From contig NZ_LPZN01000017.1 of assembly GCF_001646655.1 (NCBI RefSeq), positions 62,001 through 126,000 on the forward strand: DNA of 64,000 nt, in the 5' to 3' direction. The position numbers and the translations under genes are program-made. A model generated the notes under the pieces. The model was not told the DNA's origin, did no database searches, and saw only the letters and a list, made by a program, of their open reading frames with translations. Origin of the DNA: Rhodococcus gordoniae. Lineage in GTDB: Bacteria > Actinomycetota > Actinomycetes > Mycobacteriales > Mycobacteriaceae. Position 1 is the first letter of the stretch, and each line of letters starts with the position of its first letter. This document shows, one piece after another, positions 1 through 64,000 of this stretch.

Positions 1-2960
1 CCGACCTCGTTGCCGAGGTCTGCGACGAGACACGGTTCTACAAGAGCATCGCGCCACCACTGTCGCTCGTGCGCGACTTCACCGGCGACGGATTGTTCAC
101 TGCACGCGGCAACGAACCGGTTTGGGGTCAGGCACACCGCATCCTGATGCCCGCATTCGGACAGCGGTCCATGAAGGCCTACTTCGCGGAGATGCTCGAG
201 GTCGCCGAAGCCCTGACCGCATCCTGGGCTCGGAGGGAAGGCGAAGACCTGCCCGTCGCCGACGACATGACTCGTCTGACCTTGGACACCATTGCGCTCA
301 CCGGCTTCGGCTTCCGATTCGAATCCTTCACCTCCCCACAACTTCATCCCTTCCTTCAAGCGATGAGCAACGCCTTGACCGAAGCCATGGTCCGCGCTCG
401 GCAGCCCCGACTGGTTACCAGAATGCGCACCACACGCGACGAGACCTACCGAGCCGACATCCGTGTCATGCAGGAACTGGTGGACGAAGTCATCCGCCGG
501 CGCCGCGGACGCGACCACGCCGGTAGAACAGACCTTCTCGGTTTGATGCTCGACGCCACCGACCCCCGAACCGGGCAGGCGTTGCCCGACGAGAACATCC
601 GCAATCAGGTGCTGACCTTCCTCATTGCCGGACACGAGACGACCAGTGGACTGCTCTCCTTCGCCCTGTACAACCTGCTGCGCAACCCCCATGCGCTCGC
701 CCAGGCGTACCGCGAGGTCGACCGGCTGCTTCCCGACGGCACCGCGCCGACATACGAAGCGATCATGAAACTGGACGTGATCCCCCGGGTGCTGGAGGAA
801 ACGCTCCGAATCTGGTCACCCATCCCCGGCATCATCCTCGAGCCGTTCTCCGACACCGAGATCGGCCACTATCCGATCCGCAAAGGTCAACAGATCTTCG
901 TGTTGCTGCCGGCCCTGCACCGCCACCCGAAGGCGTGGGACAGGCCGGACGATTTCGACATCGACAGGTGGCTTCCCGAACGCAGAAACGCGCACCATCC
1001 CGCAGCATACAAACCGTTCGGAAACGGCGAACGCGCCTGTATAGGACGCCAGTTCGCTCTCACCGAAGCCAGGCTGGCTCTCGCGCTGATCCTGCAACAG
1101 TTCGCGATCGGTGATCCGCGTGCCTACCGAATGAAGCTCAAGCAGACCCTCACTCTCAAACCGGACGGTTTCACCGTCCGCGTCCGGAAACGCCGGCCTC
1201 ATGAACGGGCCACCGAGCACACGCCTGTCGCGGCGACAACCCCCGAGGAACCGATCGACGCGGTCTCCGCCGGTACCGTCCTGACGATCGCGTACGGTTC
1301 CAACTTCGGCACCTGCGCCGATATCTCCGAACGGCTCGCCGAGCGGGCAGACCGATCCGGTTTCGACGTTCGCGTGATCACCCTCGACGAACTTGCTGCC
1401 GAACCGCCCCGTGAGGGGATTCTCGCCGTGATCGCCGCCAGCTACAACGGCCGAGCACCCGACAATGCCCAACTCTTCGATGCCTGTGACGAACTGCCGT
1501 CCCTGCACGGCATACGGCTCGCGTTGCTCGGCTGCGGCGACACTCAGTGGCCCACCTACCAGGCCTTTCCTCGACGGGCCTACGCCAAGCTGACCGCGGC
1601 GGGAGCGGTGCCTCTGGTCGACCGGGGCGAGGCCGACGCAGCCGGTGATTTCGACGGTGGTGTCAGCGCGTGGACCACTGCACTGTGGGAAGCGCTGGCC
1701 GCCGAGTACGGCACAGCTGCCGATGCCGGCGGTAGCCGTTACCGAGTGGACGTTCTCACAGAATCCGACACACGTCCCGAGGTGCTCTCCGCGGCGTCCG
1801 TCCCGCTGACCGTGGTCGAGAACCACGAACTCACCGGTGATCCTGCCGGGCTCTGGGACTTCTCGCGTGAGGCACCCCGTCCCGGGGTGCGTTCGATCGT
1901 TGCCGCACTTCCCGACGGTGTCACCTATGCCGCAGGTGATCACCTCGCTGTCGTTGCCCGGAATGATCCCGAACAGGTGCAGCGGGCACTACGCGTTCTC
2001 CGAATCCTCCGCGGCCAGGTGGTGCGGTTACGTGCCCGAGGAACCACCCACCTGCCGATAGGCAGGCCGGTCACGGTGGGGCTGTTGTTGAGCGAATTCG
2101 TCGAACTGCAGGAGCCTGCCACACGCTCCGATCTCGAGACGCTGACCGCCTACACCTCCTGCCCGCATACCCGCGGGCAATTGAGGGCACTCGCCCACGC
2201 CTACGCCGAGGAGATTCTGGCCAAGCACGTGTGCGTGACCGATCTACTGGAATGGTTCCCTTCGATCACGCTGCCGCTGGCGGTCTTTCTGGAAACTACC
2301 GGACCGATCCGTCCGCGTTATTACTCGATCTCGTCGTCACCGTCGGCGAGGCCGGGTCATGTCCGGCTCACCGTCGGGCTGGTGGAAGGTGCCGCGTGGT
2401 CGGGCACGGGCCGGTACCGAGGCACGTGCTCTGCCTACCTGGCAGATCTGACACCCGGAGAGATCTTCTACGGTCATGTCCGCACGCCCATACCGTCGTT
2501 CCGTTTACCCGCCGATCCGACGACCCCGGTGATTCTGATCGGCCCCGGAACCGGTATCGCACCGTTGAGGGGTTTCCTGGAAGAGCGCGCCCACACCGCC
2601 TCGACAGGACCGATCGAGCTGTTCACCGGTTGCCGTCACCCGAAGCACGACCGGCTCTACGGCGACGAACTCGACACCTGGCACGAAGCCGGCCGGGTGC
2701 GGGTGCACACGGCCTACTCCGCGCTGCCCGGCCATCCGATCCGTTACGTCCAGCACGCCGTGGCTGCCGAAGCCGACCGCATCTGGGACCTACTCGAACA
2801 AGGGGCACATATCTACATCTGTGGAGACGGACTGCGCATGGCACCGGCTGTCCGACAAGCGTTGGCACAGATCTACGCCGACCGGACGGGCGACGACGGA
2901 GAAGTTCGGCTGCGCCGCCTCGAGACCGAAGGGCGCTACCATCAGGACATCTTTGCCTGA
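1..2960 (+). CDS. Self-sufficient cytochrome P450/NADPH-P450 reductase fusion (CYP102-like), 5' partial
   Basis: This is a soluble fatty-acid-type hydroxylase with the heme domain fused to its own diflavin reductase. The frame is open from base 3 to the edge, so the start lies outside the window. The first visible residues (DLVAEVCDETRF, then RDFTGDGLFTA) match the CYP102 N-terminal region, so roughly 50-80 residues are missing. In order one sees the I-helix oxygen-activation motif AGHETTSG (about base 630), the heme loop PFGNGERACIG with the ligand Cys at 1038-1040, an FMN domain from about 1264 (YGSNFGTCADIS), the FAD motif RPRYYSISSSP, and the NADPH-binding motifs GPGTGIAPLRGF and YICGDGLRMAP. 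All domains are intact up to the stop. The substrate is inferred from the family only. The kdp operon follows after 309 bases, so co-transcription is not evident. Confidence 0.93.
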   Translation, partial: DLVAEVCDETRFYKSIAPPLSLVRDFTGDGLFTARGNEPVWGQAHRILMPAFGQRSMKAYFAEMLEVAEALTASWARREGEDLPVADDMTRLTLDTIALTGFGFRFESFTSPQLHPFLQAMSNALTEAMVRARQPRLVTRMRTTRDETYRADIRVMQELVDEVIRRRRGRDHAGRTDLLGLMLDATDPRTGQALPDENIRNQVLTFLIAGHETTSGLLSFALYNLLRNPHALAQAYREVDRLLPDGTAPTYEAIMKLDVIPRVLEETLRIWSPIPGIILEPFSDTEIGHYPIRKGQQIFVLLPALHRHPKAWDRPDDFDIDRWLPERRNAHHPAAYKPFGNGERACIGRQFALTEARLALALILQQFAIGDPRAYRMKLKQTLTLKPDGFTVRVRKRRPHERATEHTPVAATTPEEPIDAVSAGTVLTIAYGSNFGTCADISERLAERADRSGFDVRVITLDELAAEPPREGILAVIAASYNGRAPDNAQLFDACDELPSLHGIRLALLGCGDTQWPTYQAFPRRAYAKLTAAGAVPLVDRGEADAAGDFDGGVSAWTTALWEALAAEYGTAADAGGSRYRVDVLTESDTRPEVLSAASVPLTVVENHELTGDPAGLWDFSREAPRPGVRSIVAALPDGVTYAAGDHLAVVARNDPEQVQRALRVLRILRGQVVRLRARGTTHLPIGRPVTVGLLLSEFVELQEPATRSDLETLTAYTSCPHTRGQLRALAHAYAEEILAKHVCVTDLLEWFPSITLPLAVFLETTGPIRPRYYSISSSPSARPGHVRLTVGLVEGAAWSGTGRYRGTCSAYLADLTPGEIFYGHVRTPIPSFRLPADPTTPVILIGPGTGIAPLRGFLEERAHTASTGPIELFTGCRHPKHDRLYGDELDTWHEAGRVRVHTAYSALPGHPIRYVQHAVAAEADRIWDLLEQGAHIYICGDGLRMAPAVRQALAQIYADRTGDDGEVRLRRLETEGRYHQDIFA

Positions 2961-3269
2961 CACCACACGCGATCGACCGAAGGCGGCAGCTGCACATCGC
3001 CGGCAATGGCTGCACAGCTGAACGATTCACTCGTCTTCCCGGACCGGACCGTGCACGCGCACCGCTTCGATCGTTCACCGGTCGGGCAGTTGCCTCCGAC
3101 CCGGGCGGCGCTCCCCCGGAGGAGCAGAGCCGATATCAGGATCCCGTATGGATATCGCCGGAGAGCATCAGGATTTCGTAAGGATCCGGCCGAACCGGTT
3201 CGGTGGGTGCCAGCGTGTGATGCGGGTGCCGACCGGCGCCTGTTCGTGTCGACGGCAAGGGAAGACGAT
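2961..3269. other. Intergenic region upstream of the kdp operon
   Basis: There are 309 bases between the P450 stop and the first kdp micro-ORF. A promoter for the kdp operon is expected here. I see no convincing -35/-10 pair, no clear KdpE dyad and no riboswitch fold that I can support by eye. The open frame that continues upstream from the micro-ORF shows no recognisable protein. Confidence 0.5.
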
Positions 3270-3362
3270 ATGACCGACACCGCATACGTGGTGCTGATCT
3301 TGATGGGGTTCTCGGTGTGCGTCCTGGTGCTGCGGGCTCTGTACGTGCGCGGTGAGAGATGA
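3270..3362 (+). CDS. 30-residue single-span membrane micro-protein at the head of the kdp operon
   Basis: ATG at 3270 opens a 30-codon frame: MTDTAYVV, then a hydrophobic stretch of about 18 residues, ending in the basic tail RALYVRGER. It is preceded by a purine-rich stretch (ggcaaggGAAGA) suitable as a ribosome-binding site. Its stop (3360-3362) overlaps the ATG of kdpF (3359-3361), so the two are probably translationally coupled. It is far too short for automatic gene callers. The function is unknown; the position suggests an accessory subunit or leader peptide of the Kdp complex. A longer in-frame extension to 3006 exists but looks non-coding. Confidence 0.6.
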   Translation: MTDTAYVVLILMGFSVCVLVLRALYVRGER

Positions 3363-3457
3363 CCTGGACGGGTGTGGCGAGCGTCGCGCTCGTCGTGCTT
3401 GCGGCGGCACTGGTGGTGTACCTGCTGAGCGCACTGCTCGATCCGGAGAGGTTCTGA
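3359..3457 (+). CDS. kdpF: KdpF, small stabilising subunit of the K+-transporting ATPase
   Basis: A 32-residue, single-helix membrane peptide: MTWTGVASV, then a leucine/valine/alanine-rich span, then the typical KdpF ending YLLSALLDPERF. In KdpFABC this peptide packs against KdpA and stabilises the complex. It starts inside the stop of the preceding micro-ORF and ends 7 bases before kdpA, consistent with a tightly coupled operon. Length and the C-terminal LLDPERF pattern fit the family well. Confidence 0.9.
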   Translation: MTWTGVASVALVVLAAALVVYLLSALLDPERF

Positions 3458-3464
3458 CGGTCCG

Positions 3465-5165
3465 ATGAATCCTGCTGTGGCCGCGGGACTGCAGATCGCT
3501 TTGGTCGTCGCAGTCCTGGCTTTGACCTATGTTCCGCTCGGTGACTATATGGCGAGGGTCTACACGACCGATCTCGCCCTGCGATGGAAGGACTTTCGAG
3601 TCGAGTCCCTGATGTACCGACTGTGCCGGATCGATCCCCGCGCCGAACAGACCTGGTACGGATACGCCGCGAGCGTGCTCGGCTTCTCGCTGGCGAGTGC
3701 GCTCTTCCTCTACGCGCTGCAGCGCCTTCAAGGTGTCCTGCCGCTCGACCACGGTCTGGGAGCGGTGAGTCCGGCAGTCGCATTCAATACCGCCGTCTCC
3801 TTCGTCACCAACACCAACTGGCAGTCCTACGTTCCCGAGACGACGATGAGCCCGATGACCCAATCTGTCGGTCTCGCGGTACAGAATTTCGTGTCCGCAG
3901 CCGTCGGTATGGCCGTGGCGGTTGCGTTGATTCGCGGCCTGGTGCGTGTCGGAGGTGGCGGTGAGATCGGCAACTTCTGGGTGGACCTGACCCGTGGGAC
4001 CGTGCGGATCCTGCTGCCGCTGGCGTTCGTCATCGCACTGATCCTGTTGTCCCAGGGAGTAATCCAGTCGTATCGCAGTGGGTTCACCGCCACCGGCCTG
4101 GACGGGAACACGGTCACCACAGCACTGGCGCCGGTCGCTTCGCAGGAGGCCATCAAGGAACTGGGCACCAACGGCGGTGGCATCCTCGCCGCCAACTCTG
4201 CACACCCGTTCGAAAACCCCACCCCGATCAGCAACATCGTCGAGATTCTCGCGATCCTTCTGATTCCGGTCGCATTGACCCGCACCTTCGGCACGATGAT
4301 CGGCAACCGCCGACAAGGCCTGACTGTCCTTGCCGTGATGGCCCTGCTCTACACCACCGTGCTGGCAGTGACGATGGCGGCCGAATCCGGCACTCGCGGC
4401 GTGGCTGCGAATGCCGCCGGCGCGATGATGGAGGGCAAGGAGGTGCGCTTCGGGATTCCCGGTTCGGTGCTGTTCGCCGTGACGACCACAGGAACGAGCA
4501 CGGGCGCGGTGAACTCCGCACACGACAGCATGTCCCCGCTCGGCGGCGGTGCCGTGCTGCTGAACATGCTGCTCGGCGAGATCGCGCCGGGTGGAGTGGG
4601 AACCGGCTTGTACGGCATCCTCGTCCTGTCGGTCATCGCCGTGTTCGTCGGCGGTCTGCTCGTCGGCCGTACCCCCGAGTTCCTCGGCAAGAAGCTGCGC
4701 AGACGAGAAATCACCCTGGCCGCGCTGGCGGTGCTGGTAATGCCTGCGCTGGTGCTCACCGGCACCGGGATCACAGTGATCCTCTCGTCCACGACCGGAT
4801 ACCTCGGCAACTCGGGTGACCCGGGCACACCCGGCGCGATCCACGGCTTCACCGAGGTGCTCTATGCCTACGCGTCCGCGTCGAACAACAACGGCAGCGC
4901 CTTCGGTGGCCTCACCGCGACGAGCGACTGGCTTCAATCCTCCCTCGGGATGTGCATGCTGTTCGGGCGGTTCCTGCCGATCCTGTTCGTCCTCGCCCTG
5001 GCCGGGTCGTTCGCCACACAGCGACGCGTCCCGTCCGGTTCGGGGACCCTTCCCACCGCCGGCGTCGCATTCGCCGGTCTGCTCACCGGCACGACGGTGC
5101 TTGTCGCGGCCTTGACCTTCTTCCCCGCCCTCGCCCTGGGCCCGATCGCAGAGGCACTGCAGTGA
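3465..5165 (+). CDS. kdpA: KdpA, potassium-binding channel-like subunit of KdpFABC
   Basis: A 566-residue polytopic inner-membrane protein with about ten transmembrane segments that captures K+ and passes it to KdpB. The four selectivity-filter/loop regions are present: [45 protein letters not shown] and [14 protein letters not shown]. Length is normal for KdpA. ATG at 3465 follows kdpF after 7 bases, and the stop overlaps the GTG of kdpB. Expression is presumably induced by K+ limitation through the KdpDE system encoded downstream. Confidence 0.97.
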
Positions 5166-7258
5166 CTGTAGATGTTCGTCCGGAGCGGGAGACCGCCTCC
5201 ACCCGGCCACACCGTGTCGGCAGCGGGGTGTTCACCACCCGCGAGCTGGTGACGTCGTTGCCCGGCGCGATACGCAAGCTCGACCCCCGACATGTGGCGC
5301 GCAATCCGGTCATGTTCGTCGTACTGGTCGGTTCGGTGGTGGCCACCGCTGCGGCCGCGGCCGAAGGCAGTCTGTTCGCCTGGTCGATCGCGGCGTGGCT
5401 GTGGTTCACCGTGCTGTTCGCCAACCTCGCCGAGTCGGTCGCCGAAGGGCGGGGCAAGGCACAAGCAGCGAGCCTCCGAAAAGTCAAGCAGGACACCATC
5501 GCTCGCCGCCTCACAGGTCGCGGCACCGAGGAATCCGTCTCGACCACCGAACTGCACGTGGGTGATCTCGTCGTCGTGGAGAGCGGGCAGACGATTCCCG
5601 GTGACGGGGATGTGATCGACGGTATCGCCACAGTCGACGAATCGGCGATCACCGGGGAATCCGCACCGGTGATCCGGGAATCCGGTGGGGACCGGTGCGC
5701 GGTCACCGGTGGTACCACCGTGCTCTCCGACCGCATCGTCGTGCGGATCACCGCCGCACCCGGACAGACATTCGTGGACCGGATGATCGCTCTCGTCGAA
5801 GGCGCCGCCCGGCAGAAGACCCCCAACGAGATCGCCCTGAACATCCTGCTCGCCGCGTTGACGATCGTGTTCTTGCTCGCGGTCGTCGCGATCGGGCCGA
5901 TGAGTGCGTACGCCGGGGTCGAGCAAGGACCGGTCGAACTGGTCGCACTGCTGGTGTGCTTGATCCCCACCACCATCGGCGCGCTGTTGTCCGCGATCGG
6001 CATCGCCGGGATGGACCGGCTCGTCCAACGCAACGTCCTGGCCAAGTCCGGCCGTGCTGTCGAAGCCGCCGGGGACATCGACACGCTGTTGCTGGACAAG
6101 ACCGGCACCATCACCTACGGCAACCGTCGCGCCACCGCATTACACCCCGCCCCCGGCGTCACGGACGTCGAAGCCGCTTCGGCCGCGCGACTGTCGAGTC
6201 TGGCCGACGGCACACCCGAGGGTCGCAGCATCGTCGAACTGTGTGCCGAGCGGTACCACCTCGATCCGAGCCCGTCCGGCAACGAGGGGTCCGCGGAGTT
6301 CGTCGCATTCACGGCGCACACCCGGATGAGCGGGCTCGACATGACCGGTGACGCCGGGAGCCCCGTCCGCATCCGCAAAGGCGCCGCCGACGCCCTCATC
6401 CGCTGGGTGGACGAGCACGGTGGGTCGACACCGCCGGAGGTGACCGTCGTCGTCGACAGAATCGCCCGTGACGGCGGGACTCCGCTGGTGATCGCCCGAG
6501 CCGATGATCGCAGCGCATCGGTACTCGGCGTCATCGAATTGACCGACGTGGTCAAACCCGGCATGGCACAGCGGTTCGCCCAACTGCGGGCAATGGGCAT
6601 CCGCACGGTGATGATCACCGGCGACAACCCTCTCACCGCCAAGGCCATCGCGTCCGAGGCCGGGGTCGACGACTTTCTCGCCGAAGCCACGCCGGAGGAC
6701 AAGCTGGCATTGATCCGAGCGGAGCAGCACGGTGGTCGCCTCGTCGCGATGACCGGCGACGGGACCAACGACGCACCGGCCCTCGCTCAGGCAGATGTGG
6801 GGGTAGCGATGAATACCGGAACCTCGGCAGCCAAGGAAGCCGGGAACATGGTCGATCTCGACTCCGACCCGACGAAGTTGATCGAGGTCGTGGAGATCGG
6901 CAAACAGTTGCTCATCACGCGCGGGGCCCTGACCACTTTCTCGCTGGCCAACGACCTGGCCAAGTACTTCGCGATCCTGCCGGCCCTCTTCAGCGGGATC
7001 TATCCGCAACTGGCAGGGCTGAACATCATGGGTCTTGCCACACCGCAATCCGCGATCCTCTCGGCGGTGATCTTCAATGCGTTGGTGATCGTGGCGCTGA
7101 TCCCTCTTGCCCTGAAGGGGGTGCGCTACCGACCGGCGAGCGCGTCATCGCTGCTCAGCCGCAATCTGCTGATCTACGGTCTCGGCGGGGTGATCACGCC
7201 GTTCGTCGGGATCTGGTCGATCGATCTCGTGGTGCGTCTTGTTCCGGGAATGGGGTGA
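5162..7258 (+). CDS. kdpB: KdpB, P-type ATPase subunit of KdpFABC
   Basis: A 698-residue catalytic subunit that hydrolyses ATP to drive K+ import through KdpA. The phosphorylation motif DKTGTIT has Asp312 as acceptor. The actuator TGES motif ([10 protein letters not shown]) and the hinge motif [16 protein letters not shown] are intact. The start is GTG 5162, overlapping the kdpA stop as GTGA; an open frame extends upstream inside kdpA but is a shadow. The stop overlaps the kdpC start. This is the group-III P-type architecture with no N-terminal metal-binding domain. Confidence 0.97.
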
Positions 7259-7923
7259 TCGTGATGCGATCGTTCGGCTTCATCACAGGCGTAGTGCGAG
7301 CGGCTCGGGTGGGACTGCTGATGCTCGTCGCTCTGAGCGTGATCGTGGGCGTGGCCTACCCGGCCGCAGTATGGGCACTCGGACGACTGGGATCCGTCAA
7401 CGCCGAGGGGTCGCCCCTGACGGATGCGAACGGATGCGTGGTCGGCAGCAAGCTGATCGGTGTGGACCCACAGGTCCCCGCGGGCGAGCCGGATCCCTTC
7501 TTCCACCTTCGGACGGTGGGATCCGTCGCCGCCGATGACGCCTTCGCCCCGGGCGACCCGGCCGCTGCGCTCCCGTCGAACCAGGGCCCGAGCAGTGAGA
7601 TCCTCGCCCGCTTCGTCGAGGAACGACGCGCGGTGATCGCAGCGCGGGAGAACGTGACACCGCACTCGATACCGGTCGACGCGGTCACGGGCTCCGGATC
7701 CGGCATCGATCCGCACATCTCCCCTGGCTATGCGGCCTTGCAAGCGCCCCGGGTAGCGCGGGTCACCGGCCTCGCCGAAGAACAGGTCCGCGACCTCGTC
7801 GCCGCGCACACCGAGGGCCGACAACTCGGATTTCTCGGGGTCGAACGAGTCGACGTACCCGAGTTGAACGTCGCCCTGGGACTGACTGCACCCGACTGCG
7901 ACCAGGTTTCCTCGGGTGGATGA
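7255..7923 (+). CDS. kdpC: KdpC, K+-transporting ATPase subunit C
   Basis: A 222-residue protein with one N-terminal transmembrane helix ([20 protein letters not shown]) and an extracytoplasmic domain. KdpC promotes ATP binding by the KdpB complex. Family motifs [35 protein letters not shown] and [19 protein letters not shown] are present. GTG 7255 overlaps the kdpB stop; ATG 7264 is an alternative start three codons later. Its stop overlaps the kdpD start region, continuing the coupled operon. Confidence 0.95.
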
Positions 7924-10462
7924 TGGCATCGTGACCAGTACTGCGCCCAACACATCTCGACCGCTGCGGCGGGGACGGCTGCGAATCTATCTCGGAGCCG
8001 CCCCCGGCGCGGGCAAGACGTTCGCGATGCTCGGTGAAGCGCATCGGCGACTGGTCCGAGGCACCGATGTGGTGGTGGCGATCGTGGACACCCACGGCCG
8101 GGCTCGCACCGCCGAGCAGCTGGCCGGTCTCGAAATCGTCCCTCCGCGGCGACGCACCTATCGCGGCACGGAATTCGAAGAGCTCGACCTCGATGCCGTA
8201 CTCGCCCGCCGGCCTGCGGTCGCCCTGGTCGACGAGCTCGCCCACACCAATGCTCCGGGCAGCCGTCACCCGAAGCGATGGCAGGACGTCGAAGAATTGC
8301 TCGACGCAGGCATCGACGTACTGTCCACCGTGAACATCCAGCACCTCGAATCCCTCAACGACGTCGTCGAGCAGATCACCGGTGTGGTCCAGCGCGAGAC
8401 CGTCCCCGACGATGTGGTGCGCCGCGCCGAGCAGGTCGAACTGGTCGACATCACCCCCCAGGCGCTCCAGCGACGCCTCGCACACGGCAACGTGTATGCC
8501 GCCGAGAAGATCGATGCCGCCCTGCGCAACTACTTCCGCGAGGGCAACCTGACCGCCCTGCGCGAAATCGCCCTGCTCTGGCTCGCAGACCAGGTCGACG
8601 TCGCTCTGGCCAAGTACCGCGGCGACCATGCCATCACCGCCACCTGGGAGGCCCGCGAACGGGTCGTCGCGGCCGTCACCGGCGGACCCGAATCCGAAAC
8701 ACTGGTCCGGCGCGCCAGCCGAATCGCCGGCCGGGCCGGCGCCGAACTGATGGTCGTGCACGTCGTACGCGGCGACGGACTGACCGGTGTTTCGGCGCCA
8801 CAGATGACGAAGGTCCGAACCGTGGCAGAGAGTGTGGGAGCGAGCGTGCACAGCGTCGTCGGCGACGACGTACCCACCACACTGCTCGACTTCGCGCGCG
8901 AGGTGAACGCCACCCAGCTGGTGATCGGTACATCCCGCCGCTCGCGATGGGCACGCATCCTCGACGAGGGGATCAGCTCGGCGGTCGTGCGCGACTCGGG
9001 CAGGATCGACGTGCACATGGTCACCCACGAACACACGAGCCGCGCACCGAAGATGGCACTGCTGGGCCGCCACGACCACCGTCTGCAGTCCTGGATCGCA
9101 GCGGTCCTCATCCCCCTTGTCGCCACCGCCCTGATGGCCGGACTGGACCGACTGTCCGGAGTGGCCGGCCAGAACGCGTTGTTCTTCGTGGTCATCCTCG
9201 TCGTCGCACTGTTCGGTGGCGTCGGCCCGGCCATCGTTGCGGCCCTGCTGTCGGGACTGCTGCTCAATTTCTTCTTCACCGAGCCGCGTTACAGCTTCAC
9301 CATCGCCGAGCCGGACAATTTCGTCACCACCGTTGTCCTTCTCGTCGTTGCGGTGGCCGTCGCCGCATTGGTCGACGCCGCCTCCGCCCGGGCGCGCGAG
9401 GCCCGGCTCGCTTCCCAGGAAGCCGAGTTGCTCGCCTCGTTCGCCGGCGCCGTGCTGCGGGGTGCCGATCTTCCCCAGTTACTCGAGAAGGTCCGGGAAA
9501 CGTACACCCAGGACGGTGTCAGTCTCCTTCGCAGTGACCGTAATTCACCCCAGGTGCTGGGGACGGCCGGGGCGGCACCACCGATGTCCCTGCACACCGC
9601 CGACACCGCCTGCGAGGTCGACGACAGCGCCTATGCTCTCCTACTCGCCGGACCACAACTGCGTGCGCATGACCGGCGGATTCTCACCGCTGTGGCCGGA
9701 CAGGCCGCCGCGCTGGTACGGCAGCAAGAACTCGCCGCAGAAGCCTCCCATGCGTCGTCTCTGGCCGAAACCGATCGTCTACGGCGACTGTTGCTCTCTG
9801 CGGTGAGCCACGATCTGCGAACCCCGTTGGCTGCCATCAAAGCCTCGGCCTCCAGCCTGCGCAGCACCGATATCGAGTTCTCCCCCGAGGACACCGCGGA
9901 ACTGCTCGCGACCATCGAGGAATCCACCGATCAGCTCACCGCTCTGGTATCGAACCTGCTCGACTCGTCCCGGCTCGCAGCCGGAGTCATCACTCCCGTG
10001 GTGACTCCGGTCTACCTCGACGAGGTGATCCATCGAGCCCTCCTCACCCTGACGAACGGAGAGTCGGAGCTCTCCCGCACAATCCGTGAACGCATTCACA
10101 TCGACGTCGGTGAGACCACGGTCGCTGCAGACGGCGCACTGCTCGAACGGGTCGTGGCCAACCTTCTCGACAACGCACTGCGCTATGCCCCCACCGGCCC
10201 GATCCGCGTCGAATCCATCACCTCCGACGGCCGCACGGTCCTCACCATCGCCGACACCGGCCCCGGCCTTCACCACAAGGACACCGATACCTTTCCCCGG
10301 GCAGGAGATCACCGTGCCACCGGCGGCGCCGGACTCGGTCTGACCGTCGCCCGCGGATTCGTCGAGGTCATGGGTGGAAATCTCACTACCACCGACACGC
10401 CCGGCGGCGGCACCACCATGGTCGTCGACCTCGCCGCCGCACCGGTCGAGGTCCGCCCGTGA
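7916..10462 (+). CDS. kdpD: KdpD, sensor histidine kinase for potassium
   Basis: An 848-residue membrane sensor. The N-terminal KdpD domain carries the Walker A-like GAAPGAGKTF and the family signature DELAHTNAPGSRHPKRW. A universal-stress-protein-like domain follows, then four closely spaced membrane helices (about residues 390-490) and a GAF-like linker. The kinase core has the phospho-acceptor His632 in AVSHDLRTPLAA, the N box NLLDNALRYAP, ADTGPGL and GAGLGLTVARGF. GTG 7916 overlaps the kdpC stop; GTG 7931 is equally plausible. It phosphorylates KdpE, encoded immediately downstream with a GTGA overlap. Confidence 0.95.
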   Translation: MDDGIVTSTAPNTSRPLRRGRLRIYLGAAPGAGKTFAMLGEAHRRLVRGTDVVVAIVDTHGRARTAEQLAGLEIVPPRRRTYRGTEFEELDLDAVLARRPAVALVDELAHTNAPGSRHPKRWQDVEELLDAGIDVLSTVNIQHLESLNDVVEQITGVVQRETVPDDVVRRAEQVELVDITPQALQRRLAHGNVYAAEKIDAALRNYFREGNLTALREIALLWLADQVDVALAKYRGDHAITATWEARERVVAAVTGGPESETLVRRASRIAGRAGAELMVVHVVRGDGLTGVSAPQMTKVRTVAESVGASVHSVVGDDVPTTLLDFAREVNATQLVIGTSRRSRWARILDEGISSAVVRDSGRIDVHMVTHEHTSRAPKMALLGRHDHRLQSWIAAVLIPLVATALMAGLDRLSGVAGQNALFFVVILVVALFGGVGPAIVAALLSGLLLNFFFTEPRYSFTIAEPDNFVTTVVLLVVAVAVAALVDAASARAREARLASQEAELLASFAGAVLRGADLPQLLEKVRETYTQDGVSLLRSDRNSPQVLGTAGAAPPMSLHTADTACEVDDSAYALLLAGPQLRAHDRRILTAVAGQAAALVRQQELAAEASHASSLAETDRLRRLLLSAVSHDLRTPLAAIKASASSLRSTDIEFSPEDTAELLATIEESTDQLTALVSNLLDSSRLAAGVITPVVTPVYLDEVIHRALLTLTNGESELSRTIRERIHIDVGETTVAADGALLERVVANLLDNALRYAPTGPIRVESITSDGRTVLTIADTGPGLHHKDTDTFPRAGDHRATGGAGLGLTVARGFVEVMGGNLTTTDTPGGGTTMVVDLAAAPVEVRP

Positions 10463-11139
10463 CCCGCATCCTCGTCGTCGACGACGACCCCCAACTCCTT
10501 CGCGCGTTACGCATCAACCTCGCTGCCCGCGGATACGAAGTGCACACTGCTGCCGACGGACGTACCGCTCTTCGTGCCGCCGCACACCAACAACCCGACG
10601 TGATCGTGCTCGACCTGGGTCTGCCCGATCTCGACGGCATCGAAGTCCTTGCGGGTCTCCACGGTTGGTGCTCTGCCCCGGTCATCGTCCTCTCCGCCCG
10701 TACCGACGCCGCCGACAAGGTCGCCGCCCTCGATACCGGAGCCGACGACTACGTCACCAAGCCTTTCGGGATGGAAGAGTTTCTCGCCCGGATCCGAGCT
10801 GCCGCCCGACGGGCCAGCGCCTCCCCGGCTCCTTCCACCCCCGTGGTGGAAACCGACGCCTTCACCGTCGACCTGGCGGCGAAGAAAGTCACCCGGGACG
10901 GTACCGACGTCCACCTCACCCCCACCGAATGGGGACTGCTCGAAATCCTGGTCGCTCACCGCGGCACACTCGTCAGCCACCGCGAACTGCTGAGCGAATT
11001 GTGGGGACCGTCCTACCTCACTCAAACCCATTACCTACGCGTCTATCTCGCTCAACTGCGCCACAAGCTCGAACCGGACCCCGCCCACCCACGCTATCTG
11101 CTTACCGAACCCGGACGCGGATACCGTTTCGAGCCGTGA
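10459..11139 (+). CDS. kdpE: KdpE, OmpR-type response regulator of the kdp operon
   Basis: A 226-residue DNA-binding response regulator. The receiver domain has the acidic pocket VVDDDP, phospho-acceptor Asp52 in VLDLGLPDLDG, and Lys101 in YVTKPF. The C-terminal winged helix ends in YLLTEPGRGYRFEP. GTG 10459 overlaps the kdpD stop. It should activate the kdp promoter upstream of 3270 under K+ limitation. The operon ends here; the next gene is convergent. Confidence 0.96.
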   Translation: MTRILVVDDDPQLLRALRINLAARGYEVHTAADGRTALRAAAHQQPDVIVLDLGLPDLDGIEVLAGLHGWCSAPVIVLSARTDAADKVAALDTGADDYVTKPFGMEEFLARIRAAARRASASPAPSTPVVETDAFTVDLAAKKVTRDGTDVHLTPTEWGLLEILVAHRGTLVSHRELLSELWGPSYLTQTHYLRVYLAQLRHKLEPDPAHPRYLLTEPGRGYRFEP

Positions 11140-11664
11140 ACGTAGTAACCACACTGCTGGGCGTTCGTCCACACTTTCCTCGATCGCGGGGGCGAGCAGG
11201 TCCTGCTGGAAGGACGGAGCCGCGACGTGCCGTGCGGGATATACCTTGATCTCGACCTTTCTCATCCCGCTACCGAGTGCGAAGCGGCGCAGCCACAACT
11301 CCTCGGCCCAGAGTCGAGCGGTACGCAGGGCAGGGCAGGATGTCACCTGCTCCTACGTCGGTCCCTACACCGACAACCCCGTGTGTGTGTGGGGGGGTGG
11401 TCGTGCTTCCGGTCGCGGTCTCGAATGGTCTGTGCGATGCCCCCATGGTCGCCGCAAGGTGCGGGTACTTCTCAGCGAGCGGGGCCGGGCATCGCACTCG
11501 GCACTGGCACCACGCATCCGTGAAGTCGAAAGGACCTCTTCGGAAGAGGCGCCGAATGCCTTCGCATCCAAAGTAATACGACAGGGGCCCTACACAACGC
11601 GTCGGCGCGGTTTCTGCCATGGAACCGAGTTCGAAACCGAGGACTTCCTCGACGGGCGTGCCCG
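11140..11664. other. Convergent intergenic region without recognisable genes
   Basis: There are 525 bases between the convergent stops of kdpE and the AhpD-like gene. Several open frames cross it on both strands, but none resembles a known protein and they contradict one another. A short hairpin (CCTCTT, loop CGG, AAGAGG) lies at 11535-11549, and a low-complexity GT/G run lies near 11383-11402. Confidence 0.6.
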
Positions 11665-11666
11665 TC
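11638..11666 (-). terminator. Stem-loop terminator of the AhpD-like gene
   Basis: Reading the minus strand, GACGGGC, a two-base loop and GCCCGTC (11666-11651) begin within the stop codon of the AhpD-like gene. A second small hairpin (CGAGGA/TCCTCG) follows directly. There is no U-tract, which is common in high-GC actinobacteria. Confidence 0.55.
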
Positions 11667-12237
11667 AAGCCCGAGGTGTGCGTCCCATCGTGTAGAACTC
11701 GACGTTGGGCATCATCCCCGTCACGCTCGCCATGCGGTTACTCAACCCGAAGAACGCGGTGATCGCCGTGATGTCCCATGCATCCTCATCGGTGAGGCCG
11801 TGTGCGTGCAGGGCTTCGAAGTCGTCATCGCAGATCTCGTGCGAACGCGCGTTGACCTTGGTAGCGAAATCGAGCATCGCACGTTGACGTGGCGTGATGT
11901 CGGCGAGGAGATAATTCGTTGCGACCTGCTCGGCGACAGTCGGTTTCTTCTCGTAGACGCGGAGAATCGCTCCGTGTGCGACGACGCAGTACAGACATTT
12001 GTTCGCAGCGGAGATGGTCGTCACGATCATCTCGCGATCACCCTTCGTCAGTCCCGATTCCTCGCGCAGCATGATCGCGTCGTGATACGCGAAGAACGCT
12101 CGCCACTCGGCGGGACGACGCGCGAAAGCCAGGAACACGTTCGGCACGAACCCCGACTTGTCCTGTACCTCGAGGATGCGCTCGACGATGTCCTCGGGCA
12201 GATCCGCGAGTTCGGGGAGCGGGTAGCGTTCACTCAT
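11665..12237 (-). CDS. AhpD/CMD-family peroxidase-related protein
   Basis: A 190-residue member of the carboxymuconolactone decarboxylase/AhpD superfamily of the 'peroxidase-related enzyme' type. The redox motif is NKCLYCVVAHGA, with a CxxC pair and downstream His as in AhpD proton relays. The C-terminal half (TPRQRAMLDFATKVN, ITAFFGLSNRMASV) is characteristic of the uncharacterised peroxidase subgroup. I place the start at ATG 12237 (MSERYPLPEL); a longer frame continues upstream without family similarity. It probably detoxifies peroxides, but no substrate can be deduced. A dyad lies 10 bases upstream of the ATG. Confidence 0.85.
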   Translation of the reverse strand: MSERYPLPELADLPEDIVERILEVQDKSGFVPNVFLAFARRPAEWRAFFAYHDAIMLREESGLTKGDREMIVTTISAANKCLYCVVAHGAILRVYEKKPTVAEQVATNYLLADITPRQRAMLDFATKVNARSHEICDDDFEALHAHGLTDEDAWDITAITAFFGLSNRMASVTGMMPNVEFYTMGRTPRA

Positions 12238-12246
12238 AGCCAGAAA

Positions 12247-12262
12247 GTTAATCATAATTAAC
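12247..12262 (-). promoter_or_regulatory. Inverted repeat GTTAAT-N4-ATTAAC upstream of the AhpD-like gene
   Basis: The 16-base dyad GTTAATCATAATTAAC has perfect 6-base arms. It lies 10 bases upstream of the AhpD-like ATG in an AT-rich patch that stands out in this GC-rich DNA. Its position overlaps the expected promoter or 5' leader, so it is a candidate repressor site. The regulator is unknown. Confidence 0.5.
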
Positions 12263-12704
12263 CGAACTTTCAAGTGTCGCCTTTCGCAATCCGGGCAGGC
12301 GTGGACATCACCCCGACCCTGAACCACGACGGCACTACGCGCGGATCGACATGGCCCACCCTGGCAACTGCGCGGAAGGAAGCGGCGGGTCGGCGCACCC
12401 GAACCCGGGTAGGAATCACGAAGACCGGCCGTGCAGCAGCCCTCCCGCGAGATCCAGGTTTGTGTGTCCGCTCAGCCAGGCACCGAAGACCTCTCTCGTT
12501 CAACGAATGTGATACCGGCGAAACGCGATCCAAGATCGATTCGGAATCATCACCCAGTTGATCCCGAACGTCCGGCGCTCCACTTGCCGGACACCTCGGC
12601 CCGCAACGTGAACGAACGCACCGCGTTCGCGGCGGTCGGTGCGCCTTCCCCCTCCTCGGCGAGTGGGGCACCGACATGGCCACCGTTCCCCGCACCGTTC
12701 GCTT

Positions 12705-12729
12705 CAACTGTTCAGAATCCGGACAGTTG
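12705..12729. promoter_or_regulatory. Inverted repeat CAACTGT-N11-ACAGTTG, candidate activator site 1
   Basis: Perfect 7-base arms flank an 11-base spacer, about 275 bases upstream of the AcoR-like regulator. The inner pattern CTGT-N11-ACAG occurs again at 14648-14666, in front of the aldehyde dehydrogenase. Half-site geometry of this sort is typical of enhancer sites for NtrC/AcoR-type activators. Assignment to the neighbouring regulator is inferred. Confidence 0.5.
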
Positions 12730-13002
12730 CCGAAACCCGGGGTCGACCACTATTACCTGCATCACATCTGTGTGGGTACGTTGGAGGGGTCGGCGTGGGC
12801 CGCTTCCTTCTGCATCGGACCGGAGCGCGGAGAGGACACGCGATGACGAATGGGCGACGCCGACCGATTCGACCACACATCTGTCGGTCCGGACGTCCGG
12901 TCGGCGGACTCCCGGTGACGGTAATCAGCAGGATTTGCAGACTCGGTACCTCGCGCTGTCACCAGAACCGGTCGGCCGGAGGCAACTGGAAGGAGAACGG
13001 CG

Positions 13003-14640
13003 ATGCACACCTTGCGCCCGGAGATCGAACTGTCCTGGAAGCGCTCGCAGCTCAGCGGTATCGATCCGGCACGAGTGCCCGAGCCCACTCTTCTCGACCC
13101 GTCGGATTCGGCTGGGCGGTTGTTACGGGCCGCCCGACCGGTGCTCGACGACCTCCGGGTACAACTGGCAGGTACGGAATGTGGGATCCTCCTCGTCGAC
13201 CGTAACTGCTGCGTCGTCTCGCGGATGTTCGACTCGGACGCCATGAGATCCGCAATGGAGGATGTCGGGGTACTACCAGGCGTCGCACTGTCCGAAGAGA
13301 CATATGGCACGAACGCGCTGGGCACCCCACTCGAAGTACGTCAAGGCCTCATCGTTCACGGCGACGAGCATTTCCTCGAACCGTTCAGGCAATTCAGTTG
13401 TTACGGTCACCCGATCGTGCATCCGGTCACGCGCAGAATCGAAGGCATCCTCGACATCACTTCGACCGAGAAGACGGCCAATCCCCTCTTCGTGCCTTTC
13501 CTCGCACGAGCCGTCCGGGACATCGAGGCACGTCTGCTCGAGGGGGCACGCGAGTCGGATCGCCGCGTGGTCGACGCATTCCAGATCGCAGCCCGCCAAC
13601 GCGGCGTGGCCGTGGCGGCCATGGGACAAGACGTCATGCTCACCAACAAGGCCGCCGTCGAACTACTCGAACCGGGTGATCATGTGGCGCTGCGCGCACT
13701 TGTGGAGGACGTGCCGCCCGGAGAGTCGCGCACACTCGACTTCGCGCTCTCCAGCGGTGGATACACCGAGCTTCGCATCAGTCGTGTGGCCGGCACCGAA
13801 AGCGGTGCACTGTTCCTTCTCGATGTCGACGAGACCCGAGCGCCCGTACGTCGACGGGCTACGGTGCAGGACGCGACCTCTCGGTTGAGATCCCGCCTGA
13901 CCGAATTGCGTTCCAGTACCGGCTCGATTGTGATTTTCGGCGAGGCAGGAAGCGGGCGGAGTTGGGCTGCACGAGAGTGTGCGGCGGATCCGATGTGGGC
14001 CATCGACGCCGCCCACGTGGTGGCCGAAGGCGAGAGTAAGTGGTCTGCGAGGCTGCTCGAGCACGTCGAGACAGGACCCGAGCACGTCCTGATCGAACAC
14101 GTCGACCTTGCCCCTGATTCCATCCTCGCGCTGCTGGCGTCTCTCGCTTCACGCGTTGACGGACCGAGATTCGTGTTCACCGCCGATCCCGCCGACACCG
14201 TCCGCCCCGCCGCCCGGGAGCTGTTCGCCCGTTGCGGCGCGCACGTGACGGTGCCGGCTCTACGACAGCGGATCCGTGAACTTCCGGCGCTCGTCGCTGC
14301 GCTTTCGACCGAGCTCGGACGTTCGGAGATTCGTTTGGGGCCCAGTGCATTGGCAGCACTGTCGGAACACACGTGGCCGGGCAATCTCGTCGAACTACGC
14401 GCAGTCCTCAGCGCCATTTCCGACAAGGAAGGCGCGATGATCCGGGTCGAGGACCTGCCCGAACCGTATCGGGCACCTGCTCGGGTGGCTCGTCTGGGCG
14501 GCCGCGAACGCGCCGAGCGGGAAGCGATCATCGAAGCATTGCAGGAAAGCGGCGGTAACAAGGTGCATGCGTCCGCCCTCCTCGGCATCAGCCGCACAAC
14601 GCTGTACAGCCGGATCCGGGCTCTCGACATCAAGATGTGA
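13003..14640 (+). CDS. AcoR-like transcriptional activator (GAF, degenerate AAA+, Fis-type HTH)
   Basis: A 545-residue regulator. Residues 1-200 form an AcoR/DhaR-type sensory region (ETYGTNALGTPLEVRQGLIV, then EHFLEPFRQFSCYGHPI). A PAS-like segment follows, then a reduced AAA+ domain with a Walker A-like GEAGSGRSWAA. The C-terminal Fis HTH reads GGNKVHASALLGISRTTLYSR. The GAFTGA loop that contacts sigma-54 is absent, as in many actinobacterial relatives. ATG 13003 has the ribosome-binding site ACTGGAAGGAGAA. The aldehyde and alcohol dehydrogenase genes start just downstream with a candidate binding site between, so it probably activates them in response to an alcohol, ketone or aldehyde. Confidence 0.85.
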   Translation: MHTLRPEIELSWKRSQLSGIDPARVPEPTLLDPSDSAGRLLRAARPVLDDLRVQLAGTECGILLVDRNCCVVSRMFDSDAMRSAMEDVGVLPGVALSEETYGTNALGTPLEVRQGLIVHGDEHFLEPFRQFSCYGHPIVHPVTRRIEGILDITSTEKTANPLFVPFLARAVRDIEARLLEGARESDRRVVDAFQIAARQRGVAVAAMGQDVMLTNKAAVELLEPGDHVALRALVEDVPPGESRTLDFALSSGGYTELRISRVAGTESGALFLLDVDETRAPVRRRATVQDATSRLRSRLTELRSSTGSIVIFGEAGSGRSWAARECAADPMWAIDAAHVVAEGESKWSARLLEHVETGPEHVLIEHVDLAPDSILALLASLASRVDGPRFVFTADPADTVRPAARELFARCGAHVTVPALRQRIRELPALVAALSTELGRSEIRLGPSALAALSEHTWPGNLVELRAVLSAISDKEGAMIRVEDLPEPYRAPARVARLGGRERAEREAIIEALQESGGNKVHASALLGISRTTLYSRIRALDIKM

Positions 14641-14647
14641 CCGATTG

Positions 14648-14666
14648 CTGTCCAATGCTTGAACAG
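14648..14666. promoter_or_regulatory. Dyad CTGT-N11-ACAG, candidate activator site 2
   Basis: The same half-sites and spacing as in the repeat at 12705-12729, here 72-90 bases upstream of the aldehyde dehydrogenase ATG. This is the expected distance for an activator site. The 3' half extends to ACAGTT in both copies. Confidence 0.5.
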
Positions 14667-14737
14667 TTCCGCCACCTCTTCGGGAGGCACGATGAACGTG
14701 TTCCACATCATATGCATCACCCCCAGGAGGTTGTGGC

Positions 14738-16237
14738 ATGACAGGTGTTGCCGAGCAGTCGGTTTCAGCGAAAGTTCGTGATTTCCTCGCCGGTACCAAA
14801 TTGCTGTACATCGACGGCCGCTTCGTCGATGCAGCATCCGGTCGCACGTTCGTCACGTACGATCCCGCCACGGGCGAGCATCTCGCCGACGTCGCCCACG
14901 GTGAAGCCGCCGACATCGACCGCGCCGTCCGGGCCGCACGCCGCGCATTCGACGAGGGACCGTGGGCCTCGATGAAGCCGAACGAACGTGAGCGTCTCAT
15001 CTGGCGGGTCGGCGATCTGCTCACCGAGCGAGCTGCCGATTTCGGCCAGCTCGAGGCTCTCGACAACGGCAAATCCGCTGCGATCGCATCGGCTGTCGAC
15101 ACCGCGTGGGCAGCCGACGTCTTCCGGTACTACGCCGGCTGGGCCACCAAGATCGAGGGCAGTACGGTCAACGTCTCCATGCCGTTCGCGCCGGGCGGTC
15201 AGTTTCACGCTTACACGCTGAGGGAGCCGGTCGGAGTCTGCGGGCTGATCGTACCGTGGAACTTTCCCCTGCTGATGGCGTCGTGGAAGCTCGCACCCGC
15301 TCTCGCAGCCGGCAACACTGTGATCCTCAAACCCGCCGAACAGACACCGCTGACCGCACTGATGCTCGCCGAAATCTTCGAGGAGGCAGGCTTCCCGCCC
15401 GGCGTGGTCAACGTGGTACCCGGCTTCGGTGACGCAGGGGCCGCGCTGTCAGCGCACGAAGACGTCGACAAAATCGCCTTCACAGGCTCCACCGAGGTCG
15501 GAAAGAAGATCGTCGACGCGGCCCGAGGCAACCTCAAGAAGGTCACCCTCGAACTCGGCGGTAAGAGCCCGAATATCGTCTTCGCCGACGCCGATTTCGA
15601 TGCAGCCGTGCAAGGCTCACTCAACGCATGGCTCTTCAACCACGGCCAGTGCTGCGTCGCCGGCACCCGCCTGTACGTCGAGAACACCATCTTCGAACGT
15701 TTCACCCAAGCAGTCGCCGAGGCCGCGAGCAAAGTCAAGATCGGTCCGGGTCTCGACCCCACGACCGAACTCGGTCCGCTCGTGTCGCAGGAACAACTCG
15801 ACCGGGTCACCGGCTACCTGCGCGACGGGCTCGCGGACGGCGCGCGGGCCCTGACAGGTGGTCGGCGCTGGGGCGAGACCGGATACTTCGTCGAGCCCAC
15901 CGTCTTGGTCGACGTGAAGCCGGAGTTCAGCGTCGTGCGGGAGGAGATCTTCGGGCCGGTCGTCGCCGCGATGCCGTTCGATGCCGATGACGGCATCGTC
16001 ACCGCCGCCAACAGCTCGATCTACGGCTTGGCTGCCGGCATCTGGACCCGTGACATCTCGAAGGCACACTGCACCGCGCGTCTTCTGAAGGCCGGATCGG
16101 TATGGATCAACCAGTACAACGGCTTCGATACGGCCATGCCGTTCGGTGGCTACAAGCAGTCCGGCTGGGGTCGCGAACTCGGTGGGGCCGCCATCGACCT
16201 CTACACCCAGACCAAAGCCGTCAACGTCGCGCTCTGA
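14738..16237 (+). CDS. NAD(P)+-dependent aldehyde dehydrogenase
   Basis: A 499-residue cytoplasmic aldehyde dehydrogenase, full length for the family. It carries the catalytic glutamate Glu272 in VTLELGGKSPN, the catalytic cysteine in NHGQCCVAGTR (Cys306), and the cofactor-loop motif FTGSTEVGKKI. ATG 14738 sits behind a strong ribosome-binding site (CAGGAGG). Thirty-five bases separate it from the alcohol dehydrogenase gene, so the pair can convert an alcohol to an acid. A candidate activator dyad lies upstream and the AcoR-like gene precedes it. Confidence 0.95.
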   Translation: MTGVAEQSVSAKVRDFLAGTKLLYIDGRFVDAASGRTFVTYDPATGEHLADVAHGEAADIDRAVRAARRAFDEGPWASMKPNERERLIWRVGDLLTERAADFGQLEALDNGKSAAIASAVDTAWAADVFRYYAGWATKIEGSTVNVSMPFAPGGQFHAYTLREPVGVCGLIVPWNFPLLMASWKLAPALAAGNTVILKPAEQTPLTALMLAEIFEEAGFPPGVVNVVPGFGDAGAALSAHEDVDKIAFTGSTEVGKKIVDAARGNLKKVTLELGGKSPNIVFADADFDAAVQGSLNAWLFNHGQCCVAGTRLYVENTIFERFTQAVAEAASKVKIGPGLDPTTELGPLVSQEQLDRVTGYLRDGLADGARALTGGRRWGETGYFVEPTVLVDVKPEFSVVREEIFGPVVAAMPFDADDGIVTAANSSIYGLAAGIWTRDISKAHCTARLLKAGSVWINQYNGFDTAMPFGGYKQSGWGRELGGAAIDLYTQTKAVNVAL

Positions 16238-16272
16238 CATCCCCGTACCCCGCACTCAACAGGAGAGCACAT

Positions 16273-17385
16273 ATGAAGACCAAGGCTGCTGTTCTACTCG
16301 AGGCCGGAAAGCCCTTCGAGATCATGGAACTCGACCTGGACGGCCCCGGGCCCGGCGAGGTACTCATCAAGTACACCGCGGCGGGACTGTGCCATTCCGA
16401 TCTGCACCTGACCGACGGCGACCTCCCGCCGCGCTATCCCATCGTCGGCGGCCACGAGGGCTCGGGCATCATCGAGGAAGTCGGACCCGGTGTCACGAAG
16501 GTCAAGCCCGGCGATCACGTGGTGTGCAGTTTCATCCCCAACTGCGGGACCTGCCGATACTGCGCCACCGGCCGACAGAACCTGTGCGATATGGGCGCCA
16601 CGATCCTGGAGGGATCGATGCCCGATGGAAGCTTCAGATTCCGCTCCGGTGAGTTGGAATTCGGCGCCATGTGCATGCTCGGGACATTTTCGGAGCGGGC
16701 CACGATATCCCAGCACTCGGTCGTCAAGGTGGACGACTGGCTGCCCCTCGAGACCGCGGTTCTCGTCGGCTGCGGCGTCCCCTCGGGATGGGGGACCGCT
16801 GTGTACGCCGGCGGTGTCCGGGCCGGTGACATCGTTGTCGTCTACGGCATCGGCGGTCTCGGTATCAACGCGGTGCAGGGTGCGGTGCAAGCCGGAGCAC
16901 GGTACGTGGTCGTGGTCGATCCACTCCCCTTCAAACGGGAAACCGCGCTGAAATTCGGGGCCACCCATGCCTTCGCCACTGCAGAGGAAGCCGCAGCGAA
17001 GGTGAACGAGCTGAGTTGGGGCCAAGGCGCGGACCAGGCGCTGATCCTGGTAGGTACGGTCGACGAAGAGGTGGTCGCGGCTGCGACCGCCGTGATCGGT
17101 AAGGGCGGCACCGTCGTCATTACCGGCTTGGCCGATCCGACCAAACTGACCGTGCACGTGTCCGGCGCCGATCTGACGCTGAACGAGAAGACAATCAAGG
17201 GGACGCTGTTCGGGTCGGCCAACCCGCAATACGACATCGTCCGACTGCTGCGTATGTACGACCAGGGCGAGTTGAAGCTCGACGAACTCGTCACGACACG
17301 CTACTCACTCGAAGAAGTCAACAAGGGGTACGAGGATCTGCGCGCCGGCAGGAACATTCGCGGCGTCATCGTGCACGAGCGGTAG
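16273..17385 (+). CDS. NDMA-dependent, zinc-containing alcohol dehydrogenase
   Basis: A 370-residue medium-chain dehydrogenase of the Rxyl_3153/NDMA-dependent family, characteristic of mycobacteria and rhodococci. These enzymes keep a tightly bound nicotinamide cofactor and need an external electron acceptor in vitro. Catalytic zinc ligands lie in GLCHSDLH and GGHEGSG. The structural-zinc cluster CGTCRYCATGRQNLC is complete, and the Rossmann motif is YGIGGLGINAVQGA. ATG 16273 follows GGAGAG by 7 bases. It probably oxidises the alcohol whose aldehyde is handled by the upstream dehydrogenase. Twin stem-loops follow the stop. Confidence 0.93.
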   Translation: MKTKAAVLLEAGKPFEIMELDLDGPGPGEVLIKYTAAGLCHSDLHLTDGDLPPRYPIVGGHEGSGIIEEVGPGVTKVKPGDHVVCSFIPNCGTCRYCATGRQNLCDMGATILEGSMPDGSFRFRSGELEFGAMCMLGTFSERATISQHSVVKVDDWLPLETAVLVGCGVPSGWGTAVYAGGVRAGDIVVVYGIGGLGINAVQGAVQAGARYVVVVDPLPFKRETALKFGATHAFATAEEAAAKVNELSWGQGADQALILVGTVDEEVVAAATAVIGKGGTVVITGLADPTKLTVHVSGADLTLNEKTIKGTLFGSANPQYDIVRLLRMYDQGELKLDELVTTRYSLEEVNKGYEDLRAGRNIRGVIVHER

Positions 17386-17397
17386 CGGACCTGCCCA

Positions 17398-17460
17398 CCC
17401 GCACGCACGTGCGGGACCCTCTGCCCCGGCACACCGGTGATCTCACCGGCAGGCCGGGGC
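17398..17460 (+). terminator. Tandem stem-loops after the alcohol dehydrogenase gene
   Basis: The first hairpin is CCCGCAC, loop GCAC, GTGCGGG (17398-17415). The second, nested one has outer arms GCCCCGGC/GCCGGGGC (17423-17460) enclosing CCGGTGA/TCACCGG. They begin 13 bases after the stop. Stability is obvious by eye; there is no U-tract. They likely terminate the dehydrogenase operon. Confidence 0.65.
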
Positions 17461-17928
17461 GGAGGTATCTTCGCAGCAACCGTGCTCATTTCGCCCCATG
17501 ACGGGAGTCAGGTTGTCTTCGCGGCCGATTACTTCCAGTACGCCCGATACTCGACGGTCGCCTTCGCAAGCCCGTGAGTGTGACTGAGGGTCTCGACGAT
17601 CGAGCGCGTGGTGTGGCCAGGCAACCGATGGGGGTGCAGGCTCACACCGAGATTCGTCGACATCGAAGCCGATTCCCACACAGTGCGCTTCGTCCGGCGA
17701 GGGTCGTGTTGCCTGATCTACCTCACGGAGAACGACCAACGCGCGAGCTGCCCGCGCCGGACACCGGCCGATCGCCACGTGCACCTTCTCCGACATTTCA
17801 CTGACACCCGAATCTGCGCAGAGGCCGGGGCCGGCTTGTCCATCCCAGGACAGTACCCGGCTCACACGGTCGGATCCGGGGTAATCATCTTTCTGGTAGC
17901 GCTGACAATCCTCACCCGTTCCCGAAGC

Positions 17929-18054
17929 CTGGCGCCGATAAGACGTATGGACCGACCCGACGAAGTCGCCGAGCTGATCGCCTGGCTGTCGTCGAACGGT
18001 CCGAGCTTCTCCACCGGTGCCGTGTACGACGCGAGCGGTGGGCGCGCATCGTAC
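17929..18054 (+). pseudogene. C-terminal remnant of a short-chain dehydrogenase/reductase
   Basis: One frame reads APIRRMDRPDEVAELIAWL, then SSNGPSFSTGAVYDASGGRA. This is the classic C-terminal end of FabG-like SDR enzymes (R-x-x-x-P-E/D-E-VA, then S-F-x-TG-x-x-x-D-x-x-GG). The N-terminal Rossmann fold and catalytic Ser/Tyr/Lys region are missing, and no stop follows at the expected place. It is therefore a fragment of about 42 residues, not a functional gene. Confidence 0.7.
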
Positions 18055-18177
18055 CGACACTCTTCCTCGCACCCCGGGTCGAAGCACCGTCGTGCGCAAT
18101 CGGGACAGGGGACCCGGTCCGCGACGGGCGTCTGCGACGCACCTGCCGGAACAAGAGACGGCGTTGCCTTCTTGTAT

Positions 18178-18194
18178 CCAAGATGTATTCTTGG
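18178..18194. promoter_or_regulatory. Inverted repeat CCAAGA-N5-TCTTGG upstream of the MFS gene
   Basis: A 17-base dyad with perfect 6-base arms around TGTAT, about 255 bases before the MFS start. The local sequence TTGTATCCAAGATGTATTC resembles operators bound by FadR/VanR-type GntR proteins. A GntR gene lies downstream at 20026, so autogenous or local control is possible but unproven. Confidence 0.4.
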
Positions 18195-18447
18195 CTGGTG
18201 GAGGAACGCGGGACTCCAGGACCTACCGAACGACACACAGGACGACCATTCGTAAGCATGTCGCGCCTCCCTGCCACGAGCGCAGCGTCGCGAACCCGAC
18301 GGAGTTGCGAGCGATCGATTCTCCACGCACACAGTTGCTCTCGCAGAGAGAACGACACTACGCATAAAGACGTCGAGAGGTCCGTGCGCCCCAGCACGTC
18401 ACTCCGGAAACCATGCCGCCTCAGCGAGCACCCGAAAGGACCACGCA

Positions 18448-19782
18448 GTGCCGATGCCTCCCCACGGGGTGACGCAAGTCAAGCTGATCACCGCGCAGTT
18501 GTTCTCCGGAGCCGGAATCGCATCCGGCTACGCCGTCGGTGGCCTGCTCGCCGAACAGATCACGGGGCGGACCGCGATGGCCGGATTCGCGCAGATGAGC
18601 GTCATCCTCGGTGCCGGGTTGATCGCCTACCCTTTGGCGGCGCTCGCGGCACGTACCGGACGACGCAAAGCCCTGACCCTGGGGTTCGGGATCGGCACCC
18701 TCGGCGCCTCGGTTGTGCTCGCGGGCGTGGCGATGGGGTTCCTGCCACTGTTCATGCTGGGAATGATGATGTGCGGATCGGCGACTGCAGCCGGGCTGCA
18801 GGCGCGGTACGCCGCTGTCGACGTCGCCGGTCCTGCGGCGACCGGACGGGCGATGTCCCTGGTGGTATGGGCAACGACCATCGGGTCCGTGCTGGGTCCG
18901 AACTTCACCGGCCCCGGCGCACATCTGGGCGAAGCGCTCGGAATGCACCCGCTGGCAGGGCCCTACCTGATCTCGATGGCCGCCTTCGCCCTTGCAGCTC
19001 TGGTCGCATCGACCCTGACGAGCGCGCCCCGCGCAAGCACCATGCAGTCGACCCGGACCGTCAAGGACGACGACGGAGCCCACGACGGTGCTGCAGTCGG
19101 CGACACGACCGTCGATACACCGCCGCTCGGCCTCATGGATGCACTGCGTTTCGTTGTGGCTCAGCCGATTCCGCTGTTTGCGATCGTCACGATCGTCACC
19201 GGTCAGATGATGATGACGAACGTGATGGTGATGACACCGGTGCACATGCATCACCAGGAATTCGACCTCGGAGCCATCGGTCTCGTAGTGAGCATTCACA
19301 TTGCCGGGATGTACGCGCTCTCACCGATCTTCGGATGGATGTCCGACCGCTGGGGGCCGGGAACCGTGATCGCGTCCGGGGTCGCCGTCTTCATCGCGAC
19401 GATCACGCTCGGCGTCCTCGACGCCCTGGCCCCGGTGTCATCGATGCCGTTGTTGACCACCGCGCTACTGCTCCTCGGCGTGGGATGGTCGATGTTTCTC
19501 ATCGGCGGCTCGGCGTTGCTGACGGCTTCGGTGCCGCACCATGCGAGGGTCACGCTGCAGGGCGTCTCCGACTCCGCGATGAACCTGGGCGGAGCACTGA
19601 TGGCTGCCATGGCCGGCACAGTGTTGGCGGCAGGCGGCTTCCTGTGGATCAACCTCATGGCTACCGCAGTTCTGCTCATCACTCTGGCATTCGCGGTCAG
19701 AGCGGTGCCGCTGATGACGTGGCCCGGCCGAGCAACACCATCCGCCCCGGACGACCACCACCTCGAAGGTGCAGAGCGGTGA
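18448..19782 (+). CDS. Major facilitator superfamily transporter
   Basis: A 444-residue integral membrane protein with about twelve hydrophobic segments and a charged central loop around residues 195-225 (VKDDDGAHDGAAVGDTT). The loop-2/3 signature is degenerate (ALAARTGRRKA); the equivalent in the second half is GWMSDRWGPG. The long N-terminal half and the position resemble drug or metabolite exporters, but the substrate cannot be assigned. GTG 18448 has GAAAGGA upstream; ATG 18454 is an alternative. A GntR regulator follows on the same strand. Confidence 0.85.
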   Translation: MPMPPHGVTQVKLITAQLFSGAGIASGYAVGGLLAEQITGRTAMAGFAQMSVILGAGLIAYPLAALAARTGRRKALTLGFGIGTLGASVVLAGVAMGFLPLFMLGMMMCGSATAAGLQARYAAVDVAGPAATGRAMSLVVWATTIGSVLGPNFTGPGAHLGEALGMHPLAGPYLISMAAFALAALVASTLTSAPRASTMQSTRTVKDDDGAHDGAAVGDTTVDTPPLGLMDALRFVVAQPIPLFAIVTIVTGQMMMTNVMVMTPVHMHHQEFDLGAIGLVVSIHIAGMYALSPIFGWMSDRWGPGTVIASGVAVFIATITLGVLDALAPVSSMPLLTTALLLLGVGWSMFLIGGSALLTASVPHHARVTLQGVSDSAMNLGGALMAAMAGTVLAAGGFLWINLMATAVLLITLAFAVRAVPLMTWPGRATPSAPDDHHLEGAER

Positions 19783-20025
19783 ACCTCCTTCCCCACAGAG
19801 CGGCAACCATCCGCACACCTTCGCTGGGCATCGAGCCCGGCCGAGGAAGCGGCATCAGAAGAACACCACGCACATGATCTGCGCTGCCCTACCGGCCTCG
19901 CGAGCGCGGCCTCCGTGGAATCCGTTCCCAGCACATGCATCGCCGAGTCGGATGGTTCCGATCGCTACGCTCGACAGTCCCAGATGAATCCGTCTCGGAT
20001 TCGAGTCGAGGACGAGGAGACGACG

Positions 20026-20712
20026 ATGACCGCCGGCCCGAACGAGAGCCCCAGTGCCTCCGAGCGTGCCTATCAGGTGATCCGCGATCACATCCTCGAC
20101 GGCACCCACGCCCCCGGCACCATGCTCGGTGAGAACACGCTGGCGGCCGATCTCGGGGTGAGCCGTACACCTGTGCGTGTCGCACTTGCGCGCCTTCAGG
20201 ACGAGGGGTGGATCTCCATCTACCCCAAACGTGGTGCCTTGGTGCAGGGAATGAGCGAGCGGACCGTCGCAGAACTCGCCGACGCCCGGTTCGTCCTCGA
20301 GACGACGGCGGTGGATCGAGCCTCCGGTGAATTGCGTCAGCGCCTGGCAGAACGCCTCGAACATTCCATCGACGAGCAACGCGCTGCCTTCGCCGGCAAG
20401 GACGTTCGTCGATTCATCGACCTCACACTCCGGTTCCACCGCGGGTTCGTGGAGGCAGGAGGCAACAGCGTCCTGCTCGAGCTCTACGACCAGCTTTCCG
20501 ACCGGCACCGGTTCGTGCTCTTCGCATCGGGTGAGCACTTGCTCACGCGCTGCGCCGACATCATCGCCGAACATGTCACACTCGTCGAACACCTCCGAGC
20601 GGGCAACGCAGCCGAGTTCGCAAGAACGCTACGCGGTCACATCGCAGAGAACGCCCCGGCAGCGGCGGTCGGCCGAGACATGATCGAGTTCACCCCCTCC
20701 ATCCACCAGTAG
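20026..20712 (+). CDS. GntR/FadR-family transcriptional regulator (FCD domain)
   Basis: A 228-residue regulator. The N-terminal winged helix reads ASERAYQVIRDHILDG, then GVSRTPVRVALARLQDEGW. The C-terminal all-helical FCD domain includes VLETTAVDRA and FHRGFVEAGGN, with His and Arg residues that often bind metal and a carboxylate effector. I chose ATG 20026 because GAGGAG precedes it; a longer frame from 19984 has no better site. It lies between the MFS gene and the monooxygenase gene and may control either one. Confidence 0.88.
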   Translation: MTAGPNESPSASERAYQVIRDHILDGTHAPGTMLGENTLAADLGVSRTPVRVALARLQDEGWISIYPKRGALVQGMSERTVAELADARFVLETTAVDRASGELRQRLAERLEHSIDEQRAAFAGKDVRRFIDLTLRFHRGFVEAGGNSVLLELYDQLSDRHRFVLFASGEHLLTRCADIIAEHVTLVEHLRAGNAAEFARTLRGHIAENAPAAAVGRDMIEFTPSIHQ

Positions 20713-20790
20713 AAATGCGGGAAGCCGCAGCTCGACACGGCCGACCGGTGCGCTCCGGGGCCTGAAGAGGCAGGACCGGGCGGCAACCGA

Positions 20791-20804
20791 TTCGATATTT
20801 CGAA
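20791..20804. promoter_or_regulatory. Small inverted repeat TTCGA-N4-TCGAA
   Basis: The dyad TTCGATATTTCGAA lies between the GntR gene and the monooxygenase gene, about 180 bases before the latter. It is short and could be chance, but it is AT-rich compared with its surroundings. Confidence 0.25.
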
Positions 20805-20967
20805 CAGGTATTCCGTTGGATCGGCACCTTCGACCCGCCGGCCCGGGCTCGCATGCACCCCGAACACGATCACCGAATCCCTCGGATCGGACCGTAGCCG
20901 TCCAGCGGGGCCGGAACGTAGTGGACTCCGGTCGAAAGACACCCGATTTTGACTGATCAACACTAAT

Positions 20968-20984
20968 CTTGAACACTGTTCAAG
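20968..20984. promoter_or_regulatory. Perfect dyad CTTGAACACTGTTCAAG over the monooxygenase start
   Basis: Eight-base arms flank a single central base. The repeat spans the TTG start candidate (20969) and ends on the first base of the GTG start candidate (20984). A protein bound here would block initiation, or a hairpin would mask the start. The size and symmetry are typical of TetR-type operators. No TetR gene is adjacent; the nearest regulator is the GntR protein upstream. Confidence 0.5.
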
Positions 20985-22483
20985 TGATCGACACCGAAGT
21001 ACTCATCGTCGGTGGCGGCCTTGCCGGACTCGGCGCCGCCCACTACCTCACCCGCCGCGGACGGACAGTCCACGTCCTCGAACGCAGCAGCGGCCCCGGT
21101 GGCACCTGGCTCGAGAACACCTATCCCGGTTGCGAGTGCGATATCCACCCCGCCCTGTACTCCTACTCGTTCACGCGACTCCCCGGCTGGATCAGCGGAC
21201 GGGCCGATCATCACCAGATACTCCGCCACAGCCGACTCCTCGCAGACCGGATACACCGATCCGCGCGCGTCGACTACGACACCGAGGTCACCGACTGCCA
21301 CTGGAACGACACCGACGCGCGGTGGCACGTCCACACCCGCTCCGGAACACTCCACCGCGCCCGCTTCCTCGTCCTGGCGACCGGCGCACTGAACGTCCCG
21401 CGCATCCCACGCCTACCCGGCTCCTTCGCCGGTCCGGTCCTGCACACCGCCCGCTGGAACCACGACCTCGACCTGCGTGGCGCCCGCGTCGGCGTCATCG
21501 GCACCGGCGCCAGTGCCGCCCAACTCGTCCCCGCCCTCATCGACCACGCCGGCCGGGTCACGGTGTTTCAACGCACCCCCGCCTGGGTCCTGCCCCGAGC
21601 GCGTACCCGGGTGCCGCTGCCCTACCGTGCACGCCGGACCGTCGAATATTGGCGCAACGAGACACTCCTCCCCGCCCTGACCGGCTCGAAACGTCGCCGC
21701 GCCGCCCTCGAGGCGCGGGCTCTGCGTCACCTCCACGCCCAGATAGCCGACCCCGTCCTGCGTCGAGCGCTGACGCCCTCGTACCGGATCGGCTGCAAAC
21801 GCATCATCTTCTCCGACACGCTCTACCCCGCCCTGTGCCACCCCACCACCACCCTCGTGACGTCACCCCTCACAGAACTCGCAGCAGACGCCGTCCGCAC
21901 CGCAGACGGCCGGCGGCACGAGATCGACGTGCTCGTCCACGCCACCGGATTCCACGTCTCCGCCGCTTTGATGCGATTGCCCATCCACGGCCGAAACGGG
22001 GTCAGCCTGCAAGAGGTCTGGGCTCGTGACGGTGTCACAGCGCACTTGGGCACCACCGTGGCCGGTATACCCAACGCGTTCATTCTCGGAGGACCGAACA
22101 CCGGAGTGGGACACACCTCGGTGCTCTTCATGCTCGAAAGCCAACTCCGTTACGTCGCTGCCGCACTCGATGAAACCGACCGCACCGGTGCCGATGCACT
22201 CGTCGTACGTGAACAAGCACAACACCGATCCACCACACGCATCCACCACGACTCGGCTGCAACGACCTGGACCCGAGGCGGCTGCCGCAGTTGGTATCTC
22301 GACCGTGAAGGAATCAACCGCTCCCTGTGGCCGGGAGCCACCTGGCGTTACCGGTTGCACACCCGCGCATTCGATCTCCACAACTACACATCGATCCGGG
22401 CGTCCACAGGGGGCAGCGACGGCATCGAACAAGCCGAGCCCGGTCGCCAGAGGGATGAGAACGGCTCCGCAGCCGGAAACTGA
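20969..22483 (+). CDS. FAD/NADPH-dependent Baeyer-Villiger-type monooxygenase
   Basis: A flavin monooxygenase of about 504 residues. It has the FAD motif VGGGLAGLGAAHYL, the Baeyer-Villiger fingerprint FAGPVLHTARWNHD (F-x-G-x-x-x-H-x-x-x-W) and the NADPH motif GVIGTGASAAQ. Another typical stretch is ATGFHVSA. The expected reaction is ketone to ester or lactone, with NADPH and oxygen. Start choices are TTG 20969 or GTG 20984, both inside a perfect dyad. It lies after the GntR gene, not obviously coupled to other genes. Confidence 0.88.
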   Translation: MNTVQVIDTEVLIVGGGLAGLGAAHYLTRRGRTVHVLERSSGPGGTWLENTYPGCECDIHPALYSYSFTRLPGWISGRADHHQILRHSRLLADRIHRSARVDYDTEVTDCHWNDTDARWHVHTRSGTLHRARFLVLATGALNVPRIPRLPGSFAGPVLHTARWNHDLDLRGARVGVIGTGASAAQLVPALIDHAGRVTVFQRTPAWVLPRARTRVPLPYRARRTVEYWRNETLLPALTGSKRRRAALEARALRHLHAQIADPVLRRALTPSYRIGCKRIIFSDTLYPALCHPTTTLVTSPLTELAADAVRTADGRRHEIDVLVHATGFHVSAALMRLPIHGRNGVSLQEVWARDGVTAHLGTTVAGIPNAFILGGPNTGVGHTSVLFMLESQLRYVAAALDETDRTGADALVVREQAQHRSTTRIHHDSAATTWTRGGCRSWYLDREGINRSLWPGATWRYRLHTRAFDLHNYTSIRASTGGSDGIEQAEPGRQRDENGSAAGN

Positions 22484-22777
22484 CCTCACCTTCCTTGCTC
22501 ACGAGCTGCCCGCAACAGACTGTCCGTGCGGTCTCACCGACCGGTCGGACCGCGGCGGCCGGACACCCCTGATCGACCTCGAGGTACCCGCGGCCGTTGC
22601 CGGTCGGGCCCGGAGCACGAGTGGCCGGATACAGGCACTCGAGCGCGGCCTGCTCGTTGCAGGAAATGCCCACGGGCACGGAGCGCCCGCCGAGACCGAG
22701 GGTTGCTGATGACGGCATCCCTCGGCATGCCCGGTGCGCCGTCCGCGGTGAACCTTCGTCCGGACCCGACCCGGAAG
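22484..22777. other. Convergent intergenic region with terminator-like hairpin
   Basis: There are 294 bases between the convergent stops of the monooxygenase and the copper-operon lipoprotein. No gene is recognised. The hairpin at 22696-22725 is the only clear element. Confidence 0.6.
22696..22725. terminator. Bidirectional stem-loop between convergent genes
   Basis: Arms CCGAGGGTTGC and GCATCCCTCGG pair with one mismatch around an 8-base loop. Placed between two convergent stops, it could end both transcripts. There is no U-tract on either side. Confidence 0.5.
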
Positions 22778-23623
22778 TCATTCGAGGGTGAAGAGCTGTT
22801 GCGCGGTGGCGGCGTAGGCGGTGTCGACATCGACGGCCAGCAACGCTTCGACCGGACCGACCACTGCTTTCTGTTCCCATGTTCGGCCGGTGTCGCTGCG
22901 CCAGGCGACACCTTCGGCGTCGACACCCCATAGGGATCCGTCGCCGGCGGCAGAGAGCAGCATCAGTCTCGGCGCATCGGGAACGGCGGTGAAAGTGCGG
23001 GCGGAATCCGAACTGTGCTGCAACCCGTCGACGGTGGCCGCCCAGACGCCATCGTCGGTGACGGCCAGGGCTGCGGCGACCAGGGGGGCTCCGGAACTCC
23101 AGGTGACGCCGGCGTCGGTGGACACCAGCAGTCCGGTGGTGCCGTCGAAACCGACGAGCACCTCTCCGTCGGTGGCCAGAGCGTGGAAGTCCACTTCTCC
23201 GACAAGGGATTTCGGTGTCCAGATGTGACCTCCGTCGGTGCTGTCGATCAGCCCGAGCGGGTTCGGAGCGGAACTCGATGGTCCGGGATGTCCGGAGGCG
23301 AAGAGTCGATCGGTGCCCGGCACCCCGGTCAGTCCCATGAAGTCGTCGTCGGAGGTACCGATCCGGGTGGTGCGCCCGTCGACGCCGAGGGTGACCAGAC
23401 CGGTGTGGGTGCCGGCCAGGATCGTGCCGTCGGCCCCACGGTGCAGCCCGTGCAGGTGGTCGAGGGCGGGGGTCAACGTCACCGCGGGCACCTCCGACAC
23501 CGGAACAGTCCCCGATCGTGTCGGTGTCGTAGCGGGCTGCTGAGTCGAGCATCCGACGAGCACGGTCAGAGCGGCGACGGCGGTGAGCGCACCCCGGTAG
23601 GGGCGCGCGAACGATTTCCACAT
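22778..23623 (-). CDS. Lipoprotein with BNR/sialidase-like beta-propeller repeats (F510_1955-like)
   Basis: A 281-residue secreted lipoprotein. A signal peptide runs to the lipobox LVGCS, and the mature part shows repeating blades such as GLIDSTDGGHIW, GLLVSTDAGVTW and LQHSSDSARTF, each with the S/T-x-D-x-G-x-x-W Asp-box pattern. This family is often found in actinobacterial copper loci, and its enzymatic activity is unproven. It is the last gene of the operon, 43 bases after the copper ATPase. Confidence 0.8.
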   Translation of the reverse strand: MWKSFARPYRGALTAVAALTVLVGCSTQQPATTPTRSGTVPVSEVPAVTLTPALDHLHGLHRGADGTILAGTHTGLVTLGVDGRTTRIGTSDDDFMGLTGVPGTDRLFASGHPGPSSSAPNPLGLIDSTDGGHIWTPKSLVGEVDFHALATDGEVLVGFDGTTGLLVSTDAGVTWSSGAPLVAAALAVTDDGVWAATVDGLQHSSDSARTFTAVPDAPRLMLLSAAGDGSLWGVDAEGVAWRSDTGRTWEQKAVVGPVEALLAVDVDTAYAATAQQLFTLE

Positions 23624-23666
23624 GGAGACAGAGAGACTTTCTCGAAGGGGGTGGGTGCCGCGCCGG

Positions 23667-25820
23667 TCAGGTGCGGGTCAGGTGGGCGGGGTCGAGGTCG
23701 AGGCGGCGCAGTAGCTGGGCGTTGAGGGCGACGACGATGGTCGAGACCGACATGAGCACCGCAGCCACCGCCGGGGAGAGCGCAACACCGGCGAAGGCGA
23801 GCACGCCGGCGGCCAGGGGCACGGCGATGATGTTGTAGCCGGTCGCCCACACCAGGTTCTGCCACATCTTCCGGTAGCTGGCGTGGGAGAGCTCGATGAT
23901 CGACAGCACCGCCCGCGGATCGTTCGCCGCCAGCACCACCCCGGCGGATTCGATCGCGACATCGGTGCCGGCACCGATCGCCACCCCCACGTCGGCCCGG
24001 GCCAGGGCCGGGGCGTCGTTGACACCGTCACCGACCATGGCGACCGTGTGTCCACGCTGTTGGAGTTCGGTGACCTTCGCGTCCTTGTGTTCGGGCAGCA
24101 CCTCGGCGAACACCTCGTCGATGCCGAGATCGGCCGCCACGGTGTCGGCGACCTGCCGGGCATCGCCGGTGATCATCGCGACCTTGACTCCGCGGGCGTG
24201 CAGGGCGTCGATCGCCTGGCGGGACTCCTCGCGGACGGCGTCCTCGAGTGCGACTGCACCGAGCACCCGATCATCTTCGGCGATATGCAGCACCGAGGCT
24301 CCGCGCCGTACCCATCCCTCGGTGACCGCGGTGACGTCGGCGGGTACCGACAGCGCCAGGTCGGTGAGCATGGCGGGGCCGCCGACGGTCACCGCAGTGC
24401 CGTCGACGAGCGCCCGCACACCGCGGCCGGGCAGGGACCGGAAGTCGGTGGCGGTGAGCCGCTCGTTTGTCGGGACGCGGGTGTCCGCTGCGTCCACGAT
24501 CGCGCGTGCGACGGGATGTTCGCTGTCGGCTTCGACCGCGGCGGCGCGGGCCAGCAGATACGACTCGCCGATTCCGTGGGCGGTCGTGACATCGGTGACC
24601 TGGTGCCGCCCCTGGGTGAGGGTGCCGGTCTTGTCGAACAGGACCACCTCGACGGTGCGCATGCGTTCGAGCGAGAGCCGGTCCTTGACCAGCACACCGG
24701 CTTCGGCGGCGCGTTCGGTGGAGATCGCGATCACCAGCGGGATCGCCAGTCCCAGGGCGTGGGGGCAGGCGATGACCAGCACGGTGACCGTCCGCACCAC
24801 CGCTTCGTCGATGTTGCCGAGCAGCGCCCACACCGCGAAGGTGAGCAGGCCGGCGATCGCGGCGAAGTAGAACAGAAACGCTGCGGCCTTGTCCGCCAGC
24901 GCCTGCGCACGCGACGACGACGCCTGGGCATCGGCGACCATGCGTCGGATGCCGGCCAGGGCGGTGTCCTCACCGAGGGCGGTGATCCGCACGCGCAGGG
25001 CGCTGTCGGTGGCGACGGTGCCGGCGACGACGGTGTCACCGCTTCCGCGGGTGACGGTCTTCGATTCGCCGGTGATCATCGATTCGTCGACCTCGGCACG
25101 TCCGTCGATGACGGTGCCGTCGGCGGGCACCCGGGCCCCGGCTCGCACGAGCACTACGTCGTCGAGTGCCAAGTCCGCCAGTGACACTTCCTCGGTGCCG
25201 TCGTCGGTGATCTTCTCGGCGGTGTCGGGCAGCATCGCCGCCAGCGCGTCGAGTGCGCCCGACGCCGACCCGAGAGCGCGCATCTCGAGCCAGTGCCCGA
25301 GCAGCATGATCACGATCAGCAGCGCCAGCTCCCACCAGAAGTCCAGGTCGAAACCGCCGAGGCCGAGGGTGGTGATCCACGAGGCGAGGAAGGCGACGCT
25401 GATGGCCATCGCGATCAGCAGCATCATCCCCGGTCGGCGCGAGCGCAGTTCGGCCCAGCCGCCGGTGAGGAACGGGGTGCCGCCGTAGACGAAGATCACC
25501 GTGCCCAGTACCGGCGGAATCCACATGGCCCCGGGAAAGTCCGGCATGGTGTAGCCGAGCAGCTCGGCGACCATATGGCTGAACCCCACGACCGGTAGCG
25601 ACAGGACCAGTGACACCCAGAAGCGTCGTCGGAACATCTCTCCGTGCGCGCCGTGTCCGGCGTGCCGATCGTGCCCGGTGTGCTCACCCTGCCCGACGTG
25701 GGCGAGGTACTCGCCGTGCACGTCGTGCTCGTCGGGGGTCGGACTCTGAACGCTGGCGCCGTGCTCGTGCCGGGCGGGCGCCGGGCCGGGGTGGGGGTAT
25801 CCCTGGTCCGGGTGCGACAT
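23667..25820 (-). CDS. Copper-exporting P-type ATPase, CopB type
   Basis: A 717-residue P1B ATPase. The N-terminus is His-rich (HPDQGYPHPGPAPARHEH and GHDRHAGHGAHG). The membrane motif is CPHALGL rather than CPC, the mark of the CopB/P1B-3 class. The phosphorylation motif DKTGTLT, the actuator TGES and the hinge GDGVNDAPALARADVG are intact. It should pump copper out of the cytoplasm. ATG 25820 has GGAGGCTTTCG upstream and lies 48 bases after the DUF305 gene in the same operon. Confidence 0.93.
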   Translation of the reverse strand: MSHPDQGYPHPGPAPARHEHGASVQSPTPDEHDVHGEYLAHVGQGEHTGHDRHAGHGAHGEMFRRRFWVSLVLSLPVVGFSHMVAELLGYTMPDFPGAMWIPPVLGTVIFVYGGTPFLTGGWAELRSRRPGMMLLIAMAISVAFLASWITTLGLGGFDLDFWWELALLIVIMLLGHWLEMRALGSASGALDALAAMLPDTAEKITDDGTEEVSLADLALDDVVLVRAGARVPADGTVIDGRAEVDESMITGESKTVTRGSGDTVVAGTVATDSALRVRITALGEDTALAGIRRMVADAQASSSRAQALADKAAAFLFYFAAIAGLLTFAVWALLGNIDEAVVRTVTVLVIACPHALGLAIPLVIAISTERAAEAGVLVKDRLSLERMRTVEVVLFDKTGTLTQGRHQVTDVTTAHGIGESYLLARAAAVEADSEHPVARAIVDAADTRVPTNERLTATDFRSLPGRGVRALVDGTAVTVGGPAMLTDLALSVPADVTAVTEGWVRRGASVLHIAEDDRVLGAVALEDAVREESRQAIDALHARGVKVAMITGDARQVADTVAADLGIDEVFAEVLPEHKDAKVTELQQRGHTVAMVGDGVNDAPALARADVGVAIGAGTDVAIESAGVVLAANDPRAVLSIIELSHASYRKMWQNLVWATGYNIIAVPLAAGVLAFAGVALSPAVAAVLMSVSTIVVALNAQLLRRLDLDPAHLTRT

Positions 25821-25868
25821 CGAAAGCCTCCTGGGATGGCGGGCCGAGAGAAAACCGGGCGGGGCCGG

Positions 25869-26522
25869 TTACAGGGTGGTCAGCAGCTCACGCATGGTGT
25901 CGATCTCCTGCTGCTGAGTGTCGACGATGGTGCGGGCCATGACCACCGCATCGGGGAACTGCCCGTCCTCGATCTCGGTCTGTGCCATGTCGACGGCGCC
26001 TTCGTGGTGGGCGATCATCTGCTCGAGGAACAAGCGGGCCGCGTCGATGCCCTGCGCATCCGCCAACGCCTGCATGTCCTCCTCGCTCATCATCCCTTCC
26101 ATCTGCATTCCCTCCATACCGTCCATGTCCTCGTTCATGTCCATGCCCGGCATGTCGTTGTTGCTGGTCTCGGGCATTTCGGTGGGTTCACCCCACTGTT
26201 CGAGCCAGGACTCGAGCTGTTCGATTTCCGGTCCCTGCGCGGCCTTGATCTGCTCGGCCAGCGCGATGACCTCGGCAGGGATGTTCTCCTTGGCGAGGAG
26301 CATGTCGCTCATCTCGATGGCCTGGCTGTGGTGCGGGATCATCATCTGCGCGAACATCACATCGGCGTCGTTGTGAGCCGCAGCCTGTTCTGCGGGCGTG
26401 CTTGCCGAGGCCGGCGCGGTCGAGGTCGCGACGGTGGTGCCGGTGTCGGAGTCACTGCAGGCAGCGGCGGTGAACACCACTGCCAGGGCCATGGCGCCGG
26501 CGGCAAGGGGCCTCTTGTTCAT
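25869..26522 (-). CDS. DUF305 family methionine-rich lipoprotein
   Basis: A 217-residue lipoprotein with a signal peptide ending in the lipobox AAACS. Two DUF305 helices carry the conserved MMIPHHSQAIEM and EQMIAHHEGAVDMAQ motifs. A central insertion is very rich in methionine and acidic residues (MPGMDMNEDMDGMEG). His and Met clusters of this kind bind copper, so a periplasm-side copper chaperone or scavenger is likely. It is the third gene of the copper operon, with GAAAGGAAC before the ATG. Confidence 0.88.
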   Translation of the reverse strand: MNKRPLAAGAMALAVVFTAAACSDSDTGTTVATSTAPASASTPAEQAAAHNDADVMFAQMMIPHHSQAIEMSDMLLAKENIPAEVIALAEQIKAAQGPEIEQLESWLEQWGEPTEMPETSNNDMPGMDMNEDMDGMEGMQMEGMMSEEDMQALADAQGIDAARLFLEQMIAHHEGAVDMAQTEIEDGQFPDAVVMARTIVDTQQQEIDTMRELLTTL

Positions 26523-26598
26523 CAGGGTGTGTTCCTTTCTCGAACGAGTACAGGCATCGTGATGGGACGGTTCGGTACCGCCGGTCGGCGGGGGGCGA

Positions 26599-28113
26599 TC
26601 ACGCCAGATAGGACACGGTGGTCATCATTCCGGCTTCCTGGTGATAGGCGTTGTGGCAGTGCAGCGCCCATCGGCCGGGGTTGTCGGTATCGAATTCGAT
26701 CTCGACGGTGCGCATCGGCCCGATGGTGACGGTGTCCTTGCGCAGTCCGGTGTCGGTGAGCGCGAAGGTGTGGCCGTGCAGGTGCATGGGGTGGAACATG
26801 TCCGACATGTTGCGCATCCGCATGCGCACCCGTTGTCCTTGGTTGACGTTCAGCGGTGCGCTGGCGGGATGAGCGCGGCCGTTGAGGGTCCAGCGGTACG
26901 GCGACATGGTCCCGCCCATATCCACGCTGTGATACAGGTCGTGATCACGCTCGGCCAGACGCACATGATCCCGGGGCGCAAGGTCGGTGCCGAGCAGCAC
27001 CCGCCGGTCCAGTTCATCGGGGCGGGGTTGTGGCGGCAACTCGCCGGCGGCGGTGCGCACCACGGCCTGTCCGTACCCGGTCTTGCCTTCGGCCTGGGCG
27101 AACAGGGGAAACACCCCGTCGCCGAGGGTGACCAGCACGTCGAAACGCTCACCCATGCCGATCAGCAGTGCGTCGGTGTCCTGCGGTACGACCGGGAAAC
27201 CGTCGGTGTGGGTGACCGTCATCCGGTGACCGCCCACTGCGACACGGAAGGCGGTGTCGGCGCCGGCGTTGACGAACCGGATCCGTGCCCGTTGCCCGGG
27301 TGCGGCGGTCAGGACCATCGGATCGTCGGGTACACGCCCACCGACGAGGAAATGGGGATAGCTCACGTCCCCGGCACCCCCGAGCAGCGGCGAGAGCATG
27401 GTTTCCTCCCCCATGTCCATACCGCCCATGTCCATGGCGCCGTGGTCCATCCCGCCCGTGGTGGTGTCACCGTTGCTGGTATCGGCACCGATACCGAGCT
27501 CGCGGGCCACATCCTCAGGGGTACGTCCGGTGCCGTCGAGCCAGTCGTCGAGCACCACGATCCACTCGTGCTCGTACGCACCCGGATCGGCCGGATCATC
27601 GACGATCAGTGCGCCGTAGAGCCCGCGGTCGAGTTGCAGACCGGAATGGGAGTGATAGAAGTACGTGCCCGCATGAGGGACGGTGAACTCGTAGACGAAC
27701 CGCCCTTCGGCGGCGATGGGGTCCTGGGTCAGCCCGGGAACCCCGTCCATGTCGTTGCTCAATGCCAACCCGTGCCAGTGCACACTCGTCTCCACCGGCA
27801 GCTGGTTGTCCACCTCCACCCGCAGCAGATCCCCGGCACGGGCGCGGATCAGCGGCCCCGGCACCTGGTCGTCATATGCCCAGGTGGACACGATGCGTCC
27901 TCCGAGATCCACCTCGACCGGACGCGGCGCCAACCGGGCCGAGACCACCTGCTGGCCCGGGGAGCGGCGCTGCTGCTCGAGACGACGCACCACCGGTGAC
28001 GTGGCGGACACCGGCACGCCGGTCGCGGCCCCCGACGGGGAACAGGCCGCCAGAACCCCGACGCCGGTCAGCATCGAGCCGATCAGGAAGGCTCGGCGGG
28101 GAATCCTAGCCAC
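26599..28113 (-). CDS. Multicopper oxidase (CopA-like), Tat-exported lipoprotein
   Basis: About 504 residues. The N-terminus has a twin-arginine signal (ARIPRRAFLIGS) ending in the lipobox VLAAC, so it is probably folded with copper before export and then membrane-anchored. All four copper motifs are present: HWHG, FYHSHSG, HPMHLHGHTF and HCHNAYHQEAGM. A Met/His loop (MDHGAMDMGGMDMG) near residue 235 looks like a copper-loading site. I take GTG 28113 as start because it overlaps the upstream stop and has AGGAG before it; an ATG 13 codons earlier is possible. The role is likely Cu(I) oxidation. Confidence 0.9.
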   Translation of the reverse strand: MARIPRRAFLIGSMLTGVGVLAACSPSGAATGVPVSATSPVVRRLEQQRRSPGQQVVSARLAPRPVEVDLGGRIVSTWAYDDQVPGPLIRARAGDLLRVEVDNQLPVETSVHWHGLALSNDMDGVPGLTQDPIAAEGRFVYEFTVPHAGTYFYHSHSGLQLDRGLYGALIVDDPADPGAYEHEWIVVLDDWLDGTGRTPEDVARELGIGADTSNGDTTTGGMDHGAMDMGGMDMGEETMLSPLLGGAGDVSYPHFLVGGRVPDDPMVLTAAPGQRARIRFVNAGADTAFRVAVGGHRMTVTHTDGFPVVPQDTDALLIGMGERFDVLVTLGDGVFPLFAQAEGKTGYGQAVVRTAAGELPPQPRPDELDRRVLLGTDLAPRDHVRLAERDHDLYHSVDMGGTMSPYRWTLNGRAHPASAPLNVNQGQRVRMRMRNMSDMFHPMHLHGHTFALTDTGLRKDTVTIGPMRTVEIEFDTDNPGRWALHCHNAYHQEAGMMTTVSYLA

Positions 28114-28390
28114 GGGCCTGCTCCTGTTGCTCGCCGGTCGAGGCGGCGCCACCGGGCTGCGTCAACGTCCGTCGGCGGGACACGAATTCATCGGAGGTGA
28201 TATCGCCACGGGCGAAACATCTTTCGAGCGTCCGCAGTGGATCGTCCTGCTCGGTGCGAGCAGGACCGTCTGCTCGATCGGTGCGGAACAGGGCAGCCAC
28301 CAGATAGATCGCCACCGCCCAGAACACGAGCGTGCACACTGTCATGACGGTCCATCCCGCCCACCCGATGTCACCGACCCAGCCCATCAT
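28106..28390 (-). CDS. Small membrane protein with SHOCT-like C-terminus
   Basis: A 94-residue protein: MMGWVGDIGW, one strong transmembrane helix (TVMTVCTLVFWAVAIYLVAAL), then a short helical hairpin DPLRTLERCFARGDITSDEF typical of SHOCT domains. ATG 28390 has GGAGG at ideal spacing; ATG 28402 is an alternative. The stop overlaps the GTG of the multicopper oxidase. It is the first gene of the copper operon. Such proteins are common in actinobacterial metal loci, but the function is unknown. Confidence 0.8.
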   Translation of the reverse strand: MMGWVGDIGWAGWTVMTVCTLVFWAVAIYLVAALFRTDRADGPARTEQDDPLRTLERCFARGDITSDEFVSRRRTLTQPGGAASTGEQQEQARG

Positions 28391-28919
28391 GGTCGCCTCC
28401 ATCCCTCGGTTTCGTACCTTCAGCGTCGGGCATCCACCCCACAGGTTCGGTGGAGGTCGTATGAAGATTTGCTCAAGAAGCCCGCCGCGGCGCCGACTCC
28501 TGGACGGTGCCGGCGATGGTGGACACCGTGTCGTCCTCTTCCGCTCGCCCACCCGCATCCGGCAGCGACCCGACGACGCCGGTGCGCCCCTCGACCGGTC
28601 TGCGGGCGATGATTGTCGAGGACGAACCGCGTTTGGCGAATCTCGTGGGCGCTTCTCGTTGCGCGTCGTCGGATTCCACTACACCGAAGTCAATGCCGGA
28701 TCGGCGTGCTACATCCCTCGCCACGACTTTCCGGCGCATCGAGACCCTCCGCGCGACTCGCAGTGGCAGATCGTGAGCCCGGCGCCCGTCGGTGGAACCG
28801 AGGGCCGCTCGTGGGCCCGTCACACTCCGTGCCGGTTCCGCCACACCGTGCAGCCCCTGTCCGCGTTCCTCTCCGCATCGCCATCTCAGGTGAGGAGCAG
28901 AAAGATGGACGGCGTCTCG
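28391..28919. other. Region upstream of the copper operon with regulator remnant
   Basis: It should hold the copper-operon promoter, on the minus strand. I see no clear CsoR or CueR dyad. The only recognisable coding trace is the response-regulator fragment at 28600-28650. Other open frames are conflicting shadows. Confidence 0.5.
28600..28650 (+). pseudogene. N-terminal remnant of a response-regulator receiver domain
   Basis: The plus-strand frame reads LRAMIVEDEPRLANLVG, the first beta strand, acidic pocket (EDE) and helix 1 of an OmpR-type receiver, as in copper two-component systems. Similarity stops after 17 codons. The phospho-acceptor, output domain and any sensor kinase are missing. 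It faces away from the copper operon, as an intact divergent regulator would. Confidence 0.55.
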
Positions 28920-29948
28920 TCACTCCGGCATATGGTCGTCGAGTTCGAGAGCAACTGCCCGTGTGAGAGCGTCCTCGGCGGGGAGCGCAGCCTGCTCGGC
29001 GGGCGAGAGGTCGTAGCGCGATACCGCGATCGGCTGCGTGGTGCCGGCGAGGGCGTACCGGACGACGGACTCGTTCTTGTCCGCGACGAGGAGCATCCCG
29101 ACGGTGGGCTGGTGCTGCGGTCTGCGCAACCGATCCTCGACCAGCGCGACGTAGAAGCCGAGTTGGCCGGCATCACGAGGGTCGAACCTGGTGGTCTTGA
29201 GTTCGATGACCACGTACCGGAGCTGTTCGACGTGGAAGAACAGCAGATCGACGAAGAAGTCGTCGCCCTCGACATCGAAGTGGACCTGACGACCGACGAA
29301 CGCGAACCCGGGGCCGAGCTCACGCAGAGTGTCGATGATGCGCTCGACGAGCCGATCCTCGAGCTGGCGCTCGGCGGCGTCCCCGTCGATGGCGAGGAAC
29401 TCGAGCGTGAACGGATCCTTGGTGATCTGCTGAGCAAGCTCGGAGTCGGGGCGTTCGAGAGCGCGCGGAAAGTTCGACGGGGCTGCCCCCTCCCGCGCGT
29501 GCAGGTTCGTCTTGATCTGGTGAGCCAGCACGGGACGACTCCAGCCGTGTGCGACGTCCTTGGCGCTGTACCACTCGCGTAACTCGACGTCCTCGAGCTT
29601 GTCGAGCAACTCGATGACATGTCCCCACGGCAATTGGCCAACGGGTCGTTGGCCGATTGCCGCCGGGTCGGGCCAGGCCTCAGCGAACCTGCGCATGTAC
29701 TTGAGGTTGGCCGGGGAGAATCCCTTCACTCCGGGAAACTCGGTGCGCAGATCCTCCGAGAGCCGGGACAGGACTTTGCTGCCCCAGGGAGCTGTTTTCT
29801 GTCGCTCGATGATCGTCGCACCGATCTGCCAGTAGAGCCGGAGCAGTTCGGTGTTCACCCGGCGCTGGGCCACGTAGCGTGCTCGATGCACGAGCCGTTT
29901 GATGCTCTCGAGCGTGTCGGCGTACTCGGACGGGACGGGAGACGACAT
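28920..29948 (-). CDS. YhcG/DUF1016-family PDDEXK nuclease-like protein
   Basis: A 342-residue protein. The N-terminal DUF1016 helical domain reads RYVAQRRVNTELLRLYWQIG and ATIIERQKTAPWGSKVLSRL, then FSPANLKYMRRFAEAWP. The C-terminal PDDEXK domain has FFVDLLFFH and YVVIELKTTRFDPRDAGQL, giving D...ExK catalytic residues. Members are linked to DNA metabolism, restriction-like activities or mobile elements, without a settled role. It stands alone between the copper operon and the catabolic island. Length is full for the family. Confidence 0.88.
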   Translation of the reverse strand: MSSPVPSEYADTLESIKRLVHRARYVAQRRVNTELLRLYWQIGATIIERQKTAPWGSKVLSRLSEDLRTEFPGVKGFSPANLKYMRRFAEAWPDPAAIGQRPVGQLPWGHVIELLDKLEDVELREWYSAKDVAHGWSRPVLAHQIKTNLHAREGAAPSNFPRALERPDSELAQQITKDPFTLEFLAIDGDAAERQLEDRLVERIIDTLRELGPGFAFVGRQVHFDVEGDDFFVDLLFFHVEQLRYVVIELKTTRFDPRDAGQLGFYVALVEDRLRRPQHQPTVGMLLVADKNESVVRYALAGTTQPIAVSRYDLSPAEQAALPAEDALTRAVALELDDHMPE

Positions 29949-30290
29949 TCCTCGACGCTAACGGACCGAACCGGCCCTCCGTCCTCCTGGGAGGGTGCGC
30001 CTACAGAGATGTCGCCGGATACCTGGCGGGGAGGCTGTCGTCGACGTGGCGATATCGCACATCGGCTACTCGGAGACCGCACCGATGTGGTGGGCGAGCT
30101 CGTCGTAGTCGACCTGCCGCAGCGCCGGGGCGCCGGTGACGCGACCTCGACACGGTAGGCCTCGGACCGTGTCGTCACCGAGGCAGTCGGCGGTATTCGG
30201 CACACCGATCCTCGATCGAGGTCGTTCGGCCGAGCGCTGCAACGGTCCGGCGGTAGGCGCACATTCAGGCGTAGTGGCAGGCAGGCCCGG
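29949..30290. other. Intergenic region
   Basis: There are 342 bases between the YhcG-like start and the stop of the CoA-ester lyase, both on the minus strand. I see no gene remnant, repeat or hairpin that I can support. The promoter of the YhcG-like gene should lie here. Confidence 0.5.
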
Positions 30291-31118
30291 TCATCGTCCC
30301 GCTCGCTCCAGCACCCTGCGTGCTTGCCGAGCGACCGCTTCGTCGATCAAGAATCCGGCTTCATCCACAGCAACACCGGACTCCGCCGCCTCCAGGCCGG
30401 CCAGCACGGCACGGGCCTTGCATACCTCCTCCGAGGACGGTGTGAACACTCGGCGAACCGGGGCGAGCTGCGCCGGGTGAATGCACGCCCGCCCAACGAA
30501 TCCGAGGCGCGCAAGGGCGCGCGTATCCGCTTCCAGGGCGTCGCTGTCACGGAAATTGCGTGACACCGCGGCAGGGGGCGGATCGATTCCTGCCGCCACA
30601 CCCGCAGCGATGACTCGGCTGCGTGCGAACAACAGCGCCGTCCCGTCGTCGTCGACCTCGACACCGAGGTCTGCGGCCAGGTCGACTTCTCCGAGTTGCA
30701 GAAACCGCATTCGGGGCGCACGAGCAATGGCCGGTGCGGCGAACACACCGGCAGCGGTCTCGATCAGCGCGGATACCGCAGCATCGGGACAGAGCTCTGT
30801 CAGGAGGCCATCGACCTGTTCGACGTCGTGTGCGGATCCCACCTTCGGCAGCCACACCCCCGTCAGCCGCGGGTGCGCGACCGCACGGATGTCCGCCTCC
30901 TGCAGCGCTCCCGGGTTCACACGCACCCATACCTCCACGGAACCGGGGGCGAGCGCAGCGATCCACCGAGCTACCGTTTCACGCGCGAGCACCTTTCGAT
31001 CAGCGGCGACCGCGTCCTCGAGGTCGAGCACGATCGCGTCGGCACCCGAGGCGAGTGCCTTGTCGAAACGCTCCGGACGATCACCCGGGACGTACAGGTA
31101 GGTCAACGCCACGCTCAT
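30291..31118 (-). CDS. HpcH/HpaI (CitE-like) CoA-ester lyase
   Basis: A 275-residue TIM-barrel lyase of the CitE/malyl-CoA/citramalyl-CoA lyase family. Motifs: YLYVPGDRPERFDKA, DAIVLDLEDAV (metal and CoA region), WVRVNPG, LPKVGSAHDV, LIETAAGV, LGEVDLAADLG and CIHPAQLAPV. It would cleave a beta-hydroxyacyl-CoA dicarboxylate, for example into acetyl-CoA plus an oxo-acid, or citramalyl-CoA into acetyl-CoA plus pyruvate. It is the last gene of a five-gene operon, starting within the stop of the acyl-CoA dehydrogenase gene (ATGA). Confidence 0.9.
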   Translation of the reverse strand: MSVALTYLYVPGDRPERFDKALASGADAIVLDLEDAVAADRKVLARETVARWIAALAPGSVEVWVRVNPGALQEADIRAVAHPRLTGVWLPKVGSAHDVEQVDGLLTELCPDAAVSALIETAAGVFAAPAIARAPRMRFLQLGEVDLAADLGVEVDDDGTALLFARSRVIAAGVAAGIDPPPAAVSRNFRDSDALEADTRALARLGFVGRACIHPAQLAPVRRVFTPSSEEVCKARAVLAGLEAAESGVAVDEAGFLIDEAVARQARRVLERAGR

Positions 31119-32278
31119 CCGATGACCCCGGAACCGGAGACCAGCGCCTTGGCTATGACTGTCCGCATGATGTCGTTGGTGCCCTCGCCGATCGACATGA
31201 GAGGGGCGTCGCGGTACAACCGCTCGACGACGAACTCCGTCGAGTATCCGTAGCCGCCATGGATACGCATCGCTTCGAGGCTCGCGGTGATGGCCGTCTC
31301 GGAGGCGAAGTACTTCGCCATGCCGGCCTCCATGTCGACTCTCTTACCCGAGTCTGCCTGCGAAGCCGCCCAATACGTCATCAGCCGGGCGGCCTGCAGA
31401 TGAGTGGCGATGTCCGCCAGCTTGAGCTGGATCGCCTGGAAGTCCGCGATCGGCTGCCCGAACGCGGTGCGCTCTCGCGCGTAGGACAGCGCTGCGTCAT
31501 AGGCGGCCTGGGCGATACCGACGCTACGGCCGGCGATGTTGAGCCTACCGATTTCCAGGCCCGACAGGGCCTGCTGCAGACCACGCCCTTCTGTTCCGCC
31601 GAGCAATGCGTCGGCCGGCACCCGAATGTCGTCGAGGAGGATCTCGCAGGACTCGGTGCCCTTGTACCCCAGTTTGCCGAGATCCCGTTGCACCTCGAAA
31701 CCTGGAAGCGTGGTGTCGATCAGCAGGATGCTCATGCCTTTGTGTGCCGGTTCCGCGGACGGGTCGGTCTTCACCAGAACCGGGAGGACGTTCGCGTGCC
31801 GGGCGTTGGTGATCCACGTCTTGGCGCCGCTGACGATGTAGTGATCGCCGTCGCGCCGCGCAGTCGTTCGGATTCCCTGCAGGTCCGTGCCCGCGCCGGG
31901 CTCGGTGAGTCCGATCCCGGTCCGCCACTCCCCCGTGGCCAGCTTCGGCAGCAGGGTCTGCTTCTGTTCCTCGGTGCCGTGGCGGTTGATCATCCAGCAG
32001 GACAGATTGTGGCTGCCGAGAATGCCGGCGATGCCCATCCAACCGCGGGCCAGTTCCTCGTACACGAGTGTGAACGACACCTTGTCGAGGTCGATACCGC
32101 CGTACTCCTCGGGCGTGGTGATGCCGAACAGTCCCATGGCCTTCATGTGTTCGACGATCTCGGTGGGATACCGTCCCGATTTCTCCCACTCGTTGGCGAC
32201 GGGAACGATCTCTTTGTCCACGAAGTGACGTAACGCCTTTCGGAACGCCAGTTGCTGCTCGTCGAAGGTGAAATCCAT
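31115..32278 (-). CDS. Acyl-CoA dehydrogenase
   Basis: A 387-residue FAD enzyme, full length. Motifs: IGLTEPGAGTDLQG, WITNARHANV, RTAFGQPIADFQAIQ and the C-terminal IHGGYGYSTEF, then SIGEGTNDIMR. It introduces a double bond into an acyl-CoA. In this operon it sits between MmgE/PrpD and the lyase. It could act on a saturated branched or dicarboxyl CoA ester before hydration by the MaoC protein. It is separated by 32 bases from the MmgE/PrpD stop. Confidence 0.93.
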   Translation of the reverse strand: MDFTFDEQQLAFRKALRHFVDKEIVPVANEWEKSGRYPTEIVEHMKAMGLFGITTPEEYGGIDLDKVSFTLVYEELARGWMGIAGILGSHNLSCWMINRHGTEEQKQTLLPKLATGEWRTGIGLTEPGAGTDLQGIRTTARRDGDHYIVSGAKTWITNARHANVLPVLVKTDPSAEPAHKGMSILLIDTTLPGFEVQRDLGKLGYKGTESCEILLDDIRVPADALLGGTEGRGLQQALSGLEIGRLNIAGRSVGIAQAAYDAALSYARERTAFGQPIADFQAIQLKLADIATHLQAARLMTYWAASQADSGKRVDMEAGMAKYFASETAITASLEAMRIHGGYGYSTEFVVERLYRDAPLMSIGEGTNDIMRTVIAKALVSGSGVIG

Positions 32279-32310
32279 GATGGCTCCTGGGATGTTCGGT
32301 GCACAGGTGG

Positions 32311-33687
32311 TCAGTGCAGGGGTGCGGGCGCGATGCGGGCCGCGAGATCGAGGACGGCGGTCAGATCCGGCTCGTCGGCAAGCCCGAAGATTCGGTCGGC
32401 GAGCTCCGGGGCACAGGGATGATCACCGCAGTTGGCGATGAACTTGGCGAGCAACTGCTGATCGTCGAGGGGGAACGCGGCGGTACCACGGCTACCTGCG
32501 ACGCGTCCCTCGAATACACGTCCGTCGTCGAGAGTGACGATCGCATGTCCGGATGCCGACGCCGCCGGACCCTCGGTCGGGGCTTCGACGACACGGACCG
32601 TGCGAGCGGTCGCGAGCACCGAGTCGCGGGCGATCGACGCGCCGGTGTAGGTCGCGACATCGATACGTCCGTCGTGCACGAGCGCAGCGACACTCCACGG
32701 AAGGTCGAACTTGCCGTCGTAGGTGCTGCGCGGTGCGGCCACACCGGCGTTCGGACCACATACGATCGGCACGGAATCCGGATGAACGTGCACCTCGATA
32801 TCGACCACCTGCGCGGGGTCCACACTCCCAACGCTCAGAGCCGCCGTGACCGCGTCGAGAGTGACATGCATGAGCTGGCAACTCGGGTAGGGCTTGATAC
32901 CGATGCGGGTCGCTTCCCACTCGGTGCCCAATCCGTCCGTCAACACCGTGAGGTCGGCGGGTCGCTCCGACATCGACGCATACACACCCCGGCGTCCTTC
33001 GAGTACCGACGCCGGGCCGCTGGCGCCCGCAGCAGCCAACCGGGCTGCGAGGATCCCGCCCAGTGTGGCCGAGCCGGGGTGCAGAGCCTTGGTGTCGGCG
33101 TCGGTATCGAGGAACTCGAGCAACCCTCCACTCGACGAGCCCGCGACACCGAGAGCGTGCACCAGCACCGGAACCGGCAGCCCGGTCAGCTTGCCCGCGA
33201 CAAGCGCCGCGGCGAACGGGCCGACCACGGCTGTCGCATGGAGGCCACGTCCGTGGAAACCGTGAGGACTGGCGGCCCCGAGCCGGCACGCCGTCTCCAG
33301 TCCGATCGCAGCAGCGGTGAGAACGTCCGCTCCCGTGGCTCGAACCTGTTGTCCGACAGCCAATGCTGCAGGAACGGACACCGCAGTGGCGTGGACGAGG
33401 GCACCGGCATGAGTGTCGTCGAAGTCCAATGCGTGCACCAGCACCGCGGTCGCCATACCTGCCGCCGGAGCGGAGATCGCCCGCGTCCCGGTCAGCGGCC
33501 TGGCTTCGGCCGGACCGCCGAGCGCATCGGCGACCGTCCATGCGGCTCGCCCGTATCCGAGGCGTTGCGCGGCGACGGCGTTACCGACCCCGTCGAGAAG
33601 ATGTCGCGCGACAGCGTGCCGGACATTCTCGGACAGGTCCGCGACGGTCAGGCCGTGGGCCCATCGGGCGAGGACCGACGACGTCAC
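32311..33687 (-). CDS. MmgE/PrpD family protein (copy 1)
   Basis: A 458-residue member of the family that includes 2-methylcitrate dehydratase, cis-aconitate decarboxylase and iminodisuccinate epimerase. Typical segments are VRHAVARHLLDGVGNAVAA, ALDFDDTHAGALVHATA (family active-site region), GLETACRLG and FHGRGLHATAVVGPFAAA. The reaction cannot be told from sequence: dehydration, decarboxylation or epimerisation of a polycarboxylic acid. GTG 33687 overlaps the CoA-transferase stop as GTGA. A second MmgE/PrpD gene lies at 41866. Confidence 0.9.
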   Translation of the reverse strand: MTSSVLARWAHGLTVADLSENVRHAVARHLLDGVGNAVAAQRLGYGRAAWTVADALGGPAEARPLTGTRAISAPAAGMATAVLVHALDFDDTHAGALVHATAVSVPAALAVGQQVRATGADVLTAAAIGLETACRLGAASPHGFHGRGLHATAVVGPFAAALVAGKLTGLPVPVLVHALGVAGSSSGGLLEFLDTDADTKALHPGSATLGGILAARLAAAGASGPASVLEGRRGVYASMSERPADLTVLTDGLGTEWEATRIGIKPYPSCQLMHVTLDAVTAALSVGSVDPAQVVDIEVHVHPDSVPIVCGPNAGVAAPRSTYDGKFDLPWSVAALVHDGRIDVATYTGASIARDSVLATARTVRVVEAPTEGPAASASGHAIVTLDDGRVFEGRVAGSRGTAAFPLDDQQLLAKFIANCGDHPCAPELADRIFGLADEPDLTAVLDLAARIAPAPLH

Positions 33688-34898
33688 GCCCGAGCCTCGC
33701 TCGTTTGTTTGCCGAAGGCACCTTGGCCGGTCAGCTCCGCAACGCGTTCGGTGCTGTAGCCGAGGTCGCGGACGATCTCGTCGAAATGTTCGTTGCGTAG
33801 CGGAGCACGCCGGTACTGCGTCGGCTCGGAACCGAACCGGACCGGGGAGGCGACTTGGCGCACCGTACCGAAGGTGGGGTGTTCGGTCTCGACGAGGAGG
33901 CCTCGTGCACGGGTGTGCGGTTCGGTGAGAGCTTGGGCGACGTCGTTGATCGGGCCCGACGGCACACCGGCCGGCTGCAGGCGCGAGAGCCAGTAGTCCA
34001 CCGGCTGCGTAGCGAAGGTCTGCTCGAGAATGGGGAGGAGTTCGTCTTGGTTCTCCCCGCGCAGCGCGAAGTTCGCGAAGCGTGGATCGGCGCCCAGGTC
34101 GGGTCTGTCGATCGCGACGACGAGGCGTTCCCAGAACTTCTCCTTGGCGCAGCCGACGACGAGCCAGCCGTCGCTGGCCTCGAATGCCTGGAACGGTACG
34201 AGGGAGGGGTGCGCCGAGTTCTTGGTGCGCACCGGTTCGAAGCCGGCGTTCAGATGCCAGGTGGCCGGGTAGGTGAGCAGCGACATCGCGGTGTCGTAGA
34301 GCGAGACGTCGCAGTCTCCGCCGATGCCGTCCCGTTTGGCGGCGTGGAGTCCGGACAGCAGGCTGATCGCGGCGACGAAGCCACCCGAGTAGTCCACGAG
34401 CGAGAGCCCGGATTTGGTGGGAGGTCCTTCGGGGTCACCGGTGACGCTCATCCATCCCGCGAGTCCTTGCAGAATGTAGTCGTATCCGGGCTCTTCGGCG
34501 CGCGGGCCGGTCATGCCGAAGCCGGTGAGGCTGCAGCAGACGATGGCCGGATTGAGGTGTTTGAGGTCGTCGTAGGTGATGCCGATTTTCGCCGGTACAT
34601 CGCCGCGGAGGTTGGAGTAGACGGCGTCGCTGGTGCGGACGAGGTCTTCGAACACTGCGCGACCGGCCGGTGACGACAGGTCGAGCGAAAGGCTGCGCTT
34701 GTTGCGGTTGAAGGTTTCGAAGAACAGTGAGTCCTCGCCGTCGTTGTAGGGCGGGACGTAACGTCCGACGTCGCCCCCGACGTTGGGGTCTTCGATCTTG
34801 ATCACGTCGGCACCGAGGTCGGCGAGGTGGACACTGCCGAACGGGCCCGCCCCGTACTGCTCGAGCGAGATGATGCGGACGTCCTGGAGTGGTTTCAC
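33684..34898 (-). CDS. CaiB/BaiF family CoA-transferase (class III, copy 1)
   Basis: A 404-residue formyl-CoA-transferase-type enzyme. Motifs: DVRIISLEQYGAGPFGS, HLADLGADVIKIEDPNVGGD (catalytic Asp in the family position), RNKRSLSLDLSS and SLTGFGMTGPRAEEPGYD. It should transfer CoA between a thioester and a carboxylate. I chose GTG 34898, which overlaps the MaoC stop (GTGA); the open frame runs much further upstream without similarity. In itaconate and mesaconate pathways such an enzyme supplies the CoA ester hydrated by a MaoC protein. Confidence 0.92.
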   Translation of the reverse strand: MKPLQDVRIISLEQYGAGPFGSVHLADLGADVIKIEDPNVGGDVGRYVPPYNDGEDSLFFETFNRNKRSLSLDLSSPAGRAVFEDLVRTSDAVYSNLRGDVPAKIGITYDDLKHLNPAIVCCSLTGFGMTGPRAEEPGYDYILQGLAGWMSVTGDPEGPPTKSGLSLVDYSGGFVAAISLLSGLHAAKRDGIGGDCDVSLYDTAMSLLTYPATWHLNAGFEPVRTKNSAHPSLVPFQAFEASDGWLVVGCAKEKFWERLVVAIDRPDLGADPRFANFALRGENQDELLPILEQTFATQPVDYWLSRLQPAGVPSGPINDVAQALTEPHTRARGLLVETEHPTFGTVRQVASPVRFGSEPTQYRRAPLRNEHFDEIVRDLGYSTERVAELTGQGAFGKQTSEARA

Positions 34899-35452
34899 GA
34901 CAGCGCCCCTTCCGGGTCGGCGGGTGCCGGCAGTTGCAGCGGTCCGCTCTTGGCTTCGGGGAAGTAGTTCTGGCCGATTCCGCTCTCGCGGGTTGCGACC
35001 ATGACCGACCGTTTCCACGAGATGACTTCCGTGCCATCTTGATTCAGTCCGCGGGTGATCATGGATACGATTCCCGCATAGGGTCGGGATTCGGACCGGC
35101 GCAGTCCTGTGCAGATGCTCTCCGCGTAGATGGTGTCCCCTACGTATACCGGGTGCGACATCTTGATATCGGTGAACGCGAGGTTCGAGATGGCGTTCTG
35201 GCTCATGTCGAGCACCGAAATACCCAGTACCACAGCGACTGTCAGGCCGGAATTGACGATGACCTTGCCGGCGGTGATGGGGTTCTGCGCTGCGAGATGA
35301 GCGTTGAAGTGGTTCTGGTTGGTGTTCATCGACAGCAACGTGATCCACGTGTTGTCGGCTTCGGAGATCGTGCGCCCGATGGGGTGCTGGTAGATGTCCC
35401 CTACAACATAGTCCTCGAAGAATCGGCCGAGAACAGCCTGATGCACTGCCAC
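34895..35452 (-). CDS. MaoC-like enoyl-CoA hydratase (mesaconyl/itaconyl-CoA hydratase type)
   Basis: A 185-residue hotdog-fold protein: GRFFEDYVVGDIYQHPIG, RTISEADNTWIT (hydratase motif with Asp), NQNHFNAHLAA (catalytic His region) and HPVYVGDTIYAES. The length and FEDYVVGD opening resemble beta-methylmalyl-CoA dehydratases and itaconyl-CoA hydratases more than R-specific enoyl-CoA hydratases. It is the first gene of the five-gene minus-strand operon, with AGGAG before ATG 35452. A two-part promoter element is shared with the hyuA promoter. Confidence 0.88.
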   Translation of the reverse strand: MAVHQAVLGRFFEDYVVGDIYQHPIGRTISEADNTWITLLSMNTNQNHFNAHLAAQNPITAGKVIVNSGLTVAVVLGISVLDMSQNAISNLAFTDIKMSHPVYVGDTIYAESICTGLRRSESRPYAGIVSMITRGLNQDGTEVISWKRSVMVATRESGIGQNYFPEAKSGPLQLPAPADPEGALS

Positions 35453-35490
35453 CGTGTCTCCTCACATCAGTTCGGCGAGTACGTTCCTTC

Positions 35491-35577
35491 GAACAATACA
35501 TCAGACATTTGGAGGGTCAATAGGGCGGAGCGAGGCAATTATCGTCAAATCTGCAACCTTCATCCGCCTAAAAAGCA
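35491..35577 (-). promoter_or_regulatory. Two-part promoter/operator element upstream of the maoC-like operon
   Basis: On the minus strand, motif A (CTGCTTTTTAGGCGGA, starting near 35577) is followed 69 bases later by motif B (GTCTGATGTATTGTT, starting at 35506). Motif B contains a -10-like TATTGT, with TTGACC 16 bases upstream as a -35. The same two motifs, 70 bases apart, occur before hyuA. The GntR gene lies between the two copies and is the natural candidate regulator. Confidence 0.6.
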
Positions 35578-35589
35578 GATGTTTTATCT

Positions 35590-36324
35590 CTAGTCCGGAC
35601 CGCGTCGATCCATCCGGCGATACGAATCACCCAAGTTGTCCAGATGCCGACGCATCAGATCCATCGCCGCCATGGAGTCTCCGGCGGCGACGACATCGAG
35701 GATCGCGCGGTGATCGTGATCGACACACTGCCAGAACCCCTCCGGGGCATGCTCGCGCCCGAATCTGCTCGACAGCACCCGGAACACCGGCGCAGTGATC
35801 AATTCGAGCAACGGATTGTCGGTCGCCCGCAGAAGGACCAGGTGGAACTGCTGATTCTTCGCGAACGTCTCGGGCCCCTGCAGACTGTGCGGGTCGAAGA
35901 TCGACGCTTCGAGTTGCTCGAGGTGCTCGTCGGTCCGGCGGAACGCGGCCATGCCCGCCGCCGGCACCTCCATGAGGTTCCGCACTTCCATCAACTGTGC
36001 GACGGTGACCGTTTCCGCTGCCGCCATCAAAGCCACACCCGTCTCGAGATGCGCACTGATGTGCCCGACACTCGGCGCGGCGACGAAACTCCCCCCGGTG
36101 ACACCGCGGGTCGTCGTGATCAAGTTCTGGCTCGCCAGCGAACGCAGGGCCTCACGGATCGTGCTGCGGCCGACACCGAATTCGGCGGTCAGCTCGGCTT
36201 CCCCGGGCAACCGGGCACCGGGTTGCAACTCACCGGACAAGATTCGGGTGCGCAGATGCTCCGCGAGGACCGCATAGGCAGGTCCGTTCTTGACGGGTGC
36301 GTCCCCGGTCGTCGATTCGGTCAC
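35590..36324 (-). CDS. GntR/FadR-family regulator of the catabolic island
   Basis: A 244-residue FCD-domain regulator. The winged helix reads LAEHLRTRILSGELQPG and FGVGRSTIREALRSLASQNL. The FCD core includes LMEVRNLMEVPAAGMAA, NQQFHLVLLRATDNPLL and CVDHDHRAILDVVAAGD, with conserved His residues for metal and carboxylate effector binding. GTG 36324 is preceded by AGAGAAGAG; the frame is open further up. It sits between the maoC-like operon and the divergent hyu operon, whose promoters share two motifs. Repression lifted by a carboxylate intermediate is the likely logic. Confidence 0.88.
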   Translation of the reverse strand: MTESTTGDAPVKNGPAYAVLAEHLRTRILSGELQPGARLPGEAELTAEFGVGRSTIREALRSLASQNLITTTRGVTGGSFVAAPSVGHISAHLETGVALMAAAETVTVAQLMEVRNLMEVPAAGMAAFRRTDEHLEQLEASIFDPHSLQGPETFAKNQQFHLVLLRATDNPLLELITAPVFRVLSSRFGREHAPEGFWQCVDHDHRAILDVVAAGDSMAAMDLMRRHLDNLGDSYRRMDRRGPD

Positions 36325-36648
36325 GAGCGTCGACTCTTCTCTCTCGAAAGCTGCGGTGAACGGCCCGAGCCTAACCCGACATTGCGGCCGGGGTAGGTCA
36401 CCACGCACCCATCCCATACCCGCTAATCATCCGCTCTTTAGGCGCAATTTCCAAGGATCTGACCTGAGCATGCCGGGATTCGAGGCAGATTCGCACCGAA
36501 AACATCTGAGGTATTGATTTCTCGGGCGCCCTCAAGCACGATGACCTACATCACCCCTCCCGGTGACCCCCCACCCCAGACTTCGGACCGCCGTACGGCT
36601 CGGTCGTCCCCTCCGCTCCTCGCGGGCACCGAAAGATTGGAAGTACTG
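36325..36648. other. Divergent control region between the GntR gene and hyuA
   Basis: 324 bases holding the hyuA promoter element at 36432-36519. No gene is seen. The open frame that runs into hyuA from 36514 is too biased in composition to be convincing. Confidence 0.6.
36432..36519 (+). promoter_or_regulatory. Two-part promoter/operator element upstream of hyuA
   Basis: Motif A (CCGCTCTTTAGGCGCA, 36432-36447) precedes motif B (ATCTGAGGTATTGATT, 36504-36519). TATTGA in motif B can serve as -10, with TTCGCA 16 bases upstream as a weak -35. The motif A to B distance is 70 bases, against 69 at the maoC-like promoter. Shared sequence, order and spacing argue for coordinate control. Confidence 0.6.
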
Positions 36649-38730
36649 ATGAAGAGAATTGGAGTCGACGTCGGCGGCACGTTCACCGACCTCGTGCTGT
36701 GGGACGACGACGGCACCGTAGTGGTCCACAAGACTCCGTCGACGAACCACGACCCGTCCATCGGAACCATGGACGGCATCGAGGTCCTCGCCGAACGCGC
36801 CGGCATCGACCCATCCGACATCGACATGTTCTTCCACGGCACCACCGTCGCCACCAACATCGTGCTCGAACACAACGGGTGCAGCGTCGGCATGATCACG
36901 ACCGAAGGCTTCCGCGACCTGCTGCACATCGCCCGCAAGAAGCGCCCCCTCAACTACTCGAACTATCAGGACCTTCCCTGGCAGAAGTGGCAATTGGTCC
37001 CACGCCGCAACCGCCGGGTCGTGCCCGAGCGGATCGACGCCGCCGGCAACGTCCTCACACCGCTCGACGAAGACGCGGTGCGCCGAGAAGTTCGCCTGCT
37101 CCGTGAACGCGGAGTCGACGCCATCGCCGTCGCCTTTCTGCACTCCTACCGCAACCCCACACACGAAAAACGCGTCAAGGACATCATTCTCGAGGAGTAC
37201 CCCGAGGTGTTCATCTCGCTCTCCAGCGAGGTCGCCCCGCAGTACCGCGAATACGAACGCTTCTCCACCGCGGCACTCAACGCCTTCATCGGACCGAAGA
37301 CCTCGCGCTACATCGCCAGCCTGGCGCAGAAGGCTGCCGCAGCGCAGGTCGGTGACGACGTGCACCTGATGACCTCCGCCGGTGGTCTCGTCACCTCGCG
37401 CAGCGCCAGCGAACAGCCGGTCTCGCTGCTGACCAGCGGCGTGGTCGCCGGACTGCTGGGTGGATGCGCCATCGGCAAGGCCTCCGGATTCCCGAGCGTC
37501 ATCACACTCGACGTGGGCGGAACCTCCGCCGACATCGGCGTGGCACCGAACGGCGCTCTCCGAATGAAGCACCTCCTCGACACCCGCATCGGCGACTACC
37601 ACGCCATGGTGCCGATGGCCGAGGTCGACACGATCGGTGCCGGCGGCGGTTCCATCGCCATGGTCGACGAAGGCGGCATGTTCCGGGTCGGACCCCGAAG
37701 CGCCGGCGCATTCCCCGGACCCGCCTGCTACGCCCGCGGCGGCACCGAACCGACCTCGACCGACGCCATGGTCATGATGGGCTGGCTGCGCAAGGACAGT
37801 TTCCTGTCCGGCACCATGAAGGTCGAACCCGAGCTGGCCCGCACCGCGATCCGGACCCACATCGCCGACAAGCTCGGAACCGGCGTGGACGAAGCCGCGA
37901 TGGGGATCTTCAAGATCCTCGCCCACTCGATGACCGAAGCGATCAGCCTCCACTCGGTACGCAAAGGCTACGATCCGCGCGACTTCTCGCTCATCGCCGA
38001 GGGCGGCGCCGGTCCCCTCTTCGCGTGGCAGATTGCCGACCAACTCGGTATTCCGCGTGTCGTCGTGCCCGGGCACCCCGGCATCACCTCTGCGGTCGGC
38101 CTGCTGACCACCGACATCCGGTACGAAATCCCTACCACGGTGTGGACGTCTTCCGCGGACGCGGATCTGAACCTGCTGCGGACCCAGATGGACCGGCTCT
38201 CCCGCGAGGCCATCGCTCAACTCGAAGCCGACGGCGTTCCCGCCGAGAACATCTCGCTCGAACGTAGTGTGGATTGCCGCTATGTCGGTCAGGGCTACGA
38301 ACTGCGGGTCCCGGCACCCGACGGCGAGATCGACGACGTCTGGGTCAAGACCGTCTCCGAGGCCTTTCACGAGGCACACGGGCGGACCTACTCCCAGCGT
38401 TTCGACGACAAGCCGGTGCAGCTGATCAACATCCGCGTCACCGGTGTCGGCGCCGTACCGCACGTCCGTATCACCGAGATCGACACGGGCACCGCCGACG
38501 GTTCCGCGGCGATCAAGACCATGACCCGCGCATTGTTCTGGCGCGACGAAACAGCCGCGCCGCAGTGGATCGACACCCCGGTCTACGACCGCTCGCTTCT
38601 CCTGGCCGGCAACACCATCGAAGGCCCCGCCATCGTCGAGCAGTTCGATTCCACGACCATCATCGGCATGAATCAGCACGCCACCGTCGACGCGGTCGGC
38701 CACATCATCATCGAGAGGAAGCCCGCATGA
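36649..38730 (+). CDS. hyuA: HyuA-type hydantoinase/oxoprolinase A subunit
   Basis: A 693-residue protein of the HyuA/5-oxoprolinase N-terminal family, which uses ATP to open cyclic amides or carboxylate ketones. The phosphate-binding start is KRIGVDVGGTFTDLVLWDD. The second ASKHA motif is VITLDVGGTSADIG. Other family motifs are FFHGTTVATNIVLEHNG and YDPRDFSLIAEGGAGP. ATG 36649 is chosen because the family begins MKRIGVDVGG; upstream codons are low-quality. It overlaps hyuB by ATGA, so the two subunits are made together. Confidence 0.93.
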   Translation: MKRIGVDVGGTFTDLVLWDDDGTVVVHKTPSTNHDPSIGTMDGIEVLAERAGIDPSDIDMFFHGTTVATNIVLEHNGCSVGMITTEGFRDLLHIARKKRPLNYSNYQDLPWQKWQLVPRRNRRVVPERIDAAGNVLTPLDEDAVRREVRLLRERGVDAIAVAFLHSYRNPTHEKRVKDIILEEYPEVFISLSSEVAPQYREYERFSTAALNAFIGPKTSRYIASLAQKAAAAQVGDDVHLMTSAGGLVTSRSASEQPVSLLTSGVVAGLLGGCAIGKASGFPSVITLDVGGTSADIGVAPNGALRMKHLLDTRIGDYHAMVPMAEVDTIGAGGGSIAMVDEGGMFRVGPRSAGAFPGPACYARGGTEPTSTDAMVMMGWLRKDSFLSGTMKVEPELARTAIRTHIADKLGTGVDEAAMGIFKILAHSMTEAISLHSVRKGYDPRDFSLIAEGGAGPLFAWQIADQLGIPRVVVPGHPGITSAVGLLTTDIRYEIPTTVWTSSADADLNLLRTQMDRLSREAIAQLEADGVPAENISLERSVDCRYVGQGYELRVPAPDGEIDDVWVKTVSEAFHEAHGRTYSQRFDDKPVQLINIRVTGVGAVPHVRITEIDTGTADGSAAIKTMTRALFWRDETAAPQWIDTPVYDRSLLLAGNTIEGPAIVEQFDSTTIIGMNQHATVDAVGHIIIERKPA

Positions 38731-40544
38731 GCAAGACCCTGATGCCCAGAACCGGCGTATCGCTCGCGGGCGAATCCCACCGTACGTGGAACGACGTGGA
38801 GGTCGACCCGATCACCCTGCGCGTCATCGGCGGTGCACTGCAGTCCATGGCCAAGGAGATGGCGCAGGTCCTCTACCGCATGGCCTACTCGAGCCTGATC
38901 CGCGAATCCGAAGATCTCGGCGCCGGCATCTTCGACGTCAACGGCCGCGAACTGTGCGAATCGGATTCGACACCGATGCACTGCGGTTCGATCCCCGCCT
39001 ACATCCGGGGCGTCAACCGCAGACTCGCCGGCACCTACCGGCCCGGCGATGTCGTCCTGCACAACCATCCGTACCACGGCGCAGCCCACTCCCCCGATTA
39101 CGGCGTGATCATCCCGATCTTCTGGGAGGGCGAGCACATCGGATTCGCCGGATGCACCGGACACGTATCCGACGTCGGCGGCAACTTCCCCGGTCTGTGC
39201 ATGGACGTCGTCGACGTCTGGGCCGAGGGCAAACTCATGGATTCGATGAAGATCTATGACGCCGGAGTCCGCAACGATTATCTCATCCAGCACATCCTCG
39301 ACAATGTCCGCACACCCGAACAGAACCGAGGCGATCTCGAAGCACTCATCGCCTGCGCGCGCATCGGTGAGAAGCGATTCGTCGAACTGCTCGAGAAGTA
39401 CGGCCTCGACACCGTCATGAGCGCCAGTGAACGGTGGATGGACTACTCGGAGAACATGCTTCGAAGCCGAATCCGCGAGATCCCGGACGGCAGCTACGAA
39501 GCACCTGTCGGCTATCTGGACGACGACGGAAAGAACCGCGGTGTCCCCCTCAAGGTCGCCGTGCGTGTGCAGGTCGAGGGAGAAGACATCCTCATCGACC
39601 TCACCGGTTCCAACGACCAGGTCCCCACCGCCTTCAACGTGCCTTTCGAAGGATCCGTCCTCCCTGTCGCAGTCGCCGCGATCCGCACCATCCTGCTCGA
39701 CGAAGACCTGACCGAGGAATTCGTCCCCCAGAACGACGGTTGCTTCCGCCCGGTGAAGGCATACGCACCCGAGGGAACGATCTTCAACCCGGACTTCCCG
39801 GCATCGTGTTTCGCGCGGTTCTCCCAGGTGAACCGAATCTTCGACTCCATCAACCTCGCCCTGGCACCCGTGCTCCCCGACCACGCGATCGCCGGGTCGT
39901 CGGCAGCACTGTGCGCCATCGCCTACTCCGGTGTCGCCGAAGACGGCGAATCCTATTGGGTCTACATCGAAATCAACGAAGGCTCGTACGGCGGACGTAA
40001 CGGCAAGGACGGCATGGACGCCGTCGACTCGCTCATGGCCAACACCCGCAACAACCCCATCGAAGAACTCGAACTCAACCACGCCATGCGTGCCCTCCGA
40101 TACGAACTCCGCGACGAAGCTCCCGCCCCCGGCCAATGGCGAGGCGGCATCGGCAGTGTCCGCAAATGGCTCATGGAGACCGATACCTTCCTCGGCTCCG
40201 AAGCCGACAACCGCTCCGACCCGCCCGCCGGAGCGCTCGGTGGCCACGACGGCGTCGCAGGTGCATTCACCCGCAACGCCGGAACGGACCGCGAGGAGGT
40301 ACTTTTCTCCAAGGTCACCCAGGAAACCATCCGGGAGGGCGAAACCTTGGAGATCAAGCTGCCTTCCGGCGGTGGATTCGGCAATCCGTTCCTCCGTGAT
40401 CCCTTCCAGGTCCTCAGCGACGTCTGGGACGAATACCTCACCGCGGAGGACGCTCGGCGCGACTACGGGGTCGTCGTCGACACCGACTCGTGGACCGTGG
40501 ACGAGGACGCCACCGCGGCACTGCGCGCAGGGAGCCCATCCTGA
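38727..40544 (+). CDS. hyuB: HyuB-type hydantoinase/oxoprolinase B subunit
   Basis: A 605-residue partner of HyuA. Motifs: DPITLRVIGGALQSMAKEM, YSSLIRESEDLGAGIFD, GDVVLHNHPYHGAAHSPD (metal-binding His/Asp region), NPIEELELNHAMR and LPSGGGFGNPFLRDP near the C-terminus. Together with HyuA it hydrolyses hydantoin-, lactam- or imide-like rings with ATP; substrate cannot be assigned by sequence. It starts in the hyuA stop and overlaps or abuts the amidase frame. Confidence 0.93.
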   Translation: MSKTLMPRTGVSLAGESHRTWNDVEVDPITLRVIGGALQSMAKEMAQVLYRMAYSSLIRESEDLGAGIFDVNGRELCESDSTPMHCGSIPAYIRGVNRRLAGTYRPGDVVLHNHPYHGAAHSPDYGVIIPIFWEGEHIGFAGCTGHVSDVGGNFPGLCMDVVDVWAEGKLMDSMKIYDAGVRNDYLIQHILDNVRTPEQNRGDLEALIACARIGEKRFVELLEKYGLDTVMSASERWMDYSENMLRSRIREIPDGSYEAPVGYLDDDGKNRGVPLKVAVRVQVEGEDILIDLTGSNDQVPTAFNVPFEGSVLPVAVAAIRTILLDEDLTEEFVPQNDGCFRPVKAYAPEGTIFNPDFPASCFARFSQVNRIFDSINLALAPVLPDHAIAGSSAALCAIAYSGVAEDGESYWVYIEINEGSYGGRNGKDGMDAVDSLMANTRNNPIEELELNHAMRALRYELRDEAPAPGQWRGGIGSVRKWLMETDTFLGSEADNRSDPPAGALGGHDGVAGAFTRNAGTDREEVLFSKVTQETIREGETLEIKLPSGGGFGNPFLRDPFQVLSDVWDEYLTAEDARRDYGVVVDTDSWTVDEDATAALRAGSPS

Positions 40545-41809
40545 GCGGCACCACAGGTCGGGCCGCCGCTATCGGCGGCGGCCCGACCGCTCGTGTTCTC
40601 GACGAAACATTGGGCAGCGTCGTCACCTGGATTCACCCCGCGATCGGTGCCGCACCCGACGGGCCACTGGCGGGTATGAGAATCGGTGTCAAGGACAACA
40701 TCGACGTCGCCGGCGTCCCCACCACCTGCACATCCCGCTTCTTCGCCGACCGCATCGCGTCCGCCCACGCGGACGTCGTCGGCAGGTTGCTCGCTGCGGG
40801 CGCGCAGATCACCGCGAAACTCAACATGGCCGAGTTCGCGGTCGGAGTCACCTCCCAGAACTCCGCCGCGGGCCCCGTTCGCAACCCCTGGGACCCCACA
40901 CGCGTCCCCGGCGGTTCGAGCGGAGGCTCCGGCGTCGCAGTCGCTGCAGGACTGGTGGATGCCTCCCTCGGCACCGACACCGGGGGATCCGTCCGTCTAC
41001 CCGCAGCGGCATGCGGTATCACAGGCCTGCGACCGACCTGGGGCTCGATCAGCAATGCCGGAGTCTTCCCGGTCAGCGACGCCTTCGACACCGTCGGTCC
41101 GATGGCACGGTCGGTGACCGAGGTTGCCCGCCTCTTCGATGTACTGCGTGTCGCCCCGGCCCCGTCGCCTGCCCCCACTCGACGGATAGGGTTGCCGTCG
41201 GTGTTCATCACCGACGACGTCGACGCTGCCATCAGCGACGCAGTCCGAGCGGCGGCACGACAACTCGGAGAACTGGGCTACGAGACAATACCGGTCACCG
41301 TCCCCGGTGCTGCTCGCGCACAGGACATCGTGTACACGCTGTTGTATTCGGATCTTGCTGCGCTGCACCGTAACCGAGTGCATTCCTCACCCGAACTGTT
41401 CCATCCCGACACCCTCGCACGCGTGTCCTTGGGTCTGTCCATCTCGGACTCCGAGAGAACAGCAGCGATAGCCGGCGCAGCGGAGTTCCGTCGCGGACTC
41501 CGTGCACTGTTCACGACCGTCGACGCCGTACTGACCCCGACCATGCCGGTCGATGTGCCTCGCATCGCCGGTGGCGACGATGTCATTGCACGCTCACGCC
41601 GACTCGGACAGTTCAGTTATCCCTGGTCCCTCCACGACGGACCCACGCTCGCACTCCCGGTCGGATTCCATCCTCGTTCGGGGATGCCGATCGGTGCTCA
41701 ACTGACGGCGGCCGCCCACCACGAATTGCTGCTCTTCGAGATCGGTGAAGACTTTCAGAGCACAACGGACTGGCATACCCGGAGACCGCCGCTACACATC
41801 ACGCGGTGA
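40490..41809 (+). CDS. Amidase-signature family amidase
   Basis: About 420-439 residues of the Ser-cisSer-Lys amidase family. The Lys lies in RIGVKDNIDVAG, the cis-Ser in RVPGGSSGGSG and the nucleophile in SLGTDTGGSVRLPAA. It hydrolyses a linear amide to acid and ammonia and would logically follow ring opening by HyuAB. The start is unclear: GTG 40490 would overlap hyuB by 55 bases, while a TTG near 40609 gives a short N-terminus, and no ATG or good ribosome-binding site is visible. Translational coupling to hyuB is likely. Confidence 0.9.
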   Translation: MDRGRGRHRGTARREPILSGTTGRAAAIGGGPTARVLDETLGSVVTWIHPAIGAAPDGPLAGMRIGVKDNIDVAGVPTTCTSRFFADRIASAHADVVGRLLAAGAQITAKLNMAEFAVGVTSQNSAAGPVRNPWDPTRVPGGSSGGSGVAVAAGLVDASLGTDTGGSVRLPAAACGITGLRPTWGSISNAGVFPVSDAFDTVGPMARSVTEVARLFDVLRVAPAPSPAPTRRIGLPSVFITDDVDAAISDAVRAAARQLGELGYETIPVTVPGAARAQDIVYTLLYSDLAALHRNRVHSSPELFHPDTLARVSLGLSISDSERTAAIAGAAEFRRGLRALFTTVDAVLTPTMPVDVPRIAGGDDVIARSRRLGQFSYPWSLHDGPTLALPVGFHPRSGMPIGAQLTAAAHHELLLFEIGEDFQSTTDWHTRRPPLHITR

Positions 41810-41865
41810 GCCGCCATCGGAGGGGGCAGAGACCCGTCGAGGCAGTGGTGCGCCCCGGTTCCCGA

Positions 41866-43296
41866 TCAGCCGCGCACGGTCACCATCAGGGCCTCCAGGG
41901 AATCTGCGGTGTGCAACCCCAGTGCAGCTCGGACCACCGCTGCTGCACGCTCCGGCGACAGCCTGTTCTCGACATTGAGATCGAACTTCATCGTGAGTTC
42001 CTCGTCGGAAAGCGGATTCGCCGGACCACCACGATTGTGGTCGACCCGAGCCTCGTGCCAGACACCATCGCGAGTGCGTACCCGCAGCACTGCCGGGAAC
42101 TGATAGGGGTAGATCTCGTCGCACCGGTCGTCGCTGCGGCTGGTGACCAGACCCGCGAGTTCGAGCGTGCGTGGATCCTTCGCGGCCTCGTCGGTGAAAT
42201 CGGCGTGTCCCACTCCGAGTCCCGATCCACCGAGCAGCGCTCGTGCGACGGTGAACGGACCCGAGAACGCTGCATGATATCCGGATTCGGGGGCCGCTTT
42301 CGAGGCGGGAGGTTCGGCGATGGTGCGCAGGACCGGTTTCGGAACACCGAGTTCGATCTCCGCGATGTGGGCGGGGTCGAGCCCCTGGCGGACGAGCGTG
42401 CGTGCAGCGTCGATCCCGGCGTGGGTGAAGTGGTTGCACGGATACGGCTTGAAGAAGATACCCGGCAGTTCCCAGCGTTCGCCCAGTCCATCCAGGACCT
42501 TCGCGGTGTCGGCCCGATCGCCGCAGAAGGCGTGCAGGAAACCGAAACGTCCTTCGATCACGGTGGGCGGTCCGGTGAGGCCGGCACGAGCAAATTCTGC
42601 CGAGGTGACACCGGAATGTGCCGCCCATCCGCAGTGCGCGCGCTTGACCGTGCCGCCGGTGCGGTTGGCTTCGAGCAATCCGGCGCCGAAGCTCGCGGCG
42701 ATGCCCATGGCGTCTGCGATACCTTCGGCGTCGAGGCCGTACAGCATCGCTGCGGCAGCAGCCGAACCGACGGCACCGCAGATGGATGTCGCGTGCAGGC
42801 CACGTTCGAAGAACTCGGAGTTGCCGAGTTCTTCGTCGTAACCGCCCATCCCGAGACGGACCACGATCTCGATGCCCACGCCCGCAGCGTCGAGGACGGC
42901 TGCGCCGGAGGCTCCTACCGCTTCACCCACGGCGAGTGCCGCCGGGATCACCGAGGCGGACGGATGCAACACCGACGGCAGGTGGGTGTCGTCGGAGTCC
43001 ATCGAATGGGCGAGTGTGCCGTTCACCAGCGCGGCAGTGGCGGCCGGAAAACGTTCTCCGGTGCCGATGCCGGTGGCCGCGGCCGCACCGGCCCAGTTGC
43101 GTGCCACCTCGATGACGGCACGAGCCGAGGGCTGGTCGTGCGCCGCGAGGGAGTTCCCGAGCAGATCGAGTACCCGCCGCGCGACGTCCTTCCGCAGTTC
43201 TGCGGACAGTCCCGTGGTGCGGATGTCGGCGGCGAGGGCGGCGAGCCGACCCACGACCGTTCCGGTCAGGTCGTGTCGGGTCTCGGTGCCGGTCAC
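41866..43296 (-). CDS. MmgE/PrpD family protein (copy 2)
   Basis: A 476-residue paralogue of the protein at 32311. Segments: RKDVARRVLDLLGNSLAAH, GTLAHSMDSDDTHLPSVLHP (active-site region), GIEIVVRLGMGG, FFERGLHATSICGAVGSAAA and FFKPYPCNHFTHAGIDAA. GTG 43296 overlaps the stop of the truncated cyclase upstream. The cyclase 5' end has been deleted, so this gene has probably lost its original promoter. The enzyme itself looks intact. The reaction is undetermined. Confidence 0.88.
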   Translation of the reverse strand: MTGTETRHDLTGTVVGRLAALAADIRTTGLSAELRKDVARRVLDLLGNSLAAHDQPSARAVIEVARNWAGAAAATGIGTGERFPAATAALVNGTLAHSMDSDDTHLPSVLHPSASVIPAALAVGEAVGASGAAVLDAAGVGIEIVVRLGMGGYDEELGNSEFFERGLHATSICGAVGSAAAAAMLYGLDAEGIADAMGIAASFGAGLLEANRTGGTVKRAHCGWAAHSGVTSAEFARAGLTGPPTVIEGRFGFLHAFCGDRADTAKVLDGLGERWELPGIFFKPYPCNHFTHAGIDAARTLVRQGLDPAHIAEIELGVPKPVLRTIAEPPASKAAPESGYHAAFSGPFTVARALLGGSGLGVGHADFTDEAAKDPRTLELAGLVTSRSDDRCDEIYPYQFPAVLRVRTRDGVWHEARVDHNRGGPANPLSDEELTMKFDLNVENRLSPERAAAVVRAALGLHTADSLEALMVTVRG

Positions 43297-43595
43297 GAGG
43301 CCACCACCGCGACGGGACGGACCGGCGATCCGGTGCCGCCGGTGATGCGCAACGGTGCCATGACGAACGTGAATTCGGTCAGGCCACGCGCGCTGGCGTC
43401 TTCGAGGTTCAGATGCTCGATGATGTGAATTCCGTTCTCCACAAGCAGCACTCGATGAACCGGAAGAACGCTGTGTCCCTTCCCCGGGGGGATGTGTTCG
43501 AAGGCGGTCGTGTCGGAACCTGCGGCTGCGATGCCGCCGGCCGCGAGCCACCGCCCCGCACCCACATCGGCACCGGGGACGCCGTCCTGCCCGGC
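43293..43595 (-). pseudogene. Cyclase-family hydrolase, C-terminal fragment
   Basis: The frame reads AGRWLAAGGIAAAGSDTTAF, then EHIPPGKGHSVLPVHRVLLV, ENGIHIIEHLNLED, then EFTFVMAPLRITGGTGSPVR. This is the C-terminal half of the kynurenine-formamidase-like cyclase family. The N-terminal half with the HxGTHxDxPxH metal site is absent. Just to the right, from about 43597, the opposite strand encodes the C-terminal part of an unrelated amidohydrolase. It cannot bind metal, so it is inactive. Confidence 0.75.
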
Positions 43596-43596
43596 C

Positions 43597-43845
43597 GACC
43601 GTTACGGTCTGCCCGGCAAGGGACGACTCGCCGAGGGCGCCGACGCCGACATCGCAATCGTCGATCCCGACCGTACCTGGACGGTGCATGCAGCGGATTC
43701 CGAATCCACCCAGGAGTACACGCCTTTCGAGGGATTCGAACTGTCCGCTGCTGTGACCGACACCTTCGTGCGCGGTAACCGGGTTCTGACCGACGGAGTC
43801 GTCACCGGCACGCCTGCCGGCCGCTACCTCGCCCGTCCGTACTGA
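43597..43845 (+). pseudogene. Amidohydrolase (dihydropyrimidinase/hydantoinase type), C-terminal fragment
   Basis: The frame reads DRYGLPGKGRLAEGADADIA and IVDPDRTWTVHAADS, then GFELSAAVTDTFVRGNRVLT, the closing segment of dihydropyrimidinase/allantoinase-like enzymes. About 370 N-terminal residues, including all metal ligands, are missing. It is joined head to head with the truncated cyclase. The stop is followed after 11 bases by the second CoA-transferase. Confidence 0.75.
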
Positions 43846-43856
43846 GGAGACACCAG

Positions 43857-45062
43857 TTGACCGACGACAAGACCCCTGCCGGACCCCTGCGTGGGATCAA
43901 GGTCCTCGACGCCTCCACCATCCTTGCCGGGCCGCTCACCGCCCAGATTCTGGGCGACTTCGGCGAGGTCATCAAGATCGAACATCCGGCCAAGCCGGAC
44001 GGCATGCGTGGGCACGGCCTGGACAAGAACGGCGTCCCGCTCTGGTGGAAGATGGTCGGCCGCAACAAGCAGACCGTCACCCTGAACCTGAGCACCCCGG
44101 ACGGTCAGGAGATCTTCCGTGATCTCGCCACCGACGCCGATGTGGTGGTGGAGAACTTCCGGCCCGGCACGTTCGAACGTTGGGGACTGTCCTATGCCGA
44201 ACTCACCGAGCGGAATCCCGCACTGATCATGTTGCGGGTCACCGGTTTCGGGCAACAGGGACCGTATGCGACGCGTCCCGCGTTCGGCACACTGGTGGAA
44301 TCGATGAGCGGCTTCGCCCATCTCACCGGCCACCCCGACGGACCTCCCACACTGCCTGCATTCGGCCTCGCCGACTCCATTGTCGGTATCGCCGGGTCGT
44401 CCGCAGTCTCGATGGCGCTGTTCGAACGTGAACGCAACGGCGGCACCGGACAAGAGATCGACCTCGATCTCCTCACACCGATCATGACCGCGGTCGGGCC
44501 CGGTGTGATCTATGCCGATCAACTGGGCATCGACCAACAGCGCACCGGCAATCGGTCGCAGAACAACGCCCCCCGGAATCTCTATCGCACCAAGGACGAC
44601 CATTGGGTCGCCGTGTCCACGAGCGCCCAGACGATCGCAGAACGCGTACTACGTCTGGTGGGGCACCCCGAGGTCATCGACGAGCACTGGTTCGCCACCG
44701 GCCGGACCCGCGCGGAGCACGCGGACCTGCTCGACGAGTACGTCGGTGGATGGATCGCCGACCGTACCCGCGACGAGGTCGTCGAGGCTTTCGAGGATGC
44801 CGGCGCCGCAGTGGCACCGGTCTACCGACCCAGCGACCTGCTGACCGACCCCCAAGTCGTCGCGACCGACATGGTCACCACTGTCGACGACGACGAACTC
44901 GGCCCCGTACGCATGCAGAACGTCATGTGGCGCATGGGCCGCTCCCCCGGTGCGATCCGCCACGCCGGGCGCCCTGCCGGTGCCGATACCGACAGGGTCC
45001 TCTCCCACCTCGGGTGCACTCCCGAGCACATCGACGAATTGCGGGCCCGCGGCGTCATCTGA
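43857..45062 (+). CDS. CaiB/BaiF family CoA-transferase (class III, copy 2)
   Basis: A 401-residue class III CoA-transferase: GIKVLDASTILAGPLTAQIL, GDFGEVIKIEHPAKPDGMRG (family Glu/Asp region), GRNKQTVTLNLSTPDG and RVTGFGQQGPYATRPAFG. TTG 43857 has GAGGAGA upstream. It is intact, yet any promoter ahead of the amidohydrolase was removed by the deletion. Functionally it would activate an acid produced by the hyu pathway. It is followed by an MFS gene after 31 bases. Confidence 0.9.
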   Translation: MTDDKTPAGPLRGIKVLDASTILAGPLTAQILGDFGEVIKIEHPAKPDGMRGHGLDKNGVPLWWKMVGRNKQTVTLNLSTPDGQEIFRDLATDADVVVENFRPGTFERWGLSYAELTERNPALIMLRVTGFGQQGPYATRPAFGTLVESMSGFAHLTGHPDGPPTLPAFGLADSIVGIAGSSAVSMALFERERNGGTGQEIDLDLLTPIMTAVGPGVIYADQLGIDQQRTGNRSQNNAPRNLYRTKDDHWVAVSTSAQTIAERVLRLVGHPEVIDEHWFATGRTRAEHADLLDEYVGGWIADRTRDEVVEAFEDAGAAVAPVYRPSDLLTDPQVVATDMVTTVDDDELGPVRMQNVMWRMGRSPGAIRHAGRPAGADTDRVLSHLGCTPEHIDELRARGVI

Positions 45063-45093
45063 CCCTGCGACTGCGTCATCCGAAGAGTTCGCT

Positions 45094-46392
45094 ATGAAAT
45101 CGCGTTGGTGGACCATCGCCATCATTCTGGGCCTGGTAATCGTCAACTACATCGATCGCAGTGCCATCTCGTTCGCAGCATCCGACCTGCGATCCGAGTT
45201 CGGGATCACTCCCGGCGAGTACGGCGTGATCAGTTCCGCATTCTCGATCGGCTACATGCTCTTCGCGCTCCTGTCGGGACCGCTGGTCGACCGCTACGGT
45301 TCCCGACGCGTGCTCATCGTGGGCATGTTCATCTGGGCCGCCGCCACAGCACTGACCCCGTTCGCCGGCGGGTTCATCGGCCTGATCCTGCTACGCATCC
45401 TCCTCGGAGCCGGTGAAGCGCCGTGCTTCCCCGCAGCCACGCGACTCGTCAGCCGCTGGCTACCGGCACAGGAGCGAGGCAAGGCGCTCGCGCTGATCGG
45501 CGGTGTGGCGGTCTCCGGCAGTCTGCTCGTCGGGGGGCCGATCCTCACCCAGCTGATCGCCCTCACCGGCTGGAAGGCGATGTTCTGGATTCTGGCGATA
45601 GTCGGGGTCGTGTGGGTCGCGATCGCCTATCCGACACTGAAGAACTCGCCGACCGAGGCGAAGTTCGTGTCGAAGGAAGAGCTGGACTACATCCGTGCCG
45701 GCCAGTTGGACGGTGAGGAGACCGGTCACGAGTCGAGCACCGACTGGGGCGAGGTCCTCCGCAACCGGAACCTCTGGCTCGTCGGCCTCGGCTACTTCTC
45801 GTGGGGCTTCATGTTCTGGGCCTTCATGTACTGGCTTCCGCAGTACCTCGAGCACGAATTCGACCTGTCCATCAAGGAGGTCGGCGCGTTCTCGGTGGCG
45901 CCGTGGGCAGCCGGTGTGCTGGGTGCGCTGCTCGGCGGAATCCTGGTCGACCGCGTGTACAAGCGCACGCAGAGCATCCGCTCGCGGTTCATCATCATCG
46001 GTGTCGCACTCCTTCTGGCGGGTGCGTCGATCGCACCGATCCTGTTCTTCCGCGGCAACCTCACCGTCGCATTGATCTGCATCTCGGCGGGCGTCGGCTT
46101 CGGCTTCGTCACCGGCGGCATCTGGTGGGTCGCGTCGATCGATGCCGCCCCCAGCCAGCCCGGGACCGCCGCCGGCTTCGCCGATGCCTGTTTCGCACTG
46201 TCCGGTATCGTCGCCCCGTCCGTCATGGGCTTCAGCGTCAGTCGCACGGGCACCTACGACGGCGGATTCCTCGTCATGACGGCGTTGTGCCTGGTCGGCG
46301 CAGTGGCCATGCTGTTCTTCACGAAGGAACCGCAGCGGCCGCATGCTGCAACAAGCGAGTTCGACGACCCTGCACACCTGAGGCGTGCCTGA
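45094..46392 (+). CDS. MFS transporter, anion:cation symporter (ACS)-like
   Basis: A 432-residue carrier with twelve predicted membrane spans. Motifs of the ACS family are NYIDRSAISFAASDL in TM1, GPLVDRYGSRRVLIVG in loop 2/3 and RILLGAGEAPCFPAATRLVS in TM4. The family takes up organic anions such as tartrate, phthalate and hexuronates. Being the last gene of the island, it is the likely uptake system for the carboxylate or imide degraded here. Confidence 0.9.
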   Translation: MKSRWWTIAIILGLVIVNYIDRSAISFAASDLRSEFGITPGEYGVISSAFSIGYMLFALLSGPLVDRYGSRRVLIVGMFIWAAATALTPFAGGFIGLILLRILLGAGEAPCFPAATRLVSRWLPAQERGKALALIGGVAVSGSLLVGGPILTQLIALTGWKAMFWILAIVGVVWVAIAYPTLKNSPTEAKFVSKEELDYIRAGQLDGEETGHESSTDWGEVLRNRNLWLVGLGYFSWGFMFWAFMYWLPQYLEHEFDLSIKEVGAFSVAPWAAGVLGALLGGILVDRVYKRTQSIRSRFIIIGVALLLAGASIAPILFFRGNLTVALICISAGVGFGFVTGGIWWVASIDAAPSQPGTAAGFADACFALSGIVAPSVMGFSVSRTGTYDGGFLVMTALCLVGAVAMLFFTKEPQRPHAATSEFDDPAHLRRA

Positions 46393-46985
46393 ATGACAGG
46401 CTGCGCTATGCCCGACCGCGAGGCAATCGAACTCGCTCCGCACTCCGACCGGTGAGGATTCTGTCCGATACCGAAAGGCCGGCACTGTCCTTCTCGCAAC
46501 AGTTTTCATTCGTCCCGGTTCGCCGCGCGGATGCTCCCCGCGAGAATGCCGATCAGGGTCCCCGCCTCTCACGGCACCGAACATTCGTGCCCGGAACACG
46601 GTCGAGGCCCTGCCCGGAAGGCCACTGCAGCGACGGACGGCTCGCTACATCTTTTCCATCCGTACGATTCACGGTCCCGAGGCCGTAGTTCGGATCGAAG
46701 GTGATCCCTCCGAATCCTGGCGTTCCGGACAGCGTCCGGAACGCCAGGACGTGTTCCATCCCGAAGTGGGCGCTGCCCCCTGAAGCTCGCCGCATACAGG
46801 AACGGGAGCGACACTCGGCCGATCCACCTCCACTGGACGGCGTGCTCGCCGAGTGAACGCGACAGCGACGAGGACCATGACCTATCCGGTTCGTGAAGCG
46901 TCCTGGCACGATGCTCCCGCCTGTCCGAACCGTCGCCGAGACACGAGGCTCACTCTACGAGCGACAAGCGGTGCCCGATACCCGA
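46393..46985. other. Intergenic region with a strong hairpin
   Basis: 593 bases between the MFS stop and the RES remnant. Open frames are mutually contradictory. The 35-base hairpin at 46715-46749 is the only clear structure; a small GCCTG/CAGGC hairpin lies just before the MFS end. Confidence 0.5.
46715..46749. repeat. Perfect 16-base inverted repeat with 3-base loop
   Basis: TCCTGGCGTTCCGGAC, loop AGC, then GTCCGGAACGCCAGGA. All 16 pairs match, giving a very stable stem in DNA or RNA. It lies 320 bases past the MFS stop and 240 bases past the RES remnant. It could be a distal terminator, a protein-binding site or the tip of a small RNA. Confidence 0.75.
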
Positions 46986-47629
46986 TCACGGGATGACGTA
47001 ACCGAGTTCGTGCGCTGCGGTATCGCTGGCATCCGCCAAGCCTGGATGCGACAGAGGATAGCGACAGCACAGGACGTTGCGGGAACGCGTCGGCGGTCGG
47101 TTCGCCGACGGCGACGGCCGTGCCGCCGGCGAACCGACCGCGATAGACGATCCCGGCGGGATCGGTGTGGGCGCGATGGAGGGTGCGTGCCCACTGCTGG
47201 GACAGTCGGTGCGGCGCCGAATAGAGAGCATGGTTGCCGCCGCCCACCCGGGTGGCCCAGACCCCTCCCCCGATGCCGGACACGTCGGGCAACCGCAGGA
47301 CGCGGGTGAAGCGAACGCCGGTCGGATACGGGCCACCGCGGTGGCGATCGGTCCCGTGCCGACCGAAATGCCTCCGCCGGCGCCCCTCCGGGGCTCGAAG
47401 CGCCGTACCCGACGCCGTAACCGGAATGCTCGGCCCGCGGAAGCGGCTGCTGGTCCGATCGCAGAATCGGTCCGAATTCACGCAGGGCATTCCACGCGAG
47501 CACATGGGGCCGGTGGTGCGGTGCACGCGCCACGCGGTCTCGCTCGGCTGCCCTTCGAGCACTTCCTTCGGTGACAGTCCTGCCCGACGAAGGTACGGGA
47601 TGAGCGCGGTAGCGGGAGCATCGCCGCAT
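46986..47629 (-). pseudogene. RES-domain toxin (NAD+-degrading type), multiply frameshifted
   Basis: Family similarity runs through three frames. SETAWRVHRTTG is followed, after a shift near 47507, by HVLAWNALREFGPIL and SGYGVGYGASSPGGAPAEAF. After a shift near 47350 comes YPTGVRFTRVLRLPDVSG and TDPAGIVYRGRFAGG. After a shift near 47070 comes YPLSHPGLADASDTAAHEL, ending at 46986. Order and spacing match RES proteins, whose members destroy NAD+. The indels show a decayed gene. Its start abuts the stop of the upstream antitoxin-like remnant. Confidence 0.7.
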
Positions 47630-48246
47630 CTATGCCACTTCCCATTCGGTGGCGATGAGCACGTCGACGACATGCTCGACGTCGTCCGACCTACCGGCGG
47701 TGCCGGTCAACCACGCGACGATCGACACCGGCCGGCCGTCGACCACCGACGAGGGTTGCGGCTGCGTCAGCAGTGCCTGCACCGTCAGCGGATGCAGGTT
47801 CCTCGGGAGGTGGGGCATGACTCCGTCGATGTGCGGCACGGTCCCACCGGCGGTGAATCGAGCCGGGGCAACAGGCGGTTACGGCCGGAATCGAATGCCC
47901 ACAGGCGACCGTTCGCGATACGTTGCCTGATGCGAGCGGGCGTTACGCCGAGGCGGACCGCCGCCTCGGCGATGGACAGAGAGCCGGCGACGAGGCCGGC
48001 CATGCGGATGTCTCGGTCGACGCGTGCAGCCGTGGCCTCGGTGGGCCTGCCGTGAACCCGGACTCGGTGAGCAGGCGGGCGTCGTGTTCGGTCGGTGCGG
48101 GCCCGCAGGGTTCACCGTATGGAGCCCCTTCAGGATCTGCACGAGTTGATCGCGGCCGATATCCGTGCCGGTGACCTCCCGCAGGGCGTTTTCGAAGTCG
48201 AGGTCGCCTCGTGGGTACCGGCCTCCGTGGTGGCTTCGCTCGTCAC
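47630..48246 (-). pseudogene. Antitoxin-like HTH protein paired with the RES remnant, frameshifted
   Basis: Segments in successive frames: VTSEATTEAGTHEA, then ENALREVTGTDIGRDQLVQI and KGLHTVNPAGP, then PTEHDARLLTESGF, then AGLVAGSLSIAEAAVRLGVT (an HTH) with RQRIANGRLWAFDSGRN, then GRPVSIVAWLTGTAGRSDD and ending in ATEWEVA. At least three single-base shifts are needed to join them. The position directly before the RES gene, with a stop next to the toxin start, fits the antitoxin of a RES module. Confidence 0.6.
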
Positions 48247-49803
48247 CACGCTCTACTTTCTTCGCCGATCTTCGCTCGCAAGTACATGCGAGCGGATTCA
48301 TCGACCGCTGCGCATCCCTGAACCCTCACATGCGCTGGGTCCCTGTCGGGACGAGACAACGCCCCAGCTGATCTCTTCCACCTGCTTGTTTCTCTCCGAA
48401 CCGACCGGTATGCGCAGCACCGCAGGATCCACGACACCCGCACCCCAGGAGCGGCGCCCTGTCTCCGCCCGATCCTGCCGACGGCGGCAGGCGAGAGCCG
48501 ACAGGCAGGACCGCATCCCGACGAACCGTTCGACGACGCGACCCGATCCTCGACCGGGCAGAACCCGGAACACCAGCGCATCCCGAACCGGCCGGAACAG
48601 ACCTGTAGCCGTCACCCCCAGTCATCCTCGTCTACTACCCACTCGTCCTCGGGCGACTTGCCGTCACTCCAGTGCGTCCAGGGGGCGACCACTCCCCCAC
48701 CTGCCCCTCGTCCTCGGCATGAGTGCCCGGGAATTTTCCGCTATCGTGCGCTGCCCGATAGCGGGGAGAGTCGAGGACCGGTCGAAGCCGGAGTGTCGAC
48801 CACCTGCAGCTGTGTCGGCCGAGCGTCCCGGTCGGAAACGTCGAGGTTCCTGCGATCCTGGAATCCGGTCGCTTGCATCCGGTGACCACTGTCGCGGGCG
48901 TCCGAGGGATAGTCGCTCGCAACGACCGGCACCCTCGCCTCGGACGGTGGAACGACGTGGTGGCGGAGTTTGCGTTCGCACGTCGGCAGCCGAGCCCCGA
49001 CCATCGTCCGTAGGCGGTGCCCTGCCTACCCCAGCCCTGCCTACCCCAGCTGTCGCGTCATCCGCCGTCGCGGACACTCCCTTCGCGACCGGTCGTCGGA
49101 GCGACGAAGAGTCCCTCCTCGAGATCACCCGGCCACCGGTCCGTGTGGGCTCCTTTCGAGCATCACCGTCGAACGTCTCACCCACGGGACGTGTAACGGT
49201 GATGCATGCACGGAGTACGCCGATCACCGCGGACGAGGCAGGACACACCGGCGGAGGATCCACGCGACCGGGCGGGCGTACCTCTATAGCGCAGAAGGGG
49301 CGTGCCCTCCGTTCCGCTCGACAATGTCCTATGCAGTCGGATGCTCCGAGCCGGTTTCTGTCCTCGTCGGGGTCGGCATCCGGATCAGGCGCGCCGAGAA
49401 CCGGCCCGATGGTGTGATCCGCCCCGTCTCGGCGCCTGTCGGTACCCGGCCGCGGTGAACCGTTCCGACCGCCCGCGAAGTCCGTCTTCGAGCATCGGGA
49501 CGCGCAGGCCTTCTGCCGAGAAGCCCTACGGCACGCCGAGTGCGGCAGATAACCGGACCATGCTTCTTCTCCCCCGATTTCACCGAGAAACCTGAAACGC
49601 CGGTGCCCAAGGCATGATTCGCCGTTGAGTCCCGGGGCCGGTTTCCTCTCCGCATCCTCCCCGTCCGGAACCGCGAAAATAAATTCGAGCCGGTACGCGA
49701 CAGAAGAGAGATCATGTGATGAAATTACTGCCAGCAATATAACCGGACCGAAGGAGATCGAACCTTACCGATCGCAAACAACTACATGACGCTCGCGCAG
49801 CAC

Positions 49804-49834
49804 ATGACGAAACCCCCTTGCGGGGGCTCGTCAT
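49804..49834. promoter_or_regulatory. Long stem-loop upstream of the Rep-like gene
   Basis: ATGACGA and CCCCC pair with GGGGG and TCGTCAT around a TTGC loop, broken only by an AA/C bulge. It lies 170-200 bases before the Rep-like start. It may end upstream transcription or form part of a countertranscript RNA or origin structure. Confidence 0.55.
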
Positions 49835-49871
49835 TCGGTCGAACTTTGCCGAGATCGATCGGTACTCAGAA

Positions 49872-49909
49872 CACCTAACGGCGTTAGTTTTCACCTTCGC
49901 CGCTAGGTG
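49872..49909. promoter_or_regulatory. Second stem-loop plus nested palindrome in the Rep leader
   Basis: CACCTAACGGCG pairs with CGCCGCTAGGTG with one mismatch across a 14-base loop. Nested inside the left arm is the perfect palindrome CTAACG-G-CGTTAG (49875-49887). The alternative pairings could switch, as in attenuator-type control of plasmid copy number. Confidence 0.5.
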
Positions 49910-50003
49910 CCCTTATGGATCCGAAGTTGCCGCTTCGTCTCCGTCATGCGCTCTGACCAGGGATTTCCTTGCCGAGATCCCCAGCTCCCCGAAGGGACTT
50001 ACC

Positions 50004-51302
50004 ATGCCTGGTACGTCTCAGGGTACCCCATGCCCTGAACAGCAAACAACCTTTTCGACGACTTCCGGTGAGGAACCTCGTCGTCCCAAAGAAATATCGA
50101 TTGCTTCCCCCCGCTTCGATGCCGAAGATATCGAATTCTCTGCCGCGATATCCCGCGCTGAAGAGAATATCCAGCGCGTCGAGAAAATGAATCAGGAAAG
50201 CGACCAACGTGGCCACACATGGTCCATTCCCGTGCCACCGTCGATGCAGTCCAAAACCCCCATTTGGTCGGGACGTATGCAATGGCAACGGCAGGTCCGC
50301 GAATTGCTCAACGAAGAGAAAGGCAGAAATGTCTGCCGACGCCATCACGCCGATCCCGAGCGGGTCTTTGCCGTCGCGGTAACGATGGCGTCCTTTGCGG
50401 ACCTTCGCACGGGCCGCCGCGTGACGGCCTCCCGCGACGTGCTTGCAGACCGCGCGGGCGTGTCCGTTACTGTCCTCAAACGTGCTCGACGAGTCCTGTC
50501 CGACCTCGGCCTGGCCCGAGAGATGATCCGAGGACGATTTCTCCGCACGCTCGAGCAGTGGGCCGCTGAGGCTCACCACGGTCGTAGACAAGTCAAGGGC
50601 ACCAGCGTCTGGTCGCTCATCTCCCCCAGGGCGGCCGTTCGGAGCCCCTGTGATGCCGGCCGGCCGGAGTCTTCGGCACGCTCCTGTCGCGCAGCGCTCT
50701 CCAGCACCGACGCACCGTCACCGCCCCGTTATCCCCAGACAAGCGATGGTGGCCCCCAATCTGTTGCTCTTTCTTTTGGTTCTTGTACTTCTGTTAAGAA
50801 GTACAAGACAACGCGCGCGAGCGCGCGCAGGAACAGAAATTCTCCGAAGGGACGGTCGCAGCCGCGCCCGATCGGCCTTCAGAAGGCCGCTGCAGCGCTA
50901 GTGGCCGCAACCCCTTGCCTGGAGGCAGCGGGGCATATCGGATCCGTCTGCGACGCACTCAGGGACCATTACGTCGATACAGAGCGGTGGAGTGGCCGCG
51001 ATATTGCGACTGCGCTCAACGAGGACACTCGACGACGTGGATGGATCTGGCCGTCTCGAGGTTCCTTGAAGCATCCGGTTCGATACCTCCGCTGGCGACT
51101 TGCCGCTATCGACTGGTCGCTCCCCTCCCCCACCGAACGTGCGGAGGCCGCGAAACATCTCCGCGATGCCGAACGCCGCGCAACTGCCCGTGTGCTCGCT
51201 CACCGAAATGCCCAGACCGCTTCCGCGGGGACACGGCAGAGCGCCATGACACAAATTCGTGAGCTGCTGCAGGGGAAACGGTCGAAGGTCTCCGGATCGT
51301 AG
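50004..51302 (+). CDS. Rep-like plasmid protein with winged-helix domain
   Basis: About 432 residues. The N-terminus (FDAEDIEFSAAISRAEENIQ) is helical. A winged-helix region follows, FAVAVTMASFADLRTGRRVT and ASRDVLADRAGVSVTVLKRA. The C-terminal domain (HIGSVCDALRDHYVDTERW, GWIWPSRGSLKHPVRYLRW) resembles actinobacterial plasmid proteins near replication genes. The middle third is Ser/Arg-rich and coincides with DNA hairpins at 50781-50826. ATG 50004 has GAAGGGA upstream. Its place beside the palindrome array and parAB makes replication initiation the best guess, but no catalytic Rep motif is seen. Confidence 0.55.
   Translation: MPGTSQGTPCPEQQTTFSTTSGEEPRRPKEISIASPRFDAEDIEFSAAISRAEENIQRVEKMNQESDQRGHTWSIPVPPSMQSKTPIWSGRMQWQRQVRELLNEEKGRNVCRRHHADPERVFAVAVTMASFADLRTGRRVTASRDVLADRAGVSVTVLKRARRVLSDLGLAREMIRGRFLRTLEQWAAEAHHGRRQVKGTSVWSLISPRAAVRSPCDAGRPESSARSCRAALSSTDAPSPPRYPQTSDGGPQSVALSFGSCTSVKKYKTTRASARRNRNSPKGRSQPRPIGLQKAAAALVAATPCLEAAGHIGSVCDALRDHYVDTERWSGRDIATALNEDTRRRGWIWPSRGSLKHPVRYLRWRLAAIDWSLPSPTERAEAAKHLRDAERRATARVLAHRNAQTASAGTRQSAMTQIRELLQGKRSKVSGS
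50781..50826. repeat. Hairpin and alternating GC tract inside the Rep-like gene
   Basis: TCTTGTACTTC, loop TGTTAA, GAAGTACAAGA is a perfect 11-base inverted repeat (50781-50808). Directly after it comes an alternating GCGCGC-GA-GCGCGC tract (50813-50826). The hairpin is AT-rich and interrupts otherwise GC-rich coding DNA. It may mark an internal origin or a hinge between two fused reading frames. Confidence 0.6.
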
Positions 51303-51479
51303 TCGGCCTCACAAAGTCATATGGTGACACGGCCAGCAGAATCGGGAGTCGGTAGGCGCTCGCGTCACGCAGCGCAGGCTGTGTCCACAGAGACGGTTTA
51401 CCGCGGTAAACCACATGAACTACAGGACCCTCAACATTGCCCTACTGCGGCACCGAATCTCGCCACATCGTCTATCGCT

Positions 51480-51606
51480 GGTTTACCGCGGTAAACCGCG
51501 ACACGATGGAGTTGCTCGAGCCGCCGGTCGCTGCACGGAGTGGCCCTGTCGATAAGAAGCACCGGTCTCGGGCTTCCCCGCGACCGCTGGTTTACCGCGG
51601 TAAACC
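51480..51606 (+). repeat. 127-base direct repeat, copy 1
   Basis: Contains array palindromes 2 and 3 and the DNA between them. It is repeated at 51720-51846 with one base difference (T at 51578, C at 51818). The offset is exactly 240 bases. Confidence 0.95.
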
Positions 51607-51719
51607 AGCGTAGGACAGTGTCCACTGGTCCGCTTCGGCCACTGAGCCGCGAACAATCGAAACCCACGCACCGTAGGTCGGCCCTCGGCCGAGGCTCCCC
51701 CGGCCTGCGCGTATCCATC

Positions 51720-51846
51720 GGTTTACCGCGGTAAACCGCGACACGATGGAGTTGCTCGAGCCGCCGGTCGCTGCACGGAGTGGCCCTGTCGATAAGAAGC
51801 ACCGGTCCCGGGCTTCCCCGCGACCGCTGGTTTACCGCGGTAAACC
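51720..51846 (+). repeat. 127-base direct repeat, copy 2
   Basis: Contains array palindromes 4 and 5. Near identity with 51480-51606 indicates a recent duplication within the array, bounded precisely by the palindromes. Confidence 0.95.
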
Positions 51847-52205
51847 GATCAATCCAGTCAGGGATCCCACCGTCTCAGCAACCGGAGTACACCTCGACGG
51901 GACGGTCCGAGAAGGTTGGATCGGCGCCTCATCCTGTCGTGCACCGGCTGCGGTTTACCGCGGTAAACCGCGCGTCGGACCCCGGTCGGGGGTCTCACTC
52001 GAACTGAACATGAGAACACTCCGTTCGGACACGCATTCGCTCCAGCGAAAGACTGTCCTCGCAAAGAGAGGGCATCGTGGGCGGAGATACTGCACTCAGT
52101 GGCCGGGAAGAGCGTTGAGGCACAGACACACGCCGGGGGCTGCGTATCGAGCACGTGGTGGGTTCGGAGTCGTCCATGAACGGTTGTGTCTATAGAGCGT
52201 TCTGC

Positions 52206-52239
52206 CCGTCGACGGTTTACCGCGGTAAACCGTCGACGG
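52206..52239. repeat. Array copy 7 extended to a 34-base perfect palindrome
   Basis: The core is flanked by CCGTCGAC on the left and GTCGACGG on the right, so the whole 34 bases are symmetric without mismatch. Confidence 0.95.
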
Positions 52240-52285
52240 ATCCTTCTCGTTATTGCCGGCGTATGGTCGGGGGCGGAGGGGTTCT

Positions 52286-52347
52286 CAGCAGGCGCAGACG
52301 GTGGCTCGGTTTACCGCGGTAAACCGCGCCACCGTCTGCGCCTGCTG
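52286..52347. repeat. Array copy 8 inside a 62-base inverted repeat
   Basis: Twenty-base arms (52286-52305, 52328-52347) are perfect reverse complements. The core lies in the middle, offset by only two unpaired bases per side. The arm sequence is unrelated to those of the other extended copies. Confidence 0.95.
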
Positions 52348-52713
52348 GACTCGAACGGGCGACATTCCGCGGGATCCGCAGGTCGAATCGTGGGCAGGGC
52401 GGTACATGCGCCTATACCAAAGACGCGATTCGTTCGATCCTGGTTTACCGCGGTAAACCGCGGCATCTGTTGTACAGATCCGCGTAATAGGGGAGCGGAC
52501 ACGGCATCCTCGCGTCGGTGCTGGCCACGCCGATGACCAGACGGCCCCGCAGCAGTGGTCCGACAGCCCCGGGTGTCGATCGCGCCCAGATGGAAAGGGA
52601 GTGGGTTGCTATGAGGCGACCCCTCGATCCTCCGGTGCTCGGTGACGTCGACGCTCCGGTAACTCGTGTGTAAGTACAACAAGAATCCGTCGCTCTGCTC
52701 GAGCAACCTCGCG

Positions 52714-52775
52714 ACATCCTGCCGTTCTGAGGCCCGGTTTACCGCGGTAAACAGTGCCTCAGAACGGCAGGATGT
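52714..52775. repeat. Array copy 10 inside a 62-base inverted repeat
   Basis: Arms 52714-52733 and 52756-52775 match perfectly over 20 bases. They flank the array copy whose last base is altered. Again the arm sequence is unique to this copy. Confidence 0.95.
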
Positions 52776-53176
52776 GTAAACGGTAAGAGGGAGGTGAAGC
52801 GTCACGCAACGCGCGAGAGCCCCGCCGCCCGGACTGGGGCTCGCAAGGATGTACTCGCCGGTGGATCCGGAAGTTCGGTCGCGTAGGGGAGGGGAGGGGC
52901 AGCCTCCGAAGTGCGGGAGCCAACGACCAGGGGAGAGAGGGATGCGGAGTGACCGCATCGAATCGCCCGTCCTTCGCTCGGTCGAATCGCAGTAGGTCTG
53001 CCGAAACCCGTCACGATACCGAAATGGTGGGCGATCGTGCGCGATGCGATGTCGCAGCAGGGGCGCGCCCCTGCAGAAGTACGCGTCGTATAACTTGGAG
53101 ACGAATGTCGTGATCGAGCAAGACTCGGACGTGGGGTGGATCGGTGCGCGACGCGAACTCGGACGGGTATCCGATT

Positions 53177-53202
53177 CGGTGGTTTACCGCGGTAAACCAC
53201 CG
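53177..53202. repeat. Array copy 11 extended to a 26-base palindrome
   Basis: CGGT before and ACCG after the core extend the symmetry to 26 bases. It is the last copy, 290 bases before the small HTH gene. Confidence 0.9.
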
Positions 53203-53491
53203 GCCGCTGGAGGATCTGGACCAGTACCGCTGAGCCAGCTCGCTCGCTCTGCGAAAGCAATCTCGGCAGGACGGAAACTCGGAGCCTCGTCCCTCCCCGT
53301 CATCGGTGTAACCTCCGCGTCGCTCAGGGGAATTCGAGACGCTGTGACTGCAGTTCTATATGAAAGAAACCCTCAAACATTTGATGTCACTGTGACGAAA
53401 TGGGGGAGGGGGAGGGAGTGCATTTCGTCTCCTGCGGAAAGTGTCGCTTCATCCCGCGACGTCCCGGGGCATTCACGACACGCTGAAGCGG

Positions 53492-53734
53492 TCACAGATT
53501 CTCTGGCGTCGAACCCAGCCGGACGTAGGTCGGGGGAGTGCCCGCGTGTGTTCGTCGGCCTCGACCCGGCCGGGTTTCCATCCATGCGTCGACAGTCTCA
53601 GGGAGCCAACCGAATCGGGGACCGATAGACGCATCGGCTTGCGGCAGAACACCTTTCCGTAGATAACCTTTGGCGGTGTTGTAGGTGATACCGACACGGT
53701 CGGCAACCTCGTGCAAAGTCAGGTAGCGGAGCAC
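53492..53734 (-). CDS. Small AlpA/excisionase-like HTH protein, divergent from parA
   Basis: About 80 residues. LRYLTLHEVADRVGITYNTA followed by KGYLRKGVLPQADA is a MerR/AlpA-type winged HTH in which the protein picks a DNA-binding helix after YNTA. The tail PETVDAWMETRPGRGRRTHA is typical of small plasmid or phage excisionase-like proteins. GTG 53734 is my start; upstream codons show no similarity. On the minus strand TACAAT (53788-53793 region) could be its -10. Its position, divergent from parA, suggests a partition or copy-control regulator. Confidence 0.65.
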   Translation of the reverse strand: MLRYLTLHEVADRVGITYNTAKGYLRKGVLPQADASIGPRFGWLPETVDAWMETRPGRGRRTHAGTPPTYVRLGSTPENL

Positions 53735-53766
53735 ATCTGAGATGATACGGCGAAAGGTTGTTCCGT

Positions 53767-53782
53767 AGACCTGTAAGGGTCT
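53767..53782. promoter_or_regulatory. Dyad AGACC-N6-GGTCT in the parA/HTH control region
   Basis: A 16-base dyad with 5-base arms, between a -10-like TACAAT and the HTH start. It is a candidate autoregulatory site of the small HTH protein. Confidence 0.4.
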
Positions 53783-53886
53783 ATTGTACGAGTTGCGCGC
53801 CTCATCGAACTGCATCAGCACCGATGCGGCGATGCGGGCGCAACCGTCATCTCCGCCAGAAGATGGCGAAGCGTAGTCCGAAGTAG

Positions 53887-53899
53887 CCCCACCGTGGGG
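53887..53899. promoter_or_regulatory. Dyad CCCCAC-C-GTGGGG in the parA leader
   Basis: A perfect 13-base inverted repeat ending 21 bases before the parA ATG and just upstream of its GGAGGT ribosome-binding site. It could be the site for ParA autorepression or for the HTH protein. Confidence 0.4.
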
Positions 53900-53920
53900 T
53901 GAAGCATACGGAGGTAACCT

Positions 53921-54631
53921 ATGGCTGTTCATGTCATGCTCAACCAAAAGGGTGGCGTCGGAAAATCCACCCTTACAATGAATCTCGCCGCAGTCAAAGC
54001 GGACGTTCTCACCGCCGGCGACGATGACGACGTCCAGTCCCCGGTAGCAGCGATCTCGGTGGACCCCCAGGGATCCGCCGTCTGGTGGGCCTCCCGCGTC
54101 CAGGAATTGCCGTTCCTGATCGACCAGGTTCACGACAATCTCGACGTGCTCCGCAATCTCGACAAACTTCCCGGTATCAAGCACGTCTATGTCGATACCC
54201 CGGGCTGGATCGATCTGTCCGGCGCCGACGACGGCACCGATGTGCTCGGGACCGGCAGCTCCGCCGACGCCCTACGCGCCGTCCTCGAAGTCGCCGATCT
54301 GGTCATCGTTCCCATCGAGCCCGAACCGCTCTGCTTCGACCCCACGGCTCGGACCATCAAGCAGGTCATCGAACCCCTCGGTAAGAAATTCATTGTCGTT
54401 GTGAACAACTGGGACCCCCGGGACGGCAAGGTCGACCTCGAACAGACACGAGAATTCGTCCAGGCCAACGGGTGGCCACTTGCGCGAACCGTCGTGCGGC
54501 ACTACAAGGTTCACACTCGAGCCGCCGCGGAGGGCAGGGTCGTCACCGAGTACGAAGCCAACCGCGTCTCTCTGCAGGCCCGGGAGGATTTCTACAAGCT
54601 CAGTCTCGAGCTCGCGGACGGTGGTCGCTGA
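53921..54631 (+). CDS. parA: ParA-family partition ATPase
   Basis: A 236-residue deviant Walker-type ATPase that positions plasmid copies. It has the P-loop NQKGGVGKSTLTMNLA, the Walker A'-like ISVDPQGSAVWWASR, and the Walker B-like HVYVDTPGWIDLS. There is no N-terminal DNA-binding extension, so it is the short (type Ib-like) form that usually leaves repression to a partner. ATG 53921 has GGAGGT at good spacing. The stop overlaps the parB ATG (TGATG). Confidence 0.93.
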   Translation: MAVHVMLNQKGGVGKSTLTMNLAAVKADVLTAGDDDDVQSPVAAISVDPQGSAVWWASRVQELPFLIDQVHDNLDVLRNLDKLPGIKHVYVDTPGWIDLSGADDGTDVLGTGSSADALRAVLEVADLVIVPIEPEPLCFDPTARTIKQVIEPLGKKFIVVVNNWDPRDGKVDLEQTREFVQANGWPLARTVVRHYKVHTRAAAEGRVVTEYEANRVSLQAREDFYKLSLELADGGR

Positions 54632-55539
54632 TGGCGCCCAAGGGTGGGCGCGCAAACTTCGCCTCTTTGGTCGGAGCAGTAGGCGACAACTCTCCGGTAG
54701 ACCGTAAGCGCACTCCCACACCGTACAAGGTTGTTGCCCGGCCCGTCGAAGGTCAACTGCTCGCTGATGTTCCCGTCGGCCGGCTCGTTGCCAACCCCAG
54801 AAACCCACGCGACGAACTCGGGGACCTGTCCGACCTGGCTACGATCGTCGACCGGCAACTGCAACCGGGAACCGTCGTCAGCCGCGCAGCCTGGCTGAAA
54901 CTGTGGCCCGAAGACGAAGACGATATCGGCACTGCCGAGTACATCGTCGTCAACGGCAACCGTCGTCTCGCTGCCGCCCAGAAGTACGGGCGCCCCGGAC
55001 TCGATGTCGTCCTGCGCGACAGCATCGCCACCGATAGAGGAGAGATTCTCTGGGCTGCAACAAGTGAGAACATCGACCGCCGTGACTTCGACGTCCTCGA
55101 AGAAGCCAAGGCCGTCGAGCTGATGGTCTCCGAGTTCGGCAGCGCCGACGCAGCAGCGAAGAAACTCGGCCGCTCCAAAGGCTGGGTGTCCCAGCGCCGC
55201 GCCCTGCTCAAACTCGCACCCGAACTTCAAGCAGCCCTGCGCGCAGGCGATCTCGCCGTTCGTCAAGCCCGGTCTCTGGCCCGAGTTCCGCTCGAGGAAC
55301 AGGTCGCGGCATGGCAAGCGGCACAAAATTCTGAGCCGGAACCCGAAGTCGAGCCTGAGGCTTCGGATTCGGAGGAGCCACAGCCGAAAGAGCCTGCGAG
55401 CAAGCTCGAGCCGGTGGACAAGGTGGCTCAGGCACTCAAACGACTCGGCGCAGATCCGGATGTGCTTGCCGCGGCAGTGCGTAAGCACTTCACCGATGAC
55501 GAGCGCCGCAAGCTCATCGATGCGCTCGAGCTCCGGTAG
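54631..55539 (+). CDS. parB: ParB-family centromere-binding protein
   Basis: A 302-residue ParB. The N-terminal CTP-binding fold shows VANPRNPRDELGDLSDLA, VVNGNRRLAAAQKYG (GxRR box) and TSENIDRRDFDVLEEAKAV (ENxxR box). The central HTH is GSADAAAKKLGRSKGWVSQR. An acidic linker (EPEPEVEPEASDSEEPQP) leads to a C-terminal helical dimerisation segment. It would load onto a parS-like site and clamp DNA; the palindrome array upstream of parA is the obvious target. ATG 54631 overlaps the parA stop. Confidence 0.92.
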   Translation: MAPKGGRANFASLVGAVGDNSPVDRKRTPTPYKVVARPVEGQLLADVPVGRLVANPRNPRDELGDLSDLATIVDRQLQPGTVVSRAAWLKLWPEDEDDIGTAEYIVVNGNRRLAAAQKYGRPGLDVVLRDSIATDRGEILWAATSENIDRRDFDVLEEAKAVELMVSEFGSADAAAKKLGRSKGWVSQRRALLKLAPELQAALRAGDLAVRQARSLARVPLEEQVAAWQAAQNSEPEPEVEPEASDSEEPQPKEPASKLEPVDKVAQALKRLGADPDVLAAAVRKHFTDDERRKLIDALELR

Positions 55540-55593
55540 GCACGACTCGGAGACGGCGCCGGTGGATCGCAGAAGGACTGCAGTGGTGAGCCG

Positions 55594-57408
55594 ATGAGCG
55601 GAATCGACGACCAGATCGCCCTTTTCGATCTCGATCCCGAATCCGAAGAGCCGACGGTCGAGGCACCTGTCTCCGAAGAACCGACGTCCGACACGCCCGA
55701 TACGCCGCCGGAAGATCTGTCGGCCACCGACGCTGACACCGCCGCATCCGACGAGGATGTTGCCGCCGGCACCGACCAGGTGCCGGATCTTCCGGCCGAG
55801 TCTCGACCATGGGAGTCGCTACCTGTCACCGAGGATGCGGACGGTCACGCCATCATCGTCACCGCCGAAGCCACCTACACACCGTCGGGTGCCCGTCTGA
55901 CCGGACCGGTCGACTCGATCGAGAAGCTGGACAAGCTGCTGCACTGGGCAGCATTGACTCCGCACGGACTCACTGCACAGGTGTGGTTCGTCGGGATCGA
56001 CTCGTGCGCCCAGCTCGGTTGGACGATCGACCCCGGCAGTGAAGACGACGTCGACGACCTCGAACAACTCCGCCAACGCGCTGCGACCGAGCTGACCCAC
56101 GCTATCGCTGCCACTCTGCCGCCTCTGATCGCTGCAGGTTGGGAACTGCGCGGCGATCCCGGCTACGTCATCCATCTCCTCCGCAAGGTCGGTAAAGCCA
56201 CTCAGATGGTCGATCTCGTCCTCGAGCCCTACGTGTGGACCTACTGGAACAAGGACTTCGGCTGGGGTAACCGCGTCGGAGACATGGGCATCCTAGGCAA
56301 CCCCGCTGCCGGTACCTACCTGCCCGACGACGACCGTCCCGCCGCCCGCGAACTCGGCCGCCGCCTGGCCTGGTCCGTCAAGCACCTCGACACCCTGCCG
56401 GGCCCGACCCCCGCCCGCACCGGTGCCGCCGTACTGGACAAGATCCGTCGCGAACGCCTCCGCACCGGCAAAGGCATCGTCGTCACGGCCGGCGGGCCCC
56501 TCCCACCGATCGCCGACGCCCCACGCGGGGACCTCGAACCGGCCGCCGGCTGGTCCCGTATCCCCGACGCCGACGACCTCGATGGTGCCTCCGCGCTGGT
56601 CACCATCGACCAGCGCGCCGCGTATCTGGCTTCGGCGGGCATGCTGTCGTTCGGCTACGGCCGGATCCGCAATCTCGTCGGTGACGATGCCGCAGCCGCC
56701 GCAGCAGTCGACAAGCCGGCTTTCGGCCTCTGGCGCGTGACTCTGCCCGCCGCAGCGCAATTCGGTCTACCGGAGAAGCTGCCGCTACCGCATCCGGCGA
56801 TGCTCGACGACCGGCCGGTACAGACATGGATCACTACCGTCAGTCTCGACGGACTGTGCGCGCCCATCGCCGACGGGGGAATGGGGCTCGATGCCGACGA
56901 CCTCGACGTCACCGAGGCCTGGGTCTACGAGGAACAAGGTCGCGCCCTGGACAAGTGGGCGAAAGTGTTGCGCGAGGCCCGCACGGTCGCCGTCGGCACC
57001 GGCGACGTTGCCATGAAACGTTTTCTCGGCGCCTGCTACAAGGGCTATGTCGGTCGGATGGTCAATCCGGACATGTGGACCGCGACTCGCATGCACCACC
57101 ACCACCAGCCGTTGTGGCGAGCGGCGATCATGGCGCACTGCCGCTGGCGTGGCCGTCGCGTCGCGATGCGCATCGCCCGTGAGACCGGGCGCTGGCCGAT
57201 CCGCACCATGACCGACTCCTGGGTGTATCTGGTGGGGGAGGGGCAGACCCTTGCCGACGACAGCGACGCGCTGGGCAAGATGACCCTGGAAAAGCACATC
57301 GATCTCACCGATGAGATGCTGCTGGCCTTCGCAGGAGCCGAGACCACCCACGAGGTTCGTCTGGCGATCGCCGCTGCCTACGGCACCGACACCGACAAGG
57401 GGGAGTAG
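55594..57408 (+). CDS. 604-residue plasmid protein with family-B DNA polymerase palm motifs
   Basis: The first 70 residues are acidic and disordered. Three motifs then follow in order. TIDQRAAYLAS (Asp339, Tyr344) fits polymerase motif A, D-x4-Y. MKRFLGACYKGYVGRM (Lys475, Tyr482) fits motif B, K-x6-Y. TMTDSWVYLVG (Asp541) fits motif C, whose usual DTDS has lost its first Asp. From memory, phi29 polymerase has Asp249, Lys383 and Asp458, a closely similar spacing. I see no 3'-5' exonuclease motif. The gene lies 54 bases after parB and abuts a Tpg-like gene. An alternative is a telomere-associated (Tap-like) DNA-binding protein. Polymerase activity is inferred. Confidence 0.6.
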   Translation: MSGIDDQIALFDLDPESEEPTVEAPVSEEPTSDTPDTPPEDLSATDADTAASDEDVAAGTDQVPDLPAESRPWESLPVTEDADGHAIIVTAEATYTPSGARLTGPVDSIEKLDKLLHWAALTPHGLTAQVWFVGIDSCAQLGWTIDPGSEDDVDDLEQLRQRAATELTHAIAATLPPLIAAGWELRGDPGYVIHLLRKVGKATQMVDLVLEPYVWTYWNKDFGWGNRVGDMGILGNPAAGTYLPDDDRPAARELGRRLAWSVKHLDTLPGPTPARTGAAVLDKIRRERLRTGKGIVVTAGGPLPPIADAPRGDLEPAAGWSRIPDADDLDGASALVTIDQRAAYLASAGMLSFGYGRIRNLVGDDAAAAAAVDKPAFGLWRVTLPAAAQFGLPEKLPLPHPAMLDDRPVQTWITTVSLDGLCAPIADGGMGLDADDLDVTEAWVYEEQGRALDKWAKVLREARTVAVGTGDVAMKRFLGACYKGYVGRMVNPDMWTATRMHHHHQPLWRAAIMAHCRWRGRRVAMRIARETGRWPIRTMTDSWVYLVGEGQTLADDSDALGKMTLEKHIDLTDEMLLAFAGAETTHEVRLAIAAAYGTDTDKGE

Positions 57409-58203
57409 ATGGCGCTGCACCTCCCGAAACCCCGGTCGAAAGCGGTGCCGCAGAAAACTGTCGGTCTCGACGGCATGAAGGTCACCGTCGCCGCCGCGGC
57501 AGCCGCCGGTGTCGCCAAGGCACAGGAAACCAGCACAGGCCTGGCCGGCTTGACCTCGCGAGTCTCGGTCAGACAGATCCGCACCGAGATCGGCAACGAG
57601 GGACTGCGGCAGGCATCCATCGACGCCGGTCGCACTCCACCATCGGACCGAACGCTGCGCCGTTGGGTTCAGCAAGGCCGCATCCCCCATGCCGAGGTGG
57701 CCGAGTTGGCCCAGCGTCGCGCTGCCATCGCACGGCTCGGTGGAGTGAACAAGGTAGCGAGGAAGATCGGCCGCAGCCCCTCCTCGGTGCGTAAGTACAT
57801 CTCCGGCAAGACCAACGAACTGCGCAACGACGCACGGTCGAAACTTAAGGACGTCAAGGCCAAGGACGTCATGGGTAAGGCCGGGGTCTTCAACCCCGAC
57901 GGCACACCGAAGATTGCCACCATTCGCGTCACCGGCCGTGTCCATGTACGCAACGGTGATGAGGCCGGATACGACTACCGCACCCGCACACTGGACTTCG
58001 GCAACTCGGACGTCCCGTTCAGCGCCGTCGAATCGGAAGCGTTGGCGGCGGCGCTTGCCAACGACGACCAAGCCCGAGTCGTCGCCATCCTCGAACGCCA
58101 CGCGACGATCGACTATCCCGAGAACAAAGGGTTCGACGTCTACAGTGACCAGTTCGGTTTCCACTTCGACGCAATCGACAGCATCGACGTCACCTGGCAC
58201 TGA
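57409..58203 (+). CDS. HTH protein resembling actinobacterial telomere terminal proteins (Tpg-like)
   Basis: 264 residues. A central HTH reads LGGVNKVARKIGRSPSSVRK and is followed by a basic linker. The C-terminal alpha/beta region (ATIRVTGRVHVRNGDEAGYD, ending IDSIDVTWH) parallels the thumb-like half of Streptomyces Tpg in layout: HTH, basic stretch, then beta strands and a closing D/E-x-I-x-x-I-D segment. It is longer than Tpg (about 185 residues). ATG 57409 directly follows the stop of the polymerase-like gene, so the two are co-expressed. A plain transcriptional regulator cannot be excluded. Confidence 0.55.
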   Translation: MALHLPKPRSKAVPQKTVGLDGMKVTVAAAAAAGVAKAQETSTGLAGLTSRVSVRQIRTEIGNEGLRQASIDAGRTPPSDRTLRRWVQQGRIPHAEVAELAQRRAAIARLGGVNKVARKIGRSPSSVRKYISGKTNELRNDARSKLKDVKAKDVMGKAGVFNPDGTPKIATIRVTGRVHVRNGDEAGYDYRTRTLDFGNSDVPFSAVESEALAAALANDDQARVVAILERHATIDYPENKGFDVYSDQFGFHFDAIDSIDVTWH

Positions 58204-58314
58204 CCGACGCTCTCGTTCCTGTTGCGGAATGAATGCAGGCGCGCAACCCGCTGACTCAGCGCTGGGGCTGTCCATATCGTCCAGCGGGTGTGATCCTGCT
58301 CGGCAGGCCGAATG

Positions 58315-58480
58315 TCAGCTCAGACGTTCGAGCACCATCACCATGCCCTGATCGCCACCGACGCACATCGTCTCGACACCGAACTGCTTGTCGTGGGTGC
58401 GCAGGTTGTTGATGGGCGTCGCCCTTGCGTGCTCGTCCGATCGGCGACCGTATGGCGGACACGATGACAGCTTCGGGCAT
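58315..58480 (-). pseudogene. Acetyl-CoA acetyltransferase (thiolase) remnant with internal deletion
   Basis: The start reads MPEAVIVSAIRSPIGRARKG, the thiolase N-terminus. After codon 20 the frame is wrong; in the next frame the C-terminus follows at once: TPINNLRTHDKQFGVETMCV, GGDQGMVMVLERLS, stop. About 340 residues, including both catalytic Cys regions, were deleted. The remnant lies 24 bases beyond the acyl-CoA dehydrogenase stop, the usual place of a thiolase in such operons. Confidence 0.75.
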
Positions 58481-58504
58481 GGTGTACTCCTGACAATAGC
58501 GGGG

Positions 58505-59650
58505 TCACAGGCCGAGGTCGCGGCCGATGAGTTCTTTCATGATCTCGTTGGATCCGGCCCAGATCTTGGTGACCCGGGCGTCTTTCCAGGCTCGGGCGAC
58601 ACGGTATTCGTTCATGAACCCGTAGCCGCCGTGCAACTGGACGCAGTGATCGAGCACGTCGTTCTGTATCTCGGCGGACCACCATTTGGTCTTGGCGGCG
58701 TCGACGGCAGTGAGGGTGCCGTCGACGTGCGCCACAATGGCCTGGTCGACGAAGGCCTGGGCGGCTTCGACCTTGGTGACCAGTTCGGCGAGCAGGAACT
58801 TGTTGTGCTGGAACGAGCCGATCGGCCGGCCGAAGGCGTTGCGGTCCTTGGTATAAGCGATCGTTTCACGCAGGATCTGGTCGACGTGGGCGATGTTGGA
58901 GACCGCGCAGCCCAGGCGTTCCTGGGGGAGGCGATCCATCATGTGTGTGAAACCGCGGTCCACCTCGCCGATCACAGCGCTCTCGTCGAGGCGCACGTTG
59001 TCGAAGAACAGTTCGGCAGTGTCGGATTCGGGTTGGCCCACCTTGTCGAGCTTGCGGCCGCGGGTGAAACCGGGGGTGCCGGTTTCGACTCCGAACAGAG
59101 TGATGCCGCGGGCGCCGGCGCCAGGGGTGGTGCGGGCGGCGACGACAACCAGATCGGCGGAACAACCATTGGTGATGAAAGCTTTCGATCCGTTGAGCAC
59201 CCAGCCGTTACCATCTCGGACCGCGGTGGTCTTCAGATTCGCCAGGTCGGTGCCGCCGGAAGGTTCGGTCATGGCGATGGCCGTGAGGATTTCGCCGCTG
59301 CAGAAACCCGGCAGCCAACGGCGGCGTTGGTTCTCGGTGGTCAGTTCGGTCAGATACGGGGCGACGACGTCGATGTGGATACCCAGACACGACGACAGGG
59401 AGGCCGAGATCCGGGCGAACTCCTCGGTGATCACTGCGGTATATCGGTAGTCGGAAGCCTCCGATCCACCATATGTTTCGGGGATCCGCAGACCGAGGAA
59501 GCCGTGCTTGCCGGCTTCGATCCACACATCCCGAGGCACCGCCCGATCCTCGACGAAGTGTTCGGTGCGGGGCGAGACCTGGCGGTGCAGGAACTCACGG
59601 ACCGACGACCGAAAAAGTTCGTGGTCGTGGTCGTAGAGGGTCCGATCCAT
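58505..59650 (-). CDS. Acyl-CoA dehydrogenase
   Basis: A 381-residue FAD enzyme: IAMTEPSGGTDLANLKTTA, NGSKAFITNGCSADLVVVAA, RNAFGRPIGSFQHNKFLLAE and the C-terminal LHGGYGFMNEYRVARAWKDA, then IWAGSNEIMKELIGRDLGL. It oxidises an acyl-CoA in a beta-oxidation-like route. ATG 59650 has a strong AAGGAGG; a longer open frame upstream is not part of the protein. It follows the YeiH gene after 137 bases and precedes the broken thiolase. Confidence 0.93.
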   Translation of the reverse strand: MDRTLYDHDHELFRSSVREFLHRQVSPRTEHFVEDRAVPRDVWIEAGKHGFLGLRIPETYGGSEASDYRYTAVITEEFARISASLSSCLGIHIDVVAPYLTELTTENQRRRWLPGFCSGEILTAIAMTEPSGGTDLANLKTTAVRDGNGWVLNGSKAFITNGCSADLVVVAARTTPGAGARGITLFGVETGTPGFTRGRKLDKVGQPESDTAELFFDNVRLDESAVIGEVDRGFTHMMDRLPQERLGCAVSNIAHVDQILRETIAYTKDRNAFGRPIGSFQHNKFLLAELVTKVEAAQAFVDQAIVAHVDGTLTAVDAAKTKWWSAEIQNDVLDHCVQLHGGYGFMNEYRVARAWKDARVTKIWAGSNEIMKELIGRDLGL

Positions 59651-59787
59651 GAGAAATCCTCCTTGCGGGAACCCCGTCGTGAAGTGAACAGAAGCGATGT
59701 GATGGCTGGGTCGACATGGGGCCGAGGGAGAGCCCGACGATCTCTCGCCGTACGACGCGCCATGCACCCGAGATTCGGTAGGACTGC

Positions 59788-60867
59788 TCAGGCCACGATC
59801 GCCACACCGAGAAGCGCAACAAGCAGCACCCACCCGGTGGCGGCGGCGGCGAGGATGAACGGCCGCGGACCGACCGAGCGCAGCAGACTCAGCCGGACTC
59901 CGATTCCGAGCCCGAACATCGCCGTGGTCAACAAGGCCGATTGAACGAGCGCGGCCTGGTCGACGACGACGTCGGGGAGCAGCCCCGACGACCGGACTGC
60001 CACCAATGCGAGGAACCCGAGGACGAAGACCGGGACCAGCGGCGGTCGCGTGCCGACCGTCGCGCCGTTCGTTCCCTTCTCGCGGCAACGGCGTCGCTGC
60101 ACGAGCCCGAAATAAGCCATGGCCGGGGCCAGCATCAGCACACGCGCAAGCTTGACCACAGTGGCCACGGCAAGTGCACTGCCGCCGATCACACCGCCGG
60201 CGGCGACCACCTGCGCGACCTCATGGATCGAACCGCCGGCGAGGATTCCGGCCTGTAGATCGTTCATCCCCATGATGTGTGCCAGCAGCGGGATACCGGG
60301 GATCATCGCAGTGCCGAAGACGACGACGAGCGCGATGGACGTGAGGGTCTCCTCGTCCTTCGCGTCGACCACACCGTCGGCGGCGGCCACAGCAGCCGCA
60401 CCGCAGATCGAGAATCCGCACGCGATGAGGACTCGTTGAGTCCACGACAAGCCGAGGAGCCTGCCCAGGTACATCGTTCCCGTGATGCCGAGCGTGACGA
60501 TCGCGATGACGACACCGATGACACCCCACCCCAGTTCGATGATGTCGCTGAACATCAATTGGAGTCCGAGGACAGCGATGCCGAGACGGAGCAATCGTTT
60601 GGTCGAGAATTCCACCCCGGGCCGGATCCACGCGGGCAACGAGACCAGATTGGCTGCCAGCGCCCCGAGGACGATGGCGATCAGCATCGGGTTCACGGCC
60701 GGTATCAGACCACCGAGCAACAGCGCGGTCCCGGCGCCGGCGACGCACAGCGCGATCCCAGCGGTCAGAGCGATAGCTCGGGAATGCGCGCGCGGCGTAG
60801 TCTCGGGCGTCGTGTCGGACTGTGCGGCGACGGGCAATTCCGGTGTCACGTGCAGATCGCCGATCAT
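59788..60867 (-). CDS. YeiH-family (PSE) putative sulfate/sulfite exporter
   Basis: A 359-residue membrane protein with about ten spans. Family motifs are VNPMLIAIVLGALAANLV, RPGVEFSTKRLLRLGIAVLG, ACGFSICGAAAVAAADGVVD and GGSIHEVAQVVAAGGVIG. Characterised relatives are few; TauZ-like members are linked to export of sulfate or sulfite formed from sulfonates. ATG 60867 overlaps the acyl-CoA ligase stop (ATGA), so it is firmly part of the acid-activation operon. Confidence 0.88.
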   Translation of the reverse strand: MIGDLHVTPELPVAAQSDTTPETTPRAHSRAIALTAGIALCVAGAGTALLLGGLIPAVNPMLIAIVLGALAANLVSLPAWIRPGVEFSTKRLLRLGIAVLGLQLMFSDIIELGWGVIGVVIAIVTLGITGTMYLGRLLGLSWTQRVLIACGFSICGAAAVAAADGVVDAKDEETLTSIALVVVFGTAMIPGIPLLAHIMGMNDLQAGILAGGSIHEVAQVVAAGGVIGGSALAVATVVKLARVLMLAPAMAYFGLVQRRRCREKGTNGATVGTRPPLVPVFVLGFLALVAVRSSGLLPDVVVDQAALVQSALLTTAMFGLGIGVRLSLLRSVGPRPFILAAAATGWVLLVALLGVAIVA

Positions 60868-62441
60868 CCCCGAACACCTTGCAGTTGGGGTTCTGCTGCG
60901 GCGAGTTCGCGCTTGAGGATCTTGCCTGTGGCGGTCGTCGGCAGGATAGTGGTGAATTCGATTGCTCGCGGATATTTGTAGGCCGCCATCTGGTCTCGGC
61001 ACCAGACGATCAATTCTTCTTCGGTGATCTGCGCACCGGGTTCGAGGATGACGAAGGCCTTGACCTCTTCACCGTGGGTGGGGTGGGGGACCCCGACCAC
61101 CGCAGCGAGCGAGACCGCATCGTGGGTGATCAGTACTTCTTCGATCTCGCGGGGGTAGACGTTGAAGCCGCCACGGATGATCAGGTCCTTCGCTCGGTCG
61201 ACGATGTAGTAGAAGCCGTCGGCGTCCCGCCGCGCGAGGTCGCCGGTGCGCAGCCAACCGTCCCGCATCACCTCGTCGGTGGCCTCGGGTCGCCCGAGAT
61301 ATCCGGACATGACGTTGTGGCCGCGCACCGCGAGTTCTCCAATGACGCCGGGATCGGTAAGGGTGTTCCAGCTCGCGTCGACGAGCCGAGCTTCCACACC
61401 CCACACCGGTACCCCGATCGATCCCGGTCGTGGATCCCGTTCCGGGTCACTGAACAGCGCCAACGGTGAGGTCTCGGACAACCCGTAACCTTCGAGGATC
61501 TGTACGCCGAATCGTTCGGAGAATCGGGTCAGAATCTCCACCGGAAGCGCTGCGCCGCCGGAGATCGCCCGGCGCATCGTCGCGGCGATCCGTTCGACGT
61601 CGACGTTCTCGTCCACCGCATTGAGCAGGCCCCAGTACATCGTCGGGACGCCGGCGAAGACGGTGACACCCTCAGCGGTCATCACGTCCAGCACAGCACG
61701 GGCGTCGAAGCGAGGCAGGAGCACCAAGGTGGCGCCGACCGACAATCCCGCATTCATCATCACGGTCTGTCCGAACGAATGGAACAGCGGAAGCGTGACC
61801 AGATAGGTGTCGTGGCGTACCGGGTTGCTGTCGAACAGTCGGTTGGCGGTGATCGCGTTCATCACCATGTTCGAGTGAGAGAGCTCGGCCCCCTTGGCTT
61901 TTCCAGTGGTTCCGCTGGTGTAGAGGATCACTGCGGTGTCCTGCGGCTCACGCACCGCCGACACGAACTCTGCCGGCAGGCCCGCCAGAGCTGCGTCGAG
62001 TCGTTGCACGCCGCCGGTTCCGGCATCACCGCCCTCGCCGACCACGAACAGCTCCCGGCACATCGGCGCCGATGCGAACGCGGTTCGCCCGCCCTCGCCG
62101 ATCTGCAGGTCCGGTCCGCCTTCGAAGCAGAAGTAGGCCAGAGCGCCGGAATCGTCGAGATGGTAGGCGATCTCACGGCTCTTGAGCATGATGTTCAGCG
62201 GCACTACGACGGCCCCGGCTTTGAGGATGCCGTAGTAGACGATCGCGAATTCCGGCACGTTGGGAAACGACATGGCCACGGTGTCACCGGGCGTGATACC
62301 TCGCTCGACCAGCAGGTTCGCTACCTGGTTCGCGCGGGCGTCGAGTTCGCCGTAACTGATCCGGGTGTTTCCGATCACCACGGCATCGCGGTGCGGGTAC
62401 CGGCGGGCGGAATCCTCCAGAAGAACGGACAGGTTGAGCAT
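60864..62441 (-). CDS. Acyl-CoA synthetase (AMP-forming)
   Basis: A 525-residue adenylate-forming ligase: ILYTSGTTGKAKGAELSHSN (P-loop), GYGLSETSPLALFSDPERD, WLRTGDLARRDADGFYYIVD, RAKDLIIRGGFNVYPREIEE and the catalytic Lys in LPTTATGKILKRELA. Length and motifs fit medium- or long-chain acyl, or aryl, CoA ligases. It activates an acid to its CoA thioester. The gene lies 13 bases after CoA-transferase subunit B, and its stop overlaps the YeiH start. Confidence 0.94.
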   Translation of the reverse strand: MLNLSVLLEDSARRYPHRDAVVIGNTRISYGELDARANQVANLLVERGITPGDTVAMSFPNVPEFAIVYYGILKAGAVVVPLNIMLKSREIAYHLDDSGALAYFCFEGGPDLQIGEGGRTAFASAPMCRELFVVGEGGDAGTGGVQRLDAALAGLPAEFVSAVREPQDTAVILYTSGTTGKAKGAELSHSNMVMNAITANRLFDSNPVRHDTYLVTLPLFHSFGQTVMMNAGLSVGATLVLLPRFDARAVLDVMTAEGVTVFAGVPTMYWGLLNAVDENVDVERIAATMRRAISGGAALPVEILTRFSERFGVQILEGYGLSETSPLALFSDPERDPRPGSIGVPVWGVEARLVDASWNTLTDPGVIGELAVRGHNVMSGYLGRPEATDEVMRDGWLRTGDLARRDADGFYYIVDRAKDLIIRGGFNVYPREIEEVLITHDAVSLAAVVGVPHPTHGEEVKAFVILEPGAQITEEELIVWCRDQMAAYKYPRAIEFTTILPTTATGKILKRELAAAEPQLQGVRG

Positions 62442-62454
62442 GATGGGGTCGCTT

Positions 62455-63135
62455 TCAGGATTCGGACAAGGCAGTGGATTCGGCGATCGAGGACAGCGGT
62501 GCTCCGGTGGCGGCGCGCACCTGATCCTCGGTGACGCCCGGGGCGCACTCGGTCAGGACGAGGCCGTCGGCGGTCACGTCGATCACCGCGAGGTTGGTGA
62601 CGATGCGCTGGACCACGCCCTCACCGGTGAGCGGCAGCGAGCACTGCGAGACGATCTTCGGGTTGCCCTGCTTGTCGGTGTGCTCCATGAGCACGATGAC
62701 CGTGCGGGCCCCGTGGACGAGATCCATCGCCCCACCCATGCCCTTGACCATCTTGCCGGGCACCATCCAGTTCGCCAGATCACCGGTGGCCGAGACCTCC
62801 ATGCCGCCGAGCACCGCGGTGTCGATGTGGCCGCCGCGGATCATGCCGAAGCTCAGCGCCGAGTCGAAGAAGGCCGCGCCGGGATCGACCGTCACGGTCT
62901 CCTTGCCGGCGTTGATCAGATCCGGGTCGACGGCGTCCTCGGTCGGATACGGCCCGGTGCCCAGGATGCCGTTCTCGCTGTGCAAGGTCACGTGCACACC
63001 CTCGGGCAGGTAGTTGGGGATCAGTGTCGGCAACCCGATGCCGAGGTTGACGTACTCCCCCGGAGCGAGTTCGCGTGCGGCTCGCTCGGCCATCTGCGTG
63101 CGCGTCCAGCCCAGTGTCTCGACAGCTGTGGTCAT
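62455..63135 (-). CDS. 3-oxoacid CoA-transferase, subunit B
   Basis: A 226-residue class I CoA-transferase beta chain. The catalytic glutamate lies in [12 protein letters not shown]. Other motifs are [57 protein letters not shown] and [13 protein letters not shown]. It transfers CoA, typically from succinyl-CoA, to a 3-oxoacid. It follows subunit A after 4 bases. The full operon suggests CoA-linked breakdown of an acid. Confidence 0.94.
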
Positions 63136-63139
63136 GTCT

Positions 63140-63898
63140 CTACGCTCCCTTCCCGGCGCTGACGGTGCGCTTTTCGATCTGCTTGTCCTGGACGCCGGTG
63201 TGCACGACCCGGTTCACGAAGATGCCCGGCAGGTGCACCTCGCCGGGATCGATCTCGCCCGGCTCGACGAGTTCTTCGACCTGGGCGATGCACACACGGC
63301 CGGCCATGGCGGCGAGCGGGTTGAAGTTCATCGCGGCCTTGTTGAACACGAGGTTGCCCTCGGTGTCGCCCTTGAGGGCGTGGACGAGCGAGAAGTCGGC
63401 GGTGATGGACTCCTCGAGCACGTACCGCTTGCCGCGGAACTCGCGGATCTCCTTCGCCGGCGACGCCACGGCGACCGATCCGTCGGCGTGGTACTTCCAG
63501 GGCAGTCCGCCCTGCGAGATGGGGGTGCCGACCCCGGCGGGGGTGAAGAAGGCGGGGATGCCGGCGCCACCGGCGCGGAGCTTCTCGGCGAGGGTGCCCT
63601 GCGGGGTCAGCTCGACCTCGAGCTCACCCGAGAGGTACTGCCGGGCGAATTCCTTGTTCTCCCCGACGTACGACGCGGTGACCCGGCGGATACGCTTGTC
63701 TGCCAGCAGGATTCCGAGACCGTGCCCGTCGACGCCACAGTTGTTGGAGAACACCTCGAGGTCGGTGGTGCCGGTGTCGGCGATGGCCTGGATCAGGACG
63801 TCGGGGATGCCGCACAATCCGAATCCGCCCACCGCGAGAGTCGCACCGTCACGGATATCGGCGACGGCCTCCGCGGCAGTGGCGTAGAGGCCGGTCAT
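63140..63898 (-). CDS. 3-oxoacid CoA-transferase, subunit A
   Basis: A 252-residue alpha chain: [20 protein letters not shown] (CoA-binding GGFGxxGxP), [44 protein letters not shown] and [22 protein letters not shown] 63898 overlaps the stop of the upstream hydrolase gene (ATGA). It forms a heterodimer or heterotetramer with subunit B. Confidence 0.94.
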
Positions 63899-64000
63899 GT
63901 CGTGACCCCTGACGGTCGCCGAAGCAGTTCCTGCAGGAGAACGTCGACCTCGGGCCAATCACCGTAACCGGACGCCGGATTGAGGTGTCCGACCTCGCCG
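63895..64000 (-). CDS. RBBP9/YdeN-family alpha/beta hydrolase, C-terminal part (runs off the window)
   Basis: Only the last 34 codons are visible: GEVGHLNPASGYGDWPEVDV, then [14 protein letters not shown] and the stop. The GHLNPASGYGDWPE segment carries the catalytic His of RBBP9/YdeN serine hydrolases. The stop overlaps the ATG of CoA-transferase subunit A. The 5' end lies beyond base 64000. Confidence 0.7.
   Translation of the reverse strand, partial: GEVGHLNPASGYGDWPEVDVLLQELLRRPSGVTT

Follow-up and report, generated by a model that had tools for sequence, protein, structure and literature searches.

What is the role of two directly adjoining genes beside the partition genes of a Rhodococcus gordoniae contig, and do they serve the ends of a linear plasmid? 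The window is the whole stretch of 64,000 nucleotides analysed here (contig NZ_LPZN01000017.1, positions 62,001 to 126,000). The original prediction had proposed that these genes encode a polymerase-like protein (P0001) and a terminal-protein-like partner (P0002) that form a new replication or telomere-patching system. The following features were considered, in coordinates of the window.

51395 to 53198, no strand: 11-copy array of the 18-bp palindrome GGTTTACCGCGGTAAACC (11 matches against 0 expected)
53921 to 54631, plus strand: neighbouring parA-type partition ATPase (CbiA, E 7.9e-9; ParA_partition, E 3.5e-22)
54631 to 55539, plus strand: neighbouring parB-type partition protein (HTH_ParB, E 4.1e-11), its start position taken from the annotation of the sister plasmid pDND3A
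55594 to 57408, plus strand: P0001 (604 aa), a Tap-type telomere-associated protein of compact size and putative protein-primed DNA polymerase
56608 to 56610, plus strand: codon of D339, an invariant Asp in the motif-A-like VTIDQRAAYL (31/31 and 41/41)
57214 to 57216, plus strand: codon of D541, an invariant Asp in the motif-C-like MTDSWVY (31/31 and 41/41)
57409 to 58203, plus strand: P0002, predicted terminal-protein homologue with an HTH region, 264 aa

Both ORFs lie where they had been placed, with the P0002 start codon immediately after the P0001 stop and with parA and parB directly upstream. The P0001 of pDND3A is 99% identical to that of the window, and the palindrome core has 11 matches in that plasmid too; the array is a candidate centromere or internal origin and is context, outside the P0001/P0002 pair. 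Relatives of P0001 with at least 60% identity were found in 102 Rhodococcus and Prescottella plasmid records. Among 34 recovered loci, all 31 intact ones carried a partner ORF of 230-290 aa immediately 3' of the P0001-type gene and on the same strand. Both genes are genuine and form a unit.

The NCBIfam profile telomere_Tap matched residues 317-466 of P0001 over profile positions 394-524 (E 5.9e-5, 22 bits), and the same columns matched the proteins of pAL1 (E 2.2e-26) and pFiD188 (2.9e-42) and a Streptomyces toprim fusion (9.2e-42). A profile of the P0001 type found the C-terminus of the pAL1 Tap (63.5 bits, 15 sequences searched) and five Streptomyces Taps (33 to 16 bits, 11 ORFs searched); because this last search covered plus-strand ORFs only, five of the seven Streptomyces Tap loci were used. 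Alignment of the P0001-type profile with the Tap side by hhalign gave P values of 2.4e-30 and 1.5e-10, and P0001 has the C-terminal domain found in pAL1 Tap and Streptomyces Tap. Homology of the catalytic domain to the Tap superfamily in the broad sense is present, while the direct match of P0001 to the Tap model is weak. The Gordonia and M. intracellulare relatives drew no match from the same model at E ≤ 0.1; relaxed to E ≤ 1, this model gave matches in 12 of 14 control genomes as well. An assignment of P0001 as the Streptomyces Tap equivalog (NF047542) was ruled out, its 22 bits standing against a curated cut-off of 600 bits.

The gene directly downstream of pAL1 Tap, which we take to encode its terminal protein, was matched by the partner profile (E 2.7e-6; 98.1% in hhalign), and this profile had no match in the records from M. 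adipatum or Pseudonocardia. The Streptomyces Tpg model (NF047541) was not among the P0002 matches at E ≤ 1. The proposed Tpg-like HTH partner was borne out as a homologue of the small protein beside pAL1 Tap but not as a match to the Tpg model, and P0002 is, by profile comparison, closer to the pAL1 terminal protein than to Streptomyces Tpg. As judged from sequence, P0001 and P0002 represent a compact lineage that has diverged within the actinobacterial telomere machinery of Tap and terminal protein; distant tap/tpg homologues have previously been mentioned in Rhodococcus sp. WAY2 (PMC7276702).

The Tap of the Arthrobacter linear plasmid pAL1 (1707 aa, paired with a terminal protein) has Rhodococcus relatives in the 'telomere-binding protein' of pREL1, pBD2, pRHL2 and pFiD188. 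This type resembles the P0001 type in its C-terminal domain, which has both invariant Asp residues, and in the terminal-protein-like gene directly downstream. However, it has about 1200 additional N-terminal residues including a DnaG-type zinc finger, whereas P0001 has no Pfam domain and lacks the long zinc-finger N-terminus. The chromosomal Tap/Tpg of Streptomyces (NF047542/NF047541) is distantly homologous across the catalytic domain with both Asp residues kept, but no HTH was detected by Pfam in P0001. Streptomyces Tap reportedly initiates protein-primed DNA synthesis, and the Tac/Tpc of SCP1, likened here to P0001/P0002 by its description alone, is reported to work alike, with a terminal protein plus a partner enzyme of unknown fold (PMC4513846). 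The idea of a wholly new kind of system was given up because Tap/Tpg and Tac/Tpc have already been reported to do such work in Streptomyces (PMC4513846). This kind of telomere machinery is already known, and P0001/P0002 would be a distinct type of it; new here are two telomere classes, each going with its own Tap-type pair.

These classes, X and Y, were found on Rhodococcus linear plasmids, and the class-X telomeres form hairpins with GCTNCGC loops. The pAL1-type gene goes with Y ends and lies about 1-11 kb from one end (26 Rhodococcus records listed), whereas the P0001-type gene goes with X ends and is usually interior, by parAB. Thirteen records, eight of them chosen from the Y or pAL1-type lists, were searched whole for both Tap types, and all tallies of telomeres and Tap types are raw counts. 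In records with the P0001 type alone, both ends had X or X-like sequence (3/3), and records with both Tap types had one X and one Y end (6/6, or five records without pRHL2, on which the X/Y idea was formed). Three further X+Y plasmids had only the pAL1 type and no P0001-type pair in cis; in these strains a companion plasmid carries the pair. pFiD188 belonged to neither class. Among 60 listed of 73 X records, 50 carried the pair on the record, three did not and seven fell neither way; all 17 Y records were among the carriers of pAL1-type Tap, and pDND3A had X-like ends and no pAL1-type Tap. The P0001-type pair goes with linear replicons bearing palindromic repeats at their ends. Given this co-occurrence of pair and telomere class, it is most likely the X ends that P0001/P0002 patches.

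No X match at E 1e-5 was obtained for at least 29 of 92 pair-carrying records (13 X records being outside those listed); divergence or incompleteness of the ends may account for this. The records of the M. adipatum and M. intracellulare relatives are labelled circular, and no terminal repeats were found at the record ends of M. adipatum, M. intracellulare or a linear Nocardia record. The ends of the window's contig are not telomeres; another contig of the same genome contains a piece from 500-600 bases inside an X-type end, the sole X-related find. The linkage between pair and telomere could also come partly from shared plasmid descent.

The residues quoted in the original prediction are all present, namely TIDQRAAYLAS with D339, KRFLGACY with K475 and Y482, and MTDSWVY with D541. 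The conservation of D339 and D541 is beyond chance, as both are invariant in the 31 rows of the family alignment (A3) and in all 41 aligned domains after addition of five pAL1-type and five Streptomyces Tap domains. This alignment excludes three broken or partial loci (L035, L036 and L042) and L054, whose lengths and scores equal those of L053. K475 varies in A3 and was rejected as a conserved motif-B lysine, so this part of the motif evidence is weaker than it first appeared; Y482 is Tyr in 35 of the 41 domains. In two fused relatives, from M. adipatum and genome G383 (L008 and L018, never part of A3), the first copy has neither D339 nor D541 at the aligned positions; in the M. adipatum protein, motif C of this copy has an Asp one residue later. 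The second copy of both is of the pAL1 type and keeps the motif-A Asp. An invariant pair of Asp residues is what a polymerase with two-metal catalysis would be expected to have.

For P0001, a fold of the family-B polymerase kind is plausible as a putative assignment. None of the 31 A3 members matched a Pfam polymerase at E ≤ 10, the few matches being to unrelated families, and a PDB sequence search gave no match. In hhalign, a combined Tap-side profile placed D339, K475, Y482 and D541 in register with phi29-like PolB in local mode, but its score, which 3 of 60 shuffled queries equalled, lacked significance. Among four Tap-side profiles, only the combined one gave the full register (three of four settings, none global); the pAL1-type profile had motif A and the Lys only, and the P0001-family and Tap profiles alone had no motif in register. 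Against the PolB of another genome (L134), the combined and Tap profiles aligned motif A in register, as did the combined and pAL1-type profiles against a merged profile; no profile aligned motif C in register in either comparison. Tap proteins are reportedly polymerases without any polymerase motif, described in 2015 as a 'new class of DNA polymerases'.

One other interpretation is that P0001 initiates replication at an internal origin and P0002 acts in partition or control, with an indirect link to telomeres. The genes do adjoin parAB, usually in the plasmid interior (in pRHL3 at 248 kb of 332 kb), an 11-palindrome array lies upstream, and P0002 has a sub-threshold match to the carph-isopro HTH-type domain (33.2 bits, cut-off 38). 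We nevertheless consider this unlikely, as both proteins are homologous to a Tap/terminal-protein pair, the presence of P0001/P0002 tracks the X class, pFiD188 and the three X+Y records exist without the pair in cis, and the palindromes have a separate ORF of 494 aa beside them.

It is slightly less improbable, and still doubtful, that the pair is a structural Tap and terminal protein with an inactive polymerase, nucleotidylation being left to a host enzyme. The classical DTDS lacks its first Asp and neither Pfam nor PDB provides a sequence-level polymerase match; against this stand the two Asp residues invariant in 41/41, their loss in first copies that are joined by a second, pAL1-type copy with the motif-A Asp, the single-Asp motif C (ATDG) of the L134 PolB, and the reported nucleotidylation of Tpg by Streptomyces Tap without added polymerase (PMC4513846). 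A phage-type, phi29-like replicon copied whole from its ends is very improbable. The order D339, K475/Y482, D541 agrees with phi29-like polymerases, and the combined profile aligns these residues with the phi29 motifs. However, that one register is not significant, the first Asp of DTDS is missing and K475 is not conserved; the listed carriers span 22.7 kb (pCLP) to 1.39 Mb, many with parAB. No exonuclease family matched P0001 in Pfam, and a viral-contig scan (queries: family alignment, Streptomyces Tap and L134 polymerase) confirmed no relative.

The reading we prefer, and hold to be very probable, is that a compact Tap-type enzyme and its terminal protein copy the X ends of a likely linear Rhodococcus plasmid, of which the window is most likely a part. 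The predicted polymerase-like/terminal-protein-like pair held up, together with the linear replicon type and the Tap homology of the large protein. The plasmid would replicate from an internal origin and then fill in its 3' overhangs. P0001 would recognise the folded 3' overhang of a class-X telomere and hold P0002, a hydroxyl residue of which might be joined to the first deoxynucleotide. Using a two-metal active site to which D339 and D541 belong, P0001 would elongate a short primer, and a host polymerase would complete the fill-in, with P0002 remaining on the 5' end as a covalent cap.

A wider view, possible though somewhat short of probable, is that the whole Tap superfamily descends from protein-primed family-B enzymes and is made up of palm polymerases that have diverged strongly, lack an exonuclease and use catalytic Asp residues of the D339/D541 type. 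Rhodococcus plasmids with two kinds of end would run two machines, one per telomere class, with end identity set by the cognate enzyme/terminal-protein pair and servable in trans, and the same lineage would provide mycobacterial linear plasmids, pCLP among them, with their terminal protein.

These results provide a candidate function for genes that roughly one hundred plasmid records of Rhodococcus and Prescottella annotate as 'hypothetical protein', and a natural case in which one DNA molecule seems to be served by two different telomere machineries. The naming of D339 and D541 makes the Tap active site open to simple mutation. In addition, a 2026 paper did not identify the terminal proteins that linear plasmids of M. 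avium use (PMC12803027); for pCLP, a linear plasmid of mycobacteria, the pair offers a candidate terminal protein, and the P0001 lineage may explain end-copying in some mycobacterial linear plasmids.

The two genes were identified exactly as originally predicted, encoding proteins of 604 aa (P0001) and 264 aa (P0002), with the start codon of P0002 abutting the stop codon of P0001 and with parA and parB upstream.

Window 49818-51302: 494-aa ORF beside a palindrome array, with a weak DnaD-like PHROG match (E 0.32)
Window 51395-53198: array of 11 copies of the 18-bp palindrome GGTTTACCGCGGTAAACC, 10 perfect and one with 1 mismatch (0 expected by chance)
Window 55594..57408, + strand: P0001, compact Tap-type protein, putative protein-primed polymerase
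Window 57409..58203, + strand: P0002, terminal-protein (TP) homologue

The array, located between the 494-aa ORF and parA and upstream of the pair, is likely a centromere or internal origin, and the ORF, with no match in Pfam or NCBIfam, is a candidate replication initiator. The contig holding the window comprised 217,644 bases in a 4.82-Mb draft genome. The nearest named record was the linear, 385,072-base plasmid pDND3A from Rhodococcus gordoniae, with a 99% identical P0001, the same gene order (parA, a gene in the parB position, and the pair), 11 matches to the core of the palindrome, and both members of the pair annotated as 'hypothetical protein'.

P0001 matched 137 PLSDB records by tblastn (102 at ≥60% identity), some of the weaker matches being the type of Tap found on the Arthrobacter linear plasmid pAL1; these records belonged to Rhodococcus (96), Prescottella (11), Mycobacterium (11), Mycolicibacterium (7), Gordonia (4), and others, and P0002 was matched in 109. 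A scan of genome contigs revealed 34 P0001-type loci, distributed over the genomes of Rhodococcus, Prescottella, Gordonia, and mycobacteria. The gene was intact at 31, each of which had an ORF of 230-290 aa that began no more than 4 bases after the gene or overlapped its end. Within the class, 6 of 394 sampled genomes had a match. Additionally, plasmid pRHL1 harbored three P0001-type copies, one full-length, one spanning residues 140-600 of the query, and one a fragment.

NC_008269.1, 558204-559589, 715727-717493, and 752849-753244: P0001-type copies of pRHL1

The NCBIfam Tap model gave P0001 a weak match (profile columns 394-524; 22 bits, E 5.9e-5) and left the Gordonia and M. intracellulare relatives unmatched at E≤0.1; in whole-genome searches at E≤1 it also matched 12 of 14 control genomes, none above its cut-off. 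The columns matching P0001 also matched proteins of pAL1 (E 2.2e-26) and pFiD188 (2.9e-42), as well as a toprim fusion from Streptomyces (9.2e-42). Among 15 sequences, a six-protein P0001-type profile recovered a Curtobacterium relative (75.5 bits) and pAL1 Tap, the latter over its C-terminal part (63.5 bits); among 11 ORFs, a 31-row profile recovered five Streptomyces Taps (33.3 to 16.2 bits). The comparison with Tap families suggested in the original prediction showed kinship, by these profiles and by hhalign, which related the P0001 family to the pAL1 type (P 2.4e-30) and to Streptomyces Tap (P 1.5e-10).

P0002, likened in the original prediction to Streptomyces Tpg in its layout, was not matched by the Tpg model at E≤1 and is closer to the pAL1-type small proteins, to which its family aligned (hhalign 98.1%). 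The P0002 profile had a match in 11 of 13 records searched, those of M. adipatum and Pseudonocardia being without one, and selected the gene adjoining Tap in pAL1 (E 2.7e-6), Curtobacterium (2.5e-10), and Streptomyces plasmids (2.1e-10). The gene after Tap on pAL1 is presumably the terminal protein. A match of P0002 to the carph-isopro model was sub-threshold (33.2 bits against a cut-off of 38). Judged by sequence comparison, P0001 and P0002 are both homologous to Tap/TP proteins, and rather than the new system suggested in the original prediction, the pair represents a divergent, compact Tap/TP lineage.

Published studies describe TP-primed DNA synthesis without added polymerase by purified Streptomyces Tap and Tpg (up to 13 nt for Tap) and likewise by Tac and Tpc of SCP1 (PMC4513846), and mention dCMP nucleotidylation of the pAL1 TP (PMC3572947). 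They also report distant tap/tpg homologues on all three linear plasmids of Rhodococcus WAY2, where the pair located at the right terminus of pRWAY03 shares 33-37% identity with its pAL1 counterpart; the supplementary table of that source may already include the P0001 type (PMC7276702). Genes for telomere-binding and terminal proteins are mentioned for other Rhodococcus plasmids (PMC11984191, PMC12915292). Among the papers listed in literature searches (titles and abstract starts, few subscription papers), no family-B or AlphaFold treatment of Tap or linear-plasmid terminal proteins was found.

A joint alignment of 31 P0001-type, 5 pAL1-type, and 5 Streptomyces Tap domains contained a few invariant columns, among them the motif-A Asp (DQRAAYL, DRGGSYL, DVNMAFA) and the motif-C Asp and Tyr (DSWVY, DTVLY, DCVVY). 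Homologues lacking the Asp had been named as evidence against a polymerase; all 41 aligned domains keep both residues, but the first copy of two fused proteins has lost them at the aligned positions.

L018:3977-7156 (M. adipatum): fused P0001-type and pAL1-type copies, D339 lost in the P0001-type copy
L008:1276-4518 (a relative): fused P0001-type and pAL1-type copies, D339 lost in the P0001-type copy
L134:682-2796: PolB gene (Pfam DNA_pol_B_2) in another actinobacterial genome, single-Asp motif C (ATDG)

In M. adipatum the first copy has an Asp one residue later in motif C. The second, pAL1-type copy retains the motif-A Asp in both proteins, and both Asp in M. adipatum. The overall pattern is the one to be expected of a two-metal polymerase active site. 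The first Asp of motif C is indeed missing from P0001, but this is no strong argument for inactivity, since a PolB with a single-Asp ATDG motif exists (1 of 394 genomes searched).

Pfam polymerase families matched none of the 31 P0001-type members, and a PDB search gave no match. When the joint profile was compared with 28 phi29-like polymerases by hhalign, D339, K475, Y482, and D541 aligned with phi29 motif residues; its score of 18.9 was narrowly above all 20 shuffled targets (17.7 at best) and a target read in reverse (17.0), yet was equalled by 3 of 60 shuffled queries. Residue numbers in the phi29 polymerase record are 3 lower than usual. Separate P0001 and Tap profiles did not reproduce this register, and the match behind the predicted family-B relationship, scoring within the range of shuffled queries, is not significant.

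Some other carriers of the pair showed features of linear replicons. Gordonia record NZ_CP128198.1 is probably linear despite its circular label, because its ends carry 378-bp terminal inverted repeats (92%). Plasmid pCLP of Mycobacterium celatum had poly-C and hairpins at its ends and pieces of both pair genes in several frames, about 3 kb or less from the right end.

L014:19571-21697: pCLP pair, broken across reading frames as deposited

These splits may reflect sequencing errors or decay. One paper calls both pCLP and the M. avium plasmids invertron-like and names no terminal protein for the M. avium ones (PMC12803027). A search for terminal repeats found none in a linear Nocardia record, nor in the circular-labelled records from M. 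adipatum and M. intracellulare.

Plasmids of Rhodococcus fell into three groups: those with the P0001 type, usually interior; those with the long 'telomere-binding protein' of pAL1 type, which lies some 1-11 kb inside one end in the 26 rows listed (of 27 Rhodococcus records); and those with both. Two telomere classes, proposed from the WAY2 paper (PMC7276702) together with pRHL2 and pRHL3, were distinguished: class X ends begin CCGCGGCGCT and form hairpins with GCTNCGC loops, and class Y ends begin like CCGTCGGGAGGG and form hairpins CCGGGCTGCGCCCGG and GGCAAGCC. By eye, the ends of pAL1 itself have Y-like hairpins. A query of 220 bases of an X end matched 73 records, all Rhodococcus or Prescottella, at or very near the record end in 59 of the 60 listed (the best match in CP103309 was internal); 50 of these 60 themselves carry the pair, as judged by a match to P0001 or P0002, 3 did not, and 7 were not scored. 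At least 29 of 92 known pair carriers were without an X match; their ends may be incomplete or diverged. The corresponding query of 240 bases of a Y end matched 17 records, all Rhodococcus and at a single end per record; all 17 fell within the 26 listed pAL1-type records and 15 also within the 60 listed X records (of 73). Eight of those 26 had neither class in the listed matches, and CP092102 had X only.

Thirteen records, eight chosen from the Y and pAL1-type lists, were searched whole for both Tap types. The P0001 type alone occurred with X or X-like sequences at both ends in 3/3 (pVAPN; pRHL3, X at both ends; pDND3A, X-like with the outermost bases missing), and both types with one X and one Y end in 6/6 (pREL1, pBD2, pRLLBG43, pYLL2, CERE8, and pRHL2, with Y at the left, adjoining its pAL1-type gene, and X at the right). 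The pAL1-type-only pFiD188 had neither class, and its record ends look incomplete. Three further records had the pAL1 type alone yet X and Y ends, and the pair was found on a companion plasmid of each strain (CP054208; CP096567; CP058639 and CP058641, P0002 matches), companions being assigned by organism name and neighbouring accession. On these results, the P0001/P0002 lineage most likely serves class-X telomeres.
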